64,000 bases of DNA, taken from an uncultured Bacilli bacterium (GTDB lineage: Bacteria; Bacillota_I; Bacilli_A; ML615J-28; CAG-313). A program made the position numbers and the translations under genes. The notes below the pieces were generated by a model. That model had not been told where the DNA came from. It was given only the letters and a program-made list of their open reading frames with translations, and made no database searches. Below, piece after piece: positions 1 through 64,000 of this stretch. Where the stretch lies: positions 1 to 64,000 of the forward strand of contig CALVCV010000004.1 of assembly GCA_944326155.1 (NCBI GenBank), written 5' to 3'. How positions within the stretch are numbered: position 1 is the stretch's first letter; every line of letters starts with the position of its first letter.

Positions 1-2
1 AC

Positions 3-29
3 CCCCGTTCAGTACAGAACTGAACAGGG
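3..29 (-). terminator. Inverted repeat at left edge, possible terminator of the LysM gene
   Basis: GTTCAGT and ACTGAAC (7-13 and 19-25) form a 7-bp stem with a 5-nt loop. CCC and GGG just outside can extend it past one mismatch. It lies downstream of the leftward LysM gene, but any T-run would be outside the window, so the role is uncertain. Confidence 0.3.
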
Positions 30-86
30 ATTTAATTAATTACTTTTTTGTGTCTACATTTACTTGACTATTTCATTGTAAAACAA

Positions 87-557
87 TTATCCTTTTTTTT
101 TGGTATTTCCCTTTCTTCTTGTGTTTTGATAGGGATATCTATAATAATTTGGATAATATCCATAATATGGATAAGGCATTCCATAATAAGAATGATAAGT
201 TGGATATTTTTTAATTTTTGATGGCTCTATTTGTTCTTGAGTAACTAAACTTTCATCTTTTTTTGGCGTTTTTGGTACTTCGCCCTCTATGATATTAGTA
301 TTTTCTTCCTTTTTTAAATAATCATCTAACTCTAATTTTGGATAATATTCTTCAATAAAAGGTTCAGTATTATCAAGCTCTGCTTGAATCATTTCGGGAA
401 TTTGCGGTAATCTTAGTTTTGTACCAGGAATTAGATGATCCCAATCTTTGATATGTTGATTGATTTTTATAATTTCTTCAACCGAAAGGCTATAAAGACC
501 AGCAATTTTTTCAATTTTTTCATTAACTCTTACAATATGTGTATTCATTAATTTCAT
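87..557 (-). CDS. LysM-domain spore-coat protein, SafA-like
   Basis: A 156-residue protein with one LysM peptidoglycan-binding module at about residues 4-51 (starting NTHIVRVNEK, ending GTKLRLP), an acidic/polar linker, and a tail rich in Tyr and Pro (YYGMPYPYYGYYPNYY) ending in basic residues. The N-terminal LysM plus Tyr/Pro-rich tail is the layout of SafA, the inner-coat organiser of Bacillus spores. SafA is usually longer, so this is a short version. It lies directly downstream of cotE on the same strand, which supports a coat role. The start is ambiguous: AGGGAG is 3 nt before the first ATG and 12 nt before the ATG at 548, and the latter aligns better with the family. LysM is clear; the SafA assignment is inferred from layout and neighbour. 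Confidence 0.7.
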   Translation of the reverse strand: MKLMNTHIVRVNEKIEKIAGLYSLSVEEIIKINQHIKDWDHLIPGTKLRLPQIPEMIQAELDNTEPFIEEYYPKLELDDYLKKEENTNIIEGEVPKTPKKDESLVTQEQIEPSKIKKYPTYHSYYGMPYPYYGYYPNYYRYPYQNTRRKGNTKKKG

Positions 558-570
558 TCACTCCCTAAAA

Positions 571-593
571 AAATCGTTGGACACCAACGATTT
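571..593 (-). terminator. Terminator hairpin after cotE
   Basis: A 10-bp stem (AAATCGTTGG/CCAACGATTT) with a 3-nt loop. Leftward transcripts continue into a T-run. It abuts the cotE stop and lies only about 13 nt before the LysM gene start, so that gene would need read-through past it or a promoter inside cotE. Confidence 0.75.
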
Positions 594-1106
594 TTAACTT
601 TCATTAATGAAATCTTCATTAATTTCGTTTTCAAAATTATCGATGGTATCAAATGTATCATTACAATTATATACGTTTACCATCATCTTCGTTTCACCGA
701 TAATTTCAGCAAGTGCATCGAATACAACTTCAACTTCAATATTGCCTTCTTTGATGCAAGCATTCGTACAAGTAGGTTGTTGTAATATTCTAACTATCAC
801 ATCTTTATGATCAGTTGTCGCATCACAAATAATATCCCTTACTTTAATGATGCCTTGATAGGTAGTTTTAGCACGGGCAACTTCGGTTTGCGTATTATTA
901 TTATATGCATACCATATATTGATCTCAAAGTTTCCAAATAATTCCACTTGCTTTTCATTTTGAGTAGCCTCAAATTCATGATTTATTACCCAACAACCTA
1001 AAACACTAAATGGTGGATTATTTGGAGTTATCGTTTCACAAATTCTAAATGTCTTACGACCTTTGGCAAGTACGGCTCTAGTAACAATCTCGCGAACTTC
1101 ACTCAT
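594..1106 (-). CDS. cotE: Outer spore coat morphogenetic protein CotE
   Basis: A 170-residue protein whose sequence follows Bacillus CotE along its length: it begins MSEVREIVTRAVLAKGRKTF and continues with the family blocks around SVLGCWVINHEF, INIWYAYNNNTQTEV, RILQQPTC and AEIIGETKM, with an acidic C-terminal tail. Bacillus CotE is about 180 residues and similarly acidic at its end. In Bacillus it encases the forespore and recruits outer-coat proteins. A strong ribosome-binding site (GAGGAGGG) precedes the ATG at a normal distance. Upstream lies an octamer matching the sigma-E -10 consensus. The extra Cys residues (TCTNACIKEG) could form cross-links, but that is inference. The gene marks the organism as a spore former or a recent descendant of one. 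Confidence 0.9.
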   Translation of the reverse strand: MSEVREIVTRAVLAKGRKTFRICETITPNNPPFSVLGCWVINHEFEATQNEKQVELFGNFEINIWYAYNNNTQTEVARAKTTYQGIIKVRDIICDATTDHKDVIVRILQQPTCTNACIKEGNIEVEVVFDALAEIIGETKMMVNVYNCNDTFDTIDNFENEINEDFINES

Positions 1107-1184
1107 CTATATCCCTCCTCAATAAAGTATATGAAAGGTTTTAGAAACTGGTGACAGAAAGATTTAATTTAAATGATACAGTAT

Positions 1185-1192
1185 ATTGTATG
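1185..1192 (-). promoter_or_regulatory. Candidate sigma-E-type -10 element of cotE
   Basis: Leftward, the sequence is CATACAAT, which fits the Bacillus sigma-E -10 consensus CATACANT. The -35 side is poor (a TAAATA stretch 11 nt upstream). It would give a 5' leader of roughly 70 nt. Bacillus cotE is driven by sigma-E and sigma-K. Confidence 0.35.
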
Positions 1193-1222
1193 CACAAGAC
1201 TGGTATTTAGCACCAATAGAAT

Positions 1223-1576
1223 TTAATTTATCTTTTTATGAAATTCAAAAAGTACAACGCCATCATGAATAATTAAATATTCTTCATCTAAGATTAAATC
1301 TCTTGCGTCAAACGCTTCAATATATAACTCTAGTCTTTCATTTTTATTTATAGTTTGAAAGATACCAATATAAGTATAGGACTTATTATAATAAGTTTTT
1401 GAACTTTCTAAATTTACTAAAGCCATTAGTTGAACTTCATCTTTTTGTTCTGGTAAAAATCTTTTATTTTCATCTAAAGTTTTGATTGTCCGATATGCTA
1501 TTACAACAATAATGGTGATTACCGCTAAAAAGGCAAGCGCTAAAATGAGTATAACAATGAAAATGATTTCATCCAT
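1223..1576 (-). CDS. Small single-pass membrane protein of unknown function
   Basis: A 117-residue protein with one hydrophobic segment at about residues 3-27 (IIFIVILILALAFLAVITII) and a soluble C-terminal domain of about 85 residues rich in Tyr, Glu and Leu. I chose the ATG at 1576 because GAGGG lies 5 nt upstream; the frame stays open to a GTG at 1591 that has no ribosome-binding site. No family recognised. It sits between the GH18 lipoprotein gene (25 nt upstream) and cotE on the same strand and may be co-transcribed with the former. Confidence 0.65.
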   Translation of the reverse strand: MDEIIFIVILILALAFLAVITIIVVIAYRTIKTLDENKRFLPEQKDEVQLMALVNLESSKTYYNKSYTYIGIFQTINKNERLELYIEAFDARDLILDEEYLIIHDGVVLFEFHKKIN

Positions 1577-1601
1577 TTTATCCCTCATCACATTATAAAA
1601 C

Positions 1602-4511
1602 TTACATATTCATAGCTGTATAAATTGCATTTATAATCGTATCTGAAGTATCTTCTGAATAACACCAACACATGATGCCAACTCCTTCCATACTTTCAGC
1701 ATATTGATATTTAGCGATAATTGCTTCGGCGCTATCATATGTTACAAAAATACCATCTACACTGCTATATAAATAAGAACCAACTAATTTATTTCCATCA
1801 TATTCTGTAAATTTTTGATATCTTCCTGTTTGAATTAAAGCTTCAATCGCATTACCATATAAGGTACCTGAGGCAAAAGAACCAGGAATACCACTAATTT
1901 GAATTAAATTTCCCGATATACCAAGATGTGGGTAAGCATTATCAATAAGCTGACCAGTTACTTTATAAGCCTTACCATAACCAGCACTACCAATAATAAT
2001 TTTTTCTCTTGATAAGCCTAATGAAGTAAGTCTTTGAACACCATAGTCACAGCCAAAATTATAACCTTTATCATACTTTGATTGATAAAGTGGTGAAAGA
2101 TGGGTTGTTACATCCGTTTTATTCATATCATAAGACATAATATTGATATAATCAACATATTGATTTAAGGTGACAAAATCAAAACGATCGCTAGTAGTAC
2201 CCCATGAAGATGCAGGCACAGCTGCGCTTAAAAAATAAGGACTACCATTAGCTGATTGTCTATTGGTCATTTCAGCACGTAAATCTTTCATTAAATTATT
2301 CATGCCTATCGCATCCACTTTAATATTACTAGAAACAGTTTCCCAGTCAATATCTACTCCATCAAAATTATATTCTTCAACTAAATTCATTAAATTATTA
2401 ACAAATTTTTGACGTAAAGTAGGACTTTCGGTAATGGTCATGAAGGCTTGACAAGTTGTTGAAGATACACCATTGACACATGCTATTATTCTTACATCAT
2501 TATTCTTTAAATCTTTTACTTCTTCTAAATAACTAGGATCACTTATTATGCATGTACCATCAGCTTTAGGTTCAATAAAAGAATAATAAATAATATCTAA
2601 AGTTTGTTTAGTTGTTTCAGAAAAAATTGTACCTTCTTTTTTATAACGATCATTATATTGTTTATACGCATACATCGCACCAGTAGAAAAATATGTTGCT
2701 ACAGGTGTAGATGGAAGTTCAGCAAATAATACAGGATCAACTGTTATATTTTTAGATTTTTCTTCAGTTGTACCATTTTTATGATGAATTTTAACACTAA
2801 TGGTAATAGTTTGTTGACGATGGGTTTGATAAACTTTCGAAATTCTACCAATTCCATTTTCAATCGTATATAATTTAGGATCAGATGAAGACCATTCAAA
2901 TGTAGCATCATTATTTTCTAAAACTAAGAAATCTTTGGTGTTTGAAGTTGCAATATCACTTACACAATCTAAAATTTGATTCGTGGCAATTTGACTATTA
3001 TCAAGAATCCATTCTACATATAAAGTAACAGGACCTGCAACAGTTGTAATAACATCACCATAACAATTTTCATTTGTATAAAAACCACCAAAAATATATC
3101 CAGTTTTTTTAGGTGTACCTAAAACAACCATTCCTTTATACATACCTTTAGAAAGTTGCTCATTTATTGCTACTACACCATCTAATGTACCACCATCAAG
3201 ATAAAACAATACTTCATATTCTTTATTTGCAATTAAGTCTGCTAATTTTTCTTCAGCCATCACTAATTTGTCAAGATTTGTTACATATACTTTGACATCT
3301 TCTTTTAAAGCATTATATTTATTTCTCACGTTAATAATGCTATCTTGATCACTAAAAGTAATTTCATCAACATTAGGCAAAGCATCAATTAAATTACTTA
3401 CAATACTTGCTTGCTCCTTATAAGTAGCAATCGTTTCAAGTTCTTCAATTTTTGTTTCTAAAGATATTAGTTTTTCTAATAAAGTAACATATGGTTTTGC
3501 CTCTTCATCTAGACGATTATACCAATTTCTAGCATTTGATACTTGTGCTTTATCATCTAATGTAACATCTTCTACATCAGGTAAAATAGCAATTAATTCA
3601 TCTACGTGTTGGGCATCTCCTTTTAAACTTTCAATGTGCTTAATAATTTCCATTTTTTCTTCGGCTGCAACCAATTTATCAAGATTTGTAACATAAGATT
3701 TTACTTCATCAGCAAGACGTCCATACTCATATCTAATTTTTTCTAATAGTTGTTTATCTGCAATTGTTAAATCTTCAATATTTGGTATACTATCAATCAT
3801 CTCAATAATTTCTACCGCTTTTTGCATATTACTTGCAATTTCTTCTAATACTAGCATTTGAGATTCTAGAATTTCTAATTTATCAAGATTTGTAATCGCT
3901 TGTTTTTGACTAGTCGTCAGTAAGTTGTACTTATTTCTTGCATCCTCTAATAAAGGTTTGTCATCAATGGTTAATTCACTAAAAGCTGGTAAATTATCAA
4001 TACATGTAATGACTTCTTGAATCTTTTTTTCTTCATCTTCTAAGGCTTGAATTTTAGATTCTAAATCGACTAATTTATTATAGTTTGTAACATAGTTTTT
4101 CGCACCTTGTGGTAGTTCATCATATTTATTTCTTACTTCTACTACTAACGCTTTATCAAATAACGTGATTTCTTCCACAAGTGGTAAATATTCAATACTT
4201 CTAATAACCGATTTGGCAAGATTTTGATATTCTTGTGTTTGCTTTAACACTTCAATGGTATTCATAGCTTCTTTCAATTTTTGATAATTAGTTACTTTTG
4301 ATTGATATACCTCTGGTAGGGCACTATATGAATACTGAATTTGAGTTACTTTCATATCATCATCTAAAGTAATCTCGTTTGGTAATTCTTCAATAGCTTG
4401 AATAATATTATTCACTTGTAATAAATATTTTTCTTCTTTATTTTCTTTACATGCTGTTAAGCCTATCATCAATACAAATAATAAAGAAAACGTGATTACA
4501 ATTTTTTTCAT
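1602..4511 (-). CDS. GH18-family lipoprotein with six helical repeats and an InlB-type repeat
   Basis: A 969-residue lipoprotein: signal peptide and lipobox LTAC with the acylated Cys near residue 21. About residues 30-440 hold six tandem repeats of roughly 70 residues, each with a core like ITLDDK..V..ARNKY...AKxYVTNLDKL. An InlB/Listeria-Bacteroides beta-grasp repeat follows (about 445-515), then an Ig-like segment (about 520-600), and a C-terminal glycoside hydrolase family 18 domain (about 625-969). GH18 is shown by DGVDIDWE, with D717, D720, D722 and catalytic-acid E724 matching DxxDxDxE. Related GH18 enzymes cut chitin or the glycan strand of peptidoglycan; next to coat genes, a role in spore or wall glycan turnover is plausible but inferred. 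The ATG has an AAGGGAAGGA ribosome-binding site. Confidence 0.88.
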   Translation of the reverse strand: MKKIVITFSLLFVLMIGLTACKENKEEKYLLQVNNIIQAIEELPNEITLDDDMKVTQIQYSYSALPEVYQSKVTNYQKLKEAMNTIEVLKQTQEYQNLAKSVIRSIEYLPLVEEITLFDKALVVEVRNKYDELPQGAKNYVTNYNKLVDLESKIQALEDEEKKIQEVITCIDNLPAFSELTIDDKPLLEDARNKYNLLTTSQKQAITNLDKLEILESQMLVLEEIASNMQKAVEIIEMIDSIPNIEDLTIADKQLLEKIRYEYGRLADEVKSYVTNLDKLVAAEEKMEIIKHIESLKGDAQHVDELIAILPDVEDVTLDDKAQVSNARNWYNRLDEEAKPYVTLLEKLISLETKIEELETIATYKEQASIVSNLIDALPNVDEITFSDQDSIINVRNKYNALKEDVKVYVTNLDKLVMAEEKLADLIANKEYEVLFYLDGGTLDGVVAINEQLSKGMYKGMVVLGTPKKTGYIFGGFYTNENCYGDVITTVAGPVTLYVEWILDNSQIATNQILDCVSDIATSNTKDFLVLENNDATFEWSSSDPKLYTIENGIGRISKVYQTHRQQTITISVKIHHKNGTTEEKSKNITVDPVLFAELPSTPVATYFSTGAMYAYKQYNDRYKKEGTIFSETTKQTLDIIYYSFIEPKADGTCIISDPSYLEEVKDLKNNDVRIIACVNGVSSTTCQAFMTITESPTLRQKFVNNLMNLVEEYNFDGVDIDWETVSSNIKVDAIGMNNLMKDLRAEMTNRQSANGSPYFLSAAVPASSWGTTSDRFDFVTLNQYVDYINIMSYDMNKTDVTTHLSPLYQSKYDKGYNFGCDYGVQRLTSLGLSREKIIIGSAGYGKAYKVTGQLIDNAYPHLGISGNLIQISGIPGSFASGTLYGNAIEALIQTGRYQKFTEYDGNKLVGSYLYSSVDGIFVTYDSAEAIIAKYQYAESMEGVGIMCWCYSEDTSDTIINAIYTAMNM

Positions 4512-4588
4512 TTTAATCCTTCCCTTCTTTCTTTTATTATAGCGAAATTTTTGGTTTTTTGCTATTTTTTTGCAATGACAATTTTTGC

Positions 4589-4618
4589 AAAAAAAATCCT
4601 ACCTTATAAGGTAGGATT
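4589..4618 (-). terminator. Terminator of the CNNM operon
   Basis: The stem AATCCTACC/GGTAGGATT overlaps the stop codon of the leftward gene, and a run of eight T follows in the leftward transcript (4589-4596). Confidence 0.8.
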
Positions 4619-5894
4619 ACTCTTCTTCGTCTTCATCTTGTTCTTGAACTTCAACTTTGACTTTACCCACACGCATACCTTCAACCGCTGTGATGGTAAC
4701 AATAAAATTTGCAAATTCAAAATGATCGCCAACTTCAGGAAATTTCTCTAAGATATCTGTGCACCAACCACCAACAGTTGTATACTCTGATTCAAAGTCA
4801 CGATCATCATAATCAACAAGTTCAAAAAAGTCATAGATATTCATATCACCATCTACTTCATAAAGATTTGGTGCAAGTTCGCGATAATCTAAAACTACTT
4901 CGTCGGTTTCATCAAAAATATCACCGACTAATTCTTCAACAATATCTTCAGCGGTTAAGATACCCATAAAACCACCAAATTCATCTACAACAATAGCAAG
5001 ATGTTGGTTTGTCTTTTTAAACTTGGTTAAAATATTGGATATGTGTTTAGTTTTATGCACATACATTGGCTCTGTTAACATAGAACGTAAATCAATTGCT
5101 TCACCATTTAAGATTTTCTTCATCAAATGGGTTGTATTTAAAATACCAATAACATGATCGATGTTATCTTCATAAACAGGAACTCTTGAATAGCGAAAGA
5201 TTTGAGGATTTTTTAAAATTTCTTCTTGATTATCATCAATGTCAATTGCAAAAACATCTACTCGTGGAATCATAATTTCATGTGCTGTCACATCTCTAAA
5301 ATCGATTGCAGAAATAATTAATTCTGCGTCATCTTCATTAATGACTCCTTCTTCTTCTAATTCTTCAGTTATGACATTTAGTTCATCATCAATTTCTGAT
5401 TCTTCAATATTTTTGGGTGTCCATGCTTTAGAAAGTAATTTAACAAATCTAGTAACTAAAAATGTTACAGGGAAAAAAATAAATTTAAAAATTTGAAATG
5501 GTTTCACATAAATTAAACTAAGAGACAAACTGAATTTATTAGCTAAAGCTTTAGGTAAAATTTCTCCAAAGATGAGTACTACGATTGTAGCAATTACTGT
5601 TGCCAATGTAGCTCCTAGTTCTTCTCCAAAATATGCAACAAAAATAAGCGTTGAAAGAGATGATACTGCAATGTTAACTAAATTATTACCAACTAAGATT
5701 GTTGACAAAGCTTCAGAAAAATTATTTACAATTTCCATTGCTTTAGTAGCTTTTTTATTACCTTCATTTATTTTTTTCTTAAGTTTAATTTTATTTACAC
5801 TCGAATAAGATATTTCACAAGAAGAAAAGAAAGCTGACAATATAATTAGAATTACAATTAAAATTATGAGGATAATTAGGATAGACGTTTTCAC
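4617..5894 (-). CDS. CNNM/CorC-type transporter with DUF21, CBS pair and CorC_HlyC domain
   Basis: A 425-residue membrane protein. It has an N-terminal DUF21/CNNM domain of about three to four membrane segments (residues 1-150, with SAFFSSCEISYSS and LVGNNLVNIAVSS), a CBS-domain pair at about 190-330 (HEIMIPRVDVFAID; DEFGGFMGILTAEDIVEELVG), and a C-terminal CorC_HlyC domain at about 345-415. The family (YhdP/MpfA, CorC, hemolysin C-like) exports Mg2+ or Co2+ using cytoplasmic nucleotide sensing. It starts with GTG: AGGAGG lies about 9 nt upstream, and the GTG overlaps the TAG stop of the preceding paralogue by one base, so the two are translationally coupled. The ion is not determinable here. 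Confidence 0.88.
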   Translation of the reverse strand: MKTSILIILIILIVILIILSAFFSSCEISYSSVNKIKLKKKINEGNKKATKAMEIVNNFSEALSTILVGNNLVNIAVSSLSTLIFVAYFGEELGATLATVIATIVVLIFGEILPKALANKFSLSLSLIYVKPFQIFKFIFFPVTFLVTRFVKLLSKAWTPKNIEESEIDDELNVITEELEEEGVINEDDAELIISAIDFRDVTAHEIMIPRVDVFAIDIDDNQEEILKNPQIFRYSRVPVYEDNIDHVIGILNTTHLMKKILNGEAIDLRSMLTEPMYVHKTKHISNILTKFKKTNQHLAIVVDEFGGFMGILTAEDIVEELVGDIFDETDEVVLDYRELAPNLYEVDGDMNIYDFFELVDYDDRDFESEYTTVGGWCTDILEKFPEVGDHFEFANFIVTITAVEGMRVGKVKVEVQEQDEDEEE

Positions 5895-6952
5895 TATTTA
5901 TTCCCTCCTTTTATTGATAATTCTTTTTGAGATTCACCAACAAGTTCTTCTAATACATCTTCCATTGTAACAATACCTATAAGTTCATTCATATCATTGT
6001 ACACAATAGCCATATGATTTTTTTTATTTTTAAAAATTTCAACCATTTCATTTAATGAAGTATAGTCTTTTACTTTAATTACATCAGATATAGATTGTTT
6101 TAAAGCAAATTTTTTTGAATTAATAGCTAATTTTAAAAATTTACGAATATTTAAAATACCTACAATATTATCAGGATTATCAATATAAACTGGAATTCTA
6201 GAAAATTTAATATCGTTAATACTTTTTAATATTTCATTTCTTGATAAACTATTATAATTAAGAGATATAATATTTTCTTTTTTTGTCAGTATACTTTTAA
6301 GCGTAATATCGTTAAAATCAACTGCTGCTTGTATGATATCACTTTCTTCACCATCAATTAATCCTTCTTCTTCACCATAAACTACTATATCTTTAAATTC
6401 ATCTTCAGTTAATGTAGTCGAATTATCTTTAATGCGAAAAATTTTTTTGAATAACCATAGCACAAAATTAAAAATTAACATAATGGGATAAGTTATAACA
6501 TATGTAATAACTAATGGATAACTTAAGATTTGTGCTAATTTATCTGAATTAGCTTTGGCAATATTTTTGGGAATAATTTCTCCAAACATAAATACTACAA
6601 CTGTCATAACAATCGTAGATACTGTGGTTGCAATACTTTCATTATTTATCAAACTTAGTGCAATTAAAGTAGCAATTGAGGATGATGTAATATTTACAAT
6701 ATTATTGCCAACTAAAATAGAAATAAGTGATTGATCATACTTTTTTAAAATTTTTAATGTCAATTTTGCACTTTTTTTACCATTTTCAGCTTTTATTTTC
6801 AATCTTACACGATTACAGCATGTAAGCGCTGTTTCTACAGCTGAAAAAAATGCACTGCCTATTATTAATAAAACAATTACACCAATGAGCGGTAAACGAT
6901 TTGTATTATTAACTAAATAAAAAAATTTCGATAAGGGGACCAGCGGATCCAT
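5894..6952 (-). CDS. CNNM/DUF21-CBS transporter lacking the CorC_HlyC domain
   Basis: A 352-residue paralogue of the downstream gene: DUF21/CNNM membrane domain (GSAFFSAVETALTCCNRVRL; LVGNNIVNITSSS) followed by a CBS pair (SIDxVxxI... VYNDMNELIGIVTMEDVLEE). It stops just after the second CBS domain (ELVGESQKELSIKGGNK) and so lacks the C-terminal CorC_HlyC domain. The start is placed at 6952 (MDPLVPL): the frame is open to 7033, but a TTGACT/TATAAT promoter lies inside that extension, so the first 27 codons cannot all be translated from it. GAAGGAG lies about 14 nt upstream of the ATG. It may form a heteromer with the full-length partner (inference). Confidence 0.82.
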   Translation of the reverse strand: MDPLVPLSKFFYLVNNTNRLPLIGVIVLLIIGSAFFSAVETALTCCNRVRLKIKAENGKKSAKLTLKILKKYDQSLISILVGNNIVNITSSSIATLIALSLINNESIATTVSTIVMTVVVFMFGEIIPKNIAKANSDKLAQILSYPLVITYVITYPIMLIFNFVLWLFKKIFRIKDNSTTLTEDEFKDIVVYGEEEGLIDGEESDIIQAAVDFNDITLKSILTKKENIISLNYNSLSRNEILKSINDIKFSRIPVYIDNPDNIVGILNIRKFLKLAINSKKFALKQSISDVIKVKDYTSLNEMVEIFKNKKNHMAIVYNDMNELIGIVTMEDVLEELVGESQKELSIKGGNK

Positions 6953-7001
6953 ATTTTTTTCTTCAACTCCTTCATGCATATAAAAATATATACACTCATC
7001 A

Positions 7002-7029
7002 ATTATAACAAAAAAGAAAAAATAGTCAA
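7002..7029 (-). promoter_or_regulatory. Sigma-A-type promoter of the CNNM operon
   Basis: Leftward TTGACT (7024-7029), 16-bp spacer, TATAAT (7002-7007). It drives the two tandem CNNM genes and decides the start of the first one. Confidence 0.75.
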
Positions 7030-7080
7030 ACATATTGTAAACATTAAATAATAAAAAGTAAAAAATTTATGCATTTTTTT

Positions 7081-7108
7081 TTGCATATTTTCATAATTTT
7101 AGTATAAT
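7081..7108 (+). promoter_or_regulatory. Sigma-A-type promoter of the ZIP transporter
   Basis: TTGCAT (7081-7086), 16-bp spacer, TATAAT (7103-7108), 24 nt before the ATG. No palindromic metal-responsive operator was seen around it. Confidence 0.7.
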
Positions 7109-7132
7109 GAAATATATAACAAAGAGGTTTTT

Positions 7133-7981
7133 ATGAATATTTTATTATCAATTTGTATAACAACTTTTATTTCCGGTGTAATAGGCACAGGATTTGGAGG
7201 TTTAATAGGTGCTCTTTTCAAAAGAAATTCAGATCGAACGGTTTCTTTACTATTAAGTTTTGCAGGAGGCGTAATGACAAGCATTGTTTGCTTTGATTTA
7301 TTGCAAGATGCAATTCACCCAGCTAAAAATATTGATATTAACATTTTTATTGTAATAGCAGGATTATTTGCAGGCTATATTGTTGTTTTCTTATTAAATT
7401 ATTTTATTGATAAAAAAACAGCTCCTCAAGTAAATAAACCACATGATCACCCAAAGACTGCAGATGACTTAGATGAACTTATTCATGCTGATCATTTTAA
7501 TACACATAAAAGTAATAATGATTCTAAAGCTTCCCTTTTTGCTGCAGGTATTATTATGGTTTGTGCAATTGCCCTTCATAATATTCCAGAAGGTATGACG
7601 ATTGGTGCATCAGCTGTTAATTCCAATAGTGCTTTAAATAGCAGTGCCCTTGCCCTTGCGGTACTGATTGGACTACATAACATACCAGAAGGAATGGCTA
7701 TTAGTGTTCCTTTAATTAGTGGGGGAATGCAAAAGTTAAAAGCCGTTTTATTAACTGCTCTTTCCGGTTTACCAACCGTTTTTGGTGCTTTAATTGGTTA
7801 CTGGATTGGTGATGTTGGTCCCCTTGGCTTATCGCTTTCTTTGAGTTTTGCAAGTGGTGCAATGTTATATGTCGTTTTTGGCGAAATTATTCCGCAAGCA
7901 TTATTAATGCATAGGTCTAAATCCCCAGCTTTTGCTGTAATCATCGGTTTAATTGTTGGACTTATAATTATTTATATTTAA
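7133..7981 (+). CDS. ZIP family divalent metal transporter
   Basis: A 282-residue polytopic membrane protein of the ZIP family (GufA/ZupT type), which moves Zn2+ and related metals into the cytoplasm. Two copies of the metal-site motif HNIPEG are present: H149-G154 and H182-G187, in the two helices that form the binuclear metal centre. A His/Asp-rich cytoplasmic loop (HDHPKTADDLDELIHADHF, about residues 103-121) lies between helices 3 and 4, as is usual for ZIPs. Length fits the family. AGAGG precedes the ATG. It is a single-gene unit with its own promoter and terminator, divergent from the CNNM pair. Substrate specificity cannot be read from sequence. Confidence 0.92.
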   Translation: MNILLSICITTFISGVIGTGFGGLIGALFKRNSDRTVSLLLSFAGGVMTSIVCFDLLQDAIHPAKNIDINIFIVIAGLFAGYIVVFLLNYFIDKKTAPQVNKPHDHPKTADDLDELIHADHFNTHKSNNDSKASLFAAGIIMVCAIALHNIPEGMTIGASAVNSNSALNSSALALAVLIGLHNIPEGMAISVPLISGGMQKLKAVLLTALSGLPTVFGALIGYWIGDVGPLGLSLSLSFASGAMLYVVFGEIIPQALLMHRSKSPAFAVIIGLIVGLIIIYI

Positions 7982-7988
7982 AAATTAA

Positions 7989-8020
7989 AAAAGTATAAAC
8001 GTAAAAGTTTATACTTTTTT
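7989..8020. terminator. Bidirectional terminator between the ZIP gene and a small convergent gene
   Basis: A 10-bp stem AAGTATAAAC/GTTTATACTT (7991-8000 with 8007-8016) flanked by an A-run on the left and a T-run on the right, so it works in both directions. Confidence 0.8.
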
Positions 8021-8050
8021 TCAAAAATAAATTAGCAACTTTTATTTTTG

Positions 8051-8230
8051 TTAATTATTACAAGAACTGCTATCTTCCTGTAACGTCTTTTTACAATTTT
8101 TTAGCATTTGGTCCATTGAATCACTAACATTTTTCATCAGTTTATCAATTTTTTGCTTATTAGAGACAATCAACCATGCACTTAAAACTGTCATTGCTCC
8201 AGCCGCGAATGGAACGATCGATGATTTCAT
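8051..8230 (-). CDS. Small membrane protein, unknown function
   Basis: A 59-residue protein (MKSSIVPFAAGAMTVLSAWL...) with one membrane segment at about residues 5-23, then a polar, probably helical stretch and a Cys-containing tail (LKNCKK, SSSCNN). The start is the ATG at 8230, 8 nt after AGAGG; the frame continues to a GTG at 8239 that overlaps that site. The layout resembles YtxH-like small membrane proteins but I do not claim membership. It has its own promoter and shares the bidirectional terminator with the ZIP gene. Confidence 0.6.
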   Translation of the reverse strand: MKSSIVPFAAGAMTVLSAWLIVSNKQKIDKLMKNVSDSMDQMLKNCKKTLQEDSSSCNN

Positions 8231-8265
8231 TTTTGTCACCTCTTTGACTAAAGTAGCATAAGTAG

Positions 8266-8294
8266 ATTTTATCTGTCTAGTTAATAGTTCTAAA
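8266..8294 (-). promoter_or_regulatory. Candidate promoter of the 59-aa membrane protein
   Basis: Leftward TTTAGA (8289-8294), 17-bp spacer, TAAAAT (8266-8271), about 35 nt upstream of the start. I see nothing else in the roughly 170-nt gap up to 8401. Confidence 0.45.
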
Positions 8295-8401
8295 CAAAGG
8301 GAATATTATATGTTCTCCTAATAACGAATCAAGATACTTTCTTTATGCAATATTATTATGTAAAATTTTTTTCTTCATCATACAAAAAACTTTTACCAAT
8401 A

Positions 8402-10747
8402 TTATACATTAATTTTATTAAAATCTTCTAGCTTTAATTCGCTAAATACACTACCTAATTCATCCTCATCCTCAGCAAAAGGATTTTCTTCTTTCTTATC
8501 TAAATCTTCATTATAATTAACATATTCGATTAATTTATTTTTTAAAATTGTCTTACGATTATTTTCTACTCTTCTAATAGCTTGCTTCATCATCTGCACA
8601 TCACCAATTAAAATTAAAATCTTTTTGGCTCTTGTAATTGCTGTATAAATTAATTTTCTTTTCAACATAATAAAATGTTTAGAAGAAATCGGCATGATAA
8701 CAATATCAAATTCACAACCTTGAGCCTTATGAATACTGATGGCATAAGCAAGGCTTAAATCTTCTAACTCATCTATCGTATACTCAACAATAGCTTGATC
8801 AAAAACAACTTTTAACCCTATGATTTTTAGATCTTTAAAAATAAATGACTCAATATAGCCAACATCACCATTCATAATACCTTTTTCTGCTCTATTTACA
8901 AGTTGAATAACTTTATCATTTTCTCTGAAGACTTGGCCAAAATGTTTGATTTCAAACCTATCTTCTTCTAAAGGATTGATGAGTTCTTGAATTCTAGCAT
9001 TTATTTCATTAATTCCACAATCACCTTTGTACATCGGAATTAAGATTTGTAAATCTTTTTTAATATCATATCCTCTAGATATATATCGTGATGTCGCATC
9101 CACTAAAATCGTAGAAAGATGCGCATTATCAGTTGCAATAAAAACGCGATCATTTAATTTATCTAAAATATTATCCGATAAAATTCCTTCGTTAATATGA
9201 TGAGCAAGTTGAATAATACTTGAATTTTCAGCTTGGCGATGAATTTTTGTAAGTCGAATCGTCTTAATTTCTCTTGAATCAATCAAATCTTTTAATACTT
9301 GACCGGGTCCTACACTTGGTAGTTGATCAACATCACCTACAATAATAAGTCTTGCGTCATCTTGCATGGAAGTGATTAATCTTGAAGCAATTGGTAAATC
9401 CATCATTGAGGCTTCATCTATAATAATTAATTTGGATATTGTTTTGTTATATTTAGAATAAGTAAAATTATTACCTCCCGTATAACCTAAAAACTTATGA
9501 ATGGTCATTGATGACATGTTCGTTGATTCTTTTAAGCGCTTTGCTGCTTTTCCTGTTGGAGCAAGCAAAGCGATATAGTCGGCAAGTAGACTATTATCTT
9601 TATTTAATTTGAAAAACATTTCAATAATTGCTTTGATAATTGTTGTTTTACCAGTACCTGGACCACCTGTAATAATAATGATAGGTTCAGTAAAGGCGCT
9701 TAAAATGGCATTTTCTTGTTCTTTACTAAACTCAATATGAGATTTACTTTTAATTTTGTAATAATTACTTTCAATATCTTCTTTCTCATAAGTTATCATT
9801 TTATGTTCAATATCTCTTTTATCTTTTAACATTTTGGCAAGTTCCAAGGCTAATTCTAACTCTTGCATATACATTTTATAATCAAAGATATTTTTATTTT
9901 GATCAATAAAAAGTTTTTTTTCTTTTACTAAATGTTCTAAAACTTGTTCATAACTTGTTGCATCAATTTCTTTAGTCAAATATCGTGTAATTTGATCATA
10001 TAAATCCATTTTAGCAATATAGCTATTACCAAGATTATATAATGTTTCATGTAAAACATATCCAACAAGGGCATTTAGTCTTACAAGGCTATCCTCTTTA
10101 ATCCCAATTTTTAACGCAAAAACATCATTTTTCTTAAAGCCAAAACGTTCAATCTTTTCCATTAAAATATAAGGATTTTCTTGGACTATTTGTTTTGCCA
10201 TATTACCAAATATAGATATAATTTTATGCGCCATATCAAGACTTAAACCATTATCTAAAAAATAGACAACTGTTTCTTGATTGATTTGATCACTTAAAAT
10301 ACCCATTCGAATAATCGATTTTTGCTTATTTGTTATTTTAAGACCATCTAAGGCATCTTCATTTTCTTGAATGATGCTTAGGCAGTTTAGTCCTAATTTA
10401 TCAATAATCATTTTGGCAATTTTAGGCCCAATACTAGGAAACATGTCACTTGATAGATAACTAATAATTCCCAATTCGGTTTTGATCAACTTTCTTTGAA
10501 AACGTGTAAATTTAAATTGTAAACCATAATTTGTATCTCTAACAAAATCGCCATCAAAACTATATTCTTCGGATGTTTGAGGTTCACGATCAAAGGAGCC
10601 AACTAATGTAATGGTATTGCCAACAATTTTGCTTTTTTTCATCGCAATGGTTTTATCTTTATAATCGAGTTCTAATATAACAACTGTATATCCATTTTCA
10701 GGATTATAGTAATTCACTCTTGTAATAATACCATGAATTGTTTCCAT
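8402..10747 (-). CDS. recD2: ATP-dependent 5'-3' DNA helicase RecD2
   Basis: A 781-residue superfamily 1B helicase of the RecD2/YrrC type, which acts without RecBC in Firmicutes and is linked to replication-fork maintenance and mismatch repair. It has an N-terminal OB-like domain (about 1-110) and helix-hairpin-helix region (about 110-300), the Walker A motif GGPGTGKTT with K367, Walker B IIIDEASM, an SH3-like insertion, and the C-terminal UvrD-like part with SIHKAQGCEFDIVIMP and YTAITRAK. The N-terminal extension separates it from the RecD subunit of RecBCD. The ATG has AGGAGAGG upstream. A stem-loop separates it from mnmA downstream of the repair/tRNA operon. Confidence 0.93.
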   Translation of the reverse strand: METIHGIITRVNYYNPENGYTVVILELDYKDKTIAMKKSKIVGNTITLVGSFDREPQTSEEYSFDGDFVRDTNYGLQFKFTRFQRKLIKTELGIISYLSSDMFPSIGPKIAKMIIDKLGLNCLSIIQENEDALDGLKITNKQKSIIRMGILSDQINQETVVYFLDNGLSLDMAHKIISIFGNMAKQIVQENPYILMEKIERFGFKKNDVFALKIGIKEDSLVRLNALVGYVLHETLYNLGNSYIAKMDLYDQITRYLTKEIDATSYEQVLEHLVKEKKLFIDQNKNIFDYKMYMQELELALELAKMLKDKRDIEHKMITYEKEDIESNYYKIKSKSHIEFSKEQENAILSAFTEPIIIITGGPGTGKTTIIKAIIEMFFKLNKDNSLLADYIALLAPTGKAAKRLKESTNMSSMTIHKFLGYTGGNNFTYSKYNKTISKLIIIDEASMMDLPIASRLITSMQDDARLIIVGDVDQLPSVGPGQVLKDLIDSREIKTIRLTKIHRQAENSSIIQLAHHINEGILSDNILDKLNDRVFIATDNAHLSTILVDATSRYISRGYDIKKDLQILIPMYKGDCGINEINARIQELINPLEEDRFEIKHFGQVFRENDKVIQLVNRAEKGIMNGDVGYIESFIFKDLKIIGLKVVFDQAIVEYTIDELEDLSLAYAISIHKAQGCEFDIVIMPISSKHFIMLKRKLIYTAITRAKKILILIGDVQMMKQAIRRVENNRKTILKNKLIEYVNYNEDLDKKEENPFAEDEDELGSVFSELKLEDFNKINV

Positions 10748-10779
10748 ATTTTCCTCTCCTATCCTATATAAATTAGAAC

Positions 10780-10816
10780 AAACGTGTTTTATTTCTAAGT
10801 GAAATAAAGCACGTTT
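10780..10816 (-). terminator. Stem-loop between mnmA and recD2
   Basis: A 16-bp inverted repeat (10780-10795 with 10801-10816) with one mismatch and a 5-nt loop, followed leftward by a short T-rich stretch. It is a plausible terminator of the walJ-to-mnmA operon, though with a weak T-run. Confidence 0.5.
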
Positions 10817-10822
10817 TATTTT

Positions 10823-11953
10823 TTAGTATTTTCTTAAAACATCATTCATATAAACTTGATTAATGGTTCCTCCACCTAAACAATATTCACCATCATAAAA
10901 AACACAAGCTTGACCAGGCGTAATCGCTTTAACAGGTCTACTACATTTTACTTCTAAAGTCGTATCGTTAATCCATGATACGCTTATGTCTTCATCAGGT
11001 TGACGATATCTAAACTTGGCTTGCATCTTTTGGCCATTAATAAAACGTTCATTAATAATATTGACATCTGTTACGATTACCCTATTGGCATATAAAAGTT
11101 CAATATCGTTTCCTTGACCTACGATTAATTGATTATGAAGGGTATCTTTCCCACATACAAACCATGCCTCACCTGGTCCACCGATATGAAGTCCTCTTCT
11201 TTGACCAATTGTGTAATACATTACACCATCATGCTTACCAACAATCTTGCCATCAGTTGAAATAATATCACCAGGATTTGCAGGAATATAATTCATTAAG
11301 AACTCTTTAAAATTTCTTTCGCCAATAAAACAAACACCTGTTGAGTCTTTTTTGTCAGCAACAACTAAATTATATTTTCTAGCAAGCGCTCTTACATCAG
11401 GTTTCAGCATGTCTCCAATAGGAAATAATGCTTTAGCAAGTTGGCTAGAACTAAGTTGTGATAAAAAGTAAGTTTGATCTTTATTACTATCTACACCTCT
11501 TAATAAATAATGCGTATCACCATTGTGAATAACTCTTGCATAGTGTCCCATGGCAATATAATCAGCACCCAATTCAATCGCTTTATCCAAAAAAGTCTTA
11601 AATTTAATCTCTTTATTGCATAAAATATCAGGGTTAGGTGTTCGATCTTTTTTATATTCTTCAAGGAAAAAAATAAAAACCGAGTTCCAATATTCTTCAA
11701 TAAAATCGACACGATGAAGCTTAACACCTAATTGTTCAGCTACTTTTTTCGCATCTTGGTAATCTTTTTCTTGTGGGCATACATCATCCATCAAATCAGG
11801 ATTACCTAAAATATCGTTGTTAACAGCAGAATCCCAGTTGCGCATAAACATAGCTTCAACATCATATCCTTGTTCTAACAATTTAATTAAACTTACACTA
11901 CTATCAACGCCACCAGATAAACCGACAATTACTTTTGGTTTTCTTTTTTCCAT
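10823..11953 (-). CDS. mnmA: tRNA-specific 2-thiouridylase MnmA
   Basis: A 376-residue PP-loop enzyme that thiolates U34 of tRNA-Lys, -Glu and -Gln. The ATP pyrophosphatase motif SGGVDSS is at residues 13-19. The two catalytic cysteines are present: C112 (DILCNKEIKF) and C208 (STGVCFIGERNF), matching the Cys pair of the E. coli enzyme. The C-terminal beta-barrel contains GQACVFYDGEYCLGGG. Length is normal. The start overlaps the uvrB stop by one base (TAATG), so the genes are translationally coupled. The sulfur donor (an IscS/NifS-type desulfurase) is not in the window. Confidence 0.96.
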   Translation of the reverse strand: MEKRKPKVIVGLSGGVDSSVSLIKLLEQGYDVEAMFMRNWDSAVNNDILGNPDLMDDVCPQEKDYQDAKKVAEQLGVKLHRVDFIEEYWNSVFIFFLEEYKKDRTPNPDILCNKEIKFKTFLDKAIELGADYIAMGHYARVIHNGDTHYLLRGVDSNKDQTYFLSQLSSSQLAKALFPIGDMLKPDVRALARKYNLVVADKKDSTGVCFIGERNFKEFLMNYIPANPGDIISTDGKIVGKHDGVMYYTIGQRRGLHIGGPGEAWFVCGKDTLHNQLIVGQGNDIELLYANRVIVTDVNIINERFINGQKMQAKFRYRQPDEDISVSWINDTTLEVKCSRPVKAITPGQACVFYDGEYCLGGGTINQVYMNDVLRKY

Positions 11954-13941
11954 TACTTTTCACCTGCCTTTAATTCTAAAATAATATCTCTAAGTGTCAT
12001 TGCTTCTTCAAAATTTAATGCTGCTGCAGCATCTTTCATTTGTTTTTCTAATTTCTTAAGAATATCTTTTTGTTCAATCTTAGACATTTTTTTAAATGAT
12101 GCTACATTGATAATTTCATTAATATTTTCATTTATTATATCATCAGATTCAATTGATAAACTTTCACCAATTTCTTTTTGAATTGTTGTTGGAATAATAT
12201 GATGAACAAGATTATATTTTTCTTGAATATGTCTTCTTCGATTCGTTTCATCAATTGCTTTTTGCATTGACTCCGTCATGTTATCCGCATACATAATGAC
12301 ACGACCATTTTTATTACGAGCTGCACGACCTATTGTTTGTATTAACGATCTTTCACTTCTTAAAAAACCTTCTTTATCAGCATCTAAAATGCAAATCAAA
12401 CTTACCTCAGGAATATCTAAACCTTCTCTTAATAAATTAATACCAACAATTACATCATATATACCTTGGCGAAGTTTCCGAATAATTTCTAAACGATCTA
12501 AAGCTTTAATCTCAGAATGTAAATAAGCAACTTTTATGCCACTTTCTTTTAAATAAGCAGTTAAATCTTCACTCATTTTAATCGTTAAAGTCGTAATCAA
12601 AGTTCTTTCATGTTTAGTATTTTGTTTTCTAATATCATCAAGAATATAATCAATTTGATTTTGAGTTTTCCTAACTTCAATTAATGGATCAAGTAGACCA
12701 GTTGGTCTAATGATTTGTTCAATAATTTCATAACTACGAGCCATTTCATAGTCACCAGGGGTAGCAGAAATATAAATAACTTGCTTAATTTTTTGTTGAA
12801 ATTCTTCAAAATTAAGAGGACGATTATCAAGTGCTGATGGTAGACGAAAACCATAATCAACTAAAGTTTGTTTTCTACTTCTATCCCCATTAAACATTCC
12901 CCTTATTTGAGGGATAGTAACATGTGATTCATCAATAACCATCAAATAATCATCACCAAAAAAATCTAATAAAACTGATGGAGTTTCTCCTGCTTCTCTT
13001 AAACTCAAATGTCTAGAATAATTTTCAATACCACTACAACTACCAATTTCTTTTAACATTTCGATATCATATTTAGTTCTTTGTTCAATCCGTTCTGCTT
13101 CTAATAATTGACCGCGTTCTTTAAAATAAATTATGCGTTCTTCTAATTCTTTTTCAATTCTTCTAATGGCTTCTACTTTTTTATCTTCACTTAAAATAAA
13201 ATGTGTTGCAGGAAAAATAGAAACAATATCAGTTAATTTAGTTACTTTACCTGTGACAACATCAAAATAAGCTATGCGTTCTATTTCATCATCAAAAAAG
13301 GTTACCCGAATTGCACTACTACTTTCACTAGTTGGAAAAATGTCAACATTATCACCTTTTACTCTAAATGTTCCTCTTTCAAAAGTAATATTGTTACGTA
13401 TAAATTGCATAGATACTAATTTTTCAAGTAAAACGTCTCTTTTAATAGTCGAAGCTTTTCTTAATACCAACATCGAGTTTTCATAATCTTCAGGATCTCC
13501 AATACCATAGATACAAGAAACCGATGCCACAATAATGGTATCTTTTCTTTCTAAGATGCTTTGGGTTGCCGCATGTCTCATTTGGTCAATTTCATCATTA
13601 ATACTTGAATCTTTTTCAATATACATATCTTTACTAGGAACATATGCTTCTGGTTGGTAATAATCATAATAAGAAATGAAATATTCTACACGATTTTCAG
13701 GAAAAAGACTTTTAAGTTCTGCATATAATTGGCCTGCTAAGGTCTTATTATGGGCAATTACAATTGTTGGTTTATTAACATTATTAATAACATTAGCAAT
13801 GGTAAAAGTTTTACCTGTACCCGTTGCGCCAAGAAGTGTCTGCTCTGGTATACCAAGGTTAATATTGTCTGTTAATCGTTTAATTGCTTCAATTTGATCC
13901 CCCATTGGTTGATAAGGGGCTATTAGTTTAAACTTATTCAT
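11953..13941 (-). CDS. uvrB: Excinuclease ABC subunit B
   Basis: A 662-residue UvrB, the damage-verifying helicase of nucleotide excision repair. Walker A GATGTGKT is at residues 38-45, followed by the beta-hairpin region [12 protein letters not shown] that clamps damaged DNA, helicase motifs ending in QTIGRAARN, and a C-terminal UVR motif ([19 protein letters not shown]) that contacts UvrA/UvrC. Full length. It begins 3 nt after the membrane-protein gene upstream with only a weak ribosome-binding site, suggesting coupled translation. uvrA and uvrC are not in the window. Confidence 0.97.
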
Positions 13942-13944
13942 TTG

Positions 13945-14802
13945 TTATTTCTTCATATATACGACATTTTTGGGATTTTTTAAATCATACAAAATGTTAA
14001 TATATTGTTCTTGGGTTTCAGTATACATAAAAGAATTCAAATGAGCTTTAACAAGTTCACCTTTATTATTATAGAATTCAATTTCGATTAACGATTCTTT
14101 ATTCCCTTTAATATCTTTATTGCGACCGAATTTAAATGTCTTTACTTCAGCCATGCATTTTGCGCCATACAATTTTAAATAGTTCTGGTTTTCCTCTTTT
14201 GATGCGGTAGTTAGTCTTTCAATCAAATATGGAATCGTTACAATATACATAAATAATGGTAACATATAAATTAACATTGAAGAAAAATCAACACAACTAA
14301 AAATATTTTCTACATTGGTATTGGTTTCATTAAAAATGTTGAATCCCCCAGAACGAATAATTAAAGTTGTAAACCAACCTGTCATAAACATGCCAACAAA
14401 AGCTAAAAATGCATCAGTTACGATTGGAGCAGCTTTAATTTTAATTTGATTTCCTTCTAAATAAGTTGGAAAACAAGTAACTCTTTTTAACTCATCAACT
14501 TTAGGGTAATAAATTTCTAATTCTTGGTCAACATAATATTGATCATTAAAAGCTTTTTCACTAAACTCAAAATAATCAACAAATTTGACAAAATTAGTTG
14601 GTGATACATATTCTACTTTTACAAAAACACGCTTCTTTTCACGAATAATTTCAACAACTTTAGCCTTGACTGCATTATATTCTTTTTTCATACCATTATT
14701 TACTTTTATAGCACGAACTAAGTTAATAATAAAACATACAATATAGCCTAACATAAAGGCTACAATACAAATGTAATAAATTATGCTTAAAGCAACGTTC
14801 AT
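13945..14802 (-). CDS. Four-helix membrane protein with two DUF3592-like soluble segments
   Basis: A 285-residue membrane protein. Hydrophobic segments lie at about residues 5-30, 128-150 and 175-195. Two soluble beta-rich stretches follow the first and last segments: about 40-115 (AKVVEIIREKKRVFVKVEYVSP) and about 215-285 (AEVKTFKFGRNK... IEIEFYNNKGELVKA). The similar pattern of the two halves resembles DUF3592-type domains, but I give no function. AGGAGG lies 5 nt before the ATG. It is wedged between rlmH and uvrB with gaps of 9 and 3 nt, so it belongs to the same operon. Confidence 0.65.
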   Translation of the reverse strand: MNVALSIIYYICIVAFMLGYIVCFIINLVRAIKVNNGMKKEYNAVKAKVVEIIREKKRVFVKVEYVSPTNFVKFVDYFEFSEKAFNDQYYVDQELEIYYPKVDELKRVTCFPTYLEGNQIKIKAAPIVTDAFLAFVGMFMTGWFTTLIIRSGGFNIFNETNTNVENIFSCVDFSSMLIYMLPLFMYIVTIPYLIERLTTASKEENQNYLKLYGAKCMAEVKTFKFGRNKDIKGNKESLIEIEFYNNKGELVKAHLNSFMYTETQEQYINILYDLKNPKNVVYMKK

Positions 14803-14811
14803 AATTTCCTC

Positions 14812-15270
14812 CTATTTATGATATTCTTTATGATTGATTATCGTTAGTGCACGATATATTTGTTCCATTAAAATTAATCTCATTAACTGATGAGGATATG
14901 TCATATCAGAAAATGATAAAGCAAAGTCACTGCGTTTTTTGACTTTTTCACTTAGCCCATTCGAACCACCAATAATAAATGTGACAATTGATGTGTTATA
15001 AATAAATTGTTTTTCTAGATATTTACTAAAAGCAATGCTATCTAGTTTTTTGCCTAAGATTTCTAAAGTAATAACATATTCATCACTTGTAATTTTGCTT
15101 AGAATTTCGATACCTTCGTTTTCAATATTTTTTGAAATATCAAGCGTATTATACTCTTTTAATTCTAAGATTTGTAATTTTTGAAAACCCTCAATTCTTT
15201 TTTTATATTCATTTATACCATCAACTAAAAATTGTTCTTTTAGTTTACCTACACAAATTACTTTAATCAT
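14812..15270 (-). CDS. rlmH: 23S rRNA (pseudouridine1915-N3)-methyltransferase RlmH
   Basis: A 152-residue SPOUT methyltransferase that methylates pseudouridine 1915 in helix 69 of 23S rRNA using S-adenosylmethionine. The knot region FIIGGSNGLSEKV and the highly conserved C-terminus (SFSDMTYPHQLMRLILMEQ, then YRALTIINHKEYHK) are intact. Length matches the usual 155-160. The start codon overlaps the walJ stop by one base (TAATG). The walJ-rlmH order is common in Firmicutes. Confidence 0.96.
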   Translation of the reverse strand: MIKVICVGKLKEQFLVDGINEYKKRIEGFQKLQILELKEYNTLDISKNIENEGIEILSKITSDEYVITLEILGKKLDSIAFSKYLEKQFIYNTSIVTFIIGGSNGLSEKVKKRSDFALSFSDMTYPHQLMRLILMEQIYRALTIINHKEYHK

Positions 15271-16058
15271 TATTTGACCTCAATGATGGGTAAAACTTCA
15301 TATTGTTTAGCTAATAACACTTGGCAAGGTATTTGACCATTAAATGCTTTCAATATTTCATTATATGCAATACTTTCTAAATTACACTCTTCACTTAAAT
15401 GTGAAAGTATAATAACTCTAACATATTGATAATTAAAGTCTTTTAGATAATTTGCACATTGAGTATTGGATAAATGACCATGGTCAGATAAGATTCTTTG
15501 AATCAAAGGCCAAGAACGTTTGCTTTCCTTTAACATTTTCACATCATGATTCGATTCAATTGAAATGACTTGTAAATTGGCAATAATCGATAAATACTCC
15601 TCAGGAATATATCCAGTATCAGTAATATATCCATACGTTTTATTACCCAATCCTATTTCTTTAAATAAATAGCCAAAGCAAGAACTAGCATCATGTGATA
15701 ATTTAATTGGTATCATAAATATATTATTTAAATCATAACGATTATTTTCTTTAATTAAATAGATTGGTAAACGACTGAGTTCTCCTCTTAATCTAGCATT
15801 TAAGACTTGATAAACTGCTTCACTTAAGTAAATTTTAGCATGCGTTTTAGTTGCCACACTCACTAAATATTTAATATGATCAATGTGTTCATGTGTTATG
15901 AGGATTGCGTCAATTTTATTCAATATTATTCCTTTTGATAAAAGGCGATTCTTGATTTGTAGATAACTAATACCTGCATCTATTAAAATTTTACTATTTT
16001 TTGTTTGTATATAAGTAGCATTCCCTTTAGAACCACTTGCTAGTACAATTATTTCCAT
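15270..16058 (-). CDS. walJ: MBL-fold hydrolase WalJ (YycJ)
   Basis: A 262-residue metallo-beta-lactamase-fold protein. The metal-binding motif THEHIDH gives H56, H58, D60 and H61; SHDASSCFGY and the late SHLSEEC supply further metal ligands. Family members near walRK are called WalJ/YycJ; they are 5'-3' exonuclease-like hydrolases affecting cell-division or DNA-repair coordination. walR and walK are not in the window, but the direct coupling to rlmH is the usual Firmicutes context. It is the first gene of a five-gene leftward operon (walJ, rlmH, membrane protein, uvrB, mnmA). Confidence 0.88.
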   Translation of the reverse strand: MEIIVLASGSKGNATYIQTKNSKILIDAGISYLQIKNRLLSKGIILNKIDAILITHEHIDHIKYLVSVATKTHAKIYLSEAVYQVLNARLRGELSRLPIYLIKENNRYDLNNIFMIPIKLSHDASSCFGYLFKEIGLGNKTYGYITDTGYIPEEYLSIIANLQVISIESNHDVKMLKESKRSWPLIQRILSDHGHLSNTQCANYLKDFNYQYVRVIILSHLSEECNLESIAYNEILKAFNGQIPCQVLLAKQYEVLPIIEVK

Positions 16059-16116
16059 AGTCCCTCACCAATAATGAATTATATCATATTTGCAAGTTTT
16101 TAGCAAACAAGAAAAT

Positions 16117-16138
16117 AAAAAACCTCTTTTTCAAGAGG
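16117..16138 (-). terminator. Terminator of the YjcZ-like gene
   Basis: A 6-bp stem (CCTCTT/AAGAGG, 16123-16128 with 16133-16138), followed leftward by six T (16117-16122). It lies 22 nt past the stop of the 29-codon gene. Confidence 0.7.
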
Positions 16139-16159
16139 CTTATTTCACATGTTTTTTAA

Positions 16160-16249
16160 CTAGAATCCCCAACATGCACCAATAATAGCAAGCAAAATAA
16201 ATAGAACTAAGATAAAAGCATAACCATATTCACCACGACATTGATTCAT
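16160..16249 (-). CDS. YjcZ-like small sporulation membrane protein (29 aa)
   Basis: A 29-residue protein starting MNQCRGEYGYAFILVLFI and ending GACWGF. It has the hallmarks of the YjcZ/YczN family of tiny sporulation proteins: a short Gly/Tyr-containing head, then one membrane helix of the form FxLxVLFILLxIxGA, then Cys/aromatic residues. The start is supported by a strong AAAGGAGG 7 nt before the ATG. Upstream is a perfect match to the sigma-K promoter consensus and downstream a terminator, so this is a complete single-gene unit active in the mother cell late in sporulation (inferred). Family members are spore-associated, but their biochemical role is unknown. Confidence 0.78.
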   Translation of the reverse strand: MNQCRGEYGYAFILVLFILLAIIGACWGF

Positions 16250-16297
16250 TATTTTTCCTCCTTTCATGATCGATAATGCGCTATCATTTTACACTTT

Positions 16298-16326
16298 TAA
16301 TGTATGATACAATTTAGCATATGGTT
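16298..16326 (-). promoter_or_regulatory. Sigma-K-type promoter of the YjcZ-like gene
   Basis: Leftward AACC (16323-16326), 16-bp spacer, CATACATTA (16298-16306). This fits the Bacillus sigma-K consensus mACm-N16/17-CATANNNTA exactly and is well placed, about 50 nt upstream of the ATG. Confidence 0.6.
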
Positions 16327-16424
16327 ATAACTTTTGCCCATTAGGTTAATTTCACATTAATTTCACATTACAAAATATTTTTTAAAAAAAGACTAATTTA
16401 GTTAGGAAAAATAGATTTTATAAG

Positions 16425-16453
16425 TTGAAATTTTATGTAAAAAATGTTAAAAT
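16425..16453 (+). promoter_or_regulatory. Sigma-A-type promoter of the PrsA-like gene pair
   Basis: TTGAAA (16425-16430), 17-bp spacer, TAAAAT (16448-16453), 45 nt before the start codon. Confidence 0.7.
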
Positions 16454-16497
16454 ATATATGTTAAAAATTTTTTAATTTCAAGAAAGGAAACACAAAA

Positions 16498-19400
16498 ATG
16501 AAAATTTTTAAAAAACTATTGCCAGTTGTAATAGGACTTTCTACTATTATTGTTCTTGCAATTATCCTTGTTATTGTTAGTGCAACAAATAGTAAAACAC
16601 CTAAACTAAGTAATGGTGATGAAAGTTATTTACAATTTAGCAATCTAAATGTAACAAAGCAAAATCTCTATGATGCTTTAAAGAAAGATTATGGCGTAGT
16701 CGAATTAACTCGTCTAATCGATAATTATCTTTACAAAGATGAAGTAGCAAAAGTAAAAGATGAAGATTTAATTCCTTACATTGAAGATGACATCTATGGT
16801 GAAGATTTTAAAGGTGATAAACAAAAAGAATGGAATGATGTAATTGAATCATTAATCATTACAGGTGTTATCGCAAAAGCCGATGCTGATGAAAACGATG
16901 CATACAATGCATATGATAGTAAAGTATGGACTAAAGTAAAAGATTATTATCGTTTACAATATGCTAAAGAGCAATGGGCAAAAGCAGAATATCTAAAGAG
17001 ATATGAAGCAGATCGCAAAGCAGAAGGCAAAACTGGCTTATTTGACGATGAAGACATTGAAGAATATTTTGAAGATAATTTTGGTAAAACTTCAATTGGT
17101 TTATTTATTCCTTTTTCAAGTAAAGCTGCTGCTGATGCAATGATGAAAAAATATGGTATCAATCCTGATGCTTCTAAGACATCATCAACAAGTAATCAAT
17201 TAGCTGGTTGGGTAAAATCGACATTTGATCCTACTAAAAAAGAATATCCTACACTTCATGATTACTTAACACCAGATGAAGTTATTGCCGCATTTATCGG
17301 TATGTATAATGAAGTTTGGGCATATACCAACAATGGTGATGATATTATTACTTCTGAATATTATACAACTTCTGTTAGTGAGGCAAAAACTTTACAATTA
17401 GTAAAAGTTGCTTTAGATGAATTGATGAAAGAACAAAGAAACATCAAAGGTGACTTAAACTTACCATTAGAAGTTGTAATCAATGGTTCTGATGCCAATG
17501 TTACAATTGAATGGAATAAAATAGATGAAGAAAACTTTAAGTTAAATCCTGAAACTGGTGCATTAACAGTTACACGTACTACTTCTAATGTTTCAAATAA
17601 AGTTAACGGAACACTTACTTATGGTACTACTACTCTTGATGTATCTTATGATATCACAGTTACAAAGACAAGTACTGATGATACAGAAAAAGCAACAACA
17701 ATTGATGTTGAAGTTGAAGCTTTAGATGCAGTTTTAGATTATACATTTTCTTTAACTAATGATATTTCTACATATTCTCAATTCATTTGGGAAGTAACAG
17801 ATGATAATGATTATGCAGAATATTTAACATCTAATTCTACAAAATTAACTTATTCTGATGATGCTGCAGAATTCTATAAATCTTATTCAATCAAACTTAA
17901 TACTGTTGGCGATTATTATTGTTTATTTATTAAACTTGGTGAAGGTGAAGAACCTACACTTGAAAATTCTCGTGATGAAGTTATTGCGCAGATGACTGAA
18001 GACTTATATAAAGTTGGTACAAATGAAAAAGCTAATCTTGAAAGAATGTACTATGTTAGACGTCAAGAAAGTGGCTTAAAGATTTATGATAAATTTATTG
18101 AAGCTATTTATGAATATAACTACAATACTTTCTTTGGTACTACTTTAGATGAAGATAATTTTGATGAATTCAAAACTACTCGTAAGAATAAAACTAAAGT
18201 TGTTGCTGTAATTGATGGCTTAGAAATTACACCTGATCAATTATTTGCTGAAATGTCTACAAAATATGGTGCTACATATATTAAGACATTCATTGATCAA
18301 TATTATATTATCAATAGTGATTTCAATGATGTTTACAATCCTTGGAAAAATATTATGGATGAAGATTATATTAAATCTTTATTAAAATCTGATATTTCTT
18401 CATTTAAACAAAACTTTGAACTTGATTATTTCACCTACGAATATTTATCATACTATGGTTATATTCCTAACTTCCCTGCATCATATGGTTGGAAAGACTT
18501 TATCCATGACTACTTTGGTGCTAATTCTGAAGAAGAATTATTAATTAATCGTAACTATGGTGGTAAAATCTATGTTGATGTTTTAGAAAAATATATGGAA
18601 TCACTTTATACTTTCCAAAATATTAAAGATGAAATGGATAAAATTAAAGACGAAGTTTATAAAGTTGATGTAATGAATTTAATCATTTCAGTTGATTATG
18701 ATTATGATGGTAATCCTGATACTAAGATTGTTGAAAGTAATAAAGATGACGAAACTGAAGAGAATTGGACTCCAGAACAAATTGCACTTGCTGAAGAACT
18801 TGCTCAACTGGTTATGACTAGATATGATGAGGTTTTAGCAACAGGTACAATTGCCGAAAAACTTACTGAAATGGTAAATGTTTATAATGAAGCAAGTTAT
18901 GAAGTGATTGAAAATCCAACTTCTTTACAAGAAGCATTTGGTAAATTTAAAGTTGCTGGTTTAAGAATCGAATTTGAAAAGTCTACAAGTTATGATCATA
19001 CATCTTCTTTAGTAGAAGAATTTAAAGATGCAATGCTTGAAATTTGGAATTATGCAAACGATAATGGTCTTGTTTACGATTCAACAGCTGCTGCAGAAGA
19101 TTCAAATTATACAAATCCAATTGTTGAAGCTTTGAAATACAATATTGTAAACCCAGATCACAATTATACTTTTGCAACATCTTATGGTTTCCACGCAGTA
19201 GCAGTTGAAAAAGCATATGATTTTGTTGAACAACCTACTGAAGATGAAATTAAATTATTTGAAGCTTCTACTAATCTTTCTGATGCTCAATCAAATCTAA
19301 CTACTACAAAGACAAATTTAGAAAGTGCTTCTGGTAACGAAACTGCTGTTGCTTCTTATAAAGAACAAATTAAACAATTAGAAGCTGAAGTTGATAAATA

Positions 19401-19680
19401 TGCAAAAGAAGTAAAAGAATTACTTGTAAAGCTTGATTTAAATCTTGATGACTTTGATGAAGAAAACAAGACTTACAAGATGGACGAAGATATTAGTGAA
19501 AAATGTGAAACTTGGTATAACAATGCTAAAACTGAAGTAGAAAATTATATTGTTGAAAAAGCAATCACAAATCAATTAAAAGAAGATCTTGATTCTATGA
19601 AATTTGCTGAAGGCTTTAATAAAGAACAATTGTTATATTATCTTGATTATCTACTAGAAAGTTATGCTGAGGAGAATTAG
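16498..19680 (+). CDS. Large secreted PrsA/SurA-like protein with an Ig-like insert
   Basis: A 1060-residue acidic extracytoplasmic protein with an N-terminal membrane segment (about 7-31, ending IVSAT, either a signal peptide or an uncleaved anchor). About residues 42-80 (FSNLNVTKQNLYDALKKDYG) resemble the SurA_N/PrsA N-domain, and a second such segment lies at about 575-615 (VAVIDGLEITPDQLFAEMST). Between them is an Ig-like beta domain (about 320-400). A coiled-coil stretch lies near the C-terminus (about 920-980). No intact parvulin active site is visible, so the foldase link rests on the N-domains. It is followed 1 nt later by a paralogue. A ribosome-binding site AAAGGAAA precedes the ATG. 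A role in folding or holding exported proteins is inferred. Confidence 0.6.
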   Translation: MKIFKKLLPVVIGLSTIIVLAIILVIVSATNSKTPKLSNGDESYLQFSNLNVTKQNLYDALKKDYGVVELTRLIDNYLYKDEVAKVKDEDLIPYIEDDIYGEDFKGDKQKEWNDVIESLIITGVIAKADADENDAYNAYDSKVWTKVKDYYRLQYAKEQWAKAEYLKRYEADRKAEGKTGLFDDEDIEEYFEDNFGKTSIGLFIPFSSKAAADAMMKKYGINPDASKTSSTSNQLAGWVKSTFDPTKKEYPTLHDYLTPDEVIAAFIGMYNEVWAYTNNGDDIITSEYYTTSVSEAKTLQLVKVALDELMKEQRNIKGDLNLPLEVVINGSDANVTIEWNKIDEENFKLNPETGALTVTRTTSNVSNKVNGTLTYGTTTLDVSYDITVTKTSTDDTEKATTIDVEVEALDAVLDYTFSLTNDISTYSQFIWEVTDDNDYAEYLTSNSTKLTYSDDAAEFYKSYSIKLNTVGDYYCLFIKLGEGEEPTLENSRDEVIAQMTEDLYKVGTNEKANLERMYYVRRQESGLKIYDKFIEAIYEYNYNTFFGTTLDEDNFDEFKTTRKNKTKVVAVIDGLEITPDQLFAEMSTKYGATYIKTFIDQYYIINSDFNDVYNPWKNIMDEDYIKSLLKSDISSFKQNFELDYFTYEYLSYYGYIPNFPASYGWKDFIHDYFGANSEEELLINRNYGGKIYVDVLEKYMESLYTFQNIKDEMDKIKDEVYKVDVMNLIISVDYDYDGNPDTKIVESNKDDETEENWTPEQIALAEELAQLVMTRYDEVLATGTIAEKLTEMVNVYNEASYEVIENPTSLQEAFGKFKVAGLRIEFEKSTSYDHTSSLVEEFKDAMLEIWNYANDNGLVYDSTAAAEDSNYTNPIVEALKYNIVNPDHNYTFATSYGFHAVAVEKAYDFVEQPTEDEIKLFEASTNLSDAQSNLTTTKTNLESASGNETAVASYKEQIKQLEAEVDKYAKEVKELLVKLDLNLDDFDEENKTYKMDEDISEKCETWYNNAKTEVENYIVEKAITNQLKEDLDSMKFAEGFNKEQLLYYLDYLLESYAEEN

Positions 19681-19681
19681 G

Positions 19682-22093
19682 ATGGTGCTTAGAATGAAAA
19701 ACTTTAAAAGAATTATCGTTATTATATTAGCAATTTGTGCTGTTGTTGCTGCAACAGGTTGTAAAAAGTGTTCAAAAGATAAAAATCGCCTTGTACCAAC
19801 TATTTCCGATCCTAACGGAACATATATTAAAATTGGTGATTATACCGTTACTAAAAATGATGTTTACTTTCAATTATTGAACTCATATGGTACTGAAATT
19901 TTATTAAATATGGTTGATGATGCCCTTCTTCCTCAACTACAGACTAGTGATGAAGCTGGCTTTCAAGAATATCTAGACGATATTATTTATGGTGATGAAG
20001 AAAAAACTGATGATGTAAAACAAGAATTTCTTGATAATTTAATTTTATCAGGCTTAAGTAAAAATCCTGAGGATGACAATTATTATGAAACATATTATCG
20101 TTTAATTTATCGTCGTTTACAATATGCTAAACAATATTTTAAAGATAATATGGAAGAAGACTACTTTACAGATGATGAAATTGAAACTGCTTTTGAAAAT
20201 GCTTATCGAAAAACAAATGATTTAATCATTATTAGATTTGATTCTCGTAATGAAGCAAATTATTATATGACAAATAATGGTATTGATTTGAATTATTTAA
20301 ATACTGGTTGGCAAAAAACCGATGGTACAAAATTTACTGATGAAGAAGTATTAGCAATTTTCGAAAATATCTATAAAGATATCAATTCTGTTAATAAAAG
20401 TGGAATTCAAACTTATACTTATGAAGATTTACAAACTATTAACTCGTCTTTAGCAAATACTGTGTATAACTGGACAGAAGGTTATTATTCAAAAGCTCCA
20501 CTTCTTTATAGTGGCAACTTATATCTAGTATATAAAAATGCTGAATCTGGTAACTTAGATGAAGATGGTAGTGTTGTTACACTTGAAGGTAAAAAAGATG
20601 AAGTAATTGAGAGTTTAATTGAAACTGAAGTTTCTAGTGCTTATACAACAATGACTACACAATTAAATCAATTAGATCATAAATTGAAAATCTATGATGC
20701 TGGCTTACAAAATTTCTATAAAGTAACTTATGATACTGTATACAAAAATTTAGGCTATGCAACTGATGAATATGATGCTTTTGTTCCTACAACTGAGCAA
20801 AGTAATGTAAATGTATTTAGTTATGAATTAAATGGTCAAACAATTAATGTCACTGCAGAACAATTCTACAATGAACTCGTTAAATATTATGGTGTATACA
20901 TTGCTGCTCTTTACATCAAACAATATATTGTTCTAAAAGACAATGGTGTTTATAATCTTGCCACAGGAACAATTATTGATAAAGATAAATATGATGATTA
21001 TTATGAAGAAGAAATTGCTGAATACAAAGAAGCATTTGAAGATGGTGAATATACTTCTCTTGGTTATGCTCCAAATTATGGTTGGAACAATTTTGTTAGA
21101 GATTATTTAGGTTTATTATCTGAAGAAAAGATTTTATTAAATCTTGATTCAACTTTATATGATGAAGGTCTTGAAGATTTCAAAGAAACATTATATTTAG
21201 TTGAAGAAATTAAAAATGAAGAAGGCGAAGTTACAACTCCTGTTGACGCAAAAGTTCAAGAAAAAATGGAAGAAATCTATAATAATTACTTCAATGCTAC
21301 AGCTGTAGGTGTTAGCGTTTATTATGATAAAGATTTAGATAACAAAGCAGATGAATTAACAGAAGGAAGCGTGGAGGCTTTATTAGCTGATAAATTACTG
21401 CAAACAATTTACAACGAAGCAATTAAAAAAGAGGATACAATTGTAAATGCTTTAACTGATATTATTCTTGAATACAATATTACAAATAAGAATGCTAACA
21501 ACATTTGGTCAGAATTTAAAACTGTAGGCTTAAAAGTAAAATTAGTTACTAGTACCACATATAACGCCTCAAGTAACCAAAAGGAAGCAATTATTAATCA
21601 ACTTCGTAATCAATATAATAGAGTACTTGCTTATAGTGATGAAGAAACAGGTACTGATCTTTCAGGTCAAGATTTAAGTAAATCCTATACTTATACTAAA
21701 AATGATGTTACTTATACTGTTAAATCAACTGATTTTATTAATGTTTCTGATGATGAAAACGATTTTGTTCTTTCAGAAAATACAGATTATTTATTCTTTA
21801 TTACAAAGATTGTTAAACCTTATTATATTACATCTTCTAATAAGACTTACAAACCTACACGTGCTCAATATGAAAGTTACATAAAAAATTCAGCCAATAC
21901 AACTACAGCTGTTAAGAATTGTATAACTACATATTATATTCCTGCAATTAATGCTTTAGCAAGTGATGATATTGTTAATAATGCTTTGATGGATGAATCC
22001 ATTGAATTGTTAACTAATATTACTTTCAATAACAAAACATTACTTGAAGAATATATTAACGCATGTAAGATTGTAAATGAGGATGCAGAATAA
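19682..22093 (+). CDS. PrsA/SurA-like lipoprotein, paralogue of the preceding gene
   Basis: An 803-residue lipoprotein: signal peptide and lipobox (AATGC, acylated Cys near residue 27) followed by a basic, Cys-containing stretch. About residues 48-80 (IKIGDYTVTKNDVYFQLLNS) are a SurA_N/PrsA-like N-domain, and a second copy lies near 385-425 (GQTINVTAEQFYNELVKYYG). The two genes share phrases, for example TSLGYAPNYGWNNFVRDYLG here and SYGWKDFIHDYFGANSEEEL upstream, so they arose by duplication; this one lacks the Ig insert. The start is put at 19682, 8 nt after GAGGAG, which lies in the end of the upstream gene; ATGs at 19664 and 19694 are alternatives. It ends at a bidirectional terminator. 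Confidence 0.62.
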   Translation: MVLRMKNFKRIIVIILAICAVVAATGCKKCSKDKNRLVPTISDPNGTYIKIGDYTVTKNDVYFQLLNSYGTEILLNMVDDALLPQLQTSDEAGFQEYLDDIIYGDEEKTDDVKQEFLDNLILSGLSKNPEDDNYYETYYRLIYRRLQYAKQYFKDNMEEDYFTDDEIETAFENAYRKTNDLIIIRFDSRNEANYYMTNNGIDLNYLNTGWQKTDGTKFTDEEVLAIFENIYKDINSVNKSGIQTYTYEDLQTINSSLANTVYNWTEGYYSKAPLLYSGNLYLVYKNAESGNLDEDGSVVTLEGKKDEVIESLIETEVSSAYTTMTTQLNQLDHKLKIYDAGLQNFYKVTYDTVYKNLGYATDEYDAFVPTTEQSNVNVFSYELNGQTINVTAEQFYNELVKYYGVYIAALYIKQYIVLKDNGVYNLATGTIIDKDKYDDYYEEEIAEYKEAFEDGEYTSLGYAPNYGWNNFVRDYLGLLSEEKILLNLDSTLYDEGLEDFKETLYLVEEIKNEEGEVTTPVDAKVQEKMEEIYNNYFNATAVGVSVYYDKDLDNKADELTEGSVEALLADKLLQTIYNEAIKKEDTIVNALTDIILEYNITNKNANNIWSEFKTVGLKVKLVTSTTYNASSNQKEAIINQLRNQYNRVLAYSDEETGTDLSGQDLSKSYTYTKNDVTYTVKSTDFINVSDDENDFVLSENTDYLFFITKIVKPYYITSSNKTYKPTRAQYESYIKNSANTTTAVKNCITTYYIPAINALASDDIVNNALMDESIELLTNITFNNKTLLEEYINACKIVNEDAE

Positions 22094-22146
22094 AAGAATC
22101 TTATTAAATAGACAAATCAAAAATATTCTCAATATTTTCATTAATT

Positions 22147-22182
22147 AAAAAAGGATTAAGTCATTGACTTAATCCTTTTTAT
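22147..22182. terminator. Bidirectional terminator between convergent genes
   Basis: A 15-bp perfect stem (22148-22162 with 22166-22180, core GGATTAAGTC/GACTTAATCC), 3-nt loop, A-run on the left and T-run on the right. Confidence 0.85.
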
Positions 22183-22193
22183 TTGTTTTAATA

Positions 22194-23135
22194 CTATGCT
22201 TTTAACTTAGGTACATAAATACTCTTACGATTTAAACTGGCAATTGGTGCTGAATAAGATCCAGGAGTGGTTTTTAAAGTCTCAGCACTAATTGGCGCCA
22301 TTTTCGAATCTACTAAATCAATGAAATGAAGTGCAAAAGCTTCCATCATTCCTGGTTCTTTAGGAGACCCAAATTCTAACTCACCATGATGAGAGGCAAT
22401 TAAGTGACTTAAAGCCCGATATTCTTCAGTTTGTTGTACTTGTTGCTCTTTGGCTTCAACCGCTAGCATTTGAAGTCCAATAACGATATGACCTAATAAA
22501 TTACCATCTTCAGTATATAGTGGTGATTTGGGACCAGTTAATTCTTTTGTTTTACCAATATCATGAAGTAGTATGCCGGCATATAATAAATTAGCATTCA
22601 TACCAGGATATACTTCTAAATATTTTTCTGCCATTCTTAGCATTGAATATGTATGGTAGGCAAGCCCATTGAAATAATTATGATGCATAGACATTGCAGC
22701 AGGAAAAACAAAGTAATCATCAGAAACTTTGGCAATTAAACCAACAACTAAATTATATAAAGTTTTATTTGTTATTTTATAAATAAAATATCTTATACCA
22801 TTTCTTAGTTCTTCTTCATTCATCGGTGCTGAACGATAGAATTTTTTATCCACAATTTCTTCATCTGTTGCAACTTTGATGCTGTTAATGACAAATTGTT
22901 GTTTACCTGCATATTCGTTAATATGAGCAGTAAAAAAACAAACTTTACCTGGTGTAACTTCATTTTTCTCAATCAAATTTACGTCCCAAGCTCTTGCATC
23001 AATATTTGTGTCACCATCCGATAATGTTACGCTATAATAAGAACTTTTATTTGGCGTAAATCTTTTTTGAATAGCCTCAACCAAAGCGTAAAATTCAACA
23101 TCATCACCGACTTTCATATCCATAAACTTTTTCAT
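22194..23135 (-). CDS. yhaM: 3'-5' exoribonuclease YhaM
   Basis: A 313-residue protein, close to the 314 of Bacillus YhaM. An N-terminal OB-fold nucleic-acid-binding domain (about 8-95, YYSVTLSDGDTNIDARAW) precedes an HD phosphohydrolase domain (about 155-290) with LLHDIGKTKEL and SHHGELEFG supplying metal-binding His/Asp residues. The family trims RNA 3' ends with Mn2+ or Co2+. Its start overlaps the stop of the CCA-transferase gene by one base, which couples two RNA 3'-end enzymes. It closes a four-gene leftward operon. Confidence 0.93.
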   Translation of the reverse strand: MKKFMDMKVGDDVEFYALVEAIQKRFTPNKSSYYSVTLSDGDTNIDARAWDVNLIEKNEVTPGKVCFFTAHINEYAGKQQFVINSIKVATDEEIVDKKFYRSAPMNEEELRNGIRYFIYKITNKTLYNLVVGLIAKVSDDYFVFPAAMSMHHNYFNGLAYHTYSMLRMAEKYLEVYPGMNANLLYAGILLHDIGKTKELTGPKSPLYTEDGNLLGHIVIGLQMLAVEAKEQQVQQTEEYRALSHLIASHHGELEFGSPKEPGMMEAFALHFIDLVDSKMAPISAETLKTTPGSYSAPIASLNRKSIYVPKLKA

Positions 23136-24790
23136 TAGATTAGACCTCTTTCATTTAAAATACGATATTTTTCGTTATTTCTTAGTAAAAATTCTTTAAC
23201 TTGCTGTTTGATTTCTTCGCTTTTAATTCGTTGTTCTCTTTCGGATAATTCATAATAATTTTTATAACCTTTTAAATAAATTTTATAAAGTTGCAAAAAA
23301 TCCTCTTTGTAATCCGTATTTAAATTTTTTAACTCATCATCTGTCAAACTTTGTTGCTTATTATATTGTGCTTTGCCACTTAGTTGTTCATAGTAATAAA
23401 TATCAGCTGGGACTTGATTCCATGCTTCTTCTTTAGCATCAGTTGGTTCCTTATAATCATCATATACTTTTTGATACAATTTGGTTTCCTCTTTAGCATC
23501 ATCAAAATAAGCATCATCAACTGTTTTTTTAGTTGCAAAAATACCAGTTGATGTTTTAGGTTTTGATGAATTAAACATATTTTTGGTCAATAACTTGGTG
23601 ATTTCGTTTCGTATAAGTAAATTTTTATTTGGTAATTCTTTATTTACAATCATCGTTAAAATTTCCGATTTAATTAACGAAATCAGTGAAGTTTCTGATC
23701 CTACTAGGCTTATCAATTCACGATTGGTAAAATCAATTTCTTTTTCACTATGAATGGGTAGATGTTTATATATCTTTTTAATTTGTCGTTTTTGATTGTG
23801 ATATTTATGATTATATGCTTTACAAATGCGATTAGCAGCTTGCAAATCATCGTAATTAATTTTAAATACCATCATTGGATCGACTTGATTAACTGATAAG
23901 TGTTGTGATAATTCAAATAATTTTTTAATCTCTAGCAATTCTTCATGCTTATGACCAGTATTATCAGGAATGCTACCCATAATCCTATATAAAAGTGTCA
24001 TCTTTTCCATCATTGTCAATTTTTTATAACTTTTAATTAAAAGTCTTGTCCAATAGGAAAAATTAGGTAAAAACTTAAATAGATTATTATCATTAATGAT
24101 CTTTAAAGCTTTAAGACCATATTTTTCACTTAGAATTCTATTCATTAACTTAATAATTTTTAATTCACTTAATTCTTTTAAAAACTGCTTACTTTTTCGC
24201 ATGCCTCTTTCAGTATTAGTTTCAACTTCAAAACCAAATTTAGCAACCAAATATAGGCCTCTTAAAATTCTTGATGGATCATCTTTAAAACGTCTTTTAC
24301 TACTACCTATTACTCTTACAATACCATTTTCTAAATCTTTTTGACCTTCTACCAAATCAACAATCGTAAGATTAGGAGTAAGAGCCAAAGCATTAATCGT
24401 ATAATCTCTTCTAATAATATCTTCAACTAATTTTTTAGAATAATGCACATCTTTAATTTTAAATTTTACATATTCCTCAGTACGAAAAGTTGTAATTTCA
24501 TATTTAAAGCCTGAATCCTTAATTATAATAGAACCAAGAGATTCATAATTTGTATCAATATCATAGTCGGCAAAAATATCTTTGATAGCAGATGGCATAG
24601 CATTTGTTGCAATATCAATATCGTTAAAATCAATATTTAAAACAAAATCTCGAACTGCGCCTCCAACAATATAAGCTTCATAAGTTTTTTCTTTAAGGGT
24701 TGAAATGATATCTAAACCTTTTTTGAAATACTTATACATTTCATAATTTCTTTCTTTTAATGATTCTAAATATAAATTTTTTTCGTCCAT
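23135..24790 (-). CDS. CCA tRNA nucleotidyltransferase / poly(A) polymerase family, extended C-terminus
   Basis: A 551-residue class II nucleotidyltransferase. The NTP-binding motif GGAVRD is at residues 43-48 and the catalytic acids D57 and D59 in DIDIAT. The family signature RRDYTINALAL and the RNA-binding motif DPSRILRGLYLVAKFGFE follow. Typical bacterial CCA-adding enzymes are about 400 residues; this one carries roughly 150 extra residues after about 400 (from near TSTGIFATKK), rich in Lys, Glu and Tyr and probably helical, with no family I recognise. Whether it adds CCA or poly(A) cannot be told from sequence; as the only candidate here, CCA addition is likely. AGAGGTGAT precedes the ATG. 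Confidence 0.85.
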   Translation of the reverse strand: MDEKNLYLESLKERNYEMYKYFKKGLDIISTLKEKTYEAYIVGGAVRDFVLNIDFNDIDIATNAMPSAIKDIFADYDIDTNYESLGSIIIKDSGFKYEITTFRTEEYVKFKIKDVHYSKKLVEDIIRRDYTINALALTPNLTIVDLVEGQKDLENGIVRVIGSSKRRFKDDPSRILRGLYLVAKFGFEVETNTERGMRKSKQFLKELSELKIIKLMNRILSEKYGLKALKIINDNNLFKFLPNFSYWTRLLIKSYKKLTMMEKMTLLYRIMGSIPDNTGHKHEELLEIKKLFELSQHLSVNQVDPMMVFKINYDDLQAANRICKAYNHKYHNQKRQIKKIYKHLPIHSEKEIDFTNRELISLVGSETSLISLIKSEILTMIVNKELPNKNLLIRNEITKLLTKNMFNSSKPKTSTGIFATKKTVDDAYFDDAKEETKLYQKVYDDYKEPTDAKEEAWNQVPADIYYYEQLSGKAQYNKQQSLTDDELKNLNTDYKEDFLQLYKIYLKGYKNYYELSEREQRIKSEEIKQQVKEFLLRNNEKYRILNERGLI

Positions 24791-24829
24791 GATATCACCT
24801 CTTTTTTTCTTGGTCTATGAATCTATATT

Positions 24830-25927
24830 TTATACATTAAATCTAAACACCATAATATCACCATCTTGAACGACATAATCTTTTCCTTCAAGACGAACTT
24901 TGCCTGCTTCTTTTACTTTAAGTGGTGTACCATATTCTATCAAATCATCATATGAATAGGTTTCAGCACGAATAAATCCTTTTTCAAAATCGCTATGAAT
25001 AACTCCTGCGCATTGAGGAGCAAGCATGCCCTTTTTAAATGTCCATGCGCGACATTCTTTTTCACCTGCAGTAAAAAATGTACGAAGACCAAGTAAACTA
25101 TAGGCCTCACGAATGACTTTATCTAGTCCACTTTCTTCTAATCCTAAATCTTCTAAAAACATTTGACGATCGCTATCATCTAACATACTTAGTTCTTCTT
25201 CAATCTTTGCTGAAATCATGACAACTTTAGAGCCTTCTTTTTGCGCATATTCCTTAACAGCATCTACATACTGATTTCCACTAACAATATCATTTTCACC
25301 AACATTCGCAATATATAAAATAGGTTTCATTGTTAAAAATTGATAGTTTTTGATATAGTTTTTTTCCTCTTGTGTTAATGGAACTAATCTTGCTGGAAGA
25401 CTTTGTAAAAAAGCCTCGTGAAGTTTTTTCAAAATTTGATATTCAAAAATAGAGTCACTATCAACTTTAAGAAGAGCTTTCTTTTCAATTTTTGGTAATC
25501 TTTTTTCAACTACCTCTAAATCAGATAAAATTAATTCTAGATTAATAACTTCAATATCACCAATTGGATCTACCTTACCATTCACATGAATAATATTGGC
25601 ATTATCAAAGCATCTTACCACTTCACAAATTGCATCTACATCACGAATATGGGATAAGAATTGATTCCCAAGGCCTTCACCCTTACTTGCTCCTTTAACA
25701 AGGCCTGCAATATCTGTAAAAGAAAAAGTTGTAGGGACCACATTTCGGGGTTTAATAATTTCCACAATTTTATCTAATCTTTTATCTCTTACTTCTACAA
25801 TGCCAACGTTGGGTTCAATTGTCGCAAAAGGAAAATTTGCGGCCAGCACATTGGATTTTGTAATAGCATTAAATAATGTTGATTTACCAACATTAGGTAA
25901 ACCAACAATTCCTGCTGTTAAACTCAT
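24830..25927 (-). CDS. ychF: Obg-family ATPase YchF
   Basis: A 365-residue OLA1/YchF P-loop protein that binds ATP rather than GTP and associates with ribosomes. G1 GLPNVGKST is at residues 9-17, G3-like DIAGLVKGAS follows, and the ATP-type variant of G4 replaces the GTPase NKxD (NVGENDI region). A coiled-coil insert precedes the C-terminal TGS-like domain (FFTAGEKECRAWTFKKGMLA ... VKEAGKVRLEGKDYVVQDGD). Normal length. It lies 9 nt after the zinc-ribbon membrane gene and 39 nt before the CCA-transferase gene in one operon. Confidence 0.96.
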   Translation of the reverse strand: MSLTAGIVGLPNVGKSTLFNAITKSNVLAANFPFATIEPNVGIVEVRDKRLDKIVEIIKPRNVVPTTFSFTDIAGLVKGASKGEGLGNQFLSHIRDVDAICEVVRCFDNANIIHVNGKVDPIGDIEVINLELILSDLEVVEKRLPKIEKKALLKVDSDSIFEYQILKKLHEAFLQSLPARLVPLTQEEKNYIKNYQFLTMKPILYIANVGENDIVSGNQYVDAVKEYAQKEGSKVVMISAKIEEELSMLDDSDRQMFLEDLGLEESGLDKVIREAYSLLGLRTFFTAGEKECRAWTFKKGMLAPQCAGVIHSDFEKGFIRAETYSYDDLIEYGTPLKVKEAGKVRLEGKDYVVQDGDIMVFRFNV

Positions 25928-25936
25928 AATTCACCT

Positions 25937-26752
25937 CTATAGTATAAATATTATTAAAACAATTAATACATTTAATATTCTCATTATAATATTAATTAAA
26001 ATATTACGATTGGTATACATATAAATGCCTGTTGAAACTAAATTAATGATAAGACTTGCAATAGCAATTTCTAAAGACATAATCCATGCAATCTCAAAAA
26101 TGGTTACAACAACACTCGTGATAAAATAGATTGCTTTATCAGATAGCATCGTTTCATCTAGCGCATCTATCAAATACTTGCGACCTAAAATTTCTAAACA
26201 TATACTTGAAAGAATACTACCAACAGCAATTTTAAAAATACAAACGCCTTGCCAATCAAAAAAGATAGCATTACCACTTTCTAAATATTGAATAACATAT
26301 TTGGGAAGTACTAAGGTAATATCTGATAGATTGCTCATTATAACAACAATCGCAATGGTTAAAACTGCAACTACAGCACTACCTATAATTTGATTTTTAT
26401 TTATCTTTGGGAAATAGCTTTTAATATCTTTTCTAAATGAAACAAGCATTACAATAGTAGCAATAATACTGCTATAAAACAAACTATTCGTCTGACAAAA
26501 AAGATTAGTATATCCATTCCCATTATTCAATTTGTTTTCAATTAAGGCAAAAACAATTTGAAAAATACCACTTAATGCAAAGCCCACTAAAGCATATAAA
26601 GTAAAACTCATTTTAAATTTTCCTACTGGATCAGGACCATAATCACCTGTTACCATAGCTCTATGCATACGCTCACTATATTCTCCACAATTCGTACAAT
26701 ATTCTTCATTAGGATTTAAAACACGATAACAATTTTTGCATCTTATTTTCAT
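25937..26752 (-). CDS. Zinc-ribbon membrane protein with a degenerate CPBP (CAAX-protease-like) domain
   Basis: A 271-residue protein. The N-terminal zinc ribbon has two CxxC knuckles (CKNC at about residue 4 and CTNC near 19). About seven hydrophobic segments follow from residue 50. LEILGRKYLIDAL sits where CPBP/Abi proteases have EExxxR (EEILFRGYL), with the first Glu replaced by Leu; the last helix has INIIMRILNVLIVLI where an active enzyme has a His-containing motif, with Arg instead. I read it as a CPBP-like protein that has lost catalysis; this is inference from motif alignment. The start at 26752 follows AAGGTGAT and a clear promoter. It is first in the operon with ychF. Confidence 0.62.
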   Translation of the reverse strand: MKIRCKNCYRVLNPNEEYCTNCGEYSERMHRAMVTGDYGPDPVGKFKMSFTLYALVGFALSGIFQIVFALIENKLNNGNGYTNLFCQTNSLFYSSIIATIVMLVSFRKDIKSYFPKINKNQIIGSAVVAVLTIAIVVIMSNLSDITLVLPKYVIQYLESGNAIFFDWQGVCIFKIAVGSILSSICLEILGRKYLIDALDETMLSDKAIYFITSVVVTIFEIAWIMSLEIAIASLIINLVSTGIYMYTNRNILINIIMRILNVLIVLIIFIL

Positions 26753-26785
26753 TTTATCACCTTTTTTACTATTATTAGTATGTTT

Positions 26786-26814
26786 ATTATAACATAAAGC
26801 AGAAAATTTGTAAA
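26786..26814 (-). promoter_or_regulatory. Sigma-A-type promoter of the zinc-ribbon/ychF/CCA/yhaM operon
   Basis: Leftward TTTACA (26809-26814), 17-bp spacer, TATAAT (26786-26791), 34 nt upstream of the ATG at 26752. Confidence 0.75.
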
Positions 26815-26842
26815 TCATTTAATGTTTTTAATTTTTATGTGA

Positions 26843-26848
26843 TATAAT
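26843..26848 (+). promoter_or_regulatory. Extended -10 promoter of the 103-aa gene
   Basis: TGATATAAT (26840-26848) is an extended -10 element; the -35 region is weak. It lies 18 nt before the ATG, so the leader is short. Confidence 0.45.
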
Positions 26849-26866
26849 ATAAATAAGAGGTATCAT

Positions 26867-27178
26867 ATGAAAGAATTTTATCCAATTATAATTTTAACCT
26901 GCAAAAAAATTGTCCTTCTAAATTCAGATTATTTAATAATTCATTCACCTATTGAATTACTTGATAATTATCATATAAAGTATAATGAGCAAATTATTTC
27001 GTTTGATTATTTGATTTTTGATAATATATGCCTTATTACAAATTATTTAAATAGCAATATTTTACATGACAACACAATGCCAATTACTAATTTTTTTCAT
27101 GCCACATCAATTGAAAATATTTTTTATAGTGAAGATATTTTTGATACTATTGATATAATTAAATATGAAGAATTTTAA
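26867..27178 (+). CDS. Small hypothetical protein, unknown function
   Basis: A 103-residue soluble protein rich in Ile, Asn, Tyr and Asp, with no signal peptide, membrane segment or motif I recognise. GAGG precedes the ATG, an extended -10 promoter lies upstream and a 12-bp terminator hairpin follows the stop, so it is a complete single-gene unit. Alternating hydrophobic stretches (YPIIILTCKKIVLL; FDYLIFDNICLI) suggest a small alpha/beta fold. It precedes the PBP gene on the same strand but is separated by the terminator. Confidence 0.55.
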   Translation: MKEFYPIIILTCKKIVLLNSDYLIIHSPIELLDNYHIKYNEQIISFDYLIFDNICLITNYLNSNILHDNTMPITNFFHATSIENIFYSEDIFDTIDIIKYEEF

Positions 27179-27215
27179 ATTAACAATTATTATGATAATT
27201 GTTAATTTTTGTTTT
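27179..27215 (+). terminator. Terminator after the 103-aa gene
   Basis: A 12-bp perfect stem ATTAACAATTAT/ATAATTGTTAAT (27179-27190 with 27195-27206) with a TATG loop and a T-rich tail. Confidence 0.8.
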
Positions 27216-27260
27216 GTATAATATTTTTTTTTATTGGAAAAATATTATAGGTGATATAAG

Positions 27261-29213
27261 ATGAAAAAGCATTTTTTGAAAATATGTAAAGTATTAATTA
27301 TAACTTCAACTTTATTATTTACAATTTTACTTTTGACAATCGCTATTATCACAACGAATATGAACTATCAATTACCTGAAATTATGAATGTTGAATTATA
27401 TGATAACAATAATCATAAATATTTAAGTTACTCAAATGGTAAAAAACAATCTTATGTTAAACTTGATGATATCTCTAAATATCTAAAAGAAGCTTTTATT
27501 TCAATTGAAGACAAACGATTCTTTAAACATCATGGAATTGATATCGTTCGTATGGGTGGTGCACTTTTAAAAAATATTAAAGATCAAAATTTAACAGAAG
27601 GTGCCTCCACTATTACTCAGCAATACGTTCGTAATCTATACTTAACTACTGAAAAAACTTGGAAACGTAAATTAAATGAAATTTTAATCTCTTTAAATAT
27701 TGAAAAAAATTATACAAAAAATGATATTTTAGAAGGTTATTTGAATTCAATTTATTTTGATCATGGTATTTATGGAGTCGAAGATGCAAGTATCTATTAT
27801 TTTAATAAACATGCTAAAGATTTAACTTTAGTCGAAGCAGTTGCAATTGCTAGTATTCCAAAAGGTCCTACCCTTTATTCGCCAATTAAAAATCCACAAA
27901 ATAACAAGGAACGACGTAATTTGATTTTAAAAGAAATGTTTGATGATGGATTAATTAGCGAATATGAATATATCACATCTAGTAATGAAACGCTAAATTG
28001 TATTGGTAACAATCCTAATGATGATGTTATAAATGCTCCTTATTTTCAAGATTTAGTCTTACAAGAACTAAAAAATATTCCAGAGATTAAAGGTAAAATG
28101 GCTGGTGGATTAAAAGTATATACCACCCTTAATACAAGTCTATATAAAGCCATAAATGATAGTATGGAAAAAAGAATGCCTGATTCAAATATAGAAGCGG
28201 CTATTTATGTAATGGAACCAAAAACAGGTAATGTATTAGCCGTCGTTGGTGGCAAAGACTATGAACAAAGTACCTACAATAGAGCTATTTCTAGCATTCG
28301 TCAACCTGGATCTTCAATCAAACCTTTTTTATATTTGACCGCTTTAGAAAATGGTTTTACAGTTGCCACAACATTTACAAGCGAGCCTACTACCTTTTAT
28401 TATGATCATACAACCTATTCACCAACCAACTATCAAAATATCTATGCTGGCTTTGATGTATCGATGGCTTACGCACTTGCTACAAGTGATAATATTTATG
28501 CGGTAAAAACACATCTTTTTTTAGGTTGCAATAAAATGGTAAATACCTTAAAGCGTTTTGGCTTTTCTGGTGATATACCTGCCATTCCATCGCTTGCTTT
28601 AGGTGTAAAAGAAGTTTCAGTTCAAGAATTAACTGAAGCCTATAGCATTCTTGCAAATGGCGGAAAACAAGTAACTCCAACCATCATTACAAAAATAACA
28701 GACATGGATGATAATCTATTGTATGTAGCCAAGCCTAAAACCAAAACAATTGCAAATTATAGCGATGTTTATCTATTGAATGAAGCAATGACCTCGGTTT
28801 TTGATAATCAAATGACTTATAATATAAGACCAACTGGAGTTGCAATTAAAAGTTTACTTACTACCAAATATGCTGCTAAAAGTGGCTCTACCGATACTGA
28901 TAACTGGATGGTTGGTTTTAATCCTGATATTGTCGTATGTGTGTGGAGTGGATATGATGATAGTAGAATCATTCTTTCTACAAGTGATACTAAGTTTGGT
29001 AAATATATTTGGGCCGATACAGTTGAAGCCTATTATAAAATTACAGGTATTACACCTTCTTGGTATGAAATACCTAGCGATGTAATTAGTGTAGAAATCA
29101 ATCCAATAACAGGCTTTTATGCAGCATTTGGTGAATATACCAAACCAATGTATTTTAAAAAAAGTAATCTACCATGGTTTATAAATATGGAAACGACTAG
29201 GAATCAGTCCTAG
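27261..29213 (+). CDS. Class A penicillin-binding protein (PBP1A-like)
   Basis: A 650-residue bifunctional peptidoglycan synthase anchored by one N-terminal membrane helix (about 9-32). The GT51 glycosyltransferase domain (about 60-230) has catalytic E83 in SIEDKRFFKHHG and the motif EGASTITQQY. The transpeptidase domain (about 310-620) has SSIK with nucleophile S351 and K354, SDN at 409-411, and KSG at 540-542 in place of the more usual KTG. Some family members end in a long disordered tail; this one stops soon after the transpeptidase domain. It shows that the organism makes a cross-linked wall, unlike true Mollicutes. AGGTGA precedes the ATG. Confidence 0.94.
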   Translation: MKKHFLKICKVLIITSTLLFTILLLTIAIITTNMNYQLPEIMNVELYDNNNHKYLSYSNGKKQSYVKLDDISKYLKEAFISIEDKRFFKHHGIDIVRMGGALLKNIKDQNLTEGASTITQQYVRNLYLTTEKTWKRKLNEILISLNIEKNYTKNDILEGYLNSIYFDHGIYGVEDASIYYFNKHAKDLTLVEAVAIASIPKGPTLYSPIKNPQNNKERRNLILKEMFDDGLISEYEYITSSNETLNCIGNNPNDDVINAPYFQDLVLQELKNIPEIKGKMAGGLKVYTTLNTSLYKAINDSMEKRMPDSNIEAAIYVMEPKTGNVLAVVGGKDYEQSTYNRAISSIRQPGSSIKPFLYLTALENGFTVATTFTSEPTTFYYDHTTYSPTNYQNIYAGFDVSMAYALATSDNIYAVKTHLFLGCNKMVNTLKRFGFSGDIPAIPSLALGVKEVSVQELTEAYSILANGGKQVTPTIITKITDMDDNLLYVAKPKTKTIANYSDVYLLNEAMTSVFDNQMTYNIRPTGVAIKSLLTTKYAAKSGSTDTDNWMVGFNPDIVVCVWSGYDDSRIILSTSDTKFGKYIWADTVEAYYKITGITPSWYEIPSDVISVEINPITGFYAAFGEYTKPMYFKKSNLPWFINMETTRNQS

Positions 29214-29221
29214 TCGTTTTT
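29191..29221. terminator. Coding bidirectional terminator with stop codons for both genes
   Basis: A 12-bp stem (29191-29202 with 29208-29219, core ACGACTAGGA/TCCTAGTCGT), with A- and T-runs outside. It overlaps the 3' ends of the PBP gene and the convergent htrA-like gene. CTAG at 29210-29213 gives a TAG stop on each strand. Confidence 0.85.
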
Positions 29222-30040
29222 CAAATATGTTGCAAAAACTTGATTTACTACACTTGCGGGAATTGCAAAATTTAATCCTTCAAAATGATCCCCTAAATCA
29301 CCAACAAGTTTCCATGTATTAATGCCAATAAGTCTACCATATATATCATAAAGTCCACCACCGCTGTTGCCTGAATTAATTGCTGCATCATGTTGAATAA
29401 ATGTATGCACAACAGATTTTCCATATAAATCTTCTTCTTCGATTAATCGATTAGGACTACTTACTGATCCAATCGTAACCGTATTATAAAAACTTTCTAT
29501 ATCATATGGTGAACCTATCGCAATTGCATATTGACCTGTAACAAGAGTATCAGTATAAAGAGTTGCAACATTTAATAAAATTCCGCTATCAAAAGCAATT
29601 AAAGCCAAGTCATAATCATCATCATAGCTAACAAGCATGGCATCAATATATTGATTATTGCCAATATATACACTAATATCACTTGCGCTACTTGTATCTG
29701 TTACATGACGATTGGTTACTACTAAATAACGATAAGTATTATTATAGTTTTGACTTCTTTTGATAATGACACCACTACCCATACTTTCGCTTGCTGTAAA
29801 GATGCTACCACTAATAACTCGAATTGCTACAGTGGATGATGCAGCGATTTCAGAAGCTTGAACTAAAGCATCTTCAATATCATTTACTGTAATTGTTTGA
29901 CTATATTCTATATATTTATTTTCAATTTCATTAATTATTTTATTTTTAAATAGTTGTTGAATACTACAACTACTTATAAACAAACAACTTATAAGAAGAA
30001 AACACATTCCTAAAACAAACATCAATTTCTTTTTACTCAT
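29210..30040 (-). CDS. HtrA-like trypsin-fold serine protease lipoprotein without PDZ domain
   Basis: A 276-residue secreted lipoprotein (lipobox ISSC, acylated Cys near residue 25) with one trypsin-like protease domain. The triad is complete: H112 (TNRHV), D144 (DLALIAF) and S226 (GNSGGGL). Typical HtrA/DegP proteins add one or two PDZ domains; here the protein ends just after the protease domain (NFAIPASVVNQVFATYLKND). It probably removes damaged proteins at the outer membrane face or in the wall (inferred). The start at 30040 (MSKKKLMF) has GGTGA 6 nt upstream and overlaps the tatD stop by 8 nt, so the two are coupled. Confidence 0.87.
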   Translation of the reverse strand: MSKKKLMFVLGMCFLLISCLFISSCSIQQLFKNKIINEIENKYIEYSQTITVNDIEDALVQASEIAASSTVAIRVISGSIFTASESMGSGVIIKRSQNYNNTYRYLVVTNRHVTDTSSASDISVYIGNNQYIDAMLVSYDDDYDLALIAFDSGILLNVATLYTDTLVTGQYAIAIGSPYDIESFYNTVTIGSVSSPNRLIEEEDLYGKSVVHTFIQHDAAINSGNSGGGLYDIYGRLIGINTWKLVGDLGDHFEGLNFAIPASVVNQVFATYLKND

Positions 30041-30806
30041 ATTTATCACCAAAAATTCTTTTTACATTGTTCAATATATTTTTTGCCATTACATCAACTG
30101 ATATACCTTTTATATTTGCCATTTCTTGTACAATTAAAGGAAGGTACTTGGGCCCATTTTCACTACCTCTATAAGGATGTGGTGTTAAATAAGGTGAGTC
30201 AGTTTCAGAAACCAAATATTTGCTATCTATCTCTCTTACCACATCTTTCATATTTTTACCATTTTTAAAAGTAATAGGACCTGAAATTCCAAACGAAAAA
30301 TTCAATTTAATATATTCTTTTGCCATTTCCACACTACCACTATAGGAATGCATAATACCCCCAACTTCTTGAGCTTTATTTTCTTTTAAAGTATCAAAAG
30401 TAATTTGCTGGGCATCTCTACTATGGATAATAAGTGGTAATTTTAATTTTTTTGCAAGTTCAATTTGTTTTACAAAAGCATCCTTTTGTTCTTCTTTGGT
30501 CGTAATATTCCAATGAAAATCATATCCAACCTCACCAATTGCAACAACTTTAGGCTTTTTTGCAAGTTCTTCTAGTTGTTGGTACTCCTTATATGTATAT
30601 TCTTTAATTTCAGTTGGATGAAATCCAACTGCCGCATAACATCCTTCAAGCTGATTTGCAAGTTCAACAGCTAAAGTGGAAGTTGGTAAATCATATCCTA
30701 CAATAATCATTTTCTTCACGCCTACGTGATAAGCATCTTCTAATACTTCGTCTAAATGTTTGAAGATTTCATCATTATTTAAATGTACATGGGTATCAAT
30801 AAACAT
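30033..30806 (-). CDS. tatD: TatD family metal-dependent hydrolase (DNase)
   Basis: A 257-residue TIM-barrel amidohydrolase of the TatD/YcfH/YabD family. Metal ligands are visible in order: DTHVHL at the N-terminus, GEVGYDFHW, LPLIIHSRDA, GIMHSYSG and SETDSPYLTP. The family has 3'-5' exonuclease activity and a role in DNA repair. Normal length. GGAGGG precedes the ATG. In many Firmicutes it lies near rnmV/rsmA, but here it pairs with an htrA-like gene. Confidence 0.93.
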   Translation of the reverse strand: MFIDTHVHLNNDEIFKHLDEVLEDAYHVGVKKMIIVGYDLPTSTLAVELANQLEGCYAAVGFHPTEIKEYTYKEYQQLEELAKKPKVVAIGEVGYDFHWNITTKEEQKDAFVKQIELAKKLKLPLIIHSRDAQQITFDTLKENKAQEVGGIMHSYSGSVEMAKEYIKLNFSFGISGPITFKNGKNMKDVVREIDSKYLVSETDSPYLTPHPYRGSENGPKYLPLIVQEMANIKGISVDVMAKNILNNVKRIFGDKYE

Positions 30807-30905
30807 CTTGTCCCTCCATTATAATTTATCTTTTAATATTAATTATACTCTATTATTTTTTTTTTGCAAAAAAGAATACTTTAAAAAATATTGGTTTTAA
30901 AATTA

Positions 30906-30945
30906 AAAAATTTATTGTAATATATAACTATTGCAATAAATTTTT
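30906..30945 (-). terminator. Terminator of the marR-plsY-glycosyltransferase operon
   Basis: A 12-bp stem AAAAATTTATTG/CAATAAATTTTT (30906-30917 with 30934-30945) 24 nt past the stop. The stretch 30807-30905 is AT-rich and otherwise looks empty. Confidence 0.6.
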
Positions 30946-30969
30946 ATTTCATATAACTATTTTTATGTT

Positions 30970-32088
30970 TTAATGACTGATTTTTTGAATAACTAATTTG
31001 GCAATTTTTTCAGTTGCATCTAAATACACATTTTTTTCTTGTGCCTCTTGCATTTTTTCAAGTTCACCCTTATTTTCTAATAAATCAATACCTACCTCTA
31101 CTAACTCTTCAGCTTTAGGTGCCGATATAGACATCCCTAGTTGATTGAAAAAATTCTTATTTTCAGTTTCACATCCTGGAATAGGAAATGTATGGATTAG
31201 TGGTAAGCGGGCAGCAGCCGCTTCCGTTGAACTTAATCCTCCAGGTTTAGTGTAAATCATGTCACAAGCTTTTAAATATAAATCCATCTTATCAGTATGC
31301 GAAAGAATCAAAAAACTTTTATCTTGACCATAAAACTTTGTTAATTTGAAATATATTCGTTTATTATTACCACAAATAACAACAATTTGATAATCTTGTT
31401 TGTCTTTTCTATGATTAAACTTTTTGACAAGTTTCACAAGTTTACCCGCTCCCATACTGCCACCAAGTAATAAAATAATTTTTTTTGTTTGTTGCAAATT
31501 TAGTTCGTTTCTTGCTTCTTCTTTTGATATGCGATTTAAAAGTTTAGGTGAAAAAGGTATACCAATTGGATATAATTTTTCAACAGGAATGCCACGTGAT
31601 GTAAAGTCATTCATTAATAATTCATGAGGAATAATATAAAAATCACAATTAGTTTCTTCCCAAAAAGGTGTACATGTGTAGTCTGTTGCAACACCAATAA
31701 ATGGTGGTAACTTTACACCTTGTCTTTGCATATATGTTAAAGTTTCAGCAGGAAATAAATGTGTCATAAGAATTGCATCATAATGATGTTCTTTTAAATA
31801 TGGCGTTAGATACTTTGCCATTTTTTTATTTGCTTTATAAATTGGAGATTCTTTGGTATGTTTGCTAACATACATACCTATTTTATAAAGTTGACCAAAG
31901 GCATTTGGCATTATTTTTACGAGATTAACATAAGAATTGGCCACTCGTTTAGCAACTTTTTCACCAGCTAAAGTTAAATAATCAAACACTATAGCTTCAT
32001 GTCCCATTTTTTCAAATTGTAATTTTAGAGCATTTGCAGCAGCATCATGGCCACCACCTGTTTTACAAGATAAAATTAAAAATTTCAT
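30970..32088 (-). CDS. MGDG synthase-like processive glycosyltransferase (UgtP type)
   Basis: A 372-residue GT28-type enzyme of the MGDG synthase/UgtP family, which transfers sugar from UDP-glucose or UDP-galactose to diacylglycerol to make membrane glycolipids and lipoteichoic-acid anchors. The N-terminal motif SCKTGGGHDAAANAL and a following MGDG_synth domain (to about 170) are followed by a C-terminal nucleotide-sugar domain with LLGGSMGAGK and the sugar-binding loop KPGGLSSTEAAAARLPLI. Slightly shorter than UgtP. It starts 1 nt after the plsY stop, so glycolipid and phosphatidate synthesis are co-expressed. Confidence 0.88.
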   Translation of the reverse strand: MKFLILSCKTGGGHDAAANALKLQFEKMGHEAIVFDYLTLAGEKVAKRVANSYVNLVKIMPNAFGQLYKIGMYVSKHTKESPIYKANKKMAKYLTPYLKEHHYDAILMTHLFPAETLTYMQRQGVKLPPFIGVATDYTCTPFWEETNCDFYIIPHELLMNDFTSRGIPVEKLYPIGIPFSPKLLNRISKEEARNELNLQQTKKIILLLGGSMGAGKLVKLVKKFNHRKDKQDYQIVVICGNNKRIYFKLTKFYGQDKSFLILSHTDKMDLYLKACDMIYTKPGGLSSTEAAAARLPLIHTFPIPGCETENKNFFNQLGMSISAPKAEELVEVGIDLLENKGELEKMQEAQEKNVYLDATEKIAKLVIQKISH

Positions 32089-32089
32089 A

Positions 32090-32746
32090 TTAACGTTTTT
32101 TAAAGGCGAAACGCACTTCAGTTCCTTCCATCGTTTTAAAAGTTGATAGATGTCTTGTGATAACTAATGATACAATCATAAAACATCCAATAAAAATAGA
32201 AATAGATTCAGCAATAAAAAGGCTTGTAATAATAAAGCATAAAAATGATACTAAAACTCGCAAAACATGCGGTTTAAAAATAATGATTGTTGAAAAGAAA
32301 ATTAACCAAAATGCAAGAACGACACCAAGTTTTATATTTGGGAATAATCCTAGTAAACTACCAAAACTTACTGCAATGCATTTGCCTCCATCTCTAAATT
32401 TGGTATAAATGGGATAGGCATGTCCCAATACTGGCGAAATCATAATGAGTGAAAATAACAAATGATTAGTACTAACAAAATTTTTAGCTAAAAAAATTGG
32501 TATAAAACCTTTTAAAAGTTCTAAAAGTAAGGTGCACATTCCACAAATAATACCGCCTTGGATGAAGGCATTAGCAGTACCTGGATTATTATCTTTACTA
32601 TCTTTTTTAGTATCTACATTTTTAAAAATTTTCGGAATTAAATACCCAAATAAAATACTTCCAAGTAAATATCCTGTTATAATAAACATTAAGTACAATA
32701 AATATATCTTACTTCTTTCATTTAATACAAAATTGTTATAAAACAT
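32090..32746 (-). CDS. plsY: Glycerol-3-phosphate acyltransferase PlsY
   Basis: A 218-residue polytopic membrane protein. The three PlsY motifs are recognisable: GSILFGYLIPK in the first helix region, NNPGTANAFIQGG (family GATN) and GHAYPIYTKFRDGGK (family GHxyPvF..FkGGK). PlsY transfers acyl groups from acyl-phosphate to glycerol-3-phosphate, the first step of phospholipid synthesis. Motif 2 is a diverged form. The start is put at 32746 (MFYNNF), which has AAGGATGA upstream; the ATG at 32758 overlaps that site. It lies between marR (14-nt gap) and the glycosyltransferase (1-nt gap). Confidence 0.87.
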   Translation of the reverse strand: MFYNNFVLNERSKIYLLYLMFIITGYLLGSILFGYLIPKIFKNVDTKKDSKDNNPGTANAFIQGGIICGMCTLLLELLKGFIPIFLAKNFVSTNHLLFSLIMISPVLGHAYPIYTKFRDGGKCIAVSFGSLLGLFPNIKLGVVLAFWLIFFSTIIIFKPHVLRVLVSFLCFIITSLFIAESISIFIGCFMIVSLVITRHLSTFKTMEGTEVRFAFKKR

Positions 32747-32760
32747 ATTAATAATCATCC

Positions 32761-33174
32761 TTACTCATATAATCTATTTAATATACGTATAAATTCTTGT
32801 GAGTCATGTTCACCTAATTTATTAATCATTTTATCAATCGATGTTGAAATATCATTAATAATCTTTTTTGCAATTTTCTTACCTTTTTCTGTTAGTTTTA
32901 TAATGATTTTTCTTTTATCTACATCATCAGTAATTCTTTTAATATAAGCTTTTTTCTCTAAATTTTTAAGTGTTGAGGCAACCCTACCACTAGTCAATTG
33001 TTGAGTTTCACATAAATCACCGGGTGTTAAATTTTTATGATAATTTTCTTCATAAATAAACAAAGTTTGCAAAATGCCACTTTCACCTTTTTCTAATTCT
33101 TTAACCAAATTAATCAAATGATTTTTCTTTTTAAAGATATTTATAAATTTTATAATTAATTCTTTATTATTCAT
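32761..33174 (-). CDS. MarR family transcriptional regulator of a lipid operon
   Basis: A 137-residue winged-helix regulator: helices around LCETQQLTSGRVASTLKNLE form the recognition region, and the wing is KRITDDVDKRKIIIKLTEKG. The C-terminal helices serve dimerisation. It is the first gene of an operon with plsY and a glycolipid synthase, and a perfect 19-bp palindrome overlaps its own -10 element, so autoregulation is likely. Its position recalls FabT, the MarR-type repressor of fatty-acid synthesis in streptococci, but the effector is unknown. The start is the ATG at 33174, 8 nt after AGG; a GTG at 33183 overlaps that site. Confidence 0.9.
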   Translation of the reverse strand: MNNKELIIKFINIFKKKNHLINLVKELEKGESGILQTLFIYEENYHKNLTPGDLCETQQLTSGRVASTLKNLEKKAYIKRITDDVDKRKIIIKLTEKGKKIAKKIINDISTSIDKMINKLGEHDSQEFIRILNRLYE

Positions 33175-33188
33175 TTTTTTCACCTATT

Positions 33189-33207
33189 TATCTTCTACTA
33201 GAAGATA
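33189..33207. promoter_or_regulatory. Palindromic operator of the marR-plsY operon
   Basis: TATCTTCTA-C-TAGAAGATA is a perfect 9+1+9 palindrome directly downstream of and touching the -10 box, the position where a MarR dimer would block transcription of its own operon. Confidence 0.7.
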
Positions 33208-33235
33208 TTATACCATGATTGTATTATTTTGTCAA
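33207..33235 (-). promoter_or_regulatory. Consensus sigma-A promoter of the marR-plsY operon
   Basis: Leftward TTGACA (33230-33235), 17-bp spacer, TATAAT (33207-33212): both hexamers match consensus exactly. Such a strong promoter fits tight control by the adjoining operator. Confidence 0.9.
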
Positions 33236-33252
33236 ATTATGTAGGGTATAAT

Positions 33253-33282
33253 AAAAATCTACTAGAAAACTAGTAGATTTTT
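33253..33282 (-). terminator. Terminator of the FMN-binding lipoprotein gene
   Basis: A 13-bp perfect stem AAAAATCTACTAG/CTAGTAGATTTTT with an AAAA loop and a T-run. Its stem shares TCTACTAG with the adjacent MarR operator. Confidence 0.8.
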
Positions 33283-33289
33283 ATTATTA

Positions 33290-36004
33290 TTATTCAACAG
33301 GATCTTCAACAATCATGTTGGCAAGAGCTGCTTTAACATCTGCACTCCATTTGCTATTAAAAGTTCCAACAAAGAAATTAGTTTGACCATTAGGAATGTA
33401 AATCTTAAATTCTTCAGGAACACTTGTAAAAATATTTTGATACATAGAAGTGATTTGTGCCGATGATGTATAACGAATACCTGTTAAAGTTGTATTTGTA
33501 AAAGCATTTGCGTCAATTGATGATAATGTACCAGTTGTATCTTTTAAGATTGTAGCAACGCCATTAAAGTTACGATTTGCAACTACTAATGTGTAATATG
33601 TAGAAGTTGCACTAGCCTTACGGTAAATTAAATGATCAATTTCAAAGAAGAATTCATTGCCATCAGCAATTATGATTTCAGTAACATTTGGACAATTAGC
33701 AAATACACCTGAAGCAAAATTATTGGTATCAGCAAGTAATGTTACAGCACCTGAATATTTTGCTGGAATAAATTCAATCTTTGTGGTAGTTTTTTCACTT
33801 GTAGTTGTTTTTGAGTATAATACACCTTCATTAACAAGATATTTTGTAGAACCATCTTCTACAGTGATTGTTTCAAGATTGACTAAGTTTGCTAATGCAT
33901 TTACTTGAATTGATGTAACTGTACTTTTAACTTCAAATGTTGTTAAAGACTTATTAGGTACAAGATATAATGTGGTCTGTGATTTATTATATAATGCACC
34001 ATCAATACTTGAATAATTCTTATTTGCATCACTAACATTAATTGTAACTAAATTTTCACACCCTGTGAACGCATTTAAATTAATGTTTGTAACACCTTGT
34101 GGTATATATAATGAAATAAGACCTTTACAATTTACAAAAGCTTCTTCGCTAATTTTTGTTAATGTAGAAGGGAAAGTTATAGAAATTAATGATACGCAAT
34201 TTTCAAAAGCATTAGATTCAATTGATTTAAGTCCTTCTGGAAGAGCAACTGCCAAAAGATTTTCACAATCTTTAAATGCAAAAGTACCAATATGATCAAG
34301 AGGTCCATTAATGTTAACTCTCATTAAAGCTGTGCAACCTTCAAACATTGATGATGTAACTGCTGCTGTATTAGCTGGTAAACTAATTTCAACTAAAGAC
34401 GTACATCCAGCAAAAATATTAATACCAAATGTTAGTGTTTCGCTTTCCGCTGTACCTAAGAAAGTAACTTCACTTAAATTTGTACAGCCTTCAAATACGC
34501 CAAATTCAATATTTTCAATTCCTTCAGGGATAACTACACTAGTAATAGTTGTATTATTTTTAAATAGATTTTCACCTAAATTTTTAACTTCAACACCATT
34601 AATTGTAGCAGGAATTACAATATCACCTGATAAACCAATTGCATCCACAATAGCTTGTGTTTTACTATCAAATTGAAAAACACTAACCCATTGAGCAACC
34701 AAAGTAATATTTGTAACTACAGGTTTTTCAAAATCATAAGGTTGACCATTTAAAGTCCAACCAATAAAGTGATATAAATCACGTGTTGGATCATTTGGTC
34801 TTACAAAAACTGTGCCTACTTCTACTTCAATTGGATTGATAGTAGTACCACCATTAGTATCAAAAGTAATTGTTACAGTTCCTGAAGGTACTAAATCTGG
34901 ATTTTCAATAAAAAACTGTTCAAATGCTAAAGCGATTAATTCTTTGACTGTATTACTTGAAATTGTTGCTCCAGACACTGAAACAAATGAATCATCTACT
35001 GTTGTACTTGTTGCACCATTTAATCCCATGTCTTCGCCGTTAAAGTTTTCACCTTTTCCTATTGTGTCAGATTGAGTTGTTACCATATTAACAATCTTTC
35101 CTTCTTCATCTAAACCAACATATAGTTTTACAGTAGTAAATCTGTTTTCTTTTTCAAGATAATAAATTGTTACTACTTTTCCATCCTTTGTTGCTGTGTA
35201 CTCTGCTTTTAAGTTTTCTGTTGGTGTTACTTCTATTTCTGCGAATTCTGCACCTGAAACTATTAATTCTAATTGTTCCAATACATCACTTGGAATTGTT
35301 GGTTGTTGATTATAGCCTCCAAGTTCAAATGCTAAAGCGATTAATTCTTTGACTGTATTACTTGAAATTGTTGCTCCAGACACTGAAACAAATGAATCAT
35401 CTACTGTTGTACTTGTTGCACCATTTAATCCCATGTCTTCGCCGTTAAAGTTTTCACCTTTTCCTATTGTGTCAGATTGAGTTGTTACCATATTAACAAT
35501 CTTTCCTTCTTCATCTAAACCAACATATAGTTTTACAGTAGTAAATCTGTTTTCTTTTTCAAGATAATAAATTGTTACTACTTTTCCATCCTTTGTTGCT
35601 GTGTACTCTGCTTTTAAGTTTTCTGTTGGTGTTACTTCTATTTCTGCGAATTCTGCACCTGAAACTATTAATTCTAATTGTGCAAGAACTGAACTTGGAA
35701 TACTACCTGCTGCAGCATCATCATATTTTGCGACAAGAACAAGATTTGAAGTTACTTCTTTACTAAAATCATATTCTTTATTGTTTAACATCCAGAAAAC
35801 AAAAGTTTTGTCTTCAATGATAGGTGCTACAACTGGTGTTGCAACGCCACCTTCTTCTACAAAGTATTTTGCAAATTCTTTACTATTTACCTCGAATTTT
35901 ACTTCGAAATAGGTTCCCAAATTTCTTTTTTTACAACTTATAAATGTAAATGAGAAAGCAGCAACCATTAAAAGTAATAATACTTTAATAAAAGTCTTTT
36001 TCAT
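33290..36004 (-). CDS. Lipoprotein with two FMN-binding domains and BspA-type leucine-rich repeats
   Basis: A 904-residue lipoprotein (lipobox FISC, Cys near 25). In order: a short InlB-like beta-grasp segment (about 34-95), two FMN-binding domains (about 105-230 and 240-365), an InlB/Listeria-Bacteroides repeat (about 373-438), then BspA-type leucine-rich repeats to the end (phrases like FEGCTNLSEVTF, AFENCVSLISITFPSTLTKI). Each FMN domain has SGAT, the covalent flavin-attachment motif of RnfG/NqrC/PplA; the acceptor Thr would be T212 and T347. Two flavinylated domains on a lipoprotein recall PplA of the Listeria extracellular electron-transfer chain. The domains are encoded by identical 359-bp duplicates. 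ApbE, Ndh2 and EET partners are not in the window. AGGAGG precedes the ATG. Confidence 0.85.
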   Translation of the reverse strand: MKKTFIKVLLLLMVAAFSFTFISCKKRNLGTYFEVKFEVNSKEFAKYFVEEGGVATPVVAPIIEDKTFVFWMLNNKEYDFSKEVTSNLVLVAKYDDAAAGSIPSSVLAQLELIVSGAEFAEIEVTPTENLKAEYTATKDGKVVTIYYLEKENRFTTVKLYVGLDEEGKIVNMVTTQSDTIGKGENFNGEDMGLNGATSTTVDDSFVSVSGATISSNTVKELIALAFELGGYNQQPTIPSDVLEQLELIVSGAEFAEIEVTPTENLKAEYTATKDGKVVTIYYLEKENRFTTVKLYVGLDEEGKIVNMVTTQSDTIGKGENFNGEDMGLNGATSTTVDDSFVSVSGATISSNTVKELIALAFEQFFIENPDLVPSGTVTITFDTNGGTTINPIEVEVGTVFVRPNDPTRDLYHFIGWTLNGQPYDFEKPVVTNITLVAQWVSVFQFDSKTQAIVDAIGLSGDIVIPATINGVEVKNLGENLFKNNTTITSVVIPEGIENIEFGVFEGCTNLSEVTFLGTAESETLTFGINIFAGCTSLVEISLPANTAAVTSSMFEGCTALMRVNINGPLDHIGTFAFKDCENLLAVALPEGLKSIESNAFENCVSLISITFPSTLTKISEEAFVNCKGLISLYIPQGVTNINLNAFTGCENLVTINVSDANKNYSSIDGALYNKSQTTLYLVPNKSLTTFEVKSTVTSIQVNALANLVNLETITVEDGSTKYLVNEGVLYSKTTTSEKTTTKIEFIPAKYSGAVTLLADTNNFASGVFANCPNVTEIIIADGNEFFFEIDHLIYRKASATSTYYTLVVANRNFNGVATILKDTTGTLSSIDANAFTNTTLTGIRYTSSAQITSMYQNIFTSVPEEFKIYIPNGQTNFFVGTFNSKWSADVKAALANMIVEDPVE
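34918..35276. repeat. Direct repeat copy B (359 bp) encoding the second FMN-binding domain
   Basis: Identical base for base, as far as I can read, to 35323-35681, with a 405-bp period (135 codons, in frame). The identity extends through synonymous sites, so the duplication is recent or kept homogeneous by gene conversion. Confidence 0.95.
35323..35681. repeat. Direct repeat copy A (359 bp) encoding the first FMN-binding domain
   Basis: Partner of the 34918-35276 copy. The 46 bp between the copies encode a short linker containing GGYNQQPTIPSD. The 405-bp unit can expand or contract by recombination without breaking the frame. Confidence 0.95.
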
Positions 36005-36127
36005 ATTTCCTCCTAATTTTATCGATTATTACTATATTATATTACAACTTTTTTTGACATTTGTTAAATGTTTTTTTCATATATCTACATATAAATGAGT
36101 ATATATATTTTAATATATAAATTGCAT

Positions 36128-36163
36128 AAAAGCCTCCCTTACGAAATCATAAGGAGGGCTTTT
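36128..36163 (-). terminator. Terminator of the str operon after tuf
   Basis: A 14-bp perfect stem (36128-36141 with 36150-36163, core GCCTCCCTTA/TAAGGAGGGC) with an 8-nt loop and flanking A/T runs. A second, smaller stem (TGTCTAA/TTAGACA, 36177-36203) lies between it and the tuf stop. Confidence 0.85.
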
Positions 36164-36204
36164 AGTCTTTTCTTGCTGTCTAATATAATTACTTTGTTAG
36201 ACAA

Positions 36205-37389
36205 TTAATTTTCTAATTCAGAAACTGAACCAGCACCAACTGTTCTACCACCCTCACGAATAGAGAACTTAGTACCTTGTTCAACAGCAATTGGGTGAAT
36301 TAATTTTACAGTCATTTGTGTATTATCACCGGGCATTACCATTTCAGTTCCTTCTGGTAATTCAATTACACCTGTAACATCTGTTGTTCTAAAATAGAAT
36401 TGAGGACGATAATTAGAGAAGAATGCAGTATGACGTCCTCCTTCTTCTTTTGTTAAAACATAAACTTGTGCTTTAAATTCAGAGTGTGGCGTAACTGTTT
36501 TAGGTTTTGCAAGAACTTGTCCACGAACAACTTCTTCACGTGCAATACCACGAAGTAATACACCAATATTGTCACCAGCTTCCGCTTGGTCTAATAATTT
36601 TCTAAACATTTCAACACCAGTAATAACTGCTGAACGAGTGTCTTTGATACCAACAATTTCAACAGTATCACCAACTTTAACTGTACCACGTTCTACACGT
36701 CCTGTAGCAACTGTACCACGACCTGTAATAGAGAATACGTCTTCTACTGGCATCAAGAATGGTTTATCTGTTTCACGAACTGGATCAGGAATATATTCAT
36801 CAACTGTATCCATTAATTTTAAGATGACTTTCTTAGCTTCAGGATCACCTTCAAGAGCTTTTAAAGCTGAACCACGAATAATTGGAGTTTCATCTCCAGG
36901 ATAGCCGTATTCATTTAATAATTCACGAACTTCCATTTCAACTAATTCAAGTAATTCTTCATCGTCTACCATATCGCATTTATTTAAGAATACAATTAAT
37001 TTAGGAACACCTACTTGACGACTTAATAAAATATGTTCACGAGTTTGAGCCATAGGACCATCTGTTGCAGCAATAACTAAGATTGCACCATCCATTTGAG
37101 CTGCACCAGTAATCATATTTTTAACATAATCGGCATGTCCTGGACAGTCAACGTGTGCATAGTGACGTTTTTCAGTTTCATATTCAACGTGACAAGTATT
37201 GATGGTTATACCACGAGCTTTTTCTTCTGGAGCACCATCAATTTGGTCATAAGCCATTTTTTGTGATAAGCCCTTTTCTGCTAATACTGTAGTAATAGCA
37301 GATGTTAAAGTTGTTTTTCCATGGTCAACATGTCCAATAGTACCAATGTTTACATGGGGTTTTGTACGTACAAATTTTTCCTTTGCCAT
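36205..37389 (-). CDS. tuf: Elongation factor Tu
   Basis: A 394-residue GTPase that delivers aminoacyl-tRNA to the ribosome. G1 GHVDHGKT is at residues 19-26, switch/G3 [12 protein letters not shown] follows, and G4 is NKCDMVDD. Domains 2 and 3 are intact to the conserved end [18 protein letters not shown]. Full length. The 84-nt gap to fusA holds a TTGCAA/TAAAAT promoter, so tuf can be expressed at a higher level than the rest of the operon. AAGGAG precedes the ATG. Confidence 0.98.
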
Positions 37390-37426
37390 TATAAAAAAAT
37401 CTCCTTTTATTTTTTATTTCATTATT

Positions 37427-37455
37427 ATTTTATTACAAATTCTTTTTTTTTGCAA
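37427..37455 (-). promoter_or_regulatory. Candidate internal promoter for tuf
   Basis: Leftward TTGCAA (37450-37455), 17-bp spacer, TAAAAT (37427-37432), in the fusA-tuf gap, about 40 nt before the tuf start. Confidence 0.6.
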
Positions 37456-37473
37456 GTAAAACGTAAGTTTTTA

Positions 37474-39549
37474 TTATTGAGCGTTACGTTTTTTAATTAC
37501 TGCTTCTGCAACATTTTTTGGGCACTCTTCGTAGTGGTCAAATTGCATAGTATAGTTACCACGACCTTGAGTATTTGAGCGAAGAGCGGTTGCATAACCA
37601 AACATTTCAGCAAGTGGAACAAATGCTTTAATAGATTGTGTTTTGCCTCTTGCTTCTTGTCCATCGATACGTCCGCGTCTTGTTGATAAATCACCAATAA
37701 CTGTACCTACATATTCATCTGGAACAATTACTTCTACTGATTCAATTGGTTCTAATAGAACAGGTTGACATTTTTCAGCTGATGCTTTGAAAGCCATACC
37801 GCCAGCAACTTCAAAGGCAATTTGGCTAGAGTCAACATCATGATATGAACCAAATACTAATCTAGCTTTAATATCAATTGTTGGGAATCCGGCAAGATTT
37901 CCGTTAGAAAGTGCATTTTCAATACCTTTGTTAACTGCGGGAATGTATTCACGTGGAATAACACCACCAACAATTTCATCAACAAATTCGTATCCTTTAC
38001 CAGGATTTGGTTCAAATACAACTACGCAGTGACCATATTGACCACGGCCACCTGATTGACGAACAAATTTACCTTCGATTTCAGCACTCTTTTTAATTGT
38101 TTCACGATAAGATACTTGTGGTTGACCTACATTACATTCAACATGAAATTCTCTTCTCATACGGTCTACAATGATGTCTAGGTGTAATTCACCCATACCT
38201 GAAATAATTGTTTGACCAGTTTCAGAATCTGTATATGTTCTAAATGTTGGATCTTCTTCAGCAAGTTTTGAAAGAGCAACTGACATTTTGTCTTGATCAC
38301 CTTTTGTCTTAGGTTCAATTGCAACTGAAATAACAGGTTCTGGAAAGACCATTTTTTCCAAAATAACTGGAAAACTAGGATCACACATTGTATCGCCTGT
38401 TGTTGTATCTTTTAAACCAACAGCTGCAGCAATATCGCCAGAGAAAACTTCTTTAATTTCAGTACGATTATTTGCATGCATTAAAAGAATACGTCCAATT
38501 CTTTCACGTTTATCTTTAGTTGAATTTAATACATATGAACCTGATTCTAGGTGACCTGAATAAACTCTAAAGAATGTAAGTTTACCTACATATGGATCAG
38601 TCATCACTTTAAATGCTAATGCTGCAAAAGGAGCATCATCATCTGAGTTTACGACAACTTCATTACCATCTTCATCATGTCCTTTAATTTGGGCAACCTC
38701 AACTGGTGATGGAAGATAATCGATAATAGCATCTAAAACCTTTTTAACACCTTTATTTTTAAATGCAGTTCCACAAAGAATTGGGAAGAATTTTACAGAA
38801 AGTGTACCCTTGCGAATAGCAGCTTTTAACATCTCTTCACTAATTTCTTCACCTTCAAGATAAGCCATCATTAACTCATCATCAAATTCTGCTACTGCAT
38901 TGATTAATTCATCACGATATGCTTCAGCTTCATCTTTTAAATCTATAGGAATTTCAACTTCTTGTCCTGCTTCATCAATACTGCCTTCATCATATATAAA
39001 AGCTTTCATTGTTACAAGATCAATGATACCTCTAAAATTATTTTCAGCACCTATTGGATATTGAATAGGGTGAGCATTTGCTCCTAAACGATGATCTAAT
39101 GATTGACAACTATATTTAAAATCAGCACCAGTTTTATCCATCTTATTAATGAAAACAAGTCTTGGTACAAGATATTCAGTAGCTTGACGCCAAACAGTTT
39201 CTGTTTGAGGTTCAACACCTGCTTGAGCATCTAGAACTGTAACAGCACCATCTAGTACCCTAAGAGAACGGCTTACTTCAACAGTAAAGTCAACGTGTCC
39301 TGGTGTATCAATGACATTAATTTTATTACCTTTCCAAAAAGCAGTTGTTGCAGCAGAGGTAATTGTTATACCTCTTTCTTGTTCTTGTTCCATCCAGTCC
39401 ATTTGAGCAGCACCATCATGGGTTTCACCAATTTTGTGTATTTTTCCTGTATGGTATAAAACTCTTTCTGTAAATGTAGTTTTACCTGCATCTATGTGAG
39501 CCATAATACCGATATTACGTGTATGTAATAATGAATATTCACGAGCCAT
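37474..39549 (-). CDS. fusA: Elongation factor G
   Basis: A 691-residue translocase GTPase. G1 AHIDAGKTT is at residues 17-25, G3 DTPGHVDFT and G4 NKMDKTG follow; domains II-V are present with [12 protein letters not shown] in domain IV and [14 protein letters not shown] in domain V. Full length, 17 nt after rpsG in the standard str order. A single copy is seen in the window. Confidence 0.98.
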
Positions 39550-39566
39550 TGTATTTTAATCTCCTA

Positions 39567-40037
39567 TTACCATTGATAATGAGCAAATGCTTTATTTGCT
39601 TCAGCCATACGATGAGTATCTTCACGTTTTTTAACAGCGCCACCTAAACCATTAGCGGCATCCATTATTTCTTTTGCAAGTCTTTCTTCCATAGTTTTTT
39701 CGTTGCGAAGACGAGCATAATTTGTTAACCATCTTAAACCTAGAGTATAACGTCTTACTTCTCTAACTTCTACTGGTACTTGATAATTAGCTCCACCTAC
39801 ACGGCGAGATCTAACTTCTAATTGTGGCATAATATTTTCTAAGGCTTGTTTATATACTTCTAGTGGATCACGACCAGTAGCTTTAGATACACGATCAAAA
39901 GCACCATAAATAATTTGTTGTGCCACACCTTTTTTACCATCCAACATTACACTGTTAATTAATCTTGTTACAAGTGTTGAATTATAAATTGGATCAGGTA
40001 ATACTTTTCTTTGAGCGACATGTCCTTTACGAGGCAT
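39567..40037 (-). CDS. rpsG: Small ribosomal subunit protein uS7
   Basis: A 156-residue uS7, the primary 16S rRNA binder that nucleates assembly of the 30S head and contacts E-site tRNA. It starts [18 protein letters not shown] and contains the conserved [17 protein letters not shown] stretch and the C-terminal [19 protein letters not shown]. Length is standard. It lies between rpsL and fusA. Confidence 0.98.
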
Positions 40038-40083
40038 GAAGGTTCCTCCTTTCTACATTTGTATATTAATTTTATTTTTTATA

Positions 40084-40506
40084 TTATTTTTTTCCAGCTT
40101 TAGGGCGTTTTGCACCATATTTTGAACGGCCTTGTCTACGACTTTCAACACCTGTAGTATCAAGTGTGCCACGAATAATGTGATAACGAACACCTGGTAA
40201 GTCTCTAACACGACCTCCACGAATTAATACAGTATTGTGTTCTTGTAACTTATGACCAATACCTGGAATATAAGCTGTTACTTCAATACCATTGCTTAAA
40301 CGAACACGGGCCATTTTTCGAATAGCAGAGTTTGGTTTTTTAGGTGTCATTGTGGTAACACGTGTACATACACCTTTCTTTTGTGGGCAATTAATTGTTG
40401 TTGCAACTTTCTTTAAAGAATTAAAACCAATTCCAAGATGTGGCGATTTAGATTTTCTTACCTTATCTTCACGTGAGTTACGTACTAATTGATTAATTGT
40501 AGGCAT
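40084..40506 (-). CDS. rpsL: Small ribosomal subunit protein uS12
   Basis: A 140-residue uS12 of the decoding centre, with the conserved [17 protein letters not shown] loop (the Lys of streptomycin sensitivity is present) and [17 protein letters not shown]. The start is the ATG at 40506 (MPTINQL): AAAGGAG lies 5 nt upstream, inside the frame that continues to 40524. It is first in rpsL-rpsG-fusA-tuf. Neither rpoBC nor a uL30-like YbxF gene precedes it; the upstream neighbour is a uL15-like protein. Confidence 0.98.
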
Positions 40507-40615
40507 CTTCTTTTCTCCTTTCATATATTAGTTATTGAGGTATATTCCACATTTCCGCGTGTTTCAATACTTCAAAAAATATAGTCTTGACAAAAGTCAA
40601 AACATAACCTCTAAT

Positions 40616-40644
40616 ATTATACTGATTTCTATATTGAAAGTCAA
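40616..40644 (-). promoter_or_regulatory. Sigma-A promoter of the str operon
   Basis: Leftward TTGACT (40639-40644), 17-bp spacer, TATAAT (40616-40621). The leader is about 100 nt and contains a small stem TTGAC-TTTT-GTCAA (40587-40600) that could be a regulatory hairpin. Confidence 0.85.
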
Positions 40645-40721
40645 GTTAGATACTTAATTTTTTACATTTATCGAAAATAGTATTCCAAAATGTACTAAAT
40701 CTATACCATAAATTTCGAAAA

Positions 40722-40757
40722 AATAAGAAACCTCTAATACTTTGGAGATTTCTTATT
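40722..40757 (-). terminator. Terminator of the gmk-to-uL15-like operon
   Basis: A 13-bp stem (40722-40734 with 40745-40757) that is complete with one G-U pair only in the leftward transcript, followed by a T-run. Confidence 0.75.
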
Positions 40758-40767
40758 TATAATAAAT

Positions 40768-41400
40768 TTATTCTTTATTCTTTTTTAATTTTACTACTTT
40801 ACCGCCTGTCAGTTCTATCATCTTAACTGCATCCAAAGAAAAATCATGTGCCTTAATAGTAAGTGCTTTATTAAGAGTTCCTCTTGCAAGCACTTTTATA
40901 AAGCAAATCTTATCATCGATTAATTTTTTCTTTTTTAAGAGATTAATAGTCACGATATCATTTGCTTTAAAATTACGTGAAATAGTATCAATATTGATAA
41001 TACCTTTCTTACTACCATAGATAACTTCATCTTCGTCCTCTTCTTCAATCAAATGAGTTGCTAACTCATCAGATACGATTTCTTTAACCTCTGTAGCCTT
41101 AACTTCTTGTCTTTTAAGTTCTTCCATTTTTGCTTTTTCTTCTGCAAGCCTTTTTGCTTCTTCTTTTGCTTTTTCTTCTGCAAGCCTTTTTGCTTCTTCT
41201 TTTGCTTTTTCTTCTGCAAGCCTTTTTGCTTCTTCTTTTACCATAGCATCATCTAACTCGTTATTTTTATCTATTACTTTTTTAGTTCTATCTTTTAATA
41301 AATGTTCTTTTTTTTCAATTAATTCATCACTACATTTTTTTTCTCGTTCTAAATATGTTTCATTTGTTGATTTTTTTCGTTTCAAACCTATTTTAGCCAT
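40768..41400 (-). CDS. uL15-like domain protein with N-terminal coiled coil
   Basis: A 210-residue protein. Residues 1-50 are highly basic, and about 50-105 are a charged coiled coil containing three exact copies of a 12-residue unit (KEEAKRLAEEKA). The C-terminal part (about 130-205) resembles the C-terminal half of ribosomal protein uL15: INIDTISRNFKANDIVTI, LIDDKICFIKVLARGTLNKA, LTIKAHDFSLDAV, then IELTGGKVVKL. The usual Gly-rich N-terminal extension of uL15 is absent. It could be a ribosome-associated paralogue of L15, not the core protein, which would be in the spc operon elsewhere; that is inference. AAGGAGG precedes the ATG. It follows the M32 peptidase gene and precedes the str operon. 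Confidence 0.75.
   Translation of the reverse strand: MAKIGLKRKKSTNETYLEREKKCSDELIEKKEHLLKDRTKKVIDKNNELDDAMVKEEAKRLAEEKAKEEAKRLAEEKAKEEAKRLAEEKAKMEELKRQEVKATEVKEIVSDELATHLIEEEDEDEVIYGSKKGIINIDTISRNFKANDIVTINLLKKKKLIDDKICFIKVLARGTLNKALTIKAHDFSLDAVKMIELTGGKVVKLKKNKE
41131..41238. repeat. Exact 36-bp tandem repeat, three copies, in the uL15-like gene
   Basis: Three consecutive identical 36-bp units (41131-41166, 41167-41202, 41203-41238) encode the 12-residue coiled-coil unit. There are no spacers. The array can change length in frame by slippage. Confidence 0.95.
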
Positions 41401-41434
41401 CTAAATCCTCCTTAATTTTTATTTTTATCCATTT

Positions 41435-42934
41435 TTATTTTAAATTATAAATTTTAGAATATTTTTCTTTTAAATATTCTATATAATATTGAGGATTAAA
41501 TTCTTCTCCTGTTACCATCAATAAAATTTCTTTTGATGTTTTCGAGCCAGCATATTTATGGACTTTTTCTTTTAACCAAGCATTTACTTTTGTTAATTTT
41601 TCTTCACCAAAAACTTCATCAACATCAAGTTCTTTTTTCATTTGATGGAATAATTGTGCACCATATGCACTTCCTAAAGCATAAGTAGGAAAATATCCAA
41701 AAGAACCTCCTGCCCAATGTACATCTTGTAAAATACCTTTTGTATCATTCGGTACATCAATTCCTAAATATTCTTTATATAATTGATTCCAAAGTTTAGG
41801 TAATTCATTAATATCAATTTCTGATGACATAATTGCTTTTTCCATATCATATCTTACCATTATATGAAGTGGATAAGTAAGTTCATCAGCTTCAGTTCGA
41901 ATTAGACTATTTTCACTTTTGTTTACAGCATGATAAAATTCATCTACTGTAATATCTTTTAATTCTTTATCAAATATTTTTTGTAAAATTGGATAATGCC
42001 TATTCCAGAATGATTGACTTCTACCTACAATGTTTTCATAAAAACGCGATTGTGATTCATGCATAGCCATTGTAGAACCACCACTTAAAGCGGTATCATC
42101 ATATTTTTTATCGCATTGTCTTTCATAGGTAGCATGTCCTAATTCATGTATCATTGAAAAGATACTTGAAGTTAAAATATTTTCATAATAGTGACAAGTT
42201 ACACGTACATCAGTTGTACCATATCCTGATGTAAAAGGATGTTCTGATTCTTTAGTTAATCCATAATTTTGATCAAAGCACATAACATCCATTAAATATT
42301 TGGCAAATTGTTTTTGTTTATCAACATCATATGTTTTATATACAAAAGCATCATCAATCGGCTTTAATGTCATTATCTTTTTAACAAAAGGAACTAAGTC
42401 TTGTTTCAAAGCTGTAAAAAAGGCATCATATTCTTTTTGAGTAAAACCTTTTTCATAATCATTTAAAAGTACATCATAGCCCTTTAATCTATCTGTTTCT
42501 AGATAATGAATATACTTTTTTTGCCATTTAATTATTTCACCAAGCACAGGTGCAAATAAAGCATAATTATTCGTTAACTTTGCTTCACACCAAATGCTAT
42601 TGGCTTTAGCAAGTAACTTTTCATATTCGACCAATTCTTTTTCAGGAATCTTTAATTCTTTTTCTAATTCTTCCCAAACTTTTGTAATTTCAACTTGCAA
42701 GTCACTATCTAAATAATTTTTATTATCATATAAAGTTTTAACTGCCTCTACATATTCTTTTGAATGAGAAACTTCTAACATCATTGCGACAAGGTTACCA
42801 ATTTGTTTAGAACGTTCTTCCATACATCCTACAGGAGCTTCTGTTTCACTATCCCAACTAATTACATACATAGCATAATTAAAAGCATTTAATTTATCTC
42901 TTGTGGTTTTATAAATTGTTAAAGCTTTTTCCAT
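41435..42934 (-). CDS. M32 family metallocarboxypeptidase (carboxypeptidase Taq type)
   Basis: A 499-residue Zn-dependent carboxypeptidase. HExxH is HELGH with H263, E264 and H267 in SMIHELGHATYERQ. The family signatures DVRVTCHYYENIL (before HExxH), MAMHESQSRFYENIVGRS (after it) and the C-terminal HWAGGSFGYFPTYALGSAYG are all present. Length fits the roughly 500 of M32 enzymes. It acts in the cytoplasm, releasing C-terminal residues from peptides. The start overlaps the rpoZ stop by one base; AAGGTGG precedes it. The operon is gmk-rpoZ-M32-uL15-like. Confidence 0.94.
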   Translation of the reverse strand: MEKALTIYKTTRDKLNAFNYAMYVISWDSETEAPVGCMEERSKQIGNLVAMMLEVSHSKEYVEAVKTLYDNKNYLDSDLQVEITKVWEELEKELKIPEKELVEYEKLLAKANSIWCEAKLTNNYALFAPVLGEIIKWQKKYIHYLETDRLKGYDVLLNDYEKGFTQKEYDAFFTALKQDLVPFVKKIMTLKPIDDAFVYKTYDVDKQKQFAKYLMDVMCFDQNYGLTKESEHPFTSGYGTTDVRVTCHYYENILTSSIFSMIHELGHATYERQCDKKYDDTALSGGSTMAMHESQSRFYENIVGRSQSFWNRHYPILQKIFDKELKDITVDEFYHAVNKSENSLIRTEADELTYPLHIMVRYDMEKAIMSSEIDINELPKLWNQLYKEYLGIDVPNDTKGILQDVHWAGGSFGYFPTYALGSAYGAQLFHQMKKELDVDEVFGEEKLTKVNAWLKEKVHKYAGSKTSKEILLMVTGEEFNPQYYIEYLKEKYSKIYNLK

Positions 42935-43161
42935 TAGTCTGCCACCTTTACCTTATCAGCAATAATTTCTTCTAATGCAATACCAATACTTTTAGAATTT
43001 TTAGTATCCGGTAAAAAACTCTTATGAGATTCATCAATTTCTTTTGCGCGTTTAGCTGCAGCAATCACTAATTTATATTTAGATGAAGATTTATCTGTTA
43101 ATTCATCGATTGATGGATATCTAAGGCCATCTTTTTCTTGATTTATATTTTCCATATTCAT
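42934..43161 (-). CDS. rpoZ: RNA polymerase omega subunit
   Basis: A 75-residue omega subunit, which helps RNA polymerase assembly by wrapping the beta-prime C-terminus. It has the typical core LRYPSIDELTDKSSSKYKLV, AAAKRAKEI and the later IGIALEEIIADKV. gmk-rpoZ is the standard Firmicutes pairing, with a 4-nt gap. GGAGG lies 9 nt before the ATG at 43161. Confidence 0.95.
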   Translation of the reverse strand: MNMENINQEKDGLRYPSIDELTDKSSSKYKLVIAAAKRAKEIDESHKSFLPDTKNSKSIGIALEEIIADKVKVAD

Positions 43162-43165
43162 ATGT

Positions 43166-43783
43166 TCATTCCTCCATTAATTTATAATAACCTTCAAGTG
43201 CTCTTTCACATCTAGCATGTTCAGCACGAATAATAGCAATAATTTTATCAACAGCATTTTCTACTTCATCATTAATTACAATATAATCATATGATGAAGC
43301 TAACATAATTTCATTTTTCGCCTTTTGCAAGCGTTCCATTATAATATCGCTTGTCTCAGTTCCACGATTGGTTAATCTTTTTTCTAAAACTTTCCATGAT
43401 GGTGGTGCAATAAAAATAAATACAGCTTCTTGCATTTTTGATTTTACTTGTAAAGCACCTTGTACTTCAATTTCTAGCACAACTTCTTTCCCCGCTTTTA
43501 ATTTTTCAAATACTCTATCTTTGGGAGTACCATAATAATTATTTACAAATTTAGCATATTCTAGTAAATTACCTTTTTTGATTTCTTTTTCAAATTCTTC
43601 TTTGGTAACAAAGAAATAATCTTTACCATCAACTTCTCCTTCGCGAGGTTTTCTTGTGGTCATCGAAACCGAAAAATCTAAATTATGGCCTTTTCTTTCA
43701 AATAGTGCTTTGCGAACTGTTCCTTTTCCTACTCCTGAGGGACCAGAAATAACAATTAACAATCCTTTTTCATTAAGTTTCAT
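43166..43783 (-). CDS. gmk: Guanylate kinase
   Basis: A 205-residue kinase that makes GDP from GMP. The P-loop GPSGVGKGT is at residues 14-22; MTTRKPREGEVDGKDYFFV is the GMP-binding segment, and VLEIEVQGALQVK and IFIAPPSWKVLEKRL follow. Normal length. The start is the ATG at 43783 with GGAG 7 nt upstream; the frame continues to a TTG that overlaps that site. First gene of a four-gene operon. Confidence 0.97.
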   Translation of the reverse strand: MKLNEKGLLIVISGPSGVGKGTVRKALFERKGHNLDFSVSMTTRKPREGEVDGKDYFFVTKEEFEKEIKKGNLLEYAKFVNNYYGTPKDRVFEKLKAGKEVVLEIEVQGALQVKSKMQEAVFIFIAPPSWKVLEKRLTNRGTETSDIIMERLQKAKNEIMLASSYDYIVINDEVENAVDKIIAIIRAEHARCERALEGYYKLMEE

Positions 43784-43813
43784 ATGTTTCTCCAAATGAT
43801 GTTTATTTAAATT

Positions 43814-43842
43814 ATTTTATCACTTTTAGTTTTTTTTTTCAA
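43814..43842 (-). promoter_or_regulatory. Sigma-A promoter of the gmk operon
   Basis: Leftward TTGAAA (43837-43842), 17-bp spacer, TAAAAT (43814-43819). Confidence 0.75.
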
Positions 43843-43847
43843 TAGTT

Positions 43848-43876
43848 TTGTTATTTTTAATTTTTTGTTGTATAAT
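43848..43876 (+). promoter_or_regulatory. Sigma-A promoter of rqcH
   Basis: TTGTTA (43848-43853), 17-bp spacer, TATAAT (43871-43876). It is back to back with the gmk promoter. Confidence 0.78.
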
Positions 43877-43910
43877 AAAGTATATTTTTATAAAAGAAGG
43901 TGTCTAAAAT

Positions 43911-45527
43911 ATGCCATACGATGGAATACTGATTCACTTTTTAATTGAAGAATTTAATACGCTACTAATTGGTGGTAAAATTAATAAAATCATTGAACCT
44001 AATGCATTAGATATCTGCTTACAAATTCGCTCTAAAGATCAAAAAGATGGAAAAATTAAAAATTATCAACTTTTTATTTCCTCATCACTCGATATGCCTA
44101 GAATCTATTTAACAAAACAAAGAATTACTTCTTTTGATACACCTAAAAATTTTTGTATGTTATTAAGAAAATATCTTGAAAGAGGCTTGATTTATAAAAT
44201 TGAACAAATTGAAAATGATCGTATTATCATTTTTTATATTGAATCAGTTAGTGAATTAGGTGATAACAATCAATTTCGTTTAATTATTGAATTAATGGGT
44301 AGAAATAGTAATATTATTTTAACTGATAAAGAAGGCATCACCATTGATGCAATTAGAAAACTTTCACCATCTGAAGATAGCAAAAGATTAATTTTGCCAA
44401 AAGCTTTATATGTTTTTCCCCAATCGAACCAGTCAGTGAATCCTTTTTTATTAAAGGAAGATACGTCTTACCAATTAGATGATTTACAAGGGGTAGCAAA
44501 AATTACAAAACAAGCCATTAATAATTTAAATTTAAATATTGTTAACTATCTAAAAAAACCTCTCAATCCTACAATTTATCAAATTGATAAAAAGTATGAT
44601 TTTTACGTCTTATCACTTTTTCCTTGCCCAGTTGCTAAAGATGGTTTCAGTAGCATTAGTGATATGCTAGAAACTTTTTATATAGAATATAAAACCATTT
44701 ATAATGACAAAGCTAAAGCATTAAAAAAAATAATTAGAAATAAAATTATTCACTTACAAACCAAACTTGATAATTTAGAAAATGATTTAACGTTAGCGAA
44801 AGATAATTTAAAATATAATAATATTGGTATTTTATTACAATCTAATTTGTATAAAGTTAAAAAAGGAATGAATAAAATTATTGTAGATGATTTTTTCCAT
44901 CAAACCAAAGTAGAAATTAGCCTTGATCCTTTACTTGAGCCTAGTAAAAACCTAAAGTACATCTTTGCCAAGGGAAAAAAAGCCAAAAATGCTTTAGTTA
45001 TGATCCAAGTTCAATTGGATATCACTCATCGTGAGATTCAATATTTAGATGAAATTTATAATCAAATTGATTTTGCTAGTAATATCGATTTAGAAGAAAT
45101 TAGAAGCGAACTAATAACGAACAAATATCTAAAAGATAAAAAACAAACCCAACCTAAACATAAGAAGTTAACTATTACAAAATATACCTTAAATGGTAAT
45201 GAAATTTTAGTTGGTAAAAATAATATTCAAAATGACTATATTACCCATAAATTAAGTAAAAATTATGACTGGTGGTTTCATGTAAAAGATGCTCCTGGAT
45301 CTCATGTGGTCTTTAAAATGCCTATGGTTGATTATGTACTAACCGAACAAGATATTCGGTATTGCGCAAATCTTGCGGCAAGTTTTTCAAAAATGAGTAC
45401 TTCATCAAGCGTTCCCGTTGATTATGTACAAATCAAGTATTTAAAGAAAATCCCTGGCATGAAAGGTTCTAATGTTACTTTTACCAATAATAAAACTATC
45501 TATATTGACCCAAATATTAAAGTTTAA
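43911..45527 (+). CDS. rqcH: Rqc2 homologue RqcH (NFACT family, formerly FbpA)
   Basis: A 538-residue NFACT protein: NFACT-N (about 1-200, starting MPYDGILIHFLIEEFN), HhH and coiled-coil arms (about 200-400), and NFACT-R (about 420-525) with DWWFHVKDAPGSHVVFKM. RqcH binds stalled 50S subunits and recruits tRNA-Ala to add alanine tails to the trapped nascent chain, marking it for degradation. The name fibronectin-binding protein is historical. Length is slightly below the 570 of Bacillus. AGAAGG precedes the ATG. Its 3' end overlaps the convergent cse60-like gene by 4 bp. Confidence 0.93.
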   Translation: MPYDGILIHFLIEEFNTLLIGGKINKIIEPNALDICLQIRSKDQKDGKIKNYQLFISSSLDMPRIYLTKQRITSFDTPKNFCMLLRKYLERGLIYKIEQIENDRIIIFYIESVSELGDNNQFRLIIELMGRNSNIILTDKEGITIDAIRKLSPSEDSKRLILPKALYVFPQSNQSVNPFLLKEDTSYQLDDLQGVAKITKQAINNLNLNIVNYLKKPLNPTIYQIDKKYDFYVLSLFPCPVAKDGFSSISDMLETFYIEYKTIYNDKAKALKKIIRNKIIHLQTKLDNLENDLTLAKDNLKYNNIGILLQSNLYKVKKGMNKIIVDDFFHQTKVEISLDPLLEPSKNLKYIFAKGKKAKNALVMIQVQLDITHREIQYLDEIYNQIDFASNIDLEEIRSELITNKYLKDKKQTQPKHKKLTITKYTLNGNEILVGKNNIQNDYITHKLSKNYDWWFHVKDAPGSHVVFKMPMVDYVLTEQDIRYCANLAASFSKMSTSSSVPVDYVQIKYLKKIPGMKGSNVTFTNNKTIYIDPNIKV

Positions 45528-45700
45528 TCTTTTATTATTATTAAGCAAGAGTAACAATAAATTTGGTTGCGACCATCATATAAAGTAGCTATGCTATATT
45601 TTATATCGATAATTTCATCATTTTCAAGATGCATTAAGAAATCATTAACTTTTTTCTCCAAATCTAATTCATGTTCTTCATCAAAAACTCTAATATACAT
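45524..45700 (-). CDS. Cse60-like sporulation protein (58 aa)
   Basis: A 58-residue acidic protein (MYIRVFDEEHELDLEKKVND..., then IIDIKYSIATLYDG and IYCYSCLIIIKD) that fits the Cse60 family of sporulation proteins: a VFDEEHE start, a central helix, IDIKYS and a closing IYCYS strand. In Bacillus, cse60 is sigma-E-dependent and of unknown function. AGGGGG lies 5 nt before the ATG but inside the right arm of a 15-bp hairpin, so transcripts entering from nth would have that site hidden. The gene is convergent with rqcH and overlaps its end. No clear sporulation promoter was found. Confidence 0.75.
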   Translation of the reverse strand: MYIRVFDEEHELDLEKKVNDFLMHLENDEIIDIKYSIATLYDGRNQIYCYSCLIIIKD

Positions 45701-45705
45701 AAAAG

Positions 45706-45757
45706 CCCCCTAAATAAATGATATACATTGTTATACCATTTATTTAGGGGGTTTTTT
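45706..45757. terminator. 15-bp hairpin: terminator of rqcH and RBS-sequestering leader of the cse60-like gene
   Basis: CCCCCTAAATAAATG (45706-45720) pairs perfectly with CATTTATTTAGGGGG (45737-45751) around a 16-nt loop. Rightward it is followed by six T, a terminator for rqcH. Leftward, its second arm contains the AGGGGG ribosome-binding site of the cse60-like gene. The nth stop codon lies at its right edge. Confidence 0.8.
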
Positions 45758-46378
45758 GTCGTATTTACATTTATCTTTATAAAAACAATCTTCACAATGA
45801 GGATTTTTAGCTAAGCATTTATAACGGCCCATAAATAAAAATAAATGATGGGCTTGATGCCATTTTGCTTCATCAATCAAAGACATTAATTTTAACTCTA
45901 CTTGTAAAACAGAGTCAGTTTTTTCAGTAATGCCCATACGTTTTGTTACGCGTTCAACATGTGTATCTACTGGAATCCTTGGAATATGATAGCCTTCTGT
46001 TAAAATCACATTAGCTGTTTTTCTACCAACTCCTGGCAAACTTTCTAACTCTTCTTGAGTATGAGGAACTTCACCATGATACTTTTCAACTAAGATTTTA
46101 CTTAAAGAAATAATATTTTTACTCTTATTGTAATTTAATCCTATCGATTTGATAATTTCTTTAACATCATTTATATCTGCTAAAGAAAGACGCAAAGGAT
46201 TTGGATATTTGGCAAAAAGGGAAGGTGTTACTTTATTTACTGCTTTATCAGTGGTTTGAGCCGACAAGCTTACCGCCACCAATAGTTCAAATAAATTATG
46301 ATAAACAAGTTCACATTTTGCATTAGGAAATAATTTTGCTAAATTTTCTAAAATAATAGTTACTTCATCTTTTGACAT
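45740..46378 (-). CDS. nth: Endonuclease III
   Basis: A 212-residue base-excision-repair glycosylase/AP lyase for oxidised pyrimidines. The helix-hairpin-helix LPGVGRKTANVIL contains the catalytic Lys, and the catalytic Asp is in IPVDTHVERV. The four [4Fe-4S] cysteines follow the C-x6-C-x2-C-x5-C pattern in KCLAKNPHCEDCFYKDKC. The start at 46378 (MSKDEVTI) overlaps the dnaD end by 14 nt in another frame; the frame is open to 46411 but those residues do not resemble Nth. dnaD-nth is the classical Firmicutes order. Confidence 0.95.
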   Translation of the reverse strand: MSKDEVTIILENLAKLFPNAKCELVYHNLFELLVAVSLSAQTTDKAVNKVTPSLFAKYPNPLRLSLADINDVKEIIKSIGLNYNKSKNIISLSKILVEKYHGEVPHTQEELESLPGVGRKTANVILTEGYHIPRIPVDTHVERVTKRMGITEKTDSVLQVELKLMSLIDEAKWHQAHHLFLFMGRYKCLAKNPHCEDCFYKDKCKYDKKPPK

Positions 46379-46982
46379 ACATTGCATCCAACATCTTTTT
46401 AATATCTTCATCGTATTCTACAGTTTGTCTTTTACTTTGGACTTTGTGATTGGCCAAAATGGCGTCCGCATATTTTAAGTGTAATTTTTTAACTTTTAAA
46501 CTTTCTAAAACGGCTTTTTTAATTTCAGTATAACTATATCCATAATCAATCCAAGAATTGATAATTGCTAAATCGGCAGGAGAACAAGGTTTGGCGTATG
46601 TTGCCTCAATATGTAAAACAATTTGGCTTAACATATCTTGTCGATTTTGAAAATCACTACGTTCATCTTGATTTAAAATAGTCGCTAAGGCTTCATACAC
46701 CCCATCAAGGCTAAATGCTTCAACACCATTATCTAAGCTGATTTCAATATAACCTTTTTGTACTAAACCTACAACAAGATTTGATATTTCATCTTCGCTT
46801 AAAGTCATCTTAGTAGTTAAATCATTGATGGATAAAATATTATCATGCTCATCTAATTTACGAAATAAAAAGATTAAAACAATTGCCTCTGCTTCACTTA
46901 ATTTTAATTGTTTATAATGATTGATAATTTCTTCGGTAAAAGAAATTGTTTTTGCTTTAATCAATTTGGCAACTGATGTCAT
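46365..46982 (-). CDS. dnaD: DnaD-family replication initiation protein
   Basis: A 205-residue primosomal protein with an N-terminal winged-helix DnaD_N domain (about 20-100, LKLSEAEAIVLIFLFRKLDE) and a C-terminal DnaB_2/DnaD domain (about 120-190, IEATYAKPCSPADLAIINSW, then YSYTEIKKAVLESL). It helps load the replicative helicase at oriC or stalled forks. It ends with TGA, which shows that TGA is a stop here. AAAGGAG lies 7 nt before the ATG. It is coupled to nth. Confidence 0.92.
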   Translation of the reverse strand: MTSVAKLIKAKTISFTEEIINHYKQLKLSEAEAIVLIFLFRKLDEHDNILSINDLTTKMTLSEDEISNLVVGLVQKGYIEISLDNGVEAFSLDGVYEALATILNQDERSDFQNRQDMLSQIVLHIEATYAKPCSPADLAIINSWIDYGYSYTEIKKAVLESLKVKKLHLKYADAILANHKVQSKRQTVEYDEDIKKMLDAMYVKR

Positions 46983-47010
46983 AAATTTTCTCCTTTCTTT
47001 TTCTCTTTAA

Positions 47011-47038
47011 ATTTTTACTTTTCATAGAAAGTAAAAAT
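47011..47038. other. Inverted repeat upstream of dnaD
   Basis: ATTTTTACTTT(T)C and GAAAGTAAAAAT form a stem of about 12 bp with one bulged base, between hpt and dnaD. It may be a weak terminator of the purine operon; leftward it runs into TTTAAAGAG rather than a clean T-run. Confidence 0.4.
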
Positions 47039-47056
47039 AGATTTTTACTAGGATTT

Positions 47057-47602
47057 TTATTTTTTATAAATTTCTTTCTTTAAGACCCCAATATATGGTA
47101 AATTACGATATTTTTCATCATAATCTAAGCCAAAACCAACGACAAATTCATCAGGGATAATGAATCCCACATATTTAGGTATAACTGTATAATCAAGTCT
47201 TCTTGAAGGCTTATCTAACAATGTTGTAATTTCTAAAGAGGCTGGTTCCATTTGTTCAATAACTTTTTGGATTGCCGCAAGCGTAAGTCCTGTATCAATA
47301 ATATCTTCAACAATAATTACATGACGATTTTTTAAAGAAATAGTTGGTACGTGTAGTAGTTTTACTTCTCCAGTTGTTGTTGCGCCATGATAACTAGATG
47401 CACGTAAGAATTCATATTCAATAGGTAAAGTAATTTTTTCGCATAAATGAGCAAAATATGAAATACTACCCTTTAAAAGACAAATCATGACTAAATCTTT
47501 CTCCATATAATCTGTTGTAATTTGACTTGCTAATTCAGCAATGCGTTTGTCTAATGCATCTTCAGTAATTAAAACTTTTTCAATATTATTGTTAATATCC
47601 AT
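47057..47602 (-). CDS. hpt: Hypoxanthine phosphoribosyltransferase
   Basis: A 181-residue PRTase that salvages hypoxanthine and guanine with PRPP. The PRPP-binding motif VIIVEDIIDTGLTL is intact, as are the pyrophosphate loop LKGSISYFA and the C-terminal substrate loop (FVVGFGLDYDEKYRNLPYIG). Normal length. It lies 2 nt after an FAD-dependent dehydrogenase gene and is the last gene of the purB-purA-FAD-hpt operon, which joins de novo AMP synthesis with salvage. Confidence 0.96.
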   Translation of the reverse strand: MDINNNIEKVLITEDALDKRIAELASQITTDYMEKDLVMICLLKGSISYFAHLCEKITLPIEYEFLRASSYHGATTTGEVKLLHVPTISLKNRHVIIVEDIIDTGLTLAAIQKVIEQMEPASLEITTLLDKPSRRLDYTVIPKYVGFIIPDEFVVGFGLDYDEKYRNLPYIGVLKKEIYKK

Positions 47603-47604
47603 AA

Positions 47605-49023
47605 TTATTTGTTTTTTTCCCTTTCTATTATACTTCTTGCAATCTTTACACCATTAGCACCTGCTTGCGCAAGTCCTCTTGTAATACCAGCTCCATCGCC
47701 ACCAACATATAAGTGATGAATTTTAGTTTCAAAATGATTATCTACAACTGGACGATCACTATAAAATTTGGCTTCTACACCATAAAATAGGGTATGGTCG
47801 CTAGCAATACCTGGCGTAATATAGTCTAATACTTCAACCATTTCAATTAATGATTTCATTACTTTATATGGTAAAACAAGTCCTAAGTCACCAGGAACCG
47901 CTTCTTTTAGGGTTGGTTTTACAAAACCTTCATCAATTCGTTTTTTCGTTGATCTTCTACCTTTTTTGATATCACCAAATTTTTGAACAATTACCCCACC
48001 ATTACTAAGTTGATTGGCAAGACTACTGATTTCTTCAGCAAAACCATTTGGATCTTTAAAAGGTTCATCAAATTCAAGTGATACAAGCAAGGCAAAATTG
48101 GTATTGTTAGAGCCTAAACGAATATCGTTAAAAGCATGACCATTACATACTTTTACTCCATGATGATTTTCAATAACTACATGGCCACTTGGGTTAGAAC
48201 AAAATGTTCTGACAGTTGTACCAACACTTGTTGTATAGATAAATTTACCTTCATAAAGGTTTCGGTTAATCTCTTCCATAATAATATCATTTGTTTCAAC
48301 TCTAACGCCGACATCAACACGATTGTTTTCAAATGAGACACCATGTTTAGATAAAACATCAACTAGCCAGTTAGAACCTGCTCTACCTACACATAGCACA
48401 ACATAATCAGCCATTATCTTTTCGCCATTTTCTAAAATTACGCCTTTGACTGATGAAGATTCAACAATAATTTCTTCAACTGAAGTTGCAAATAAATACT
48501 CTAGATGAGGTTTCATATCTTCATATATATTCTTTAGAACTTTTAAATTAATTTCAGTACCTAAATGTCTTACTTCACTTCTTAAAAGTTTTAAACCTCT
48601 AGCAATACCCCTTTTTTCAATATCTAACACTTCTTTGGTATAAGGATTTGTAGTTTCTTTTGGAGCACCGTGCTCTAAATTGATTTGATCAACATATTTA
48701 ATTAAATCAAGAACTTCTTCATCATCTAAATATTCGCCCATCCAGCCACCGAATTCATTGGTAATATTAAATTTGCCATCAGAATAGGCACCACATCCAC
48801 CAAAGCCTGAGGTCATTGCACAACTTGGATAACATGTTCCTGTTTTTGTATTTGGACATTTGGTAACTTTTTTCTCAATGATAGGACATTTTCTTGAATA
48901 AATATCATTCCCTTTATCTATCAATAATACTTTTAATTTATCATTTTTAGTGATTAATTCATAGGCACAAAAGATTCCTGCAGGTCCTGCGCCAACTAAA
49001 ATTACATCATATTTTTTTCCCAC
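47605..49023 (-). CDS. FAD-dependent dehydrogenase, COG2509 type
   Basis: A 472-residue flavoprotein with the dinucleotide-binding motif VGAGPAGIFCAYE near residues 10-22 and a second FAD block YVGGDGAGITRGLAQAGANG at the C-terminus. A Cys-rich segment (about 45-72, KCPIIEKKVTKCPNTKTGTC, then YPSCAMTSGFGGCGAYSDGK) is typical of this uncharacterised family, found in many Firmicutes. The substrate is unknown. It lies between purA (8-nt gap) and hpt (2-nt gap), so a link to purine metabolism is possible but unproven. Confidence 0.88.
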   Translation of the reverse strand: MGKKYDVILVGAGPAGIFCAYELITKNDKLKVLLIDKGNDIYSRKCPIIEKKVTKCPNTKTGTCYPSCAMTSGFGGCGAYSDGKFNITNEFGGWMGEYLDDEEVLDLIKYVDQINLEHGAPKETTNPYTKEVLDIEKRGIARGLKLLRSEVRHLGTEINLKVLKNIYEDMKPHLEYLFATSVEEIIVESSSVKGVILENGEKIMADYVVLCVGRAGSNWLVDVLSKHGVSFENNRVDVGVRVETNDIIMEEINRNLYEGKFIYTTSVGTTVRTFCSNPSGHVVIENHHGVKVCNGHAFNDIRLGSNNTNFALLVSLEFDEPFKDPNGFAEEISSLANQLSNGGVIVQKFGDIKKGRRSTKKRIDEGFVKPTLKEAVPGDLGLVLPYKVMKSLIEMVEVLDYITPGIASDHTLFYGVEAKFYSDRPVVDNHFETKIHHLYVGGDGAGITRGLAQAGANGVKIARSIIEREKNK

Positions 49024-49031
49024 TTTACCAC

Positions 49032-50312
49032 CTACATTATTTTTTCTCTAACAATTGTTTGCTTAATATCAGGGCCAACTGAAACTATCACAACTTTCAC
49101 CCCAATTAATTTTTCAATAAAAGCAATATATTTTTTAGCATTTTCTGGTAAACTATCATAATCTTTTACATTACTGATATTTTCATCCCAGCCTGGTAAA
49201 GTTTCAAAAACGGGTTCACATCGTTCAAAATCACTTATACGAGCAGGAATAGTATCAATTACTTTACCATCTAAACGATAAGCAACACAAACCTTTATTT
49301 TTTTAATACCAGATAATACATCAAGCAACATTAAAGCAAGACCAGTTAACCCATTAATGTTGGCACTATATTTTAGAACAACACCATCAAACCAACCAAT
49401 TCTTCTTGGCCTTTTGGTTGTTGTACCATATTCATGAGCTGTCTCACGAATATATTTGGAAGTCTCATCTTCAAATTCAGTAGGAAAAGCGCCACTACCA
49501 ACTCTTGTTGCGTAGGCTTTAGCCACACCAATAATTTCTTTAATATTTGTGGGTCCAACACCACTTCCAATACAAACACCTCCACCTGATGGGTTAGATG
49601 ATGTAACAAATGGATAAGTACCAAAATCAATATCTAAAAGAGCACCTTGAGCACCTTCAAATAATAATTTCTTGCCTTTTTTTACTTCATTGTTCAAAAG
49701 ACTAATCGTGTCTGTTACATAGGGTTTGATTTCATTTGCAATTTGTTGATATTCAGCATAACTTGCTTCAACATCAATTGTTTGACCATGAAGTCTTGCG
49801 ATTTGTTTATTTTTTGCTTTTAATGTTGTTTTGTAAATATTTTCAAAATCTTTACTAATAAAATCACAAACTCTAATACCTTGACGAGACATTTTATCAG
49901 TATAACATGGACCAATTCCTTTTTTAGTTGTACCAATTTTACTAGTTCCTAATGCTTCTTCATTTAAGCCATCTAATTCTTTGTGATAATCAAAAATAAC
50001 ATGGGCACGATCACTAATATATAAATTATCACATGCAAAGCCTTTGGCTTTTAAATTTTTTACTTCTTCTAAAAAAGTTTTAGGATTTAAAACAACGCCA
50101 TTACCAAGAACATTTTTAATGTGCAAATTAAATACGCCTGAAGGAATAACATGAAGTGCATAGGTATTTCCCAAGAATTGGATAGTATGTCCTGCATTGT
50201 CACCACCTTGATAGCGTACCACAACATCAGCTTTTTGACTTAAATAATTGGTGATTTTACCTTTTCCCTCATCTCCCCATTGGGTTCCTACAACAACTAT
50301 TGCATTTTTCAT
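49032..50312 (-). CDS. purA: Adenylosuccinate synthetase
   Basis: A 426-residue GTP-dependent ligase that joins aspartate to IMP in AMP synthesis. The N-terminal phosphate loop GTQWGDEGKGKI, catalytic DNAGHT, KIGTTKKGIGPCYTDK and the C-terminal GTTTKRPRRIGWFD are all present. Normal length. It starts 3 nt after the purB stop, pairing the two enzymes of the IMP-to-AMP branch. Confidence 0.98.
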   Translation of the reverse strand: MKNAIVVVGTQWGDEGKGKITNYLSQKADVVVRYQGGDNAGHTIQFLGNTYALHVIPSGVFNLHIKNVLGNGVVLNPKTFLEEVKNLKAKGFACDNLYISDRAHVIFDYHKELDGLNEEALGTSKIGTTKKGIGPCYTDKMSRQGIRVCDFISKDFENIYKTTLKAKNKQIARLHGQTIDVEASYAEYQQIANEIKPYVTDTISLLNNEVKKGKKLLFEGAQGALLDIDFGTYPFVTSSNPSGGGVCIGSGVGPTNIKEIIGVAKAYATRVGSGAFPTEFEDETSKYIRETAHEYGTTTKRPRRIGWFDGVVLKYSANINGLTGLALMLLDVLSGIKKIKVCVAYRLDGKVIDTIPARISDFERCEPVFETLPGWDENISNVKDYDSLPENAKKYIAFIEKLIGVKVVIVSVGPDIKQTIVREKIM

Positions 50313-50315
50313 TTT

Positions 50316-51605
50316 TTACTCCAATCCAAGGCGTTTGTAAATTGTATCCACGCCTTTTAAATAAAATTTTATATCAAAGCATTTTTCTAAATCATCTTTT
50401 AGGATATCTGCTACTTTGGTGTTTTTAAGTAATGTTAAAAGATTTTGATCAGAATTTAATGCTATCATTGCTTGTTCTTGAACTAAATCATAGGCTTCAT
50501 TACGACTTATACCCTTTTCTACTAATGCGTTGACCACATGGCCTGAAAATAATGCTCCATTGGTTAAATGTATATTTTTCAACATTTTCTCAGGGAAAAC
50601 TGTTAAGTTATCAAGAACAATCTGATAACGATTTAACATATAATCAATTAGTGTAGTTGCGTCTGCCAAAATAATTCTTTCAGCAGATGAATGACTAATA
50701 TCTCTTTCATGCCATAAGATATTATTATCAAATGCGACAATTAACTGACTTTTTACAACCCGTGCACAACCACAAATATTTTCAGAAGCAATTGGATTTC
50801 TTTTGTGAGGCATGGCACTAGAACCTTTTTGCCCTTTGGCAAAAAATTCTTCTACTTCTTTTACTTCACTTCTTGATAAATGACGAATTTCAACCGCAAT
50901 TTTTTCAAGTGTAGAGGCAATCTGAGCAAGTGTATACATATATTCGCAGTGACGATCTCGTGATAAAACTTGTGTTGAAATTTTAGCAAAATCTAAATTT
51001 AGTTGAGCACAAGCAATTTCTTCTACAACACAAGGTGTATTGGCAAAATTACCTACAGCACCACTTAGTTTACCCACTTCAACCACTTTTCTTGCTCTTT
51101 TAAAACGGTCTAAGTTACGCATCATTTCATCATACCAAAGTGCCCATTTTAAACCAAATGAGGTGACTTCCGCATGCATGCCATGGGTTCTACCCATACA
51201 TGGCGTATCTTTATATTTTAAAGCTTGCCTTTTTAACATTTGAATAAAAACTTCTAAATCTTTTTCAATAATTATATTAACTTTTTTTAAAGTAAGGGCT
51301 ATTGCGGTATCTACAACATCCGTACTAGTAAGACCATAGTGAAGCCATTTTCCTTCATTTTGCATATGTTCTGTAACGGCTTTTAAAAAAGCAATTACAT
51401 CATGGTGGGTTACTTTTTCAATTTCCACAATTCGTTCAACATCAAATGTAGCATTTTGAACCATTTTTTCATAATCTTCTTGGGGAACTACACCAAGTTT
51501 GCAATAAGCATATGATGCAGCAAGTTCTACTTCTAGCATTTGGGTAAACCTACTTTTTAGGCTCCATAAATCTTGCATTGCCTTTCTTGAATATCTTTCT
51601 ATCAT
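50316..51605 (-). CDS. purB: Adenylosuccinate lyase
   Basis: A 429-residue fumarase-superfamily enzyme that releases fumarate from adenylosuccinate and from SAICAR. The signature loop GSSAMPHKRNP and the catalytic His region GRTHGMHAE are intact. The start is the ATG at 51605 (MIERYSRK), preceded by GGTGAT; the open frame extends 5 codons further upstream with no better site. A TTGTTA/TATAAT promoter lies about 40 nt upstream. First gene of the purine operon. Confidence 0.97.
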   Translation of the reverse strand: MIERYSRKAMQDLWSLKSRFTQMLEVELAASYAYCKLGVVPQEDYEKMVQNATFDVERIVEIEKVTHHDVIAFLKAVTEHMQNEGKWLHYGLTSTDVVDTAIALTLKKVNIIIEKDLEVFIQMLKRQALKYKDTPCMGRTHGMHAEVTSFGLKWALWYDEMMRNLDRFKRARKVVEVGKLSGAVGNFANTPCVVEEIACAQLNLDFAKISTQVLSRDRHCEYMYTLAQIASTLEKIAVEIRHLSRSEVKEVEEFFAKGQKGSSAMPHKRNPIASENICGCARVVKSQLIVAFDNNILWHERDISHSSAERIILADATTLIDYMLNRYQIVLDNLTVFPEKMLKNIHLTNGALFSGHVVNALVEKGISRNEAYDLVQEQAMIALNSDQNLLTLLKNTKVADILKDDLEKCFDIKFYLKGVDTIYKRLGLE

Positions 51606-51642
51606 ATTATCACCACTCAATTTACTACTAAAGTCAATTCAT

Positions 51643-51671
51643 ATTATAACAAATCTTAGTCAATTTAACAA
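51643..51671 (-). promoter_or_regulatory. Promoter of the purB-purA-hpt operon
   Basis: Leftward TTGTTA (51666-51671), 17-bp spacer, TATAAT (51643-51648), with TG one base upstream of the -10 (extended). No purine riboswitch or PurBox was seen in the short leader. Confidence 0.75.
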
Positions 51672-51700
51672 TCAAATAACTGACAAAATATTATCTATTT

Positions 51701-53485
51701 TTATATTAGATTAGACGCTCTTTTTTTTAACTTTAAATTTTCTACAATATCTTGATAGGTGAGTAAAAGTACTTCACTATTTTGCAAGCCTTCAGCAACA
51801 ATACCAAAAGTATCACCTATAATTACATATTTAGTAATTTTAGCACTTTTATCAACTGGTACTTTGGCAAGATGTTCTAGCAAATAGTCAATTGGATTAT
51901 CTTCTTTTGTGAATTTGATGACTGATGGATCAACAAAATAAAGGGCAATCGCTTCTTTTAAGGCTTTATTTTCATAAACATAAAACGTAGATTTATCATC
52001 TTGATTAAGTTTTTCGTAAACATAAGCCAATTTTTCATCTACCAACCAAAGATTAGTTTTATTAGAAAAGGTATCTTCACCTGGTATAAAATATGCTTTT
52101 ACTAATTCTTCAACCGATAAATTAAATTTTAACAAACGTTCTAAAATATCGCCAGCAACAGCTCTTTTTAAAATGAGATTGGCAAATTCACTATGTAAAT
52201 TTTCACTAAGTGGTCCCACTAATTTTAAAAGTTTGTCTTTAGCTTCAGATGAGCCTTCTTGAAGAGTTTTATGAATTCTATCATAATTTTTTTGATTAAA
52301 CTTTAAATTAAGGCGGCTTAATTCCATCGATAATTTATCTTTGTTCAAAGCAATGTGATAGGAAATATTTTTTAATTCATCAGGTGCGTATTTGGTCAAA
52401 TATTTATATTGTGGACAATACGATTCAATATAGTCAAAAACTTGATTATTTCGAAGATTAATCATCGGTTCTAAATAATTTGTTAAAAAGGAACGCATTT
52501 CACTATATACTAGTTCATATAAATTAATAGCCAGTTCAAAATGAGGAAATTCTTCGTCTTTTTCATTTTCAAAAATAACATTACTAAAATATGTTCTTTC
52601 ACTATTTACATCCTTATCAAGGAATTCACCACTAACATAACACTGATAAATTGCCTTTTTACCATCAATTGCAAAAAAGTTCGGAATATCTTCAATATTG
52701 GTAATATCATAACTACAAACTACTCTATTTTGAGCACATATATATATTTTATGTTTAGAAGTTGTTGTGGCATGTAAGAAAACATGTCGAATGTCGAATT
52801 CCACATTATTATAACTGATTCTTTTACTTTGAGTTTTAATAAATTTTTCTTTTTCAAAAAAATGATTTAAATTTATTTTATCTATTTCATCTTCAATATC
52901 AATTTGTGGCATTGAACCAATTACAAAATATGTTGCAAAGTGTTCGATAATTTTGCTTGCAATATCTTTGAGTGAAACCTCTGTAACTGGTCGATATTCA
53001 GGATATAAATTACGTAGTAAAATGCGGGTTTCAATTTCCGTATTGCTGTCTACTTCTTTTACGGTTTCGTTATGAATTTCATCATCAATATTAAACTGAA
53101 AACTACGTTTATATTTTTTGCCATTTTCTTCAAATATACTTGTAACATATATCATTTCAAATGCTTTTAACCAGTTAATACGTCCAACACCTTTACCACC
53201 ACGTTCAATTTTATAATCGGAATCACTAGTAATGAAAGATTCATAGTTGCATTCAATAAAACCAATCCCATTATCTATAATTTCAATCGCAAAAATACCA
53301 GAAGTAAAGTCTGCAATCCGGTAGCTATCTCTTTCAATTCGAATTTTAATAAACGAATTAATAAAATGATGGTCTCTTTCTTCAATTGCTTGGATGGAAT
53401 TCATGATGGCCTCAAATAATGGCACAAAGGAATCACCAGTTGCTAATTTAAAATTTCTTACCCGATTTTTAAAATTGAATTTCAT
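51701..53485 (-). CDS. GHKL (Hsp90/MutL/MORC-like) ATPase of unknown function
   Basis: A 594-residue protein with an N-terminal GHKL ATP-binding domain: N-box E25 and N29 (LFEAIMNSIQAI), G1 DNGIG at 71-75, and G2 GGKGVGR at 96-102. A likely S5-like transducer follows (about 180-300) and then about 300 residues, largely helical, that I do not recognise. It lacks the histidine-kinase H-box, the MutL C-terminus and the Hsp90 middle domain. The start at 53485 has GAGG 8 nt upstream; the longer frame to 53551 contains the gene's own promoter. It sits alone between purB and a phosphatase gene. MORC-like GHKL proteins occur in anti-phage loci, so defence is possible but unproven. Confidence 0.75.
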   Translation of the reverse strand: MKFNFKNRVRNFKLATGDSFVPLFEAIMNSIQAIEERDHHFINSFIKIRIERDSYRIADFTSGIFAIEIIDNGIGFIECNYESFITSDSDYKIERGGKGVGRINWLKAFEMIYVTSIFEENGKKYKRSFQFNIDDEIHNETVKEVDSNTEIETRILLRNLYPEYRPVTEVSLKDIASKIIEHFATYFVIGSMPQIDIEDEIDKINLNHFFEKEKFIKTQSKRISYNNVEFDIRHVFLHATTTSKHKIYICAQNRVVCSYDITNIEDIPNFFAIDGKKAIYQCYVSGEFLDKDVNSERTYFSNVIFENEKDEEFPHFELAINLYELVYSEMRSFLTNYLEPMINLRNNQVFDYIESYCPQYKYLTKYAPDELKNISYHIALNKDKLSMELSRLNLKFNQKNYDRIHKTLQEGSSEAKDKLLKLVGPLSENLHSEFANLILKRAVAGDILERLLKFNLSVEELVKAYFIPGEDTFSNKTNLWLVDEKLAYVYEKLNQDDKSTFYVYENKALKEAIALYFVDPSVIKFTKEDNPIDYLLEHLAKVPVDKSAKITKYVIIGDTFGIVAEGLQNSEVLLLTYQDIVENLKLKKRASNLI

Positions 53486-53522
53486 AACTAATACCTCAAC
53501 TTTTATATCTTTTGACTTGTTT

Positions 53523-53551
53523 AGTATAACAAATTTCATCTTTTTTTGCAA
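53523..53551 (-). promoter_or_regulatory. Promoter of the GHKL ATPase gene
   Basis: Leftward TTGCAA (53546-53551), 17-bp spacer, TATACT (53523-53528), 38 nt upstream of the ATG at 53485. Confidence 0.6.
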
Positions 53552-53576
53552 ATAATATAAAAAGTTATGTTATAAT
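53546..53576 (+). promoter_or_regulatory. Promoter of the histidine-phosphatase gene
   Basis: Extended -10 TGTTATAAT (53568-53576) with TTGCAA (53546-53551) 19 bp upstream. TTGCAA is self-complementary and also serves as the -35 of the divergent GHKL gene. Confidence 0.55.
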
Positions 53577-53614
53577 AGTAATATATATAAAATTTTTAAA
53601 TTCAAGGAGTTACA

Positions 53615-54184
53615 ATGAATACATTAATTTGCCTAGTTCGTCATGGTCAAACTGACTGGAATAAACAATTTTTAATTCAAGGGCGTTATGATATTCCCTT
53701 AAATGATGAAGGTCGCAAACAAATTGCAAAAACTATCTTGCGCTTAAAAAATTATGATATTAAATGGGATGTTTTTTTAAGTAGTCCCCTTATAAGAGCC
53801 AAAGAAACATGTGAGATTATTAAAAAAAATCTTGGATATCAAGAGAATGAAATTATCATTCGCAACAATTTAATTGAACGAGAATTTGGTGAAGCTGATG
53901 GCATTCAAATTAATGATGCGGTATATGCTCGTATTTTAAAAAATGACTATGCAAATATTGAAACTTCAATCGCAATTAGTAAGCGAGCGCTAGATGAAAT
54001 TATGGCTATTGATAAAGCACATGCTGGAAAAAAAGTATTAGTCGTTACCCATTCTCACTTCATTAAAGCTTTATTCACCCAGCTTGATTCCACCTTAACT
54101 TTTCAGTCTTTTTTAGCAAATGGAGCTTTAAATTTTTTAGAAATCAAAGATGGTAAAGTGATTCGTTTTGCTTTTAATCAATAA
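53615..54184 (+). CDS. Histidine phosphatase family protein (phosphoglycerate-mutase-like)
   Basis: A 189-residue branch-1 histidine phosphatase. The phospho-acceptor is H10 in LVRHGQTDWN; SSPLIRAKETCEII supplies the second Arg, IEREFGEADG the acid and VTHSHFIKAL the second His. At 189 residues it is shorter than true cofactor-dependent phosphoglycerate mutase (about 230-250) and fits broad-specificity or PhoE/CobC-like phosphatases. AAGGAG lies 6 nt before the ATG. It is a single-gene unit with a promoter and a shared terminator. Substrate unknown. Confidence 0.9.
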   Translation: MNTLICLVRHGQTDWNKQFLIQGRYDIPLNDEGRKQIAKTILRLKNYDIKWDVFLSSPLIRAKETCEIIKKNLGYQENEIIIRNNLIEREFGEADGIQINDAVYARILKNDYANIETSIAISKRALDEIMAIDKAHAGKKVLVVTHSHFIKALFTQLDSTLTFQSFLANGALNFLEIKDGKVIRFAFNQ

Positions 54185-54234
54185 AATTTATAGTTTTTTT
54201 AATATGCAAATATTTCCTATGAAAATTAAAAAAT

Positions 54235-54280
54235 AAAACGTTAGCATAACTGTTTTTTTAGTATGTCTAACGTTTTTTTT
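54235..54280. terminator. Bidirectional terminator between the phosphatase gene and fhs
   Basis: AAAACGTTAG (54235-54244) pairs with CTAACGTTTT (54267-54276), followed by further T rightward and preceded by an A-rich stretch; an inner ATA/TAT can extend it. The stretch 54185-54234 looks empty. Confidence 0.7.
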
Positions 54281-54294
54281 ATTTTAGTTATTTT

Positions 54295-55962
54295 TTAGAA
54301 TAACCCTGAAATTTTACCATTTTCATCGACATCAATTCCCTCAGCAGCAGGTACTTTTGGTAATCCTGGCATTGTCATAATTTTACCTGTTAAAACAACG
54401 ATAAAGCCTGCACCAGCACTAATTTTAACATTTCTTATGGTTACTATAAAATCAGTTGGTGCACCTAATTTTGTTGCATCATCAGAAAAGCTATATTGTG
54501 TTTTAGCAATACAAATTGGTAATTTGCTAAATCCTAATTCAGTTAAACGTTTGATTTGTTCTTGAGCGTTTTTCAATATTTTGATATCACTACCACCATA
54601 TACTTTGGTGACAACCGCTTTAATCTTTTCTTCAATTGATAAATCATCCATATAACTAAACTGGAAGTCATTTTTTTCTTCACAAAGTTTGATAACTTCT
54701 TTAGCAAGAGCAATACCACCTTTACCACCTTCTGCCCAAACAGTCGATAACACAACATTCACACCAAGTTCTTTGCATTTTTTAATAATTAATTCAACTT
54801 CTTTATCAGTGTCAGTTGGAAAACGATTGATTGCAACAACCGAAGGTAGTTTATAGACATTTTTAATGTTTGATACATGTCTTAAAAGATTAGGAATACC
54901 TGCCTCAAGTGCCTCTAAATCTTCCTTTGCTAAGGAATCTTTTGAAAGTCCACCATGCATTTTTAATGCTCTAATTGTAGCTACAATGACTACTGCATCA
55001 GGTTTTAAACCTGCTACGCGGCATTTGATGTCTAAGAATTTTTCTGCACCAAGGTCAGCACCAAAACCTGCCTCAGTTACCACATAATCACCTAGTTTTA
55101 ATGCAAGTTTTGTTGCAACCACCGAATTACAACCATGAGCAATATTTGCAAATGGTCCACCATGTACCAGTGCAGGTGTATGTTCTAAAGTTTGAACAAG
55201 ATTAGGTTTTAAGGCATCTTTTAATAATGCTGCCATTGCACCTTCTGCTTTTAAATCATGAGCAGTAACTGGTTTATCATCAGTTGTATAACCAACAATG
55301 ATTCTACCAAGACGCTCCTTTAAATCAGTAATCGAATTAGCAAGACATAAAACTGCCATAATTTCTGATGCAACAGTAATATCATAACCATCTTGACGCT
55401 CAACGCCATTAAATTTACCACCTTGACCATCTGTAATAAAACGAAGTTGGCGATCATTCATATCGACACATCTACGCCAAGTAATTTTATTAATATCAAT
55501 ACCTAATTCGTTTCCTTGATAGATATGATTATCTAACATTGCAGCAAGCAAATTATTTGCGGCACCGATTGCATGAAAATCGCCAGTAAAATGTAAATTA
55601 ATATCTTCCATTGGGACAACTTGAGCATATCCACCACCAGCTGCTCCACCTTTGATACCAAATACGGGACCAAGCGATGGCTCTCTTAAGGCAACCATAA
55701 CATTTTTACCAATTGCTTTTAGACCATCAGCTAATCCGATAGTCGTTGTTGTTTTACCTTCACCTGCAGGAGTTGGGGTAATTGCAGTTACAAGAATCAA
55801 CTTACCATTTGGTTTTTTTAAATCTTTCATAATTGAAAGATCAACCTTAGCTTTATAATTGCCATATTGTTCTAAATACTTTTCATCAATTTTGGCTGCC
55901 TTGGCAATTTCTTTAATGTTTTCGGGTTTGACCGATTGTGCAATTTGAATATCTGTTAACAT
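54295..55962 (-). CDS. fhs: Formate--tetrahydrofolate ligase
   Basis: A 555-residue enzyme that makes 10-formyl-THF from formate, THF and ATP, feeding purine and fMet synthesis. The ATP site [18 protein letters not shown], the [20 protein letters not shown] block and the C-terminal DIKILKNAQ and [20 protein letters not shown] match the family. Full length. AGGAGG precedes the ATG. It is not linked to folD here. A link with the nearby purine genes is metabolic, not operonic. Confidence 0.97.
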
Positions 55963-56033
55963 AGTTCATCCTCCTAATATTTTACTATTTTTTATTCTTA
56001 ATTGATAGTTTAAATTATATCTTTAAATAAAAA

Positions 56034-56954
56034 TTAAAAAGTAATAGCACAACTTACATTTGGATATGGTATTTTCATTATAAGTGTACCATCTTCAACA
56101 TCAATAAAACTGATATTATTCGAATTTTTATTTAAACTAATAATATACTTCTTACTGTCATCTAATATCATATGTCTTGAATGTTTCCCATAAACATCAA
56201 ACATCGTTTGATAGATAAGCAAATGATTTTTTAATTCATAGACAGTAATCTTTTCAAGTCCTCTATTGGAAACGTATAAATGATGATTATGAACCAACAA
56301 AGTTGCACCATAACTTTCTACATCAATATGATTTAAAGTAGAAATAACTTGTAGCAATTTTTCTTCCTTATCTAATACTAAAACCTCATTGGAATATTCA
56401 CTTACGACATATGTATATCCATCATACATCATCCCATGCCTTGGGCCTGTTTTTTTAGGTAATATTATTCTTTTTTCTAAATTTAAGTCTTTATTACATC
56501 TATAAATCATATCACCTATAATATTGATAATATATACTTTTTCTTCATCTTCACTTAGATATACACAATGACACTTTGATGGGAAATGAATATCTTTTAT
56601 ATATATAAGATTGCTAAAAAAACCTCCATCAAAATCAATTTTCATATAGGCGCCATCAAAGTAACTTGCACCATAAATCCGCTTGTGTTTTTTGGAATAC
56701 ACAAGATGAGTTAAAGATTCTCCAGGTATACTCATCCTTGACAATTCGATAAGACTATTACCTTTTATTTGATAAGATACAAGAGCTAAAGGCTCTTTGG
56801 TATAACTAACAATAAAATCATCTATCTTCACAAAAAAAGTTGGTTCATTTAACTTTTTTTGATCTAATATTTGATATGTTTTTCTTTTTATATCAACATC
56901 CAAATAAGAAAGTGCAAATTCATCTGTATTATAACTTGAAACTATCAATTTCAT
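56034..56954 (-). CDS. Lactonase/YVTN-type beta-propeller protein
   Basis: A 306-residue soluble protein with repeated beta-strand blades (GASYFDGAYMKIDFDG; KTGPRHGMMYDGYTYVVSEY; NEVLVLDKEEKLLQV; LYVSNRGLEKITVYEL). The GPRH block followed by YxVSEYSNxVxVL is characteristic of the lactonase_7/6-phosphogluconolactonase family, though these lactonases are usually about 340 residues. No signal peptide. The substrate is uncertain; the name rests on fold and motif. AAAGGA precedes the ATG. It lies between fhs and the coat-protein cassette as a separate unit. Confidence 0.78.
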   Translation of the reverse strand: MKLIVSSYNTDEFALSYLDVDIKRKTYQILDQKKLNEPTFFVKIDDFIVSYTKEPLALVSYQIKGNSLIELSRMSIPGESLTHLVYSKKHKRIYGASYFDGAYMKIDFDGGFFSNLIYIKDIHFPSKCHCVYLSEDEEKVYIINIIGDMIYRCNKDLNLEKRIILPKKTGPRHGMMYDGYTYVVSEYSNEVLVLDKEEKLLQVISTLNHIDVESYGATLLVHNHHLYVSNRGLEKITVYELKNHLLIYQTMFDVYGKHSRHMILDDSKKYIISLNKNSNNISFIDVEDGTLIMKIPYPNVSCAITF

Positions 56955-57020
56955 ATTTTAATCCTTTGCTATCTTTTAATGAATTATATCTATTTTACCA
57001 TAAATAGTTATCAAAAGCAA

Positions 57021-57070
57021 AAAAAATATCTTTCAAATAGTTAATATGACATATTTGAAAGATATTTTTT
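57021..57070 (-). terminator. Terminator of the CotF-like cassette
   Basis: A 19-bp perfect stem (57021-57039 with 57052-57070) with a 12-nt loop, immediately after the stop codon, with a T-run leftward. Confidence 0.85.
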
Positions 57071-57071
57071 A

Positions 57072-57320
57072 TTATTTTTGGGTTGCAAATTTAAGATAGG
57101 CTTTTTTTACTTCTGTGGTATCAGCCATCTGTGTTTGATACCAACCCTTTTGCTCCATCTTTTGATAAATTTCTGATTGCATAATAAGTAGTTCATTTAA
57201 ACTATTGTGAAACGTCGAAAGGACATAAGGGGTAGATGATTCAATTGTTCCATGCATATATAAATCACATAGTCCTTTACTAACAAGTAGTAAATCTTCC
57301 ATTAATGTTTTATCTTCCAC
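57072..57320 (-). CDS. CotF-family spore coat protein (second gene of pair)
   Basis: An 82-residue, all-helical protein matching the Coat F family: LMEDLLLVSKGLCDLYMHGT, then LNELLIMQSEIYQKMEQKGW and YQTQMADTTEVKKA (family GWYxxxxAxxxxIxxA). CotF-type proteins are small ferritin-like helical coat components. The start is the GTG at 57320, 8 nt after AGGAGG; a GTG at 57329 abuts that site. Its start overlaps the end of the partner gene by 11 nt, so the two are translationally coupled. Expression in the mother cell during sporulation is inferred. Confidence 0.82.
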   Translation of the reverse strand: MEDKTLMEDLLLVSKGLCDLYMHGTIESSTPYVLSTFHNSLNELLIMQSEIYQKMEQKGWYQTQMADTTEVKKAYLKFATQK

Positions 57321-57504
57321 TTGTGGCACCTCCTAAAACATTTAAAAATCTTGTCTCTAAAGCTTGATTTTTTTGACTCAAAGTTTGAACAAAGGCTTTT
57401 AAAGTTGGATCTTGAAGATTTTGTGCATATATATCACAAAGGGTTTTCATGTGTTTAAGATGTCCTAAAGCATCTTCAACATACAATAATTCTTTTTCTG
57501 TCAT
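57310..57504 (-). CDS. CotF-family small spore coat protein (first gene of pair)
   Basis: A 64-residue helical protein (MTEKELLYVEDALGHLKHMK..., then CDIYAQNLQDPTLKAFVQTL) of the short Coat-F-like type that usually precedes a second Coat F gene in Bacillota. The start is the ATG at 57504, 8 nt after AAGGAGG; the frame upstream runs through that ribosome-binding site. No confident sporulation promoter was recognised in the 66-nt gap to htpG. A GTATA motif there is not followed by a good -10. Confidence 0.8.
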   Translation of the reverse strand: MTEKELLYVEDALGHLKHMKTLCDIYAQNLQDPTLKAFVQTLSQKNQALETRFLNVLGGATSGR

Positions 57505-57570
57505 CGGTAAATCCTCCTTCAAAATTATTTTTAGCAGAATTTACCTTTTTATACATTCACGTTTCTTTTT

Positions 57571-59514
57571 TTAGTTAATACTTTTAATCATTAATTTGCA
57601 CATTAGATTAGAAAACTCTACACTATTTTGAAGTTTAAAGCCTTCCATCAAAAGAGCTTGATTATATAAAAGATTAGCATAGTCTTTAATATCTTCAGGA
57701 TTTTCACTATATAATTTATTTAATGAAGTAAATAATTCATGATTAGGATTGATTTCCAAAATTCTTTCGGCTTTAATCTTATCATTTGTTGGCATAGCCT
57801 CAATTACTTTTTCCATTTCAAATGAAACACCATCGCCGCTTACTAAGCAAACAGGAGAATCAACAAGACGCTTTGATAAAACAACATCTTTAACCTCTTC
57901 TTTTAAAGCATCTTTTAAAGCCTTTAATAACTCTTGGCTATCTTTTTGTTTTTCCTCCAATTCTTCTTTTTCTTCTTTGGTCGTAAAATCATCTAATGTA
58001 GATTGGTTAATTGATTTAAATTCATGGTCATCATATTTATTTAAAATCTTTAAAAGAAATTCATCTACATCGTCTGTTAATATTAAAACATCATAGCCAT
58101 ATTTCTTAACAATATCCATTTGAGGCATTGATAAAACTTCCGCTTTTGATTTGCCTGAAGCATAATAGATGTCTTTTTGGCCTTCTTTCATTTGTTCAAC
58201 ATATTCTTTAAAAGTAATCATTTTATCAGAATTTACACTACTATAAATGAGTAAATCCTGTAACATTTCTTTTTTAGAACCATAATTTTCATAAGCACCA
58301 AATTTTAAATTAATACCATAATTTTTAAAGAAAGTAAGATATTTATCAAAATCTTCTTTTTGAAGACTTGCTAATTTATTTATAATCTTCTTTTCAATAT
58401 TTTTTTGCATTAATGTTAATACTTTATTTTGTTGTAACATTTCACGGCTAATATTAAGTGATAAATCACTAGAGTCTACAACACCTTTGACAAATCGTAA
58501 GTAGTCAGGAATTAACTCTTTACATTTATCCATGATAAATACGCCTTTAGAATAAAGTTGAAGACCTTTTTCATAATCAATAGAATGTAAGTTACGAGGA
58601 GGTAATTGTGGAATAAATAAAAGTGTGTCATAATTTATATTACCTTCAACATGAAACATTAGATGTAGCAAAGGTTTTTCAAAATCATAGAACTTTTGCA
58701 TATAGAACTCATCTAAGGCTTCATCTGTTACATCACTTTTATTCTTTTTCCAAAGAGGAATCATTGAATTTAAAGTGGTAAGGTTTCTCACTTCATCATA
58801 TTCACCTTCAATTTCTTTTCCTTTATCATCTAGTTTTGGTTCTTCTTTGGTCATATACATTGTAATTGGATATCTAATATAGTCAGAATATTTTTTAACC
58901 AAATATTGAAGATTATATTCATCTAAATATTGATCAAAATCAACGTCTAGTTTGCCTTCTTCACCTTTAATATTATCTTTTAAATATAGAGTAATAGTTG
59001 TACCATCTGTAACTTTACTTGATTCTTCAATTTCATAAGTATCTTCACCAGTTGAAGTAAATAAGTATCCTTTATCACTAAATGGTGACTTGGTATCCAC
59101 TACTACTTTCTTACTAACCATGAAACAAGAATAGAAGCCAACACCAAATTGACCAATGGTTTCAAGTGCATCTTTGTGTTCGTCTTTACTATTTTCTAGG
59201 TTTTTAATAAAATTGAGAGTTCCTGATTTGGCAATAGTACCTAAGTTATCATTTACTTCATCATAGGTCATTCCAATACCATTATCAGAGATGGTTAAAG
59301 TTCTTGCCTCCTTATTTATCTCAATATGAATTTCATAGTCATTACGTTTGGCAAGTGAATCGTCAGTTAATGATAAATAATGATACTTATCAATTGCATC
59401 AGATGCGTTAGACAATAGTTCTCTTAAAAATATTTCTTGATTGGTATAAATAGAATTTACCATTAAGTCGAGTAATCTTTTGGATTCAGTTTTAAATTCT
59501 TTAATTTCACTCAT
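57571..59514 (-). CDS. htpG: Molecular chaperone HtpG (Hsp90)
   Basis: A 647-residue Hsp90. The N-terminal GHKL ATP site has LLSNASDAIDKY (N-box) and DNGIGMTYDEV with GQFGVGFYSCFMV; the middle domain contains DLSLNISREMLQQN with the catalytic-loop Arg; the C-terminal dimerisation domain is present and, as usual in bacteria, has no MEEVD tail. Length fits. Upstream is a perfect CIRCE element and a TTGACA/TATAAT promoter, so it is likely repressed by HrcA and induced by heat. Confidence 0.97.
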   Translation of the reverse strand: MSEIKEFKTESKRLLDLMVNSIYTNQEIFLRELLSNASDAIDKYHYLSLTDDSLAKRNDYEIHIEINKEARTLTISDNGIGMTYDEVNDNLGTIAKSGTLNFIKNLENSKDEHKDALETIGQFGVGFYSCFMVSKKVVVDTKSPFSDKGYLFTSTGEDTYEIEESSKVTDGTTITLYLKDNIKGEEGKLDVDFDQYLDEYNLQYLVKKYSDYIRYPITMYMTKEEPKLDDKGKEIEGEYDEVRNLTTLNSMIPLWKKNKSDVTDEALDEFYMQKFYDFEKPLLHLMFHVEGNINYDTLLFIPQLPPRNLHSIDYEKGLQLYSKGVFIMDKCKELIPDYLRFVKGVVDSSDLSLNISREMLQQNKVLTLMQKNIEKKIINKLASLQKEDFDKYLTFFKNYGINLKFGAYENYGSKKEMLQDLLIYSSVNSDKMITFKEYVEQMKEGQKDIYYASGKSKAEVLSMPQMDIVKKYGYDVLILTDDVDEFLLKILNKYDDHEFKSINQSTLDDFTTKEEKEELEEKQKDSQELLKALKDALKEEVKDVVLSKRLVDSPVCLVSGDGVSFEMEKVIEAMPTNDKIKAERILEINPNHELFTSLNKLYSENPEDIKDYANLLYNQALLMEGFKLQNSVEFSNLMCKLMIKSIN

Positions 59515-59527
59515 ATGTTTTACTCCT

Positions 59528-59554
59528 TTAGCACTCAGATTAAATGAGTGCTAA
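59528..59554. promoter_or_regulatory. CIRCE operator (HrcA site) of htpG
   Basis: TTAGCACTC-N9-GAGTGCTAA, a perfect match to the CIRCE inverted repeat bound by HrcA. It lies between the -10 and the start codon, the normal position for repression. Confidence 0.95.
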
Positions 59555-59558
59555 TATT

Positions 59559-59586
59559 ATTATACCCATTTTATTCCATTTGTCAA
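59559..59586 (-). promoter_or_regulatory. Sigma-A promoter of htpG
   Basis: Leftward TTGACA (59581-59586), 16-bp spacer, TATAAT (59559-59564), directly upstream of CIRCE. Confidence 0.88.
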
Positions 59587-59612
59587 TAGGTTTAGCATTT
59601 TTTTTTAAAATA

Positions 59613-59640
59613 AAAAACTGAAATTTAAATTTCAGTTTTT
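59613..59640 (-). terminator. Terminator of the DUF3737 gene
   Basis: A 28-bp palindrome, AAAAACTGAAATTT paired with AAATTTCAGTTTTT, overlapping the stop codon and followed leftward by a T-rich run. Confidence 0.8.
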
Positions 59641-60493
59641 ATAATTCTTTTTTCTCACGAATTAAAATAGTTCCCTTACAGCCATAGATTTCATCATTCC
59701 AAATGATGTCGCCCACTGAATCAACTTCAATTTGACCAGATAAAGGATTTTTAATACTATCTACATGACCTTTAATTGTCGCATGTACATCACTATTTTC
59801 AAACGATAAATCAGTTTTCACCATTGTACAATCTTCAAGTATTAAATTTTGGCAATAACAAAGAGGTTGTGTACCTTCTATTGTACAATTGATAAAGGTA
59901 ATATTTTTGGCATACCAAGCAAGATATTCGCCTTTAACATAGCAGTTTTTGATGACAACATTTTCACTATGCCAAAAAGCATCTTTTGTATCTAAAAAAC
60001 TATTCTCAATCGTTAAATTTTTACAATATTGAAATGAATACTTACCAGTAAATTTCATATTTTTAATGGTTATATTTTTACTATCAAAGAAGGCATATTC
60101 ACCTTCTAAAGTGGAATTTGTCATTTGTAAATCAGTAATTTTCCAACCAAATTTTTTTGATATAATATTACAATGATTTATCTTAATATTTTGACATTCT
60201 CTTAAAGCTTTAATGCCCTCAAGTAATGAATTTTCAATTGAGACATCATGACAATACCATAAAGCAGCACGACAACATTCAGTCATTGTAGTATTGGTAA
60301 TCGTTACAGGATAAGTATGCCAGATTGGATAACGAAGATTGAAAAAACAATCTGTAATATTAATATTACGACATTCCTTAATAGCCGATTCGCCATCTTT
60401 TGGCCCATCAAATCGGCAATTGATAATATTAGCATCTACAGTATGATAAAGTGCTCTTTCTTCATCTAAAGTTAAATTTTTTATATCTTTCAT
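59639..60493 (-). CDS. DUF3737 family right-handed beta-helix protein
   Basis: A 284-residue protein built of roughly 20-residue coils (xNxxIxNSxFxx...A.W.C.xV) such as CRAALWYCHDVSIENSLLEG, ENSFLDTKDAFWHSENVVIK and YCQNLILEDCTM. The pattern and length match DUF3737, a cytoplasmic right-handed parallel beta-helix family related to pentapeptide repeats; its function is unknown. No signal peptide. GGTGGTGAT precedes the ATG. It is a single-gene unit with its own terminator. Confidence 0.85.
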   Translation of the reverse strand: MKDIKNLTLDEERALYHTVDANIINCRFDGPKDGESAIKECRNINITDCFFNLRYPIWHTYPVTITNTTMTECCRAALWYCHDVSIENSLLEGIKALRECQNIKINHCNIISKKFGWKITDLQMTNSTLEGEYAFFDSKNITIKNMKFTGKYSFQYCKNLTIENSFLDTKDAFWHSENVVIKNCYVKGEYLAWYAKNITFINCTIEGTQPLCYCQNLILEDCTMVKTDLSFENSDVHATIKGHVDSIKNPLSGQIEVDSVGDIIWNDEIYGCKGTILIREKKEL

Positions 60494-60553
60494 GATATCA
60501 CCACCTTTTTAAGTATATCATAACTTTTGTTATTCATATTTTATTTTGCTTTA

Positions 60554-60595
60554 AAAATAGAAAAAGTTCTTCAATTGAAGAACTTTTTCTATTTT
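60554..60595 (-). terminator. Terminator of the beta-helix lipoprotein gene
   Basis: A 19-bp perfect stem (60554-60572 with 60577-60595) with an AATT loop, overlapping the stop codon. Confidence 0.85.
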
Positions 60596-62615
60596 ATGCT
60601 TCTAGGCTATAGATTTGACCTGCTTCAAAGTAACCAAGTATAACTGCCATACCGCTATAGTATAAGCATAAGTAATCGCCTTGATAAATAGTATGCATTG
60701 GATCAAGGATTTGTGTATTGGTAACATCAAATAAACCAGAACCATTTGTAAAGCCATAGCCACCTTTGCTTGATTGGAAAGCAGGAGCACCACTCGCAAG
60801 TGTTTGATCTAATAAGCCAGTAAGATAAGGATCATCAGCACCAAAATCAAATGCATCTAAATCATCAATTGTTAAGCTACCTTTAATTTTTTCAGTTGTA
60901 ATACCCTCGGCATTACCAGATTTATTTACACAAATTAAATTGATATAAGATAAACTCTTATCAGAACTCATTTTTAAAAATGATTTACCAAATGGTGTAA
61001 ATAAAGCATCTAAAGCTTTAATTCCTGGAATAATTGCACTAGCACCAACATTTACAAACCAGCCCTCAGTACCTACAACATAAGATTCAAGTTTAGAATT
61101 AATAATCTTAGTATGAGCAATTTTACCACCATCAGCATTTTGTGGTCTAACATGGTCTTGAATAATAACTGGTCCACCTGCACCAATCATTTCACAATCT
61201 TTGATTATAACTTTGTCAGAACCCCAATTATATATAAAACTATTGAATGAATCATATGCTTTGCATTTTTCCATTAAGAATTCTGTAAAAGTATAATTAG
61301 GAAAATATGCAATGAAAAAACATGCAGCAAGATTATTATACGCTTTAAATGCAGGTCCTTCAACTTTAATAAGAATTGTGCCACCAGCTTTAATGCTATT
61401 TTCAACTCTTGGTGCATTACCAATCATATTAATATTTTGTAATGAAGCATTTGCATTATCAGCTCCTTCAATTCTAAATAAACTAGCATGACTATTTGTT
61501 CCAGCCTCTCCAGAAAGTTTACCATCAAATCTTACTACTTCTCTTAATGTTTCAATTGATAATTTATAATAATTACCAAAAATATTGAATGTTTGATTTT
61601 CGGCAAGATTTCTTTGATAAATATTCTCATAGTCCTTCATTGAGCCAAGTGCTTTATCGTAATCAGAGTCACCACTATTTAGTTCAGCAGCACTATAGAA
61701 GAAATATCCTGGAAGATCATTTACCGTAATATCAATATTTTTATGAAAAATAAGATTAGTTGGGGCAAATGTAGCATCTAAACCATTTGCTTCTTTAAAG
61801 GCTTTCCAAGCATCAGCTTGAGCACCACTTGTTCTATTATCCATATATGCTAATTCTTTTGCATTATATACATTATAACCATCGACAACTTCAAATTCAA
61901 AAGAAACAGTATAATCTTCCACATTTTCTAATTGCTTATTCGTAAGTCCTGTTGGAACTACTTCAACCTTGAAAGCACTACCAATAGCGTTTGTTGAAAA
62001 ATCAATTGCACAAGTTACCTTATTAATTGCATCAATCATTTCTGAACCTTCAGGAAGCAATTCAAATTTATCACCATTTAAAAGATATACTTTAATATCA
62101 TATTCCCATTCATTTATGATTACTTCTTCTTGTGTACCAGCTTCAACATCAACTTTATAAAAAGTACATGCAGGTTTAAAAATCCAACCATTGTCATCAC
62201 CAACAACATAAGTTTGTGTTAAATCGAAGAATTCTGTTCGTTTATTTTCTTTTTCTTTCCGATTTTCATTGAATAAAACGATTTCTTCTGGTGTACTTAC
62301 CGCATATACAATAATTGTATCGGTAGCTTGTTTTTCACTAAATTTTGCAACTAATGTTAAATTAGATGTTACTTTAGTAGTTGTAAAATTAAATAAAGTA
62401 TCTCCTACAAACCAACCCATGAAATCATAGCCAACTTTTTCAGGGTTATTAGGTTTTGTAACAAGTGAATTTTCAATATATTCTATTTTTTGATATTCAC
62501 TGCCATCTACAATAAAAGTTACTGTATACTTTGCAGGGTCTTTTTCTACTACGCATGAAGCAAGTGAAAATACTAAAGCAAAGAATACGAAAAATAAAGT
62601 TAATTTTTTTGTCAT
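60594..62615 (-). CDS. InlB-repeat lipoprotein with probable beta-helix body
   Basis: A 673-residue lipoprotein (lipobox LASC, Cys near residue 21). An InlB/Listeria-Bacteroides beta-grasp repeat lies at about 30-93 (YTVTFIVDGSEYQKIEYIEN ... VGYDFMGWFVGDTLFNF). A beta-rich domain (about 95-255) follows, then a region with strand-turn patterns of a right-handed beta-helix (about 350-530: ASLQNINMIGNAPRVENSI; KVIIKDCEMIGAGGPVIIQD; HTKIINSKLESYVVG). No catalytic motif recognised. The same repeat is in the GH18 and FMN/LRR lipoproteins of this window. A surface binding or polysaccharide-related role is possible (inference). It ends a cluster with the Ig-like and membrane proteins upstream. Confidence 0.75.
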   Translation of the reverse strand: MTKKLTLFFVFFALVFSLASCVVEKDPAKYTVTFIVDGSEYQKIEYIENSLVTKPNNPEKVGYDFMGWFVGDTLFNFTTTKVTSNLTLVAKFSEKQATDTIIVYAVSTPEEIVLFNENRKEKENKRTEFFDLTQTYVVGDDNGWIFKPACTFYKVDVEAGTQEEVIINEWEYDIKVYLLNGDKFELLPEGSEMIDAINKVTCAIDFSTNAIGSAFKVEVVPTGLTNKQLENVEDYTVSFEFEVVDGYNVYNAKELAYMDNRTSGAQADAWKAFKEANGLDATFAPTNLIFHKNIDITVNDLPGYFFYSAAELNSGDSDYDKALGSMKDYENIYQRNLAENQTFNIFGNYYKLSIETLREVVRFDGKLSGEAGTNSHASLFRIEGADNANASLQNINMIGNAPRVENSIKAGGTILIKVEGPAFKAYNNLAACFFIAYFPNYTFTEFLMEKCKAYDSFNSFIYNWGSDKVIIKDCEMIGAGGPVIIQDHVRPQNADGGKIAHTKIINSKLESYVVGTEGWFVNVGASAIIPGIKALDALFTPFGKSFLKMSSDKSLSYINLICVNKSGNAEGITTEKIKGSLTIDDLDAFDFGADDPYLTGLLDQTLASGAPAFQSSKGGYGFTNGSGLFDVTNTQILDPMHTIYQGDYLCLYYSGMAVILGYFEAGQIYSLEA

Positions 62616-62636
62616 TTCTTTTTTTTCCTTTCTATA

Positions 62637-63095
62637 TTACTCTATAATACTCCAGTCAAAAGCACTAATTTCAATTTTAATTTGTGTTTGTTTGCTATCA
62701 GTTGCTCTAATAATGACTGTAGCTACACCACCTTTAAAGAACTCAATAGTTGCGGTGCCATCACTATTGGTGGTCAATTGATAAATCGATGGTTTATCAT
62801 CCACAATATATTCTAATTTTTTATTTGTCGCATTATCGGGTGTGATACGACATTTAATTTCAACTTTTAACCCCGTTTGATAGTCAGCACGAATATAGCC
62901 GACATATCCTGCTTCAATTTTAGAAGCACCTGTTGTGGTGGTTGAATCATAATTTTTATATCCATCTGATATACATTCAATTTTTTCAACATATTTTTGT
63001 TCGTTATATACCTTTAGTCTAATTCCTATAAAACCAACAACAACAATAGCCAATATATATATAACCATGATAGTAATAATGACTGATTTTTTCAT
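62637..63095 (-). CDS. Membrane-anchored Ig-like domain protein
   Basis: A 152-residue protein with an N-terminal membrane helix (about 5-26, IITIMVIYILAIVVVGFIGI) and an extracellular beta-sandwich of about 120 residues resembling bacterial Ig-like (BIG2-type) domains: ITPDNATNKKLEYIVDDKPS, then IEFFKGGVATVIIRATDSKQ. AGGGGTGA precedes the ATG and the gap to the upstream membrane-protein gene is 4 nt, so they are co-transcribed. Partner and role unknown. Confidence 0.7.
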   Translation of the reverse strand: MKKSVIITIMVIYILAIVVVGFIGIRLKVYNEQKYVEKIECISDGYKNYDSTTTTGASKIEAGYVGYIRADYQTGLKVEIKCRITPDNATNKKLEYIVDDKPSIYQLTTNSDGTATIEFFKGGVATVIIRATDSKQTQIKIEISAFDWSIIE

Positions 63096-63099
63096 TTAC

Positions 63100-64000
63100 T
63101 CACCCCTGAATATCATAATAATAAGCTTTAATATTTTTGACAAACAATAATAACATTGCGCCAAAAAATGCAATACTTATTATCATCAATTTGACTAATC
63201 CAAATATAATACTACCATCTGTACTACCAAGGCTTGCTTCTGATAACAACTTATATGAAATAAGAGCATAAACAGCAGAAAGGATAAAAGCTAAAACAGT
63301 CGATTTATTTTCATTTGGATTATCAATCATATCGCCGGTTGTTGCATATTGTTCATTTTGAGGATTCATAATATCTAAATTAGCACTATAAATCATATGA
63401 CCTAGATGTAAGAACAAAATGGCAAAGCCCAGTAACGTAATTTCACCGACGTTGAATGAAACAGATGAACCAAAAATCGCACAAGTGATAAAAATGGTTG
63501 GTATAGAAAAAATAAAATTGAACAATAATTTAATAATTAATGGGTAAAAAGCATAGATTGGTTTGGTTTTTTTCATATAACCAGTTCTACCCTCACGACT
63601 ATAATAAGTTGCCACCAAAGCATTTGATGCAAGCAGTGGTAAACAAATTAATAAAATATTAAAGGTATAGATTAAAAGATCCCCTAAGGTTCTCGTATCC
63701 ATTGCTTTATACATTGCATTTAAAAATAAAATCAAGATAGGGACAATGATATAAACCATTAAATAGTTAACTGAAATGTGGATTGTTCTTAAGTTAATTT
63801 TAAACTCTTTATTGATAAAAGTAAAGTATTTGTTATGTTTTTTATTCGGTTTATCATTTGTGATGCGTTTATTAATCTCGAAGTTTTTAGCCATCATACC
63901 AAAAAAAATTGGTCTTGAAATAAAATAAACAAGGATAAATAGTATACCACAAATAACAATTAAGACAAGTAATTTCACAAAAGTCATCCCATTTAAAACA
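63100..64000 (-). CDS. Polytopic membrane protein, possibly an ABC-type permease (5' end outside window)
   Basis: At least 295 residues with about six membrane segments and a soluble loop near 205-225 (NPQNEQYATTGDMIDNPNEN). An N-terminal segment SRPIFFGMMAKNFEINKRIT, then hydrophobic helices, recalls permeases that pair with extracytoplasmic proteins, but I cannot assign a family. An ATG lies at 63987 but has no spaced ribosome-binding site, and the frame stays open to the window edge, so the gene probably starts beyond 64000. It is 4 nt from the Ig-like protein gene and forms a surface cluster with it and the downstream lipoprotein. Confidence 0.6.
   Translation of the reverse strand, partial: VLNGMTFVKLLVLIVICGILFILVYFISRPIFFGMMAKNFEINKRITNDKPNKKHNKYFTFINKEFKINLRTIHISVNYLMVYIIVPILILFLNAMYKAMDTRTLGDLLIYTFNILLICLPLLASNALVATYYSREGRTGYMKKTKPIYAFYPLIIKLLFNFIFSIPTIFITCAIFGSSVSFNVGEITLLGFAILFLHLGHMIYSANLDIMNPQNEQYATTGDMIDNPNENKSTVLAFILSAVYALISYKLLSEASLGSTDGSIIFGLVKLMIISIAFFGAMLLLFVKNIKAYYYDIQG

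Follow-up and report, generated by a model that had tools for sequence, protein, structure and literature searches.

The question raised by this locus is what a long, perfect hairpin is doing directly in front of a small, putative sporulation gene, given that one arm of the hairpin holds that gene's Shine-Dalgarno (SD) sequence and that the hairpin stands between two convergent neighbours, nth and rqcH. The locus lies in a stretch of 64,000 nucleotides (hereafter, the window) from the genome (1.44 Mb, 96% complete) of a gut bacterium that is kin of the wall-less Acholeplasma group. The initial annotation had called the small gene Cse60-like, and this is borne out by its match to the Pfam family PF10957 (Spore_Cse60; E-value 1.5e-20, 73.4 bits against a cut-off of 20.7), which spans positions 4-59 of the 60 in the profile, that is, the whole domain. 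As also claimed at that stage, cse60 and rqcH overlap tail to tail, by four bases (45524-45527), and this overlap is conserved in most members of the same order (hereafter, order-mates). If rqcH transcripts end at the hairpin, they would cover cse60 in antisense over its whole length (45528-45752, plus strand). The features of the locus are collected in Table 1.

Table 1. Features of the cse60 locus, in window coordinates; promoter elements and transcription start are predictions.
Feature	Position	Strand	Basis
rqcH (NFACT family), convergent; runs antisense through cse60 and ends at the hairpin	43911-45527	+	PF05833, PF05670
cse60-family gene, 58 aa, ATG start at 45700	45524-45700	-	PF10957 match and 21 further loci in the order
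SD AGGGGG, 5 nt before the ATG, inside the right arm	45706-45711	-	sequence
Right (3') arm, as read on the cse60 strand	45706-45720	-	sequence, fold, covariation
Predicted transcription start, ~7 nt after the -10 (+/-2)	45723	-	inferred from the -10
-10 TATAAC with TGG before it (extended -10), 21 bp from the GACA box, within and beside the loop	45730-45735	-	motif
Left (5') arm, containing the nth stop codon (45740-45742)	45737-45751	-	sequence, fold
nth (endonuclease III), upstream gene on the cse60 strand, source of read-through	45740-46411	-	TIGR01083 above cut-off
T run TTTTTT after the stem, putative U tract of the rqcH-direction terminator	45752-45757	+	sequence; A run before the left arm kept in most relatives
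0A-like box TGTCGTA (TACGACA on the minus strand), putative upstream promoter element of cse60	45757-45763	+	6/7 of TGTCGAA

The perfect 15-bp stem with AGGGGG in its second arm, the starting point of the initial annotation, is as described: CCCCCTAAATAAATG at 45706-45720 pairs with CATTTATTTAGGGGG at 45737-45751, and in minus-strand RNA the stem extends to 20 pairs, one of them G-U. On the cse60 strand, the right arm is followed by CTTTT and then by the ATG, and the stop codon of nth falls inside the left arm. The GC-rich stem is bordered by a T run on either strand, in the manner of intrinsic terminators (TTTTTT on the plus strand; CTTTT on the minus strand, listed by a scan). Since TTTTTT lies 3' of the stem on the plus strand, the hairpin could end rqcH transcripts, in agreement with the terminator function originally proposed for that direction. 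For an 81-nt minus-strand RNA the predicted fold reaches -32 kcal/mol (z = -7.8; none of 200 shuffles was as good); that is, RNA coming from nth is predicted to fold the SD shut, as had been suggested. The predicted folds of RNA starting at 45730 or 45725, at 0 to -2.3 kcal/mol vs. -32 kcal/mol for the long RNA, leave the SD unpaired, and an SD that is paired in the long and open in the short RNA is the pattern of a lock of the phage T4 gene e type.

The SD-pairing score, defined as the best stem covering the SD, is 49.5 for cse60 in the window vs. a mean of 17.4 (sd 3.7) in 60 shuffles, and reaches at most 28 among the 46 other window genes and 26.5 among 139 genes near the other loci in related genomes. 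These low scores in other genes indicate that placing SDs in hairpins is no habit of these genomes, and a genome-wide habit was rejected on this basis; the hairpin at cse60 is beyond chance. A known RNA family was also rejected, since the Rfam search returned no family at its cut-off and the weak microRNA matches are those of generic hairpins.

The order was sampled with 43 genomes, 22 of which, including that of the window, carry cse60. The nth-hairpin-cse60-rqcH arrangement was found at 21 further loci besides the window's; at nearly all of the 22 loci cse60 sits between nth and rqcH with tails overlapping, and the hairpin is present at almost all of them. Two genomes (G001 and G037) lack cse60 probably through a gap in the assembly, given that no true nth is found there either (the best match in G001 is merely 25% identical). 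At one locus (L014, genome G028) the cse60 start is probably TTG, as a GTG two codons on would drop two conserved residues. The SD itself varies across the order (GGGGG, GGAGG, AGAGG, GGGTGG, GGAGGG), and the left arm varies in step with it. The check that the initial annotation had proposed, i.e., an alignment of relatives to see whether the pairing is conserved, thus has a positive outcome: 66 double-sided changes were counted vs. 22.2 (sd 4.0) in shuffles, with 0 of 500 shuffles showing as many. MAFFT alignments of whole leaders or bare arms left the arms unregistered, and the changes were counted on SD-anchored arms with artificial flanks. On these arms 91% of cells are paired, a percentage inflated by the selection of the stems for pairing, and sliding the partner out of register lowers pairing to 43-58% (56-58% for one column). 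Because of that selection, the shuffles of the SD-pairing score are the fairer test, and cse60 scores above all 60 shuffles at 16 of the 22 loci; it scores above the best of 185 other genes at 14. A run of at least four T between SD and ATG occurs at 64% of the cse60 loci vs. 4.9% of the 185 other genes, and the A run on the far side of the hairpin is kept in most loci. The loop sequences are not conserved.

By inspection, the hairpin is weak or differently placed at three loci (L011, L019, L023), which keep the gene and usually the promoter; hence, the lock is not indispensable. Low SD-pairing scores were additionally obtained at L006, L017, and L022. There appears to be another terminator after nth at L011 and L023, and before rqcH at L006, L019, and L020. 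The initial annotation had named loss of the stem in relatives that keep the gene as an observation that would speak against it. Within the order, its reading largely survives this comparison (three weak hairpins among 22), whereas outside the order, where cse60 lies at other loci, the gene is indeed found without the stem.

A promoter, which the initial annotation had lacked, can be proposed for cse60 in the form YGACA-N21-TATAAT; its GACA box lies immediately beyond the left arm and its -10 is in the loop. The spacer is exactly 21 bp at 15 of the 22 loci in the order and at 32 of 46 cse60 loci elsewhere outside Bacillaceae, compared to 0 of 25 in Bacillaceae, and no other spacer length comes near at cse60; background genes peak at 17 bp. 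A poor -10 or poor -10 spacing was noted at L007-L009, L017, L018, and L022. A spacer of 21 bp is also seen before spoIIGA (17 of 19 genomes) and before spoIIE (12 of 20), so the abnormally long spacer is shared with spoIIGA and part of spoIIE. The promoter element is kept both where it falls in the nth reading frame and where it falls on the nth stop codon, which indicates conservation at the DNA level. The window's genome has just two perfect TRYGACA-N21-TATAAT sites, and one of them is the spoIIGA promoter. The other lies at G000:C1:214129-214162 (L190). A standard sigma-A promoter (spacer of 16-18 bp) was sought at the cse60 start and none was found, the single scan match lying inside the gene. 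As separate observations, several spoIIE leaders in the window's family (L149, L151, L156, L157, L158) read TGACA-N11-TATAAT, with a spacer that is shorter by ten bases (one turn of the helix) than in the 21-bp form, and a vegetative 17-bp contrast is offered by window positions 59500-59590 (minus strand), where TTGACA-N17-TATAAT is followed by the CIRCE-like TTAGCACTC-N9-GAGTGCTAA before a 648-codon gene.

In Bacillus subtilis, spoIIG and spoIIE are the classic Spo0A-activated sigma-A promoters, with spacers of 21-22 bp; like the cse60 promoter, they combine a GACA-type 0A box near -35 with an abnormally long spacer and a TATAAT -10. What differs from B. subtilis is that such a promoter appears to drive cse60 here, as opposed to none of the 25 Bacillaceae leaders. 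The Spo0A box consensus is TGTCGAA, with G2, C4, and G5 being the contacted bases (PMC3485338), and all three are present in the TGTCGTA of the window, as expected of a 0A-box variant in the -35 region. It is on the basis of this box match, of the architecture shared with spoIIGA and spoIIE, and of the B. subtilis spacers that we name the cse60 promoter Spo0A-type, and we infer that Spo0A binds and activates it. The initial annotation's proposal of a transcription start inside the loop is supported to the extent that a conserved promoter has its -10 there and that the predicted fold of the resulting RNA leaves the SD open.

A sporulation function for the gene, as initially claimed, is also suggested by its distribution, since cse60 tracks Spo0A and SpoIIE across the order. 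The window's genome has Spo0A, SpoIIGA, and SpoIIE; Spo0A is found in 20 of the 22 cse60 genomes, the two exceptions being 70-71% complete, and a strong SpoIIE match in 21. Co-occurrence with cse60 is significant for Spo0A (Fisher p = 2e-6) and SpoIIE (p = 5e-9), in both cases uncorrected for relatedness, and a sporulation programme therefore accompanies the gene both in this genome and order-wide. The DNA-binding domain of Spo0A aligns over its full length to the solved structure 1lq1 (E-value 2.3e-56), and its gene adjoins a SpoIVB-like gene (named by eye). According to a study from 2024, spo0A is present in most Anaeroplasmataceae genomes, in a group treated as non-sporing (PMC10868615). 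B. subtilis cse60 is given as a mother-cell gene of unknown function (PMC8863042), and the title of Henriques 1997, cited in that paper, places it in a mother-cell regulon. Because the gene belongs to the mother cell in B. subtilis, and because the 21-bp promoter is absent from all 25 Bacillaceae leaders, cse60 seems to have changed over to direct control by Spo0A in lineages near the wall-less bacteria.

Where the hairpin may have come from is suggested by the order-mates without cse60. In most of these, nth and rqcH are convergent with a short, terminator-like hairpin between them that has no SD; hence, the window's hairpin is best read as a shared terminator that has been adapted, and the plain terminator would be the ancestral form. 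The T run before the ATG and the A run kept on the far side fit this reading. Of the cse60 genes beyond the order that have the 21-bp promoter, most show no such hairpin, even when lying 20-35 bp after a co-directional gene, and the idea that the hairpin is an ancestral trait of all cse60 genes was rejected accordingly. A comparable arrangement was found in the last 60 bp before the ATG at three loci (L061, L070, L091), where the right arm contains the SD, the loop contains the -10, and the promoter is of the 21-bp form; there, cse60 occupies an unrelated locus after an M23-peptidase-like gene, and the hairpin sequence is unrelated to that of the window. Other SD hairpins at cse60 were seen at L051, L074, and L096. 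In other lineages, a group of 11 loci (L053, L054, L068, L069, L072, L073, L077, L093, L094, L098, L102) has a TTCGACA-N21 promoter at cse60 and no SD hairpin, the gene directly following one of ~155 codons; two of these preceding genes were read, and both resemble the CinA C-terminal domain.

Elements of this arrangement have parallels in known systems. Ordinary bidirectional terminators between convergent genes have, like the nth/rqcH hairpin, a GC-rich stem flanked by an A and a T run; the cse60 hairpin goes beyond these in carrying the SD and the putative promoter of a third gene. For spoIIIG (sigma G) of B. subtilis, RNA reading through from the spoIIG operon upstream is believed to conceal the SD within a stem, which resembles cse60 in that RNA from an upstream unit would hide the SD of the next gene; the gene and the sigma factor are different, however, and we know of no shared terminator with a -10 in its loop in the spoIIIG case. 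A further likeness is with phage T4, where the SDs of gene e (lysozyme), soc, and I-TevI are locked only in RNA initiated upstream (PMC3014915, PMC2988022). As proposed for cse60, the long gene e RNA shuts the SD, and a promoter used later, located within the hairpin's 5' portion, gives a translated RNA without the left arm. The T4 promoters are phage late promoters, whereas that of cse60 appears to be a Spo0A-type promoter in a cellular genome, and the T4 accounts do not present the hairpin as a terminator shared by neighbours (PMC3014915, PMC2988022), whereas the cse60 hairpin looks like a bidirectional one.

Taken together, we consider it probable, from comparison of sequences, that a shared, bidirectional nth/rqcH terminator was rebuilt to include a Spo0A-type promoter and the SD of cse60, such that stray RNA is silent and RNA started internally is active. 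That is, in sporulating members of the order, cse60 would have been placed between the old terminator of the two convergent genes and rqcH, and a spoIIG-type promoter threaded through the hairpin, with its box outside the left arm, the left arm within the spacer, and the -10 in the loop. During growth, nth transcripts would mostly end at the T run before the ATG, any read-through RNA would have its SD shut in a strong stem, and rqcH transcripts would end on the other side of the hairpin. At the onset of sporulation, sigma-A transcription activated by Spo0A~P would start near 45723. Since this RNA would begin past the left arm, it would form neither the terminator nor the SD lock, and cse60 would be translated. 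The start site, the termination, and the block of translation are all deduced from the DNA and its predicted folds, and the main action of the hairpin with the T run before the ATG may be the ending of nth transcripts. Compared to the initial annotation, the gene, the pairing, and the promoter are thus backed by comparison with relatives, while the nth stop codon within the left arm and the possible main role of the hairpin as a terminator for nth had been overlooked.

The main rival explanation is that the arrangement is a by-product of compaction: a G-rich terminator arm would double as SD for lack of space, the Spo0A promoter would happen to lie there, and closure of the SD would be incidental. 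The genomes are small with overlapping genes, a plain terminator occupies this position in order-mates that lack cse60, the three weak hairpins coincide with another terminator for nth or rqcH, and most cse60 genes outside the order manage without a hairpin, all of which compaction would accommodate. Yet the hairpin is kept at L006 and L020 although rqcH has its own terminator there, and at L012, L015, and L016 despite the 142-944 bp that separate it from the end of nth upstream, and a hairpin with the SD in its arm and the -10 in its loop recurs at the unrelated locus of L061, L070, and L091. We therefore regard compaction as unlikely, albeit with appreciable weight. A more far-reaching view, i.e., that the three-in-one element (bidirectional terminator, Spo0A promoter in the loop, SD in the arm) was selected as such and arose more than once, with cse60 moved from the mother-cell regulon to direct control by Spo0A in lineages near the wall-less bacteria, is a serious possibility that we hold only tentatively and would put at somewhat below an even chance.

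The remaining alternatives give the hairpin a different function. A ribosome translating read-through RNA would reach the nth stop within the left arm (the distance is similar in about half of the relatives) and might thereby unfold the hairpin for a short time; translational coupling takes this further and has ribosomes that end nth there melt the stem and free the SD, cse60 being made together with nth from read-through RNA. This appears improbable, and as a conserved mechanism unlikely because the position of the nth stop moves: five loci (L012, L014, L015, L016, L024) keep the stem with nth ending well upstream of the left arm. In addition, cse60 has a conserved promoter of its own, and the T run before the ATG fits termination instead. 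The sequence is also palindromic and centred on the -10, as would suit an operator whose bound repressor covers the -10, but the arms vary freely in sequence with pairing kept, which fits an RNA structure and not a fixed binding site, and makes an operator very improbable. We give equally little credence to the leader of cse60 being itself a riboswitch or RNA thermometer; although the SD sits in a hairpin, RNA from the conserved promoter would lack the left arm, the loops are not conserved, and no Rfam family was matched at its cut-off.

If the preferred reading, an adapted terminator that carries the promoter and SD of cse60, is true, a compact genome insulates a developmental gene at no extra cost in sequence, packing all three signals (the terminator, the promoter, and the SD) into some 60 bp, and if the element was selected as such, a single hairpin would end two vegetative units, silence read-through, and remain invisible to its own sporulation promoter. 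The YGACA-N21-TATAAT motif would then offer a means of tracing the Spo0A regulon among uncultured bacteria related to Acholeplasma and Anaeroplasma, and the sporulation predicted for these bacteria would become testable. Finally, it would suggest that cse60, a gene of unknown function, has been rewired in these lineages to early sporulation control.
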